From IMG/VR virus record IMGVR_UViG_3300046722_000388, positions 1 to 23,027 of that record: 23,027 nt of DNA; one strand, written 5' to 3'. The notes beneath the pieces are model-generated. The model was not told where the DNA came from. It ran no database searches and saw nothing but the letters and a program-made list of their open reading frames with translations. The position numbers and the translations under genes are program-made. This DNA comes from a virus. The stretch's first letter is position 1. Each line of letters opens with the position of its first letter. Positions 1 through 23,027 of the stretch are shown piece after piece.

Positions 1-30
1 CCTGACGGCGGGGCGCCCGCTGTGCGATGA

Positions 31-54
31 GGGGGCGACCGGGTGGCCGCCCCC
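31..54 (-). terminator. hairpin terminator after the 57-aa gene
   Basis: Ten-base arms GGGGGCGACC and GGCCGCCCCC with one A/C mismatch enclose a GGGT loop, a few bases past the stop codon of the leftward gene. There is no clear T-run. A nearly identical hairpin lies at 7845-7868 behind another palindrome-promoter gene. Confidence 0.6.
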
Positions 55-59
55 GAAGA

Positions 60-233
60 TCAGTGGGTTCGGGAGGCCAGCTCAGCCTTCAGGTCCCGGA
101 GCGCGGCGCGCCCCCGGCCCGCAACGCGGGAGAACCCGTCCCAGCGCGCCCGCTCCGCGTAGAGGTCAACCCAGTAGATCGCGGTCTCCAGGTGGGAGAC
201 AGTGAGGCTGGCGTACTTGGTGGCGGTCTGCAT
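60..233 (-). CDS. small hypothetical protein (57 aa)
   Basis: This leftward ORF of 57 residues starts MQTATKYASLTV and ends ELASRTH. A strong ribosome site (GGAGG) lies 6 nt before the ATG, and codon third positions are mostly G or C. It is charged, probably helical and soluble, with a Trp/Tyr-rich centre (YWVDLYAERARW). It is the only gene of its unit: the palindromic promoter at 273-301 precedes it and a hairpin terminator follows. I do not recognise the family. Its leader and terminator closely match those of the rightward gene at 7642, although the proteins do not look alike. The ribosome site, G/C-biased third positions and flanking signals make it a convincing small gene. Confidence 0.7.
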   Translation of the reverse strand: MQTATKYASLTVSHLETAIYWVDLYAERARWDGFSRVAGRGRAALRDLKAELASRTH

Positions 234-272
234 GGTGGCCTCCGTGGCGTCCTCGACTTGGTGTTAAAACCA

Positions 273-301
273 ATGTATCCCCCCATTATGGGGGGATACA
301 A
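273..301 (-). promoter_or_regulatory. palindromic promoter/operator site P1
   Basis: Read leftward: -35 TTGTAT (301-296), 17-bp palindromic spacer CCCCCCATAATGGGGGG (295-279), then ATACAT (278-273), or TACATT one base on as a TANNNT -10. The inverted repeat extends to 25 bp (275-299). It lies between the stop at 308 and the start at 233. The leader contains TTGG-N8-ACCAAGTCGA, as at site P5. Confidence 0.75.
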
Positions 302-307
302 GGAGTC

Positions 308-547
308 TCACCCGGTTGGGGGAGTCGGCGGGTCGGATCGACCCTGGCCGGCCAGCGGGATGACCTCCCACTGGCCGTGTCCCTTCCAGCCGCGCGACCT
401 CCGGAGTGCCTGCATCTCCGCCGTCTCCTGGTTCTTGTAGACGTTCCACCAGTGCCACGGGCCCGGCGTGACTGCGCGGAACTCGTCGGGACACCAGGCG
501 TGCGCCACGGAGACGGTGCCGTGGCCGTTGCCCTCGGAGCCCGCCAT
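308..547 (-). CDS. hypothetical protein (79 aa)
   Basis: Leftward ORF whose ATG shares a base with the stop of the upstream gene (TGATG at 549-545), so translation is probably coupled. The protein is rich in Trp and His (PGPWHWWNVYKNQETAEMQA) and ends in a Pro/Thr tail. No signal peptide or membrane segment is seen. It is the last gene of the long overlapping operon that begins with the methyltransferase at 3269, and the P1 promoter follows it. I do not recognise the family. Confidence 0.65.
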   Translation of the reverse strand: MAGSEGNGHGTVSVAHAWCPDEFRAVTPGPWHWWNVYKNQETAEMQALRRSRGWKGHGQWEVIPLAGQGRSDPPTPPTG

Positions 548-828
548 CAGCTCGTCTTCGCGGCGTGGCTGAAGGCCTCTTCGATCGGGCCCCAGTCCGT
601 GATGACCAGATAGCCGGACTGGTCGACGTGGCCGATGCCGAGACGCTTCAGGGAAAGAACCAACCCGCGGTAAGCCGACCTCATCGTGCGACCCGAGCTA
701 AACCGGTCGCGCATCGCGCTACGGATCATGGTCACCGGGATGCCCGTGTGGTCCACCGACTCGTCGTCGCGAAGCTGCATCAGGACCCGAACGGACGGCC
801 ACCACAGCTTTACGTTCTCGCTGGCCAT
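547..828 (-). CDS. hypothetical protein (93 aa), possibly winged-helix
   Basis: The ATG at 828 overlaps the stop of the MazG-like gene as TGATG, and the stop overlaps the next ATG. The 93 residues alternate helix-like and strand-like segments (VTMIRSAMRDRF, SAYRGLVLSLKRLGIGHVDQSGYLVITDWG). This resembles a small winged-helix or HTH fold, in which a helical pair is followed by a beta hairpin, but no family signature is certain. Its place in the operon next to a MazG-like protein says little about its role. Confidence 0.65.
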   Translation of the reverse strand: MASENVKLWWPSVRVLMQLRDDESVDHTGIPVTMIRSAMRDRFSSGRTMRSAYRGLVLSLKRLGIGHVDQSGYLVITDWGPIEEAFSHAAKTS

Positions 829-1256
829 CAGAACTTCTTCCCACCGTCGGCGAGCCTGGCCTCGTCGGTGTGGTCGCGCCGATAGGCGTTGTAGACCATC
901 TTCTCCTCGAAGGCCCCCTGAAGATCGAGACCGAATCCGCCGGCGTAGTCGAACACGCGGATCAGGAGGTCCACCAGCTCAACCTCCTCCGCCGACCGGT
1001 GCGGAAGGTGGGCGTCCGGCAGGCCCTTCCGGATGCCCTCCAGTGCCTCCGACAGCTCCGAGTGCATGAGCGCGATCAGCTCCGCCTTGTTGCGCTCGAT
1101 CGGCTCGCCGGTTGCAGGGTCTCGCCACCAGCGCAGGTTGACGCCGTGTGCCGCCGTGGCGAAGGCGTTGAGCCCGAAGCTGGTCCGCTCAGCGACGATC
1201 TCGACGCCGTCCAGCCCGGACCCGTCGGCGGGGTTGATCCGCGGGTAGTGCGTCAC
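828..1256 (-). CDS. MazG-like nucleotide pyrophosphohydrolase
   Basis: This 142-residue protein carries the all-alpha NTP pyrophosphohydrolase signature. E67xxE70 (SELSEALEG) is followed by E93xxD96 (EVELVDLLIRVFDY), the Mg-binding ExxE/ExxD pattern of MazG and dUTPase-2-like proteins. A later NAYRRD segment fits the usual C-terminal NxxR end. Members hydrolyse (d)NTPs to monophosphate and pyrophosphate; phage members are thought to adjust nucleotide pools or lower alarmone levels. The start is a GTG overlapping the upstream stop as GTGA. The substrate cannot be told from sequence. Confidence 0.85.
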   Translation of the reverse strand: MTHYPRINPADGSGLDGVEIVAERTSFGLNAFATAAHGVNLRWWRDPATGEPIERNKAELIALMHSELSEALEGIRKGLPDAHLPHRSAEEVELVDLLIRVFDYAGGFGLDLQGAFEEKMVYNAYRRDHTDEARLADGGKKF

Positions 1257-1465
1257 TTGGCCACCTCCGCCTTGCGCTCCTCGATCCGCTTGGCGGCGAT
1301 CTCTTCGAGCCGACGCGCCCAGGTGATGATCTGCTCCAACTCGCCGATGTCCAGGCTCACCACGGCGGCCTGCTCCATGACCGCGTCGCCCTCACTGACG
1401 GCCTGGAGCCCCCCAAGCGCGTTGGCCGTCAGCCAGTCGAATCCCAGGTACGGGTATCCCGCCAT
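1253..1465 (-). CDS. hypothetical protein, tandem paralogue 3 (70 aa)
   Basis: Leftward ORF with an ATG overlapping the previous stop (TGATG). The core runs AVSEGDAVMEQAAVVSLDIG, then ELEQIITWARRLEEIAAK, and ends in a Lys/Glu-rich helix. The layout of a short EGD turn, a hydrophobic stretch, an EL-start helix and a charged helix is shared with the next two genes, at 1465-1689 and 1691-1870. The three look like old tandem duplicates. Function unknown; the shape suggests a small helical, perhaps oligomeric, protein. Confidence 0.7.
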   Translation of the reverse strand: MAGYPYLGFDWLTANALGGLQAVSEGDAVMEQAAVVSLDIGELEQIITWARRLEEIAAKRIEERKAEVAK

Positions 1466-1689
1466 CAGCTCCCACCGCCCATCGGAACCCAGTCGCTGGG
1501 TCGGGTTCGCACGCCGATGTCGCAGGTTTCGGCCAGGAACTGGGCGGCCTCCGAAAGCTCTTCCAGCTCGGGAACGCTCAGCTTGTGCAGCACGTCCGAA
1601 AAGGCCATGCCGTTGCCTTCGACAACCGCGGTCAGGGCTTCGCCCGCGTGCTCGATCACGGGCCCGGAAGCCGGGTTCGGGTATCCCAC
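1465..1689 (-). CDS. hypothetical protein, tandem paralogue 2 (74 aa)
   Basis: GTG start at 1689 with a good ribosome site (AAGGAG, 8 nt upstream). The middle reads AVVEGNGMAFSDVLHKLSVP then ELEELSEAAQFLAE, parallel to the EGD...ELEQI...LEE layout of its left-hand neighbour. It begins MGYPNP, and the neighbour begins MAGYPYLG, which strengthens the paralogy. No membrane or zinc motif is visible. Function unknown. Confidence 0.7.
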   Translation of the reverse strand: MGYPNPASGPVIEHAGEALTAVVEGNGMAFSDVLHKLSVPELEELSEAAQFLAETCDIGVRTRPSDWVPMGGGS

Positions 1690-1690
1690 G

Positions 1691-1870
1691 TCAACGCTCC
1701 TTTGCCAGCTCGCGGAGCCGGTCCGCGAGGTCTTCCATGGTCAATGCGACGCCGGACAGCTCGCTTGCCGTCCAGCCGTCGAAAAGCTCCGCGGCGCGGC
1801 CCAGGCTGCCATCGTGTGCGGCCGTGACCGCGAGTCCGAACGTCGTCGCGAGCTGTCCGAGTTCGGCCAT
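1691..1870 (-). CDS. hypothetical protein, tandem paralogue 1 (59 aa)
   Basis: I place the start at the ATG at 1870 (MAELGQLATTFGLAV), which overlaps the upstream stop as TGATG; an in-frame start nine codons earlier would intrude into that gene. The protein reads AAHDGSLGRAAELFDGWTAS then ELSGVALTMEDLADRLRELAKE, matching the two following genes in spacing of the DG/EG turn and the EL helix. Function unknown. The stop at 1691 lies 2 bp before the next GTG, keeping the operon gap-free. Confidence 0.7.
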   Translation of the reverse strand: MAELGQLATTFGLAVTAAHDGSLGRAAELFDGWTASELSGVALTMEDLADRLRELAKER

Positions 1871-2040
1871 CAGCGGCCACCGCCCAGCGGAATCCACGAG
1901 CTGTCGATCTCGGTCAGCTCCGTCTCGGCACCGTCGAGCGGGCGCCAGACGAACAGCCCCTCGTCGCTGCCGTCGCCCATGTCCGCCGTGTAGGCCAGCT
2001 CGGTCCGGTCGGGACTGATGAACACCCCGGTGATCTCCAC
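1870..2040 (-). CDS. small hypothetical protein (56 aa)
   Basis: Leftward GTG-started ORF with ribosome site GGAGG eight bases ahead, beginning VEITGVFISPDRTELAYTAD and ending SSWIPLGGGR. The acidic, strand-rich sequence (ELAYTADMGDGSDEGLFVWRPLDG) suggests a small beta domain. It fills the gap between the 80-aa gene and the first tandem paralogue exactly, with one base of stop/start overlap on its left. G/C-rich third positions support coding. Family not recognised. Confidence 0.7.
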   Translation of the reverse strand: MEITGVFISPDRTELAYTADMGDGSDEGLFVWRPLDGAETELTEIDSSWIPLGGGR

Positions 2041-2041
2041 G

Positions 2042-2284
2042 TCAGCCCTCCTTCACGATCGCGACGGACTCGTCTGGGGTGAGCGTCCAGGCGAAACTCG
2101 GTTCCGACGCGCCGACGATGTAGACCAGGCCGTCTTCGGCGTCCACTTCCAGAACCCGCTCTCCGGCGTGCGCGTTGGCCATCGCGAACGCCTGGAAGGC
2201 GCCCGCCGCGAGCTGGTCGCCCTGACGGACTTCGTCGGCGCGAACTTCCTCTACCCGGGGGTTGATCTTTCCGAGCAACTTCAC
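2042..2284 (-). CDS. hypothetical protein (80 aa)
   Basis: GTG start at 2284, 2 bp after the previous stop. It begins MKLLGKINPRVEEVRADEVR and continues with DQLAAGAFQAFAMANAHAGE, then a strand-rich C-terminal half (VLEVDAEDGLVYIVGASEPSFAWTLTPDESVAIV). No signal, membrane segment or metal motif. Part of the operon downstream of the methyltransferase. Family not recognised. Confidence 0.7.
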   Translation of the reverse strand: MKLLGKINPRVEEVRADEVRQGDQLAAGAFQAFAMANAHAGERVLEVDAEDGLVYIVGASEPSFAWTLTPDESVAIVKEG

Positions 2285-2286
2285 GA

Positions 2287-2487
2287 TCAGCTCTCCTTTG
2301 CGAGCGCGCGGACGTTCAGGCGATCGGCCATCTCCTGGGCCATGTCGCGGTGCTCCGGACGGAACATCGCGGCGACGTGCGAAGGGGCCGGGAAGGTGGC
2401 GAACAGAGCGACCACCATGACCCAGCCGTCGCCATCGAGCACGGGCTGTACCTCGTACCGGCCATCCGGTGGTGAGTGGGCAGGCAT
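2287..2487 (-). CDS. hypothetical protein (66 aa)
   Basis: Two starts are possible: a GTG at 2514 overlapping the methyltransferase stop as GTGA, or the ATG at 2487 preceded by AGAGGAAG. I chose the ATG because of its ribosome site. The protein starts MPAHSPPDGRYEVQPVLDGD, has a central strand-like GWVMVVALFATF segment, and ends in a helix with HRDMAQEMADRLNVRALAKE. Function unknown. Confidence 0.65.
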   Translation of the reverse strand: MPAHSPPDGRYEVQPVLDGDGWVMVVALFATFPAPSHVAAMFRPEHRDMAQEMADRLNVRALAKES

Positions 2488-2510
2488 CGTGACTTCCTCT
2501 CGGTTGTGGC

Positions 2511-3269
2511 TCACGCGACCGCGCGGGCCAAGTTCAGGTGGGCGATCAGCTGCCGCCCGACGTACGCGGCGTACCGCGGCGGGATGGACTCGTTCATGCC
2601 CTTCTGGGTCATCCAGTCGATCCCGAGCAGCGCCTTGGCCTCTTCGTTGCTGGCCTTGTTCCCGTGGCCGTCACGCGAGCCGTCCGAACGACGCTTCTCG
2701 CGGTAGGCGCCCCCCCCGTGGACGTTGATCGTGGCGCGCCACTCGACGCCGGTGCGCTTGCGGCACGAGTCGTCGACGAGCGGCTCCAGCTCGAAGCCGC
2801 CGCCGGACTCGAACAGCCGGTGTCGCTTGAGCAGGAGCCCGTCCACGATCGGCGCCGGGTCGAACATCGAACCGCACAGCATGATCGGGTCGATCAGCTC
2901 AGCCTCGGGGTTGTCCGGGCGCGCCTCGACGTTTTCGATCACGTACGGCAGGCCGGACGCGAGCAGCTTCCGGCGGAACGGCGGCACCAGCTCGGGGTAG
3001 TCGCGGCGGGTGCGCTTCTGGAGCGGGGAGCGGGATTGGCACGGCGGCGAGCCGACGACGGCCCAGGGTTTGTAGGCCTCGATCAGCGCCTCGAAGTCGT
3101 CGAGCGCGTCGGCCTGGACGAACTCGAACGGGAAGAGCGGCTGAGGGTCCTTGTCCACGCCGACGACACAGAACCCGGCCTGGTCGTAGCCGTAGCTGGA
3201 GCCGCCCTGGCAGCTGAAGAAGTCGATCAGCACGGGGCGTCCGCATCGGACACAGAATGATCCGGGCAC
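2511..3269 (-). CDS. DNA (cytosine-5) methyltransferase, phage type
   Basis: The 252 residues carry C5-methyltransferase landmarks: a motif I-like SAM loop (DFFSCQGGSSYGYDQAGF, about 16-33), motif IV with the catalytic cysteine (GSPPCQS, C77), and motif VI ENV (112-114, VIENVEAR). A C-terminal PPRYAAYVG segment resembles motif X. It should methylate cytosine in a specific duplex site, most simply to protect phage DNA from host restriction. It is shorter than most bacterial enzymes and its target-recognition part is small, so specificity is unknown. The start is a GTG after GAAGGTG; the N-terminus holds an unusual CVRCGRP pair that could bind zinc. No restriction gene is adjacent. Confidence 0.88.
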   Translation of the reverse strand: MPGSFCVRCGRPVLIDFFSCQGGSSYGYDQAGFCVVGVDKDPQPLFPFEFVQADALDDFEALIEAYKPWAVVGSPPCQSRSPLQKRTRRDYPELVPPFRRKLLASGLPYVIENVEARPDNPEAELIDPIMLCGSMFDPAPIVDGLLLKRHRLFESGGGFELEPLVDDSCRKRTGVEWRATINVHGGGAYREKRRSDGSRDGHGNKASNEEAKALLGIDWMTQKGMNESIPPRYAAYVGRQLIAHLNLARAVA

Positions 3270-3296
3270 GCGATCACCTTCGGGTAGGAGTGCGGC

Positions 3297-3324
3297 GGGG
3301 CGCGGCCGGTGATGGCCGCGCCCC
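3297..3324 (-). terminator. 11-bp GC-rich hairpin after the 134-aa gene
   Basis: Arms GGGGCGCGGCC and GGCCGCGCCCC pair perfectly around a 6-nt loop, just past the stop at 3331. There is no T-run and no promoter between it and the methyltransferase, so it may only attenuate readthrough into the next eleven genes. Confidence 0.6.
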
Positions 3325-3330
3325 GGTGGG

Positions 3331-3735
3331 TCAGAGGATCACGGAGGCGATCAGGGAGCTGGTCGCGGCCTCGACCCGGCGGAGCGACATCTCCGCGCGC
3401 AGGGCCCACACGGCGGCGGAAACCTTGTCGCTCGCGCTGCCGGACTTCGGCCAGCTGTCTTCCATCCGCTGGAGGCGCTCGAAGGGCTCGTCCGCGAACA
3501 GCTTGGCGGCCTCGATACCCGGCGTCGGCAGGCCGTAGGCCAGCGCGTGCTGCCACTCGCCCCGGCGGCCCAGCTCGCACGTCACCTGAGCGGCGCTGGC
3601 CAGGTCCATGTCCTCGTGGGCGACGTACTGGGCAGCGGCCTTGCGAAGCTCGATCAGCGTCGAGTTCTGGAGGTTCTCCGCCATGTCGGTCCGGTGCTGG
3701 ACCTCTTCGCGGGTGAGGGGCTGGATCATCTGCAT
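3331..3735 (-). CDS. hypothetical protein (134 aa)
   Basis: The ATG at 3735 follows AGAGG and lies 31 bp after the -10 box of the palindromic promoter P2. The protein is largely helical: LTREEVQHRTDMAENLQNST is followed by amphipathic stretches (ELRKAAAQYVAHEDMDLASA) and a C-terminal helix (AVWALRAEMSLRRVEAATSS). No membrane or metal motif is seen. A hairpin lies directly behind the stop. Family not recognised. Its own strong promoter and terminator suggest it is needed in larger amounts than the genes behind it. Confidence 0.75.
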   Translation of the reverse strand: MQMIQPLTREEVQHRTDMAENLQNSTLIELRKAAAQYVAHEDMDLASAAQVTCELGRRGEWQHALAYGLPTPGIEAAKLFADEPFERLQRMEDSWPKSGSASDKVSAAVWALRAEMSLRRVEAATSSLIASVIL

Positions 3736-3765
3736 GGTGAGCCTCTTTCGATCGGTGTCATGCCA

Positions 3766-3794
3766 ATCTATCCCCCCAAGATGGGGGGAGTCAA
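3766..3794 (-). promoter_or_regulatory. palindromic promoter/operator site P2
   Basis: Leftward: -35 TTGACT (3794-3789), 17-bp spacer CCCCCCATCTTGGGGGG (3788-3772), -10 ATAGAT (3771-3766) or TAGATT as a TANNNT box. The outer C6/G6 arms are perfect; the centre ATCTT is not symmetric. It faces the gene starting at 3735. Confidence 0.75.
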
Positions 3795-3796
3795 GC

Positions 3797-4156
3797 TCAC
3801 ACTCCGGCGGACTCGTTCAGGGCGTCGCGGGCGATGACCGACACGCCGCGGTGCAGCCGCTTCAGAGCGAAGGTCAGCGCGGTGATCAACCCGGAGACGT
3901 AGTCCTCGGAGATCTCGCTGCCGCCGACGGCGCCGTGGTCGTTGATCCGGTACTCCATGCCGCTCCGGCGGACCCCCGCGTACCAGAGCGCCACGCCGTC
4001 CGTGCGGCTCGCGGAGAGGCTGAACCCCCAGCCGGTGCGCTGGACCTCCAGGAAGGTGTTGCCCTCCCAGCCGTAGTGATGCCAGGTGCCGACCGCCATC
4101 CGGCTGATGATGATGGGCAGGTCGCGCTCTGCCGGCCGGTCGAATTCGAAGTTCAT
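3797..4156 (-). CDS. hypothetical protein, probably leaderless mRNA (119 aa)
   Basis: I chose the ATG at 4156 (MNFEFDRPAERDLPIIISRM). Only 7 bases separate it from the TAAGAT -10 box of promoter P3 and there is no ribosome site, so the transcript should start at or next to the ATG. An upstream in-frame start would lie inside the terminator. The protein is strand-rich in its first half (GTWHHYGWEGNTFLEVQRTG, WGFSLSASRTDGVALWYAGV) with a helical C-terminus (YVSGLITALTFALKRL). This resembles a small alpha/beta domain of unknown family. P2 starts beyond its stop. Confidence 0.75.
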   Translation of the reverse strand: MNFEFDRPAERDLPIIISRMAVGTWHHYGWEGNTFLEVQRTGWGFSLSASRTDGVALWYAGVRRSGMEYRINDHGAVGGSEISEDYVSGLITALTFALKRLHRGVSVIARDALNESAGV

Positions 4157-4163
4157 AGGGCCG

Positions 4164-4192
4164 ATCTTACCCCCCATCTTGGGGGGAGACAA
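4164..4192 (-). promoter_or_regulatory. palindromic promoter/operator site P3 (leaderless)
   Basis: Leftward: -35 TTGTCT (4192-4187), 17-bp spacer CCCCCCAAGATGGGGGG (4186-4170), -10 TAAGAT (4169-4164). The TANNNT -10 ends 7 nt before the ATG at 4156. It directly abuts the terminator of the upstream unit. Confidence 0.75.
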
Positions 4193-4193
4193 G

Positions 4194-4229
4194 AGAAAAC
4201 CCGCCGTGTGCTCGCACGACGGGCTTTTC
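4194..4229. terminator. bidirectional terminator between units
   Basis: A CCCGCCGTG / CACGACGGG stem with one mismatch is flanked by A-rich and T-rich runs (GAAAAC on the left, CTTTTCTTT on the right). On the leftward strand the stem is followed by GGGTTTTCTC. It closes the operon ending at 4248. Confidence 0.75.
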
Positions 4230-4247
4230 TTTGCGCTTCTGCGGAAG

Positions 4248-4376
4248 CTACCGCTGATGCGGTCCACTCAGGATAGCCGCGCCACCCTCGTTCTCCCACG
4301 CCGACACGGCGTCGAGGTGCTGCTCCATCGCGAGGAACACGCGGTCCGCGAGGTCGACCGGCGGATCGTCGATCAC
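4248..4376 (-). CDS. small acidic hypothetical protein (42 aa)
   Basis: The GTG at 4376 overlaps the metalloprotease stop as GTGA. The 42 residues read VIDDPPVDLADRVFLAMEQH then LDAVSAWENEGGAAILSGPH. The codons keep a G/C-rich third position to the TAG at 4248, and a terminator follows within 20 bp. It is probably a single amphipathic helix with a flexible end. Function unknown; coupling to the metalloprotease could mean joint action, but nothing in the sequence proves it. Confidence 0.6.
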   Translation of the reverse strand: MIDDPPVDLADRVFLAMEQHLDAVSAWENEGGAAILSGPHQR

Positions 4377-4858
4377 AGCGCCGATCCGCTCATGCGTCCC
4401 TGCATCGCCAGCTCCGTCGCCAGTTCCTTCAGCTCTCGCCAGGCGACCTCGTTGGAGAGGATGGCGATGGCAGCCGACCGGGCCTCGCCGTCGTCGTAGA
4501 CGAATTCGTGCTCGTCGCAGAAGTTCTTGTAGGCCTCCCGGTCGTAGGCGTCGCTGCCGACCACCGCGGGCAGGCCCACCTCCGCCGTCCACAGGTTCTC
4601 TGCCTCGATGCCGGCCACGTAGACCTGGAGCAGGCCGCGAGCCTGGTCGTCGCCCTGGGCGCCGCCCTCCTTGATCTCGCAGTAGCCGTCCGGGCTCCAG
4701 AACTGTCGGATGACGAGCTTCACCGGCGTGAGCCCGGCCTCGCGCGCGACGATCGCGTGCCCCAGCTCGTGCACGGCCATCGACATCGTGTCGGTGGAGA
4801 TGCCGTTGTTCTCCAGCTTCCTCAGCTCGTCGAAGCCCTCAAGCGTCGAATCGATCAT
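4373..4858 (-). CDS. HELGH zinc metalloprotease-like protein
   Basis: A 161-residue protein with a textbook zinc-protease helix, VHELGHAIVARE (H30, E31, H34). The motif and the following EAGLTPVKLVI resemble the peptidase M41-like domain (FtsH C-terminal half): HExxH with a following small-residue helix, then a GIEAENLW segment. No AAA ATPase domain or membrane anchor is present, so it is a stand-alone soluble protease-like domain. The third zinc ligand is uncertain; D83 in VGSDAYDREA is a candidate, by analogy with the downstream Asp of FtsH. ATGA overlap with the zinc-ribbon gene upstream. It may process a phage or host protein; substrate unknown. Confidence 0.75.
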   Translation of the reverse strand: MIDSTLEGFDELRKLENNGISTDTMSMAVHELGHAIVAREAGLTPVKLVIRQFWSPDGYCEIKEGGAQGDDQARGLLQVYVAGIEAENLWTAEVGLPAVVGSDAYDREAYKNFCDEHEFVYDDGEARSAAIAILSNEVAWRELKELATELAMQGRMSGSAL

Positions 4859-5340
4859 GACTTCCCCTTCTCTCGCAGAGCTACCAGGTATTCACCCTTC
4901 GGCCACTTCGAGACCTGGGGGCACGTCTTCACGTGGCGCTGGAACGTCGGCCGACCGGCGGCGCGCCAGCCCGCGGCCATGCCGTAAGCCATCTCTCCGC
5001 ACGTCGGCCGGTCGCCCGCCGCGGACGGCGTCAGCGCCCACTTGCCGTGGCTGTCCGGCTCCGAGTCGAACGGCACGAGCTTGACCTCCGCGCGCTTCGC
5101 CGCCGTGCGAGCCCGCGGGTTCGGCTGGGTCTGAGCCCAGATGATCGGCTCGTGGCAGAAGCTGCACGGCGCGACCTTCATCCCGTCGGCCCGCGGCGGG
5201 GACGTGGCCACGGTGGGCCCGCACACGCCGCACAACCTCGGACCGCCGCACCGCGCCCGCGGCGGCCGACCCTGGGTGGGCTCGTCCTCAGCCGGCCCGA
5301 CCCAGTACCCGTGCTGGTTCCATCCAACGGCGGCCGTCAG
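4855..5340 (-). CDS. cysteine-rich putative zinc-ribbon protein, unusual start
   Basis: The frame is open and G/C-biased from the exonuclease stop onward, but has no ATG, GTG or TTG before 5235. The best fit is a CTG at 5340 overlapping the exonuclease TGA as CTGA, the same geometry as the ATGA and GTGA joints elsewhere in the window. Later choices are GTG 5226 and ATG 5181. The N-terminal part has an ARCGGPRLCGVCG motif, a pattern I associate with actinophage proteins. The middle has CSFCHEPIIWAQTQ, a second CxxC, and the C-terminus holds single Cys residues. Probably two zinc-binding modules; the role is unknown. Confidence 0.65.
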   Translation of the reverse strand: MTAAVGWNQHGYWVGPAEDEPTQGRPPRARCGGPRLCGVCGPTVATSPPRADGMKVAPCSFCHEPIIWAQTQPNPRARTAAKRAEVKLVPFDSEPDSHGKWALTPSAAGDRPTCGEMAYGMAAGWRAAGRPTFQRHVKTCPQVSKWPKGEYLVALREKGKS

Positions 5341-6077
5341 AACAGCACCCCTTCCGAACCCTCGTCGGACGGCACGTACGCGGGGGTGAGCGGCCACATG
5401 CGGCGGCGGCAATCCGCGGCAGCGTCAGCATTGCCCTGACGCTCGAAGTAGGCGGCGAGCCCCGAGGCCTGCGACTTGGCCCAGGCGATCTGGAGCGTGT
5501 GCAGCTCCTGCAAACCCAAGTCGCCGACGACCGGGTAGGCCCGGGAAAGCTTCCAGGCCAGTCGGGCGGCAGCCATCGCGTCGGCGGCGGCGCCGTGTGC
5601 ATCCTCTTCGGACAGCGTGATCCCGTAGTGGGCACACGTGTCGATCAGCTTGCGCGAGCCCTTGCGGTACCGGTCGTGCTTCTTGTCGATCACGAACGGG
5701 TCGACGACGGGGCCGACGGCCAGCGGTAAACCGCCGATCCGCGCGATCTCGCGGTCCAGCACCGTCAGGTCGTACACGGCGTTGTAGGCGATCAGCGGGT
5801 GGCCCTCGCGCCAGGAGATCCTGATCGTGGCCGCGATCTCCTCGACGACCTCGTGCAGTGGTGCGCCCTTGGCGCGCGCCTGCTCCGTCGAGATCCCGTG
5901 CACGGCGGTCGCATCCGCCGGGATCTCCACGCCGGGGTCGGCCAGGAGCACGCGCTCGATGACCTTCTTGCCCGGGACGATGTAGCAGAGCGCGGCCTGC
6001 ACGATGCGCGCCGACTCGGGGTCGGCCCCCGTGGTCTCCAGGTCGAATGCGAGAAGCGGTCCGTCTGCCCAGGTCAT
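5337..6077 (-). CDS. DnaQ-like 3'-5' exonuclease (DEDD family)
   Basis: The 246 residues show the three Exo motifs: ExoI FDLETTG (D12, E14), ExoII PLIAYNAVYDLTVLDREI (N99, D103) and ExoIII HGAAADAMAAARL (H161, D166; the DEDDh layout). These four acidic residues bind two metal ions that remove nucleotides from a 3' end. Size and organisation match the stand-alone epsilon-like exonucleases common in actinophages. It may serve replication proofreading or repair, but no polymerase is in the window. ATG at 6077 overlaps the previous stop (ATGA). Confidence 0.9.
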   Translation of the reverse strand: MTWADGPLLAFDLETTGADPESARIVQAALCYIVPGKKVIERVLLADPGVEIPADATAVHGISTEQARAKGAPLHEVVEEIAATIRISWREGHPLIAYNAVYDLTVLDREIARIGGLPLAVGPVVDPFVIDKKHDRYRKGSRKLIDTCAHYGITLSEEDAHGAAADAMAAARLAWKLSRAYPVVGDLGLQELHTLQIAWAKSQASGLAAYFERQGNADAAADCRRRMWPLTPAYVPSDEGSEGVLF

Positions 6078-6292
6078 GCCTTCTCCCGTGCCATCGTGCG
6101 CATCTTGCGCGCCAGGTCGTCGAACTCGACGGCGAGATGAGCCAGCTGAACCTCGGTCAGGTCGGAGAGATCACTCGTGACCAGGTCGCCGCCACCCTCG
6201 ACTACGCCCGGGAACGCCACGTGGCCGATCCGGAGCTGAACGCCAGTCCGGTAGTCGTACTCGCCGACGAGGTGGACCTCCAGCTTCCTCAC
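6074..6292 (-). CDS. hypothetical protein (72 aa)
   Basis: GTG start at 6292 overlapping the upstream stop as GTGA. An N-terminal strand-rich half (VRKLEVHLVGEYDYRTGVQL, RIGHVAFPGVVEGGGDLVTS) is followed by a helix (LTEVQLAHLAVEFDDLARKM). A ribosome site, GGAGG, sits close to the GTG. No known motif. It sits between an unknown 66-aa gene and the exonuclease in a fully overlapping operon. Confidence 0.7.
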   Translation of the reverse strand: MRKLEVHLVGEYDYRTGVQLRIGHVAFPGVVEGGGDLVTSDLSDLTEVQLAHLAVEFDDLARKMRTMAREKA

Positions 6293-6489
6293 GCCTCCAC
6301 CCCGTACTGCTCCCGGAACAGGGCGACGATCTCGCGCGCGGCGTTCTCCTCGTCGAGCACCACGCTGTTGCCGTCGCCGAGATCCTCGCTCGCCTCGTAG
6401 TTGCCCTGGAGGATGCGCACGATCTCCGCTTCTGGGCCGACCAGCGGGATGAAAGAGCCGCCGTGCGTCGAGGCCCTGACGCCGCTCAC
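6289..6489 (-). CDS. hypothetical protein (66 aa)
   Basis: GTG start at 6489 overlapping the previous stop as GTGA. The sequence starts MSGVRASTHGGSFIPLVGPE and continues with EIVRILQGNYEASEDLGDGN, ending in an acidic helix (EENAAREIVALFREQYG). No membrane or metal motif. Family not recognised. Confidence 0.68.
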   Translation of the reverse strand: MSGVRASTHGGSFIPLVGPEAEIVRILQGNYEASEDLGDGNSVVLDEENAAREIVALFREQYGVEA

Positions 6490-7118
6490 CGGCCGCCACG
6501 CCGCGCGCGGTCCTGGTCCTCGAAGAAGCCGGGGCGCGCCTCCCCGCGGTCCACCAGGGTGCCGAGACGGGCCATCTCGCGGGCGGCGTCAGCACCGGCG
6601 GCCGGGTCGATCGGCGGCAGCTCGGTGAACACGCGCTCCTCCGCGCTCTCCAGCATGCGCACGGCGGCAGCCTCCCAGCCACGCGAGGTGGGGAGCTGGT
6701 CGACGACGAGCAGCATCTGGGGATGCAGGAGGGACATCGCCTGGGCGGCCAAGGTCTGGACCTGACGGCTCTCGGGGGTGCCGCCGACGACGCGCCGCGA
6801 TCCGTAGAGGTTGTCGCCCATCGAGTCGGTGATCAGGGAGACCATGCCGGAGACGGGAATGTGGGTGACGGCGGTGCTGCCGATGGTTGCGGTCACAACG
6901 GGGCCGTAGCTGTCGTCGCCGTAGACGATGTGCGCGCGGTAGTCGGTGCCGTTTGGCTCCAGCGGGATGACCGCGCCGGGATCGCCGGTCTGGTCGGTGA
7001 GCAGGTACTGAGCGGCGTCATCCGCGGACTCGTAGTGCGTCACCTCGCGGCCACCGGCGATACGCTCAACCACGTCGCGGCCGGCCGGTGACAAGCCGAT
7101 GGTGATGATCGGGAGCAT
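6486..7118 (-). CDS. hypothetical protein, operon head (210 aa)
   Basis: This is the first gene after the leftward promoter P4; ATG at 7118 follows GGAAGGGG. The N-terminal half is alpha/beta (LPIITIGLSPAGRDVVERIA, AHIVYGDDSYGPVVTATIGS). A central GMVSLITDSMGDNLYGSRRV and a helical AQAMSLLHPQMLLVVDQL follow. The C-terminus is charged and probably disordered. There is no clear signal peptide; hydrophobic strands suggest a globular fold. I do not recognise it. As head of the unit that includes the exonuclease and metalloprotease it is likely co-expressed with them. Confidence 0.75.
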   Translation of the reverse strand: MLPIITIGLSPAGRDVVERIAGGREVTHYESADDAAQYLLTDQTGDPGAVIPLEPNGTDYRAHIVYGDDSYGPVVTATIGSTAVTHIPVSGMVSLITDSMGDNLYGSRRVVGGTPESRQVQTLAAQAMSLLHPQMLLVVDQLPTSRGWEAAAVRMLESAEERVFTELPPIDPAAGADAAREMARLGTLVDRGEARPGFFEDQDRARRGGR

Positions 7119-7154
7119 GAGGCCCCTTCCAGGGGGTGCGGTACAGGTTGGTCA

Positions 7155-7184
7155 ATCGTACCCCCAGATTAGGGGGAGAGACAA
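7155..7184 (-). promoter_or_regulatory. palindromic promoter/operator site P4 in divergent gap
   Basis: Leftward: -35 TTGTCT (7184-7179), 18-bp spacer with CCCCC-TAATCT-GGGGG, -10 TACGAT (7160-7155, TANNNT). It lies in the 76-bp gap between divergent genes at 7118 and 7195. Its -35 overlaps the ribosome site of the rightward gene, so a protein bound here could affect both directions. Confidence 0.7.
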
Positions 7185-7194
7185 GGAGTATGCC

Positions 7195-7497
7195 ATGGCT
7201 GACACGGCCAAGCGATTCGCCGCCACGCGCGGCCAGAACGGCACTGCCATGGGGAAGCTGTCCAACGCGATGATCGGCGTAGCCGCGGTCATCGACAAGT
7301 GGTGGGACTCGTCGGAGCCCGGCGTCCAGGGCGCCATTCAGCACTTCGAGCAGGGCCTCGCGCGGCTGAAGATGACGGCGCCGGAGGGCTTCGTCTCCGA
7401 TGACGAGGACGACGAGCCGAAGAAGGCAGCGCGTAAGCCGGCTTCGAAGAAGGACGACAGCGAGTCGACCGAGGAAACTCCGGCAGCGACGAGCTAA
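7195..7497 (+). CDS. hypothetical protein with charged tail (100 aa)
   Basis: ATG at 7195 with AAGGAG six bases before it. The N-terminal 65 residues look like a compact helical domain (MGKLSNAMIGVAAVIDKWWD, VQGAIQHFEQGLARLKM). The last third is a low-complexity tail: an acidic DDEDDE run, then Lys/Ala-rich KKAARKPASKKDD, then SESTEETPAATS. The basic stretch could bind nucleic acid, but this is inference. No rightward palindrome-type promoter is clear. A hairpin terminator with a short T-rich tail follows at 7526. Confidence 0.75.
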   Translation: MADTAKRFAATRGQNGTAMGKLSNAMIGVAAVIDKWWDSSEPGVQGAIQHFEQGLARLKMTAPEGFVSDDEDDEPKKAARKPASKKDDSESTEETPAATS

Positions 7498-7525
7498 TCT
7501 GCCCGCGGTGGGAGTCACCAGCGAG

Positions 7526-7555
7526 GGCCCGGGGTTCAGGAGTGCACCCCGGGCC
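7526..7555 (+). terminator. hairpin terminator of the 100-aa gene
   Basis: Perfect 10-bp arms GGCCCGGGGT and ACCCCGGGCC around a 10-nt loop, followed by TTCTTCAT. It sits 28 bp past the stop and just before promoter P5. Confidence 0.75.
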
Positions 7556-7572
7556 TTCTTCATGCCATTCGC

Positions 7573-7601
7573 TTGACACCCCCCATTATGGGGGGATACA
7601 T
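7573..7601 (+). promoter_or_regulatory. palindromic promoter/operator site P5 (near-ideal)
   Basis: Rightward: consensus -35 TTGACA (7573-7578), 17-bp perfect palindrome CCCCCCATTATGGGGGG (7579-7595), then ATACAT (7596-7601), or TACATT as TANNNT. The only rightward copy with near-ideal promoter boxes. Its leader shares TTGG-N8-ACCAAGTCGA with P1. Confidence 0.8.
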
Positions 7602-7641
7602 TGGCGTGGTCACCAAGTCGACCAGCCGCGGAGGGCATCCC

Positions 7642-7839
7642 ATGTACGCAAACGAGCAGGGAATCCGGATCTTCGAGATCGATGACGTGGTCACCGTGGA
7701 CGACGAGACGGTTCAGTGGTCCGTCGACCAGGTCGGCCAGGTTTGGGTCCGGCTCGTGAGCGGTCTGGCAGCCCGGAACGTGCTCCCCGCTGCCCTGACT
7801 CTCGTCGACGCCAACATGGTTGGCCACTCGAACGCCTGA
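7642..7839 (+). CDS. small hypothetical protein (65 aa)
   Basis: ATG at 7642 after GGAGG, 41 bp downstream of promoter P5. The protein is strand-rich and acidic in its first half (IRIFEIDDVVTVDDETVQWS, VDQVGQVWVRLVSG), then hydrophobic (LPAALTLVDANMVG). It is probably a small beta-barrel-like domain. Its terminator hairpin nearly copies the one behind the 57-aa gene at 60-233, but the proteins do not look alike. Function unknown. Confidence 0.75.
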   Translation: MYANEQGIRIFEIDDVVTVDDETVQWSVDQVGQVWVRLVSGLAARNVLPAALTLVDANMVGHSNA

Positions 7840-7844
7840 TCCTC

Positions 7845-7868
7845 GGGGGCGGCCAACCGGTCGCCCCC
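7845..7868 (+). terminator. hairpin terminator, copy of the one at 31-54
   Basis: Arms GGGGGCGGCC and GGTCGCCCCC (one mismatch) enclose AACC. The stop codon and the hairpin, TGATC-(C/T)-TCGGGGGCGGCCA-, are shared almost base for base with the unit at 31-60 read leftward. The next gene follows without a visible promoter, so termination may be partial. Confidence 0.55.
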
Positions 7869-7892
7869 GCGCTCTATCGAAAGGGGCCCGCC

Positions 7893-8126
7893 GTGGCTCT
7901 CACCGTTGGACAGCTGACCAAGAAGCTCGACGAGGTCCGGGCGCTGGTCGGCAGCGATTACCCCGTCGTCTTCCTGTCCGGTCCGCTTGACCCGAACATG
8001 GACATCAACGACCCGAAGCCGGACGCCAAGGACATCGAAGCCGTGGTCCTGATGCACCCGCTCAACGCCGGGACCAAGGACGACGAGAACCACACCCGGG
8101 CCGTCTACCTGATCGCTCTGCCGTAG
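7893..8126 (+). CDS. hypothetical protein (77 aa)
   Basis: GTG start with AAGGGG upstream. It starts MALTVGQLTKKLDEVRALVG, then DYPVVFLSGPLDPNMDINDP, and ends EDNHTRAVYLIALP-like (actual: DDENHTRAVYLIALP). A leading helix followed by strands suggests a small alpha/beta fold. It is the last rightward gene before the convergent terminator at 8154. Family not recognised. Confidence 0.72.
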   Translation: MALTVGQLTKKLDEVRALVGSDYPVVFLSGPLDPNMDINDPKPDAKDIEAVVLMHPLNAGTKDDENHTRAVYLIALP

Positions 8127-8153
8127 ATCTGTCGCGTTTGTGTCGCATCAAGC

Positions 8154-8184
8154 AGAAGGCCCCCGGGGAGACCGGGGGCCTTCT
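8154..8184. terminator. strong bidirectional terminator between convergent operons
   Basis: A perfect 13-bp stem (AGAAGGCCCCCGG against CCGGGGGCCTTCT) with a 5-nt loop lies between the stops of the rightward gene (8126) and the leftward collagen-like gene (8222). It suits both directions, though T-runs are short. Confidence 0.85.
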
Positions 8185-8221
8185 GTCGTACCGGTTACTT
8201 CAACCTCTCGCGCGAGCCATC

Positions 8222-9064
8222 CTAGCTCGTCGGCGGCGCCACGGTCGGTCGCGACGCCGGGTCGCACGCCGCATCCCCGGCGGCGCTCAACGAGTCCGGC
8301 CCCGTCGAGTAGTGGACGACGGACTGGCACGCGCTGCCGTCCGCGGTCCACACGAACTCCTGGCCGGTCACGCTTCGCCCATCGGCGCCCGGTACGCCCT
8401 GGTCGCCCTTCGCTCCCGTGGCGCCCTTGCACGTGCCGTCCGCCTGGTCTCCGCAGTACGAGGCGACCTGGGCGCGCACCTGCTCGTCGGTGGCGTTTGC
8501 GCCCGGCTCCCCCTGGTCACCTTTTGGGCCCTGGCACCGCGCGCTCCCGCACACCGCGGTGACGGCAGCGAGCACCTGCTCCGCGGTCGGGGCCGGGGCA
8601 TCCTTCCCGGCGGCCGGGGGATGGGCGGCGTACACCTGGGCCACCAGGTCCATCACCTCGTTCACGGTGACCGCCTTGCCCGCGATCTGCGAATTCACCA
8701 GGGCCACCACCTGGTCCCGGTCCAGGCCGGAGCTGCCGCCCACCACCGGTGCGGGCTCGCCCTGCACGGCCTGCTTCGCCTTGTCGACGGTCGTCGAACA
8801 GGCGTTCGGGATGGCGCGCAGGTCCGCCCCGAGCTGATCCTGGCGCTTGCACAGCTGGTCCAGGGTCAGCACCGCGGGCGCCGTGTCCTGCTTCACCGCG
8901 GCGGTCTCGTTCTGCGCAGACTGGCCGGTCAGGATCACCGCGATGAACACGCCGGCCATGGCCAGCATGCCCACGATCGCGATGACCGCGAGCACCACCG
9001 TCGACGGCGGCCGCTTCTTGGCCGGCTGGTGGTCGGTCCGGGGAAGATCGTCGAGCACGGTCAT
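8222..9064 (-). CDS. membrane-anchored collagen-like protein
   Basis: The 280 residues have a short basic cytoplasmic N-terminus, one transmembrane helix (about 22-46, VVLAVIAIVGMLAMAGVF) and a large outer part. Two short Gly-X-Y blocks (QGPKGDQGEPGAN, about 178-190, and KGATGAKGDQGVPGADGRS, about 213-231) are separated by a globular piece with paired cysteines. A C-terminal domain follows with VWTADGSACQSVVHYSTG. Type II orientation is expected. Collagen-like repeats form trimers in phage fibres, but this one is tethered to a membrane, so it more likely acts at the host surface or during lysis or assembly. Last gene of the structural operon; ATGA overlap upstream. Confidence 0.75.
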   Translation of the reverse strand: MTVLDDLPRTDHQPAKKRPPSTVVLAVIAIVGMLAMAGVFIAVILTGQSAQNETAAVKQDTAPAVLTLDQLCKRQDQLGADLRAIPNACSTTVDKAKQAVQGEPAPVVGGSSGLDRDQVVALVNSQIAGKAVTVNEVMDLVAQVYAAHPPAAGKDAPAPTAEQVLAAVTAVCGSARCQGPKGDQGEPGANATDEQVRAQVASYCGDQADGTCKGATGAKGDQGVPGADGRSVTGQEFVWTADGSACQSVVHYSTGPDSLSAAGDAACDPASRPTVAPPTS

Positions 9065-9393
9065 TTCACGTCACCCTGCTTCAGCTTCTGGGCGATCTCC
9101 AGCAGATGCTCCAGCTCGCGGTTGTCCGATGTCGACACCTGGCCGCGGAGGTAATCCACCGTTGCCTGTGCCGGGAGTGCCGGCCAAGCGGGGTCCTGGT
9201 CCCAGCCGTTCGTGGCAGCCAGCCGTCGGACCTTGTGGCTCCACTGGAGCATGACAATACCCAGCTCAGAGGCCTCACGGGCGTCGATGGCCTCCTTGTC
9301 CTTGCGCCGGGAGCGCAGGGCCAAGGCGCCGACCACGTAGGTCACCACGGTCAGGGTGATCGATCCCAGGCCACCCAGGAGCGCTAGGTTCAC
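9061..9393 (-). CDS. small membrane protein (110 aa)
   Basis: GTG start at 9393 overlapping the upstream stop as GTGA. One N-terminal transmembrane helix (about 3-25, LLGGLGSITLTVVTYVVGAL) is followed by a basic segment (LRSRRKDKEAIDAREASELG) and a soluble helical domain (WSHKVRRLAATNGWDQDPAW, LEHLLEIAQKLKQG). The position, between another membrane protein and the collagen-like protein, makes a role in lysis or envelope interaction possible, but there is no holin signature I can name. Confidence 0.7.
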   Translation of the reverse strand: MNLALLGGLGSITLTVVTYVVGALALRSRRKDKEAIDAREASELGIVMLQWSHKVRRLAATNGWDQDPAWPALPAQATVDYLRGQVSTSDNRELEHLLEIAQKLKQGDVK

Positions 9394-9800
9394 CGGTCCC
9401 CCTTCGGTTTCACGTCGCGCGAGTAGCTCGCGGCCAAGATCCAATGGACGGCGGCCAGCGAGCAGCACACCACGGGGAGAATGTGCGTTCCCCCATTGGC
9501 CCAGGCCCCGACCTCCAGCACGAACGCGAAACCGAACCAGGCCGATCCGGTCGCGAGGTGGGCGAGGTGCAGGAGCTTGCGCGTCCACAGCGCGGAGACA
9601 AGGAACAGGCCGGTCAGCCCGAACCAGATGATCCAGATAGGCCCGACGGCCGCGAGCTGGAGCACCACCTTCGTGGTGAGCGGGTTACGCGGGTAGGCCA
9701 GGCCGGGGAAAACGTTCATGACGGCCACAACCAGCTGGCCGACGGTCAGCGCCAGGGACTGCTGCCAGCGACCGGCGATGTACGGATGCGTGCCGACCAC
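9390..9800 (-). CDS. multi-pass membrane protein (136 aa)
   Basis: GTG at 9800 with AAAGGGGG upstream. About three to four hydrophobic segments: 16-34, 45-71 (VVLQLAAVGPIWIIWFGLTG), 84-98 and 105-124 (ILPVVCCSLAAVHWILAA), ending in a basic tail (YSRDVKPKGDR). Holins and related small membrane proteins look like this, and it is followed by two further membrane-anchored proteins. No endolysin is next to it, so I do not call it a holin. GTGA overlap with the next gene. Confidence 0.7.
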   Translation of the reverse strand: MVGTHPYIAGRWQQSLALTVGQLVVAVMNVFPGLAYPRNPLTTKVVLQLAAVGPIWIIWFGLTGLFLVSALWTRKLLHLAHLATGSAWFGFAFVLEVGAWANGGTHILPVVCCSLAAVHWILAASYSRDVKPKGDR

Positions 9801-9811
9801 GTCAGCCCCCT

Positions 9812-10039
9812 TTACTTCGCGTGGGCTCTGGCCTTCTTCGCTTCCCAGTCGGCGACCGCGGCGCAAGCCTCCGCCCGCGATCCGGCGTTGACGTTCTGCT
9901 TGCCCGGGAAGTTCGTGTCCCCCGTCGCGCACATGCGCTTCACGACGTTGACCGCGGTGGCAATGGCGCGCGAGGTGGGCATGCCCTTCTCCTCCAAGTG
10001 GACCTTGATCCGCTTGATGAAGCTGGGCAGGCCGCCCAC
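9812..10039 (-). CDS. conserved small phage protein / frameshift extension of the protease
   Basis: Read alone from the GTG at 10039 it gives 75 residues (VGGLPSFIKRIKVHLEEKG, then MCATGDTNFPGKQNVNAGSR, ending ADWEAKKARAHAK). The helical, Lys-rich form with a single conserved-looking Cys resembles small proteins I recall next to capsid proteases in actinophages. The GTG has no ribosome site. The same frame is open and strongly coding for 18 more codons upstream (PAGFEWDGGLTEFNWVDD), back to a slippery CCCTTTC inside the protease. It is therefore probably made, at least in part, as a C-terminal extension of the protease. Confidence 0.65.
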   Translation of the reverse strand: MGGLPSFIKRIKVHLEEKGMPTSRAIATAVNVVKRMCATGDTNFPGKQNVNAGSRAEACAAVADWEAKKARAHAK

Positions 10040-10062
10040 GTCGTCGACCCAGTTGAACTCGG

Positions 10063-12255
10063 TCAGCCCGCCGTCCCACTCGAAGCCGGCGGGAAAGGGC
10101 GCACCACCTCGTCGAGCAGGCCTCCCTGGATGATCTCCAGGCTGAGCGCTTCCTGCTCCGCGGCCAGCTTGTCCGGCGCGTCCTCCGGCGTGCGGGCCCA
10201 GTCACCAAGGAGGTTGCTCAGCTCCGCGGCGACCATCTTCGCGAAGGCCTTCAGGTCCATGCCGTCCGGCCCGAACTCCGCGGCGGGGCGGGTGGCACCG
10301 GCCGCGACGAGCGCCACCTGGCCAACGCCGGACGCGACGCGAGCCCGCGGTACCGGGTAGCCGGGCACGTTGACCGCGAGCACGCCCACCATCTCCAGGC
10401 GACCGCCCACCCCGCGCCAGTCGCCGGACGGCGGCGCGGCCATCAGCTTCGTCAGGTCGACCTCGGACAGCTCAGGGCGAACCCGGCCGGCCACCCAGAT
10501 GCCGTGCCGGTCCTCGCCGGCGGCCAGGTCGGCGGCCACGGTGCCCGTGTTGTCGTAGTGGCTGGTCGTCTCGTCGACGCTGGCCGACAGGCTCGCGTGG
10601 CCGGTGTTCATGGTCAGGTGCCCCACGCCCACGGTGCGCACCTCATCGCCGTCGGCTACGCGCATCGCGCCCGTGTTGAAGTAGGCGTAGTCGGATGCCG
10701 ACTTCGGCGGCGGGGTGCAGCGCTTGGACACGCCGATGTGGCACGTGTTCCAGGTGGCGATGTGGCCGAACACGCGGCCGTCGTCGGTGAAGGTCAGCGG
10801 CGTGGGCTCGCTCAGCCCGGGGTCGGTGAACCAGTCGAGCGGCGGCAGGTCGGCGAGCCCCTTCTTCTTCAGGAACGCGGGCTTCGCCTTCTTCTTCGTG
10901 CCGTCGGCGTTCTCGTCTGCCTCGTCGGCGCCACCGTCCGCGGCGTCCTCGGGGTCGGCCTTCTTCTTCTTGGCGTTCTTCAGGAACGCGGGCGGCAGCG
11001 CCATCTCGCCGGCCAGGCACGGAGAGCAGGTGTCGCCGTACTCGGGGATGGCGATGGACGCGGTGACCGCCTGGACGCCGTGCTGGAGCAGGTACGCCGC
11101 GAGGCCTTCGGGCGTGCGCTGGTCCTCCGGCACCTCGTCGTCGGCGGCGATGGTCGGCCGCTCGCCGTCGATCTCCACGTAGCCGTCGGGGAAGGCGGGG
11201 ATGGCGCACAGCGTGGTGGCCGCGATCTTCGCGTTCGAGACGGTGACGCGGTGGGACTCGGTGCCGTCCTCGGCGTAGGTCACGTCGTCGGTGAAATCGC
11301 CCTCCGACAGGTCCACCGAGTTGCCGGTGAGGTAGCCGCGCCGGGCGTAGTCGCCGCCCTTGCTGTCGCCGTCGACCTCACCGCGGCCCTGCCACACGAA
11401 GGTGCCCTTCGGCAGCGGCTCGCCGGTCTGCTTGGAGACGAACTCCTCGCCGGGGATCTTCCACAGCTCGTTGATCTTGCCGACGACTTCGGCGCCGCTG
11501 TGGCCTCCGTTGCCCGTGTTGACCGTCTGGGCGAACACGCTCAGCGGCGGCTTGCGGAACTCGATGGTGCCCGGCTCCAGGTAGCGCCCGTCGGCGGTCT
11601 CCATGCCTTCGACGGCGAGGCACGGCCAGAACGCCGGCAACCCCTGGGTAGCGGCCTCGCGGTCCTTCGTGGCTTCGGCCATCTCGGTCACTCCTTCGGT
11701 GGCGTAGACGCTGTCGTGATCGTCGCTCGCGATCAGCGGGAAGTCGAAGTGCTGCCCGCCCAGTGCGAGCCGGATCGTGGAGAACGATGCTTCTCCGTCG
11801 GCCGTCGGCAGCACGCCCGGGTCCAGGTCGAACCCGGCGGTGATGTGCGGGAGGTACGGCTCGTGCTGCTCGGGGTAGAGCGCGCCCAGCGCGTCGGCAG
11901 CGAGCCCCGCGGCGCGGCTGGCCAGCATGTCGAGCTGGTCGTCCTCGTCGCCGTCATGGTCACCGGGCTGGAGCGCGGTCACCGTGGCGGGCTTGAAGGC
12001 GCCGGTGGGTCCGCCGTCGCGGTTCCAGATGGCCGTACCGAGGATGCGCACCGACAGCGGCCCGCGATTGAGCGCGAGGGCGGCCACCTGGCTCTTCAGT
12101 GTGTCGACCATGACCGGCGGCAGGTCGGCCACGTCGTCACCGAGGAAGCACAGCGTGCAGTGGATCTCGCTGGCCGGGTCGCCGCCGGGCACCGTGTAGC
12201 GACCGGGGTTGTCCGGGATCAGGGCGATCATGCCGCCGGTCTGCTCGTCAGCCAC
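10063..12255 (-). CDS. 2H phosphoesterase-capsid maturation protease fusion
   Basis: 730 residues in at least three parts. Residues 1-185 are a 2H phosphoesterase (2'-5' RNA ligase-like) domain with both HxT motifs: H32-C-T34 (EIHCTLCFLGD) and H137-I-T139 (YLPHITAGFD). From about 205 (FWPCLAVEGMETADGRYLEP) to about 365 is a region like actinophage capsid maturation proteases. A Lys/acidic low-complexity linker with two PAFLK blocks follows. The C-terminal domain (VFGHIATWNTCHIGVSKRCT; later GIWVAGRVRPELSE and SGDWRGVGGRLEMVGVLAVN) is typical of the same phage family. The GTG at 12255 overlaps the previous gene. An in-frame ATG with ideal AAGGAG exists at codon 192, and a -1 slip site near the end. 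Catalytic protease residues are not certain. Confidence 0.85.
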   Translation of the reverse strand: MADEQTGGMIALIPDNPGRYTVPGGDPASEIHCTLCFLGDDVADLPPVMVDTLKSQVAALALNRGPLSVRILGTAIWNRDGGPTGAFKPATVTALQPGDHDGDEDDQLDMLASRAAGLAADALGALYPEQHEPYLPHITAGFDLDPGVLPTADGEASFSTIRLALGGQHFDFPLIASDDHDSVYATEGVTEMAEATKDREAATQGLPAFWPCLAVEGMETADGRYLEPGTIEFRKPPLSVFAQTVNTGNGGHSGAEVVGKINELWKIPGEEFVSKQTGEPLPKGTFVWQGRGEVDGDSKGGDYARRGYLTGNSVDLSEGDFTDDVTYAEDGTESHRVTVSNAKIAATTLCAIPAFPDGYVEIDGERPTIAADDEVPEDQRTPEGLAAYLLQHGVQAVTASIAIPEYGDTCSPCLAGEMALPPAFLKNAKKKKADPEDAADGGADEADENADGTKKKAKPAFLKKKGLADLPPLDWFTDPGLSEPTPLTFTDDGRVFGHIATWNTCHIGVSKRCTPPPKSASDYAYFNTGAMRVADGDEVRTVGVGHLTMNTGHASLSASVDETTSHYDNTGTVAADLAAGEDRHGIWVAGRVRPELSEVDLTKLMAAPPSGDWRGVGGRLEMVGVLAVNVPGYPVPRARVASGVGQVALVAAGATRPAAEFGPDGMDLKAFAKMVAAELSNLLGDWARTPEDAPDKLAAEQEALSLEIIQGGLLDEVVRPFPPASSGTAG
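10067..10099 (-). promoter_or_regulatory. putative -1 programmed frameshift site
   Basis: The heptamer CCCTTTC (10099-10093) is read C_CCT_TTC in the protease frame, the X_XXY_YYZ form. A 7-bp hairpin (CCCGCCG at 10093-10087 with CGGCGGG at 10073-10067) begins at its last base, just before the zero-frame stop at 10065. Slipping gives 93 more residues to the stop at 9812. The hairpin is closer than the usual 5-9 nt. Confidence 0.55.
11682..11696 (-). promoter_or_regulatory. internal ribosome site and ATG inside the fusion gene
   Basis: AAGGAG (11696-11691) lies 8 nt before an in-frame ATG (codon 192), at the joint between the 2H domain and the protease domain. It could give a protease-only product of about 539 residues. 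Confidence 0.6.
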
Positions 12256-12493
12256 GGCATGCCTCCATCAGGTGCCAGGTGCCGCCGGTCTGGTCGTCCT
12301 CGCCGCGGTTGCACCGGTTGAAGAACATCCCAGTGGGGTTCAGGACAACCAGGTCCAGCGGGTTGTCCGTGTTCCGGCTGTCCGGGTCGCCCGGCCCGGG
12401 GATGCCCACGACGACGGCCGCGCGGCACTGGCTGGTGTACTCGCCACCCGGCGTGCCATAGCTGACGTAGTGGACCATGTCGCCGATCTTCAC
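12248..12493 (-). CDS. conserved phage protein, small beta domain (81 aa)
   Basis: GTG at 12493 overlapping the upstream stop (GTGA). The protein is strand-rich (VKIGDMVHYVSYGTPGGEYT, CRAAVVVGIPG, LDLVVLNPTGMFFNRCNRGE, GTWHLMEACRG). The pattern VHYVSYGTPGGEY...CRAA...VLNPTGMFF...GTWH is one I recognise from actinophage genomes, always without a known function. Paired Cys and His residues might bind a metal. Placed between the DUF6527-like gene and the protease. Confidence 0.75.
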   Translation of the reverse strand: MKIGDMVHYVSYGTPGGEYTSQCRAAVVVGIPGPGDPDSRNTDNPLDLVVLNPTGMFFNRCNRGEDDQTGGTWHLMEACRG

Positions 12494-12837
12494 GCCGCCT
12501 CCCATCGGCCGTTTCGGATGAACCCGTGGTCCCCGCATGCACGGCACAGGATCGAAGGCTCGATGTGGAGCGGCTCGCTGCTCACAAGAGTCCAGGTCGC
12601 GCGGCCGTCCTCACGCATCCAGGCCGGAAGCTGGGGAATGTCGAAGTACACGCCACCGGCCGCCCACCTGCCTTCCTGGCAGTGATGCCACACCGCGTAG
12701 CCGATCACCGTCTCTTCGCCTTGCTGGACGAACGGGCTCAGCATGTGCTCGCTGCCGATGTAGATCGCTTCCTGGGCATCCGGGTCCCGGCTCCACGGAT
12801 GCGGAACCTTGGCGCCGATCTCTGGCTCCGTGCTCAC
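12490..12837 (-). CDS. DUF6527-like phage protein (115 aa)
   Basis: GTG at 12837 overlapping the portal stop as GTGA. The C-terminal half, WTLVSSEPLHIEPSILCRAC followed by GDHGFIRNGRW, resembles the DUF6527 group: a strand-rich domain with a CxxC and a final xGxW turn, widespread near phage structural genes. The N-terminal part (DPDAQEAIYIGSEHMLSPFV) is less typical. A half zinc ribbon is plausible. Function unknown. Confidence 0.7.
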   Translation of the reverse strand: MSTEPEIGAKVPHPWSRDPDAQEAIYIGSEHMLSPFVQQGEETVIGYAVWHHCQEGRWAAGGVYFDIPQLPAWMREDGRATWTLVSSEPLHIEPSILCRACGDHGFIRNGRWEAA

Positions 12838-15452
12838 CGGGGCGCCCTTCGCTCGATCCAAGCCCGCTGGACCTCGACAATACGGTCCCGCTCCACGGTG
12901 GTGCGCTGGCTCCACGTGCCCGTCCGGCCGGCTGCTTCGTCGAGCCCGGCGAGCACGCGCTCGTGGTGCGCCGCCGGCGAATCCGGCAGGTCGGCCATCA
13001 GCGCGATGTCGTCGGCATCGTCCAGCGCCCAGGCGTAGACGGTGTCGCACATGCAGCCGGAGTGGTCGCCCGGCTTCAGGTGCGTGCCCACCCACTCGTA
13101 GCCCGGCGGCGTGACGAGGGCGGAGTCATCGAAGCCCTCGAACGACCTGCCGGCCAGCGCGTAGTGGGGTTCGAAGGTGTTCGCCCGCGGGGTGATGCCG
13201 TAGCGCCAGGTGAACCCGATCCGCTCCGCGTGGGTGTCGACGGCGCGGAGCAGGTCACCACCGAGTGCGATCCCGCCCGGCCCGGCGTGCGGCCCGCCGA
13301 TTTCGGCCAGCGCCTCGCGGATGTCGCCCGGCAGGATCACCGAGTCCGGCACCTCGCCGCGGAGCTGGTCGCCGTGGCGGCCGTACATAGCGTCCGTGGC
13401 GCGCGAGCGGAGCGTGCCTTCGAGCTTCTTCCACGCCGCGGGGATGCGGTCGGTCATGGCCTGGGTGAGCGCGGCCACCGCGGTAAGCGGCAGGCCGACC
13501 ATGCCGGCGACCGTCTTCACCGAGGCCTTGATCGTGGCCGCCGACCACTGGGCGAACTTGCTGGCCAGGTAGGAGAAGGCCAGCGTGAGCAGCACGTCCT
13601 CGGTGAGCCCCAGCTCGGTGACGCGCACCTGGCCCAGGGTCCGGCCGGCCAGCGCGGGCGGCACGTCCTTCAGCTCCGCAGCCAGGGCGGTGAACTTCCG
13701 GCCCTGGACCTGGGCCTTGATCTTGGCCCCGGCCTTCTCCAGGGCCCGCTGAAGGTCAGCTTCAGCGGTCGCCCGGATGCGCTCGATGAGGTCGTGATCG
13801 AGGTCGGCCAGGCGGTCGCCCGTGATGATCTTTACTGAATCGAGTACTCCCTGCGGACCTGCCGCACTCGCGACCCTGGCGCCGGGCGGTGCCGCCTGGG
13901 GCGTTCCCTGGGGCGGCGCGGCCTGACCTGGGCCGACCTGCTTGACCGGCGCGGAGGTGATGACCGGCGGCGTGCCGGGAGCGGCGGGCGGCTGGATGGG
14001 GTTGCCGTTGGAGTCCAGGATGCGATCGTTGTTCGGGATGATCGCCTTCACCCCGAGCAGCTCCGCGGCGATCTGGGTCAGCGTGTTCGGGTCCGGCCTC
14101 GTCGCCTTGATCATCATGATCTGCTGCAGGTCTTCTTCCTGCGGGGCGTCGTCCTCGCCGAAGCCCTTCGCCGTGCGGTAGGCCTTGAAGGAGATCGCGC
14201 CCCGGTCCATCGCCTGGTCAGCGTCCTGCGAGCGGTTCGCGTTCTCCGTCAGGTTGCCCGCGGCGTACCACAGCCGGACGCTCTTGGCCTCCTCCTTGGT
14301 CAGCCCGTAGCCACCGTCGTCCACCGACAGCATCAGCATGCGGCGGTACCAGGAGTTCGTCAGCGAGTCGACGATCAGCCGGCACGTCGGCTCAAGGTGG
14401 TTCTTGAAGGCCTGGGCGTCGATCAGCCACGCCGTCCAGTGGTTGGCGTCCTGGATGCCCCGCATGGCCTGACTCGGCAGGTCGATGCTGTCGCCGACGC
14501 GGTCCAGGTTGCGCGAGAGCCGGTTCATCAACTCGTCGTCGGTCTCCCGGACGAACGGGATGTGCCGGATCTCCTTGCCGTCCTCAGCCTCACCCTGGAT
14601 CAGGATCGGCACCACGGCGGACGGGTGGCCCTCGTTGTTGATCGGCTGTGTCGCGGCCGTGGTGAAGCCGGACAGGAAGGAGTCGTTCTCCGGCGTCGCG
14701 GTGGGCTCGCCGTCGCGGACCATCGAGCAGCCCGACGGGATGAACAGGATGCCGTTCGAGGCAATGCGGCTCAGGCTCGCGGCGCGAATCTCCCGGCCGG
14801 CCAGCACGATCTCCTCGCACACGTCGAGCAGGGCCCTGAGCGCGGAGTCGGCCAGCTCGTCGTACTCAGGATGCGGGACCCACAGCCGGATCAGCACTTC
14901 GCCGGAGTCCGGCTTCACCTCGCGAGCGCCCCGGCCCGGCACCTCGATGATCCCCAGTCCCCCGCCGACGGACGGCACGACCTCGCTCGTGGAGCGCACC
15001 GTCCACCGCTCGTCGCCGAACTGGTCCTTGCGCATGTGCAGCCAGCACTCGCCGGCCACGTCGAACCCCTGGACCATCCGGCCGATGAATCCGTAGCCGT
15101 CCTCCCAGGGAAGCCGCTGGGCGCAGTCGACGGCGGCGGCGGCGATGCGCTCATCGACGTACGGGTGGCCGTCTTCGTCCTTGTCCTGGTCCGGCTCGCC
15201 GGTGAGCACCTTGGGCTCGTCGGCATCCGGCACGACGGCCGCCGCGGTGAACTGGACCTTGGCGATGAGCTGGCCCTTCATCCGCAGGGCGCCGCCAAGC
15301 TCGCCGATCGAGTTCCGGTAGTTCCAGGCGAGTGCCTGCCAGGCCATGCGGGTGGCGGAGAGGGTGGCGATGGTCTCCCGGTCGTGCAGGTCGATGACCC
15401 GCCCGGACGCGGTGATGGGCGTCCGGTCCTTGCGTCGACTCCAGAGAGGCAT
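12834..15452 (-). CDS. portal protein fused to a MuF-like head domain
   Basis: 872 residues in three parts. Residues about 25-470 are a portal protein: helical N-terminus (ATLSATRMAWQALAWNYRNS), a beta wing (EVLIRLWVPHPEYDELADSA) and a C-terminal stem (NRLSRNLDRVGDSIDLPSQA). A Pro/Ala/Gln-rich linker (about 485-535) follows. The remainder to the end is a Mu protein F-like domain, with the hallmark H-S-G-C-M-C-D near 797-803. The portal ring forms the DNA channel at the head vertex; MuF proteins are minor head components, sometimes carrying toxins, but no toxin domain is evident here. The ATG at 15452 follows GGGAG. In many phages the two are separate genes. Confidence 0.9.
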   Translation of the reverse strand: MPLWSRRKDRTPITASGRVIDLHDRETIATLSATRMAWQALAWNYRNSIGELGGALRMKGQLIAKVQFTAAAVVPDADEPKVLTGEPDQDKDEDGHPYVDERIAAAAVDCAQRLPWEDGYGFIGRMVQGFDVAGECWLHMRKDQFGDERWTVRSTSEVVPSVGGGLGIIEVPGRGAREVKPDSGEVLIRLWVPHPEYDELADSALRALLDVCEEIVLAGREIRAASLSRIASNGILFIPSGCSMVRDGEPTATPENDSFLSGFTTAATQPINNEGHPSAVVPILIQGEAEDGKEIRHIPFVRETDDELMNRLSRNLDRVGDSIDLPSQAMRGIQDANHWTAWLIDAQAFKNHLEPTCRLIVDSLTNSWYRRMLMLSVDDGGYGLTKEEAKSVRLWYAAGNLTENANRSQDADQAMDRGAISFKAYRTAKGFGEDDAPQEEDLQQIMMIKATRPDPNTLTQIAAELLGVKAIIPNNDRILDSNGNPIQPPAAPGTPPVITSAPVKQVGPGQAAPPQGTPQAAPPGARVASAAGPQGVLDSVKIITGDRLADLDHDLIERIRATAEADLQRALEKAGAKIKAQVQGRKFTALAAELKDVPPALAGRTLGQVRVTELGLTEDVLLTLAFSYLASKFAQWSAATIKASVKTVAGMVGLPLTAVAALTQAMTDRIPAAWKKLEGTLRSRATDAMYGRHGDQLRGEVPDSVILPGDIREALAEIGGPHAGPGGIALGGDLLRAVDTHAERIGFTWRYGITPRANTFEPHYALAGRSFEGFDDSALVTPPGYEWVGTHLKPGDHSGCMCDTVYAWALDDADDIALMADLPDSPAAHHERVLAGLDEAAGRTGTWSQRTTVERDRIVEVQRAWIERRAPR

Positions 15453-15459
15453 TTAACGA

Positions 15460-15756
15460 TCACTCCCTAGTGTCAGCGTGTTCCATCCGATCCACCAGGC
15501 CCGTGATCACCCCGGCTCCAGCTGAGGATGCCAGACCGGCGGCGGCGATGCCCCAGATGCGCGGGGCCACGGCGCGGGCGATCGCAACCCCCATCCCGAC
15601 CCAGATGCTCAGGCACCAGGGGCACGTGATCAGCTCCGCGGCCTTGCGATCCCCGTACTTGATGATCAAGTCCTCGCGCTGCTTCTCGAAGATCGTGTCC
15701 GTCTGGAACAGGCGCACGATCCGGTACGTGGCGGCGAGGTCTACAGCCAGTTCCAG
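15460..15756 (-). CDS. DUF1360-like membrane protein, start uncertain
   Basis: The core LAATYRIVRLFQTDTIFEKQ, then LITCPWCLSIWVGMGVAIA, is the DUF1360 signature (TYR.xRL...DxI...CxxCxSxWxG). It has two hydrophobic segments, the CPWC one and IWGIAAAGLASSAGAGVITG, probably both membrane helices. The conserved part begins before the first GTG (15717), but there is no ATG, GTG or TTG upstream in a coding-like stretch; a CTG at 15756 or 15750 would fit. It overlaps the end of the 42-aa membrane gene in the -1 frame. The reading frame is open farther up to 16011, but there it shows poor codon bias. Confidence 0.7.
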   Translation of the reverse strand: MELAVDLAATYRIVRLFQTDTIFEKQREDLIIKYGDRKAAELITCPWCLSIWVGMGVAIARAVAPRIWGIAAAGLASSAGAGVITGLVDRMEHADTRE

Positions 15757-15869
15757 GCCTGCACTGCTCCAATGATCAGGAGCACGAACGTCACGCCCAG
15801 GATGAATCCGGTCCAGCCGGCCCGCCGGATGGCGGTGTCCTCGTCTGCCTCGCGTCTGTGGCCACCCAC
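15741..15869 (-). CDS. single-pass membrane micro-protein (42 aa)
   Basis: The GTG start at 15869 follows AAGGAG by 10 bases. The sequence is a charged N-terminus (VGGHRREADEDTAIRRAGW) followed by one clear transmembrane helix (TGFILGVTFVLLIIGAVQAW) and ends at a TAG inside the next gene's start region. Its third codon positions are nearly all G or C, whereas the competing frame over the same bases is not biased, which is why I prefer this frame. Function unknown. Confidence 0.65.
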   Translation of the reverse strand: MGGHRREADEDTAIRRAGWTGFILGVTFVLLIIGAVQAWNWL

Positions 15870-15875
15870 GCATGA

Positions 15876-16052
15876 TCATCTCCTTCGCCTTGCCTTGCCC
15901 TGCTCGACGATCCGTCGGTAGTCCGCGAGCCACTCCCGTTCCACGTCGGATGGCGCGTCTGCGGATTCGAGGCCCGCGGCCGTCTCCTCGATCAGCCGAG
16001 CAGCTCGCCACAGGAGCTTGGCGGCGTCGGTCACCTTCGGCTGTCCCGTCAC
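15876..16052 (-). CDS. small helical hypothetical protein (58 aa)
   Basis: The GTG at 16052 overlaps the previous stop as GTGA; the frame is open further upstream but inside the other gene. The protein is all helical (VTDAAKLLWRAARLIEETAA, DVEREWLADYRRIVEQGKAR) and basic at its C-terminus. No motif recognised. Confidence 0.65.
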   Translation of the reverse strand: MTGQPKVTDAAKLLWRAARLIEETAAGLESADAPSDVEREWLADYRRIVEQGKARRRR

Positions 16053-16390
16053 CAGTTGTCGTCCCGCTCGCGGTCGATCCGGTCGAACTGGCGTTGCAAC
16101 CACGCGATGCGGTCCAGCTCAGCCTGCACGCCTTCGGGCATCGGCGGCGTCTCGCGGCCGTCGAACAGGTGCTCGAACTCGTGCTCGCGCTGGGTCTTGC
16201 GCTTGAAGTCGGCGACCGCGCTGAGGATGCCCCACGCGACGAGGAGGAGGAAGGCGCTGACCATGGTGCCCGCGGCCACCGCCGTTGGCTCGAACCAGCC
16301 AGCGCAGATCGCGTTCAGGGCGTTGATCACCAGGAGGTCGATCAGGATGTCCAGCTCGTACAGAGACCACCAGGCCCAGAAGCCCTTCAC
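16049..16390 (-). CDS. membrane protein with coiled tail (113 aa)
   Basis: GTG start at 16390 (GTGA overlap). A Trp-rich N-terminus (VKGFWAWWSLYELDILIDLL) leads into two transmembrane stretches (about 9-30 and 38-60, AGTMVSAFLLLVAWGILSAV). A charged helical C-terminal region follows (KRKTQREHEFEHLFDG, AELDRIAWLQRQFDRIDRER), which could form a coiled coil. Located in the structural operon ahead of the portal. Role unknown. Confidence 0.7.
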   Translation of the reverse strand: MKGFWAWWSLYELDILIDLLVINALNAICAGWFEPTAVAAGTMVSAFLLLVAWGILSAVADFKRKTQREHEFEHLFDGRETPPMPEGVQAELDRIAWLQRQFDRIDRERDDNW

Positions 16391-16872
16391 GATTTCGCCG
16401 GCCGGGCGGCGGCGGACACGTCGCCGGTGAGCCGTTCGAGCAGCTCCTCCAGGTCGGGCGCCGCGATCTCGATGGCGGACCGCACGCTCTCGTCCAGCGC
16501 ACACCAGGCGCCCACGATGCCTTCGCGCTCGCTGATCTGCTGCCGGAGGTAGACCGCCATGTCCAGGCACTCCTCGTACGCGTCCTGGAGCGCGCGGCGG
16601 CCGTTGAACGGCTGGAGCCGGGTCCCGTAGCGGCGCTCCCCGAGACGGCCACGAGCAAGCACCTCGTTGGCGACGGTGTCGTGGATGAACGGCTGGTCGT
16701 CGTGGACGACTGGCATCGGCTGGTCCTCCGGCTCGATCTTCGCCCGGCCGACCGGCGTCACGTTGCCGTCCTCGTCCAGGTCGGCGATCTTGACGAACTC
16801 GCCGTCAGCGTTCATCGCGGCCACGAAGCCGCCGCGCGGCTCCAGTTCGTCTTCTTCCCAGTTCTGGGCCAT
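16387..16872 (-). CDS. conserved phage protein with YGTxLQ-NGR motif
   Basis: 161 residues, ATG at 16872 sharing a base with the upstream stop (TGATG). The central motif RRYGTRLQPFNGRRALQDAY then EECLDMAVYLRQQI (about 80-113) is a phage family pattern. It resembles the helical core of MazG/dATP pyrophosphohydrolase-type proteins, with acidic residues on one face (D97, E100, E101, D104), but a real ExxE/ExxD pair is not complete. The N-terminal region is acidic (WEEDELEPRGG). A nucleotide-related role is inference only. Confidence 0.7.
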   Translation of the reverse strand: MAQNWEEDELEPRGGFVAAMNADGEFVKIADLDEDGNVTPVGRAKIEPEDQPMPVVHDDQPFIHDTVANEVLARGRLGERRYGTRLQPFNGRRALQDAYEECLDMAVYLRQQISEREGIVGAWCALDESVRSAIEIAAPDLEELLERLTGDVSAAARPAKS

Positions 16873-17378
16873 CAGAGTTCCCCGTCCATCGTGATCTCTT
16901 CGAGGCGTAGGCCGACGCCGGGCCACACGACCGGCGAGCCCGCGCCGTACACCTGCAACGACTGGAGCGTCCACGTGCCGCCGATGGTGAACAGTCGCTC
17001 GGGCCGGTCGTGGCCGCCCTTGATCTCGCCGCCGACCACCGCGACGCCGCACCCGATAAGCGGGATCTCCGGAGGGTTCGGGCCCATCCCTTTCGGCAGC
17101 AACGAGTCCTCGTAATCCGGGAACATCCGGAACAGCTCGCTGAGGTCCAGCCAACCACGACCGTGCAGCTCCGCGCCGTAGACCTCCTGGCGCACGGTGA
17201 CGCCCTCGACACGCCCGACGATTTCGTTGGTGCCGTCGCTGCGCAGGTCGACGGCGATCACCGGAACCGGCATGGTCGGGAAGTGTCGGGGGTCGTCGTC
17301 GAACTCCAGGACCCGGCCGTCCTGGGTGGCCACGTTCAGGCGAGCGATGACGCCGCTGAAGCTGGCAGAGCTGGTCAC
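16872..17378 (-). CDS. hypothetical beta-rich protein (168 aa)
   Basis: GTG at 17378 overlaps the previous stop (GTGA), with GGGAGGA 8 bases ahead. It is strand-rich through its length (SASFSGVIARLNVATQDGRV, VPVIAVDLRSDGTNEIVGRV, CGVAVVGGEIKGGHDRPERL, FTIGGTWTLQSLQVYGAGSP) and ends GLRLEEITMDGEL. This regular beta pattern would suit a structural or head-decoration domain, but nothing specific is recognised. Confidence 0.68.
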   Translation of the reverse strand: MTSSASFSGVIARLNVATQDGRVLEFDDDPRHFPTMPVPVIAVDLRSDGTNEIVGRVEGVTVRQEVYGAELHGRGWLDLSELFRMFPDYEDSLLPKGMGPNPPEIPLIGCGVAVVGGEIKGGHDRPERLFTIGGTWTLQSLQVYGAGSPVVWPGVGLRLEEITMDGEL

Positions 17379-17698
17379 TGGCTGTCCTCCCGCCGGTTCA
17401 GGCGAATCCGGCGGAAGGCCTCGTTCACGGCACTGACGGCCTGCTCCAGTGACGGCGAGAGCAGGAGCGCGGCCTCCCACTCGGTGATCGGCGTCCCGCC
17501 GTCGGTCAGGTGTTCGACATCCGCAGGCATCGGCTCCGCCTTGGGCTTCACCTCAGGGTCGTTCAACGGCAGGATCTGCGCATCCACGCGGTCCAAGGTG
17601 TCGATGAAGCGCTGAGCCGCGCCGGTGCTGAAGAACGGGCCGTATGCGCTCTGGCCGCCCTTGACCCCGTAGCTCACGGACACCACGTAGCGGATCAC
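17375..17698 (-). CDS. hypothetical protein (107 aa)
   Basis: I place the start at GTG 17698, overlapping the previous stop (GTGA), which gives IRYVVSVSYGVKGGQSAYGP as the N-terminus; the frame is open farther up but inside the neighbour. A strand pair is followed by helices (AAQRFIDTLDRVDAQILPLN; SLEQAVSAVNEAFRRIRL). Function unknown. Confidence 0.65.
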   Translation of the reverse strand: MIRYVVSVSYGVKGGQSAYGPFFSTGAAQRFIDTLDRVDAQILPLNDPEVKPKAEPMPADVEHLTDGGTPITEWEAALLLSPSLEQAVSAVNEAFRRIRLNRREDSQ

Positions 17699-18063
17699 CG
17701 GGACGGCCAGGGCGAAGTCCCGCGAGCCCAGTTCGGTATCCAGCGCTTGAGCTGGACGCCGCACCCGCACCCGCCGGACGGAGTGATGATCATCAGCCCG
17801 TCCGCGGTGAAGATGTCCTGGCCGACGGCGCGCGCGTGCGGGTTCGGCGGCGTCGTCTGCTCGAAGTCGATGGCGCTGCTCCAGTGCGGCGCGTCGCCCG
17901 AACTGGGCTTCGTCCAGAAGACGTGCATCCCCGTGTCGGTCAGGTAGACCCGGCACAGGCCGCGGGACTTCCCGGCGGCCGGATCGTAAACGGTGGCCGG
18001 CCAGTACTCGACGTAGATCGTGGACGGCGTGGTGAACGGCTCAGCGGCCGTGGTCTCCGGCAT
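17695..18063 (-). CDS. conserved small phage protein, first of the structural operon (122 aa)
   Basis: The ATG at 18063 lies 12 bp after the -10-like AAGGAT box of site P6, with no clear ribosome site. It is strand-rich (STIYVEYWPATVYDPAAGKS, RVYLTDTGMHVFWTKPSSG) and ends with a GGCGCG cysteine turn near the C-terminus (TPSGGCGCGVQLKRWIPNW). This turn is one I have seen in actinophage hypothetical proteins. It may bind a metal. Function unknown. Confidence 0.7.
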   Translation of the reverse strand: MPETTAAEPFTTPSTIYVEYWPATVYDPAAGKSRGLCRVYLTDTGMHVFWTKPSSGDAPHWSSAIDFEQTTPPNPHARAVGQDIFTADGLMIITPSGGCGCGVQLKRWIPNWARGTSPWPSR

Positions 18064-18075
18064 GCCGCGAGTCTA

Positions 18076-18104
18076 ATCCTTCCCCCCAAGGTGGGGTAGA
18101 GACG
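18076..18104 (-). promoter_or_regulatory. degenerate palindromic site P6
   Basis: Leftward core TACCCCACCTTGGGGGG (18098-18082), -10-like AAGGAT (18081-18076), but the -35 position (CGTCTC) is poor. It faces the first gene of the structural operon, right after a terminator. A weak or activator-dependent promoter, or operator only. Confidence 0.5.
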
Positions 18105-18113
18105 ACACCAAAA

Positions 18114-18148
18114 AGCCCCGCCCAATCTCGGAGAGATCGACCGGGGCT
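18114..18148 (-). terminator. rho-independent terminator
   Basis: AGCCCCG pairs with CGGGGCT (18114-18120 and 18142-18148), with an inner ATCTC/GAGAT stem. Read leftward it is followed by a TTTTT run. It ends the unit whose last gene stops at 18337, ahead of the structural operon. Confidence 0.8.
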
Positions 18149-18288
18149 GCTTGGGTCGGCGGTACTGGGGGCCGTGTTCGCCGGGTCCGGTGTCTGGGTA
18201 TCCCCAGTCCTAGGCCTAGCTACTGGGGCCCTTGTTCCCACCAGCCCGGCTAGGGTAGCACACCCCCAGAATGGGGGGCAACATGGAC
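18149..18288. repeat. non-coding stretch with nested inverted repeats
   Basis: Between the terminator at 18114-18148 and the hairpin at 18289, with no coding frame. CCCCAGT (18202-18208) and ACTGGGG (18222-18228) flank an inner palindrome CTAGGCCTAG (18210-18219). An alternative pairing CTGGG/CCCAG exists at 18194-18207. The use is unknown: att site, packaging site or structured RNA are all open. Confidence 0.5.
18256..18284. promoter_or_regulatory. palindromic site P7 without good promoter boxes
   Basis: Core ACCCCCAGAATGGGGGG (18262-18278). Read rightward the flanks are TAGCAC and CAACAT; read leftward ATGTTG and GTGCTA; neither is a convincing promoter. It does not face a credible gene on either strand, so it may be an operator or a stop-type site in the intergenic gap. 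Confidence 0.5.
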
Positions 18289-18324
18289 GATCCCCCGTCG
18301 TGCTGTGGACACGGCCGGGGGATC
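18289..18324 (-). terminator. hairpin after the 60-aa gene
   Basis: Perfect 9-bp arms GATCCCCCG and CGGGGGATC, with an inner CGTG/CACG pair, about 12 bp past the stop at 18337. No T-run. Possibly a first pause ahead of the terminator at 18114. Confidence 0.5.
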
Positions 18325-18336
18325 GCGGCGAAGAGC

Positions 18337-18519
18337 TTACCGAAGGAGCTTGCGAAGGCGGTCGCGAGCCCTGGCCACCCTGTCCACCCACTGATCCAGC
18401 TCGACCTCGCCGGCGACCATCCAGACCTGACGGCCGTCGTCGTCCTCCAGCTCGTCGAGCAGATCGAGCAGCGCCATCGTGGCCGGGGTGACCTCGTCGG
18501 GCTTCTCTTCGCCGGCCAC
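18337..18519 (-). CDS. small helical hypothetical protein (60 aa)
   Basis: GTG at 18519, one base after the previous stop. Acidic then basic helices (PATMALLDLLDELEDDDGRQ, VELDQWVDRVARARDRLRKL). It is likely soluble, possibly dimeric. Last gene of the unit from promoter P8; a hairpin and a rho-independent terminator follow. Family not recognised. Confidence 0.68.
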   Translation of the reverse strand: MAGEEKPDEVTPATMALLDLLDELEDDDGRQVWMVAGEVELDQWVDRVARARDRLRKLLR

Positions 18520-18966
18520 TCAGACCACCGCCTTCTTGACGTAGGACCGCGGGTAAAGCACCTCGTGTCCGCCGACGTTCACGCGCACCGTGTTCGACGG
18601 CGCGACCACGGTGCCGCGTACGCCGCCGATGACGATCACCTCTTCGCCGACCTCGAAGTCCTCGCCGGGCTGGTCGCCGCGGGGGAGCAGCTTCCGAGGA
18701 AGCGAGTGGTCGCGAGCCAGCTCGATGAACGTCACGATGGCGTCCGCGCGCTCCCACGCCAGGTCGTTCTGCGCGGAGTCGGCCGCGGAGTCCGGGTCTC
18801 TCACGGCTCCGCACGCTTCAACCAGCATCTCGTGGAACTCCGTGGACCTGATCCCCGCGTCGGGCAACCGGGTCGACCGGACGGCGGCGGTCGCCTCGTT
18901 CAGCGACTTGGCCAGCGCGGCGGCGAGATCGGCGGCGGCGCGCTCGATCCCGCTGGGCGTGCTCAC
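18520..18966 (-). CDS. hypothetical protein with SH3/KOW-like C-terminus (148 aa)
   Basis: GTG at 18966 overlapping the upstream stop (GTGA). The N-terminal 100 residues are helical (IERAAADLAAALAKSLNEAT; DLAWERADAIVTFIELARDH). The C-terminus (FEVGEEVIVIGGVRGTVVAP then SNTVRVNVGGHEVLYPRSYV) has the turn and strand spacing of a small SH3-like or KOW barrel. Such barrels often bind RNA or proteins; here that is inference. Confidence 0.7.
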   Translation of the reverse strand: MSTPSGIERAAADLAAALAKSLNEATAAVRSTRLPDAGIRSTEFHEMLVEACGAVRDPDSAADSAQNDLAWERADAIVTFIELARDHSLPRKLLPRGDQPGEDFEVGEEVIVIGGVRGTVVAPSNTVRVNVGGHEVLYPRSYVKKAVV

Positions 18967-19370
18967 GCGTCCTTCTCGACGTAGAAGGCTTCGATGAGGT
19001 ACCGCGCGACGGAGACCCAGTTCGAGCCCACGAGCGGCTGGCCGTTGAAGTGGTCCGACAGCCAGTAATCCAGCTCCTCGACGGTGACGGCCCGGCGCAC
19101 GCCGTCCGGCACCGGCACAAGCTCGCGCGGAGCCGGCCGCTGCTTGGGCCATACCGCGGGCACGTCTTGGTCGTCGGCGAACCACTGCTTGTCGCCGTTC
19201 GGCCCGACCTCGACTCGCCAGACCATCCCGCACGGACGCTTGGCGTCGCCCAGCGGTGACCGGCACTCCCAGCGCGCCCCGACCTTCACGCCCCAGCTGA
19301 GCCACGGCAGCTTGCACACGTGCTCCTGGGCGCCGGGCGGTAGCCACTTGCCCTTCATCCGGTCGGCCAT
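18963..19370 (-). CDS. hypothetical protein with possible zinc site (135 aa)
   Basis: The ATG at 19370 overlaps the WhiB-fusion stop as TGATG. An N-terminal segment with three Cys (EHVCKLPWLSWG; WECRSPLGDAKRPCGMVWRV) suggests a metal site of about 30 residues. A strand-rich middle and a helical C-terminus (VTVEELDYWLSDHFNG, NWVSVARYLIEAFYV) follow. Family not recognised. Confidence 0.68.
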   Translation of the reverse strand: MADRMKGKWLPPGAQEHVCKLPWLSWGVKVGARWECRSPLGDAKRPCGMVWRVEVGPNGDKQWFADDQDVPAVWPKQRPAPRELVPVPDGVRRAVTVEELDYWLSDHFNGQPLVGSNWVSVARYLIEAFYVEKDA

Positions 19371-19975
19371 CAGGTTTCCCTTCCGTGGTCCGCCGGGTTG
19401 GCCAGCGGGTTGCAGATGCAGTGAGGGTCCTTGCACAGGCAGTAGTCGTTCAGCTCCTCATCGTCCAGGTTCATCACCGGCGCGTCCTCCGCGGCGTGGC
19501 CGCACTTCTCGCACCGGCCCCAGTCGACCGTCTTCCGGTCGATCACGCGCATTGCGTCGTCGAACTTCTGCCGGGCGGTCTTGAAGGCTCCGAACATGAT
19601 CATCCTTTTCCGGGTTTTCGGGTCAGCCGGCGGACGCTCCGGACCGTGGAGCGGTTCCTGCCTCAGCCAGCGGAGGTTGCGCTCCATCAGGCCACCCCAG
19701 ACTCCGTAGTGCGAGGCGTCCGGGTGGCTGATGGCGTACTCCAGGCAGCGCACGCGCACTGGACAGCGGAAGCACAGGGCCCGCGCCTTCCGGTCGTTGT
19801 TGCTGACCTTGGCGCCTTCGGCGACGAAGTAGAACTCCGGGCCGACCTGGGCGCACAGCGCGCCGGGGAATCCGAACCCGCGGTCCACGTCCAGCCCGCG
19901 GGCGAGGACGGCGACCGCCCGGGAGTTCAGCGCGGGGTACGAGCTGGCGCCGCCGTTGCGGCCTGGACGGATCAT
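19370..19975 (-). CDS. WhiB-family regulator fused to a cysteine-rich zinc-ribbon-like tail
   Basis: Residues about 35-105 are WhiB-like: C41, then C68-FR-C71-PVRVR-C77 (four iron-sulfur ligands) and the GVWGG turn (91-95). WhiB proteins hold an Fe-S cluster and bind the main sigma factor; phage versions can alter host transcription. From about 125 on a second module carries CEKC (C155, C158) and CLCKDPHCIC (C179, C181, C186, C188). An internal ATG (M125 or M127) after AAAAGG suggests the second module could also be made alone, or that two genes fused. ATGA overlap upstream. Confidence 0.8.
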   Translation of the reverse strand: MIRPGRNGGASSYPALNSRAVAVLARGLDVDRGFGFPGALCAQVGPEFYFVAEGAKVSNNDRKARALCFRCPVRVRCLEYAISHPDASHYGVWGGLMERNLRWLRQEPLHGPERPPADPKTRKRMIMFGAFKTARQKFDDAMRVIDRKTVDWGRCEKCGHAAEDAPVMNLDDEELNDYCLCKDPHCICNPLANPADHGRET

Positions 19976-20376
19976 TGCAATCCACTCCTGGGGTAGGGCA
20001 CGGGCAGGACTCGGCGGGCAGGGCCGTTCATGGCTTCGATGTCGGTGATGGGCTGGGAGTCGACGTACACGCCGTACAGCTCGCGCGCGGCGGCGTACGC
20101 GGCGTCCAGGATCGAGCCGGGCTCTTCGGGCATCAGCTCGAACTCGAAGGTGTGGCCACCAAGAGTGGCTTCGTACAGCTCGATGTCCTGGGGCGCGGTG
20201 TAGCGCCGCGGGGACGGCGTCTGGATTCGGGGAATCAGGTTAGTGCCGTCGTCGTCGTACGACTGGGCGGCGGACGGACGCTTGCCGGGCTTGGCCCAGG
20301 TGCCGGAGTAGGCGAGGGCGATCGTGGACACCCATGATCGGACTCGGGTGCGCCAGGTCAGGCGGTGCTTAGCCAC
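19972..20376 (-). CDS. hypothetical protein (134 aa)
   Basis: I chose GTG 20376, which overlaps the end of the upstream membrane gene and follows GAGGAG. The sequence starts VAKHRLTWRTRVRSWVSTIA, has a low-complexity Ser/Pro zone, then a folded-looking part (DIELYEATLGGHTFEFELMP, GSILDAAYAAARELYGVYV). Function unknown. The next gene (WhiB fusion) overlaps as ATGA. Confidence 0.68.
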   Translation of the reverse strand: MAKHRLTWRTRVRSWVSTIALAYSGTWAKPGKRPSAAQSYDDDGTNLIPRIQTPSPRRYTAPQDIELYEATLGGHTFEFELMPEEPGSILDAAYAAARELYGVYVDSQPITDIEAMNGPARRVLPVPYPRSGLQ

Positions 20377-20638
20377 GGCGGTGCTCCTCGAACGGGGCGA
20401 AGAACGCCGCCGCGAAGCGGGCGCGCTCCTCCAGGTCGATCCGCTTCTCGTCGCGGGCGGCCTCGATGAGGCGTTGCTGCGCGCGCTGGCGCATGTGCTC
20501 CTGGAGCGCCAGCGCGCGTTCGGTCCGGACGCGGTCGCGGCGGGTGGGTCGCCAGAGCGCGGCGCCCAGGGCAATGCCGACGAGCGCGGAGAAGGCGACC
20601 ACGATGGTCAGGTCGACCAAGCTCAAGTTGACGATCAT
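20369..20638 (-). CDS. membrane-anchored protein with long charged helix (89 aa)
   Basis: First gene after promoter P8; ATG at 20638 after GAGG. An N-terminal transmembrane helix (DLTIVVAFSALVGIALGAAL, about 9-28) is followed by a long Arg/Glu-rich helix (RTERALALQEHMRQRAQQRL, then EARFAAAFF-like; actual LEERARFAAAFFAPFEEHRR), probably a coiled coil on the cytoplasmic side. Function unknown. Confidence 0.72.
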   Translation of the reverse strand: MIVNLSLVDLTIVVAFSALVGIALGAALWRPTRRDRVRTERALALQEHMRQRAQQRLIEAARDEKRIDLEERARFAAAFFAPFEEHRRG

Positions 20639-20670
20639 TTCGGTGTCCTCTGTCGGGAGTCTTGCCGAGG

Positions 20671-20699
20671 ATCTTACCCCCCGAAATGGGGGTACGAAA
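20671..20699 (-). promoter_or_regulatory. palindromic promoter/operator site P8
   Basis: Leftward: -35 TTTCGT (20699-20694), 17-bp spacer ACCCCCATTTCGGGGGG (20693-20677), -10 TAAGAT (20676-20671, TANNNT). It follows the terminator at 20705-20736 directly and faces the gene at 20638. Confidence 0.7.
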
Positions 20700-20704
20700 G
20701 GTGA

Positions 20705-20736
20705 AGCCCGGGGCGGAAGAGAAGGCGCCCCGGGCT
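20705..20736 (-). terminator. terminator after the Ltp unit
   Basis: Perfect 11-bp stem AGCCCGGGGCG / CGCCCCGGGCT with a 10-nt loop, 5 bp past the stop at 20742. It is followed leftward by TCACCTTT and then promoter P8. Confidence 0.75.
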
Positions 20737-20741
20737 CCAGG

Positions 20742-20828
20742 TCATCGGTGAGGGCAGTTCGGTCCGTGGCCCTCGTTCGGGAACCGGCCGCACGTCCCGC
20801 ACTGCTGAGGGTGCTTCGTCCTGCTCAT
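20742..20828 (-). CDS. zinc-finger-like micro-protein (28 aa)
   Basis: ATG at 20828 overlapping the Ltp-gene stop as ATGA. The sequence MSRTKHPQQCGTCGRFPNEG is followed by HGPNCPHR, giving CxxC and a H/C-x-x-H cluster that could bind one zinc ion. A terminator follows within 10 bp. The overlap, Cys/His spacing and operon place support a real gene although it is very short. Role unknown. Confidence 0.6.
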   Translation of the reverse strand: MSRTKHPQQCGTCGRFPNEGHGPNCPHR

Positions 20829-21457
20829 CTGCACGCCGCCGTCTGGTGCGCGCCGTACGTGGCCTGGGCCTTGGTGAACTGGTCCCCCGCCTTGGACGAC
20901 AGCTGTCCGGCGAGCCCGGAGCACGAGAACGACGTGAAGTCGAGATACTCCTGAGCCGCCTTCGCGGCCTGCGCGTTCCAGTCCACGCTCAAGCTGTCCA
21001 CGGCCTGGGTGGCCACGTCCTTGGGATAGCCGTCGCCCGCCTTCGAGGACAGCTGCCCGATCAGGCCGTCGTGAGAGAAGGCCTTGAAGCCCAGGTAGGA
21101 CTGCGCGGAATCGCGTGCCTGCTGGACCTGGGGCGGGAACTCCGGCGCCTGAGTGACGGGCGGCGCGACGGAGACGACATCGGCCGTACCCGGGATCTTG
21201 GCCCACTCGCACGTGTACGGGTCCCAGGCCACCGAGCTTCCGTCGGCCGGAGGAGTCGGCGCGCCCTTGGGCTCCGGGCAGACGGAGGTGAGTCCGGTGG
21301 ACGGGGCAGCGGCCGGGGTCGCGGCCGGAGTAGTGCCGCCGCTCGTGACGCCCAGGACGATCCCGAGGACAACGAGGCCACCGACGACGGCGCCGGTGAT
21401 CTTCAATCCGCGGTGCTTCTTCCTGGGCTTCGGCGGAACGGGCTGGGGGTGGGACAT
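20825..21457 (-). CDS. Ltp-like membrane-anchored superinfection exclusion candidate
   Basis: 210 residues. A basic N-terminus precedes a single transmembrane helix (about 18-38, KITGAVVGGLVVLGIVLGVT); then a Thr/Pro-rich spacer with two Cys (C60, C83). Two tandem Ltp repeats follow (about 113-161 and 162-207), each with A-x-x-YL-x-F-x-x-FS-x-x-GL-x-x-QLSSKAGD-x-(Y/F). This is the host-cell-surface lipoprotein family (PF07553), whose phage TP-J34 member blocks DNA injection by related phages. Here the anchor is a helix, not a lipobox. Role in exclusion is inferred from the family. Confidence 0.85.
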   Translation of the reverse strand: MSHPQPVPPKPRKKHRGLKITGAVVGGLVVLGIVLGVTSGGTTPAATPAAAPSTGLTSVCPEPKGAPTPPADGSSVAWDPYTCEWAKIPGTADVVSVAPPVTQAPEFPPQVQQARDSAQSYLGFKAFSHDGLIGQLSSKAGDGYPKDVATQAVDSLSVDWNAQAAKAAQEYLDFTSFSCSGLAGQLSSKAGDQFTKAQATYGAHQTAACR

Positions 21458-21489
21458 GGTGCCTGCTTTCGCGGTAGGAGTGCTTGCGT

Positions 21490-21540
21490 GGGCCCGGGAG
21501 GGGTTGAACCTCCGCTGGCCGATCCGGTATCGGCGGGCCC
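21490..21540 (-). other. tRNA-like structure lacking a D-arm (51 nt)
   Basis: Leftward, GGGCCCG (21540-21534) pairs perfectly with CGGGCCC (21496-21490). Next to the 3' arm is a canonical T-arm, stem GGAGG/CCTCC with 7-nt loop TTCAACC (21513-21497). Between lies one short hairpin (CCGAT/ATCGG, loop ACCGG). No D-arm, no U33-type anticodon loop, no encoded CCA. It lies 7 bp after the stop at 21548. Not a normal tRNA; could be a decayed tRNA or a structured RNA. Confidence 0.5.
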
Positions 21541-21547
21541 TCCTGAG

Positions 21548-21946
21548 TCAGTAGCGGACGGGGCGCTTCTCGCCCTTGAACTCGCGAATGATCTTCACGA
21601 GGAACCCGGCCTCGTCCTCCGGGACCAGCGCGAGCACGTCGGCCACGGCCTGCTTGGTGGCCTTGGCCACGGTCATCCCGTCGAGCATCAGCTCGCGGCG
21701 GCGTTCGGCCATCGCGGCAGCGGCGCGGTCCATGAAGTCGTTCGCGGTGAACTGGCGGGCAGGCCAGGGGCGCCCGCTCCGGCCACAGTCGAGGCAGTCG
21801 ATCTGCTCGTGATCGAGTTCCTGGCCACCGGCCGTTGCCTTGCGGCCGTTGAACGCCACGTTGGCGCTCTTGCACGCCGGGCAGGTCCAGCTCCGGATGT
21901 CCTCGGGAGCGGTGACCTCTTCGATGCGGATCGAGCTGGTGTTCAT
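21548..21946 (-). CDS. zinc-ribbon protein (132 aa)
   Basis: First gene after promoter P9; ATG at 21946 after GGAGG. An N-terminal zinc ribbon is clear: CPAC (C22, C25) and CLDC (C51, C54), about 26 residues apart. A helical C-terminal part follows (NDFMDRAAAAMAERRRELML, DGMTVAKATKQAVADVLALV, then KIIREFKGEKRPVRY). This layout suits a small nucleic-acid-binding or transcription-related protein. No closer family is recognised. Confidence 0.75.
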   Translation of the reverse strand: MNTSSIRIEEVTAPEDIRSWTCPACKSANVAFNGRKATAGGQELDHEQIDCLDCGRSGRPWPARQFTANDFMDRAAAAMAERRRELMLDGMTVAKATKQAVADVLALVPEDEAGFLVKIIREFKGEKRPVRY

Positions 21947-21985
21947 GGCGGGCCCTCCTGGGCTTCGGTGTTGGTGACTGGTTCA

Positions 21986-22014
21986 ATCTATCCCCCCATA
22001 ATGGGGGGTGTCAA
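21986..22014 (-). promoter_or_regulatory. palindromic promoter/operator site P9 (near-ideal)
   Basis: Leftward: -35 TTGACA (22014-22009), 17-bp perfect palindrome CCCCCCATTATGGGGGG (22008-21992), -10 ATAGAT (21991-21986) or TAGATT as TANNNT. Preceded by the terminator at 22021 and facing the gene at 21946. Confidence 0.8.
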
Positions 22015-22020
22015 GCGGTT

Positions 22021-22051
22021 CGGGCGGAGGGCCTTTCGAGCCCCCCGCCCG
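22021..22051 (-). terminator. terminator after the 73-aa gene
   Basis: Twelve-base arms CGGGCGGAGGGC and GCCCCCCGCCCG (one mismatch) with a 7-nt loop CTTTCGA, 6 bp past the stop at 22057. It abuts promoter P9. Confidence 0.7.
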
Positions 22052-22056
22052 GGTGA

Positions 22057-22278
22057 TCAGAAGTCGCTCTCCTCCAGCTCCGCCACGCTCCACGTGTCGC
22101 CGTTGGGCGTGACCCGCCACATCCCCTTTTCCTGCTCGACGTGCTCGACATCGACCGGGGTCGTCTCGGTGATCAGCTTGTAGATCAAGTCCTTGAAGTC
22201 CTCCACCGTCAGCTTGTCCTCGAAGAAGGTGAAGAAGTCGAAGAGCTGAGCGACGTTGAAGTTCTGAGCTGAGAGCAT
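22057..22278 (-). CDS. small acidic hypothetical protein (73 aa)
   Basis: I chose the ATG at 22278 after GGAGG; the frame is open up to 22365 but that extension crosses promoter P10. It begins MLSAQNFNVAQLFDFFTFFE, continues with DKLTVEDFKDLIYKLITETT, and ends in an acidic strand-rich part (MWRVTPNGDTWSVAELEESD). Sole gene of its unit, with its own promoter and terminator. Function unknown. Confidence 0.72.
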   Translation of the reverse strand: MLSAQNFNVAQLFDFFTFFEDKLTVEDFKDLIYKLITETTPVDVEHVEQEKGMWRVTPNGDTWSVAELEESDF

Positions 22279-22308
22279 CCGGGCCTCCGTGGCTTGTGTG
22301 TGAACACA

Positions 22309-22337
22309 GTCTATCCCCCCATTATGGGGGGATACAA
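22309..22337 (-). promoter_or_regulatory. palindromic promoter/operator site P10
   Basis: Leftward: -35 TTGTAT (22337-22332), 17-bp perfect palindrome CCCCCCATAATGGGGGG (22331-22315), then ATAGAC (22314-22309) or TAGACT as TANNNT. One half of a divergent pair with P11. Confidence 0.75.
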
Positions 22338-22377
22338 CCCCTTGGGGGAGACTTTCTTGCCCCAATCTGGGTGTTCA

Positions 22378-22406
22378 CCCTGTACCCCCAAGATGGGGGG
22401 TGAGAT
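22378..22406 (+). promoter_or_regulatory. palindromic promoter/operator site P11 (near-leaderless)
   Basis: Rightward: 17-bp spacer ACCCCCAAGATGGGGGG (22384-22400), -10-like TGAGAT (22401-22406), poor -35 CCCTGT (22378-22383). The proposed ATG at 22417 is only about 10 nt past the -10, giving a very short or absent leader. Confidence 0.6.
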
Positions 22407-22416
22407 GATGAGACGC

Positions 22417-22593
22417 ATGAGACTTCGACTGCTCGTGGCCGGACTGGTCCTCGCGGGGATCGCCGGCACGCTGGCCGGCCAGTTGCCCCTCGTGGCCGCC
22501 GGCCTCATCGTCCTGTACGTCATCTCGATGTTCGTCCGGGACCACCTCCGCCGAAAGCGCGGCGGTTGGTCCGGCGGACGCGACCGGTACTGA
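22417..22593 (+). CDS. small membrane protein (58 aa)
   Basis: I chose ATG 22417; two earlier in-frame ATGs at 22405 and 22408 fall inside or next to the -10 box. The protein is two close hydrophobic segments (LRLLVAGLVLAGIAGTLAGQ and LPLVAAGLIVLYVISMFVRD) and a basic tail (HLRRKRGGWSGGRDRY). It is probably a two-pass inner membrane protein with its tail in the cytoplasm. Eleven bases separate its stop from the next ATG, so the two are probably one operon. Confidence 0.7.
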   Translation: MRLRLLVAGLVLAGIAGTLAGQLPLVAAGLIVLYVISMFVRDHLRRKRGGWSGGRDRY

Positions 22594-22603
22594 AGGGATC
22601 GAC

Positions 22604-23027
22604 ATGAACCGCCTGCCTGCCCTCTCCGTCGCCCGGCTCCGCATCTTCGCCGGGCTCACCATCGCCGCCGCCGCCGCGATCAGCTTCGAGTCGATCCGGC
22701 ACCTCGCCGTCATCGGCGGCTTCGGGACGCTATCCATCCTCTTCCCGCTCACCCTCGACGCGGTCGCCGCGTACGGCATGGACCTGTGGGTCCGCCGGTC
22801 CCCCGCCGCGCGCCAGGCGAAGTGGCTCGCGCTCGCCGCCATCTTCGGGTCCCTTATCGCCAACGTCGTGGACCACTGGCTCACCCAGCGCGCGGTCCTG
22901 GGCGCGGTCCTGGGCGCGGTCCCGCCGGGCATGCTGGCCGCGTTGCTCGCCGTCGCGCACAAGCACGCGAGCGGTACCGAGGACCAAGCGGTCCGGTTCG
23001 ACCCGGCGGTCCGGGACGCGGTCTGGT
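22604..23027 (+). CDS. DUF2637-like multi-pass membrane protein (partial)
   Basis: ATG at 22604 after GAAGGG; the frame is open to the window end (141 codons seen), so the C-terminus is missing. Four hydrophobic segments at about 14-30, 34-58, 72-90 and 96-118. The pattern AxxISFxSxxxLA then LFPLTLDAVAAYGMDLWVRR matches the DUF2637 family of actinobacterial plasmid (SpdB-neighbour) and phage proteins. Family role is unproven, perhaps DNA transfer or a membrane-linked regulator. A 12-bp tandem repeat near 22899-22925 encodes VLGA twice. Confidence 0.75.
   Translation, partial: MNRLPALSVARLRIFAGLTIAAAAAISFESIRHLAVIGGFGTLSILFPLTLDAVAAYGMDLWVRRSPAARQAKWLALAAIFGSLIANVVDHWLTQRAVLGAVLGAVPPGMLAALLAVAHKHASGTEDQAVRFDPAVRDAVW

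What the first reader, a model, noticed from the sequence alone, without database searches (positions are those of the whole stretch)
20825..21457. Probable superinfection exclusion protein with Ltp repeats
Two Ltp repeats (FSxxGLxxQLSSKAGD) lie outside a single membrane helix. In phage TP-J34 the Ltp lipoprotein blocks DNA injection. This one is not a lipoprotein by sequence but a helix-anchored version, and sits in its own P9-driven operon with two small zinc proteins, fitting expression separate from the structural genes.
Basis: partly seen in the sequence, partly recalled or inferred. Interest (0 to 1): 0.6.

Follow-up and report, generated by a model that had tools for sequence, protein, structure and literature searches.

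The report
Phage Ltp-type infection-blocking membrane protein
This is a phage gene for a membrane-anchored protein of a known family (Ltp) that probably lets an infected cell block DNA entry by a second phage; the find is solid but ordinary, apart from an unexplained, strictly conserved two-cysteine segment.

Summary
The ORF at 20825-21457 (minus strand, 210 aa) is real. It has two Ltp repeats (PF07553, E 1.2e-24), and the modelled repeat domain (residues 109-206, pLDDT ~97) superposes on the crystal structure of TP-J34 Ltp (4eqq: TM 0.92, rmsd 1.4 Å). It has no lipobox but one N-terminal signal-anchor helix. The gene is under purifying selection and shared by phages of different gene content, so it travels as an accessory gene. 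The most likely function is Ltp-type superinfection exclusion; this is inferred from homology, nothing was assayed. Helix anchoring is not special: by a rough script, 25 of 41 viral Ltp loci have a signal peptide or membrane helix rather than a lipobox. Not noted before: a two-cysteine segment (residues 58-93) is the most constrained part (dN/dS 0-0.05) and matches no known family; a relic of a phage tRNA lies just upstream. Verdict: a new member of a known kind.

The parts
20825..21457 (-). Ltp-type protein, 210 aa, likely superinfection exclusion protein
   Evidence: PF07553 E 1.2e-24; phrog_15667 'superinfection exclusion' E 3.8e-39; Foldseek 4eqq TM 0.92; dN/dS 0.20-0.25
21347..21400 (-). 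Signal-anchor helix (aa 20-37) after a basic N-terminal tail; no lipobox
   Evidence: hydropathy and sequence; model helix 23-34
21179..21286 (-). Two-cysteine segment (aa 58-93; C60, C83), the most constrained part of the protein
   Evidence: 0-2 nonsynonymous versus 8-10 synonymous differences in three comparisons; no Pfam hit above its cut-off; no match in phages
20996..21133 (-). Ltp repeat 1 (aa 109-154)
   Evidence: PF07553; three helices at pLDDT ~97
20840..20983 (-). Ltp repeat 2 (aa 159-206), holding C179; C209 lies just after it
   Evidence: PF07553; three helices at pLDDT ~97
21985..22014 (-). Promoter-like site TTGACA-N18-TAGATT whose spacer is filled by the palindrome CCCCCATTATGGGGG (21993-22007)
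   Evidence: 10 of 12 consensus positions; palindrome sites far above chance in the window
21548..21946 (-). 132-aa zinc-ribbon-like protein, first gene of the operon; absent in L004
   Evidence: CPAC...CLDC pattern; sub-threshold Lar and CxxC-family hits; gene order
20742..20828 (-). 28-aa CxxC ORF overlapping the Ltp stop (ATGA)
   Evidence: translation; conserved in L003 but not in L004, L005 or L007
21490..21540 (-). tRNA relic: 7-bp acceptor stem plus T arm (GGAGG TTCAACC CCTCC), no D or anticodon arm
   Evidence: conserved in L003 and L004; 2 of 60 shuffles contain one; the same 24-nt motif overlaps ARAGORN tRNA calls in 11 of 17 other contigs

Best explanation
The gene encodes an Ltp-type superinfection exclusion protein. 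A basic N-terminal tail stays in the cytoplasm, one helix crosses the membrane, and a flexible Pro/Ala/Thr-rich linker carrying a two-cysteine module presents a compact six-helix domain made of two Ltp repeats on the outer face of the membrane. There it most likely blocks DNA entry from a second phage, as TP-J34 Ltp does by binding the tape measure protein during DNA ejection. In this phage it is most likely made during infection, from a promoter that belongs to a set of palindrome-bearing promoters, rather than from a prophage. Shown by computation: ORF, repeats, fold, absence of a lipobox, purifying selection, shared palindrome. Inferred: topology, exclusion activity, tape measure protein as target, timing.
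For: PF07553 twice, E 1.2e-24. PHROGs 'superinfection exclusion' families at 3.8e-39 and 1.3e-30 (an annotation, not a test). 33% identity to TP-J34 Ltp over the repeats. AlphaFold repeat domain pLDDT ~97; the only significant PDB match is 4eqq, TM 0.92 on the target, rmsd 1.4. dN/dS 0.20-0.25 overall against three relatives. The gene is present in phages with otherwise different gene content (L005, L006, L007), next to a serine integrase in L006, so it behaves as an accessory gene. Promoter-like TTGACA-18-TAGATT. TP-J34 Ltp acts outside the membrane against DNA injection, and its repeat domain is the active part (PMC3952083). An Ltp motif was already reported in a phage described as apparently obligately lytic, Gordonia phage GTE6 (PMC4524720).
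Against: No functional data for any close relative. The repeats are nearly neutral (10 acidic, 8 basic), less charged than those of TP-J34 (16 acidic, 13 basic), and the relative's tape measure C-terminus is only weakly basic (+1 to +2 over the last 30-100 residues), so the published electrostatic contact is not specifically supported. PF07553 proteins also occur in bacterial genomes, where the role is not established. The most constrained part of the protein is not the Ltp repeats.
Confidence: 0.68

Rival explanations
1. Classic prophage-state exclusion: the phage is temperate and makes the protein in the lysogen, as TP-J34 does.
For: The tested Ltp proteins are from temperate phages (PMC3952083), and a relative lies beside a serine integrase in L006.
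Against: No tyrosine or serine integrase hit in the window, G001 or G002. The window bridges the two ends of G001 with a gap of ~23 nt, so the 61.4-kb record is practically complete. The gene lies between terminase and portal, and its promoter shares its palindrome with many others, so a lysogenic repressor binding there would silence it too (inference). An extrachromosomal lysogen (FtsK-like protein present) is not excluded.
Confidence: 0.17
2. The protein does something other than exclusion, for example masking or altering the host envelope, or holding a phage or host protein at the membrane, with the two-cysteine module as the active part.
For: The two-cysteine segment is more constrained than the repeats; PF07553 occurs in bacterial genomes.
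Against: The repeat domain matches the exclusion-active domain of TP-J34 Ltp in fold and length; the segment is absent from most Ltp relatives, which keep only the repeats.
Confidence: 0.2
3. The protein is a virion-associated or head-tail protein, as it lies in the structural region.
For: Position between terminase and portal; in Acinetobacter phage AbIPP1 the homologue lies within the head-tail gene block.
Against: A membrane-anchor helix; variable genomic place, outside structural genes in L006 and TP-J34.
Confidence: 0.04

Closest known systems
Ltp of Streptococcus thermophilus phage TP-J34 (PDB 4eqq; PF07553)
   Same: Two-repeat six-helix domain (TM 0.92, 33% identity), N-terminal membrane anchor, low-complexity linker.
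   Different: TP-J34 Ltp is a lipoprotein of 142 aa encoded between int and the repressor gene; here a helix anchor, 210 aa, an extra two-cysteine segment, repeats with two-residue-longer SSKAGD loops, and a place between terminase and portal.
PHROG families phrog_15667 and phrog_4980 ('superinfection exclusion')
   Same: Cover aa 97-209 (phrog_15667) or aa 12-204 including the helix (phrog_4980).
   Different: Annotation by homology only.
Ltp-like proteins of Gordonia phages (GTE6, Dexdert, Sour, Stormageddon)
   Same: Actinobacterial phages; in Dexdert the gene also lies just upstream of portal; GTE6 was noted as apparently lytic (PMC4524720).
   Different: 35-51% identity over the repeats only; the two-cysteine segment was not found in any phage record.
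gp41 of Cutibacterium acnes phages (PMC11480721)
   Same: Candidate exclusion protein of an actinobacterial phage with an N-terminal signal/transmembrane segment, expressed during infection.
   Different: Weak sequence similarity to Ltp and a different, mainly beta, predicted fold.

Membership tests
Ltp family (PF07553) | Match to the PF07553 repeat above the curated cut-off | tested here: met
   two stretches, 86.6 bits against 23.2
Ltp family (PF07553) | Two-repeat six-helix fold as in 4eqq | tested here: met
   pLDDT ~97 for aa 109-206; Foldseek TM 0.92, rmsd 1.4
TP-J34 type Ltp lipoprotein | N-terminal lipobox cysteine | tested here: not met
   first Cys at residue 60; signal-anchor helix instead
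TP-J34 type Ltp lipoprotein | Gene in the lysogeny module beside integrase and repressor | tested here: not met
   between terminase and portal; no integrase hit
Superinfection exclusion protein | Blocks infection at DNA entry when expressed | not testable with these tools
   needs expression and phage challenge
Superinfection exclusion protein | Exposed outside the cytoplasmic membrane | tested here: inconclusive
   basic tail then one helix suggests N-in/C-out; not measured; cleavage by a signal peptidase not excluded
Ltp acting on the tape measure protein | Acidic repeats facing a basic tape measure C-terminus | tested here: inconclusive
   repeats net -2, TP-J34 -3; own tape measure C-terminus +1 to +2

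The most novel reading that the evidence does not exclude
A two-part exclusion protein: the two-cysteine module (aa 58-93), found only in this small group of phages, is a second functional head, for example a disulfide-closed hairpin that binds a specific envelope or phage component, and works with the Ltp repeats in a non-integrating phage under a palindrome-controlled promoter set.
Probability: 0.25. Interest if true: 0.5.

Novelty: new member of a known kind. Interest (0 to 1): 0.3.

Why it matters
It adds a clear case of an Ltp-type exclusion gene in an actinobacterial phage that appears to lack an integrase, with the gene wired into a promoter set of the phage rather than a lysogeny module. 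If true, exclusion by Ltp proteins is also a tool of lytic infection. The conserved two-cysteine segment gives a specific, testable question: whether some Ltp proteins carry a second functional head.

Tried and rejected
Lipobox search: none. NCBIfam and PADLOC: no hit for the protein. DNA similarity of the region in phages: one weak hit only (249 bases). Two-cysteine segment in Pfam, phages and 395 genomes of the class: nothing above threshold (the genome search had no positive control, so it is weak). In viral contigs only the same group (L007 carries a diverged copy). tRNA finders and Rfam on the upstream element: no match; exact motif in 198 genomes of the class: none, so it is not simply a copy of a common host tRNA end. 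A search for a relative with an empty site failed because the other close contigs do not reach the region. Charge analysis for tape measure binding was inconclusive. Zinc proteins as obligatory partners: rejected, absent in L004.

Full report
Observation. The ORF 20825-21457 lies on the minus strand, has coding-type base composition and encodes 210 aa. Pfam finds two PF07553 repeats, E 1.2e-24, and PHROGs finds two families annotated as superinfection exclusion, best E 3.8e-39. The two repeat units share 23 of 49 residues. The window is a 23,027-base viral record with portal, head protease and WhiB genes whose relatives are mostly in actinobacteriophages.

Anatomy. The N-terminal tail, residues 1-19, is basic (PKPRKKHRGLK), 20-37 form one hydrophobic helix, and no cysteine precedes residue 60, so there is no lipobox. 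A Pro/Ala/Thr-rich linker follows, then the segment SVCPEPKGAPTPPADGSSVAWDPYTCEWAKIPGTAD, a second linker, and the repeats. AlphaFold with 37 sequences gives pLDDT ~97 for residues 109-206 and low confidence (about 50-66) before residue 100, with a short hairpin in the two-cysteine segment. Foldseek against the PDB finds only TP-J34 Ltp with significance: 4eqq, TM 0.92 and 0.86 on the target, rmsd 1.4 and 1.8. Sequence identity to TP-J34 Ltp is 33% over the repeats.

Anchor. A script that picked starts by ribosome-site and hydropathy rules sorted 41 viral loci into 25 with a signal peptide or membrane helix, 13 lipoproteins, 2 with neither and 1 truncated; genome loci gave 11, 2 and 5. The sorting is rough (for instance, L050, which looks like a two-helix protein, was called a lipoprotein), but non-lipoprotein Ltp proteins are clearly common. 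The helix anchor is therefore not a new variant.

Selection. Against L003, L004 and L005, dN/dS is 0.20-0.25 for the whole gene, 0.17-0.28 for the repeats and 0-0.05 for residues 60-93 (0-2 nonsynonymous versus 8-10 synonymous differences). These counts are small, but the direction is the same in all three pairs. The segment has no Pfam match above cut-off, no match in phage records, and among viral contigs only the same phage group was returned, plus a diverged copy in L007.

Surroundings. In G001 (61.4 kb, mostly 93-95% DNA identity to the window) the order is terminase, a few small genes, then FtsK-like and HNH genes on the opposite strand, a 73-aa ORF, the zinc-ribbon ORF, Ltp, a 28-aa ORF, small genes, portal. 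L004 keeps Ltp in the same place but lacks the zinc-ribbon and 28-aa ORFs. L005, L006 and L007 carry Ltp among different genes; in L006 a serine integrase is adjacent. The window continues across the two ends of G001 with a gap of about 23 nt, so G001 is practically a whole circular map. Neither integrase family was found in the window, G001 or G002. This supports, but does not prove, a non-integrating phage: other recombinases and plasmid-like maintenance were not excluded.

Promoter. The palindrome CCCCC-N5-GGGGG occurs at about 11 places in the window; the search gave 25 matches counting both strands and one mismatch, against 1.4 in shuffles. At 21993 it fills the spacer of TTGACA-N18-TAGATT; site 7580 shows the same arrangement with TTGACA and TACATT on the plus strand, and 3773 nearly so. 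Other sites have weaker hexamers, so the promoter reading is firm only for some. In G001 all ten exact sites lie between 10.5 and 23.2 kb or between 54.3 and 60.9 kb; none lies in the stretch between, which holds the lysin-like, replication and tail genes. The regulator that binds the palindrome is unknown. The gene thus probably belongs to a phage-wide regulated set, not to an isolated operon.

tRNA relic. At 21490-21540 (minus), about 32 nt upstream of the Ltp start codon, lies a 7-bp acceptor stem and a T arm with the loop TTCAACC, without D or anticodon arms. It is conserved in L003 and L004 and was the only hit in each; 2 of 60 shuffles of the window contain one. The 24-nt motif of its 3' half occurs in 19 viral contigs; leaving out G001 and G002, it overlaps an ARAGORN tRNA call in 11 of 17, seven of them tRNA-Met(CAT). 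It is best read as a decayed phage tRNA gene. Whether it marks the place where the gene was inserted, or still serves as a processing site, is open.

Mechanism. TP-J34 Ltp sits outside the cytoplasmic membrane, its repeat domain is the active part, and the tape measure protein is its reported target (PMC3952083). The same architecture here makes exclusion the leading explanation. The charge pattern neither supports nor excludes the tape measure contact. Expression during infection is favoured over lysogenic expression by gene position and the lack of an integrase hit; a precedent is the Ltp motif in Gordonia phage GTE6, described as apparently obligately lytic (PMC4524720).

Verdict. The gene is a new member of a known kind. 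The two-cysteine segment is the only part that invites more than routine interest.

Noticed in passing
window 280, 3773, 4171, 7161, 7580, 18083, 18263, 20678, 21993, 22316, 22385: Palindrome CCCCC-N5-GGGGG (two sites with one mismatch), at several sites set in the spacer between -35-like and -10-like hexamers; far above chance. The binding regulator is unknown. Five more viral contigs carry the same palindrome (L104, L105, L106, L108, L109).
   Followed up: partly
window 21490-21540 (-): Relic of a phage tRNA gene (acceptor stem plus T arm only) directly upstream of the Ltp gene, conserved in L003 and L004.
   Followed up: partly
L003 5839-7758 and 7761-8831 (-): FtsK/SpoIIIE-like protein with a C-terminal winged-helix-like match, next to a protein with an N-terminal hydrophobic part and an HNH endonuclease domain; the start of the second lies at the end of the window (22604 onwards). 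May bear on plasmid-like maintenance.
   Followed up: partly
window 19370-19975 (-): WhiB-like transcription factor encoded by the phage (PF02467, E 2e-15), a few genes downstream of Ltp on the same strand.
   Followed up: no
window 10063-12255 (-): Head maturation protease ORF with an N-terminal match to an RNA ligase family (phrog_2659, E 3.9e-14).
   Followed up: no
window 8222-9064 (-): Protein with an N-terminal hydrophobic helix and collagen-like / tail-fibre-like stretches.
   Followed up: no
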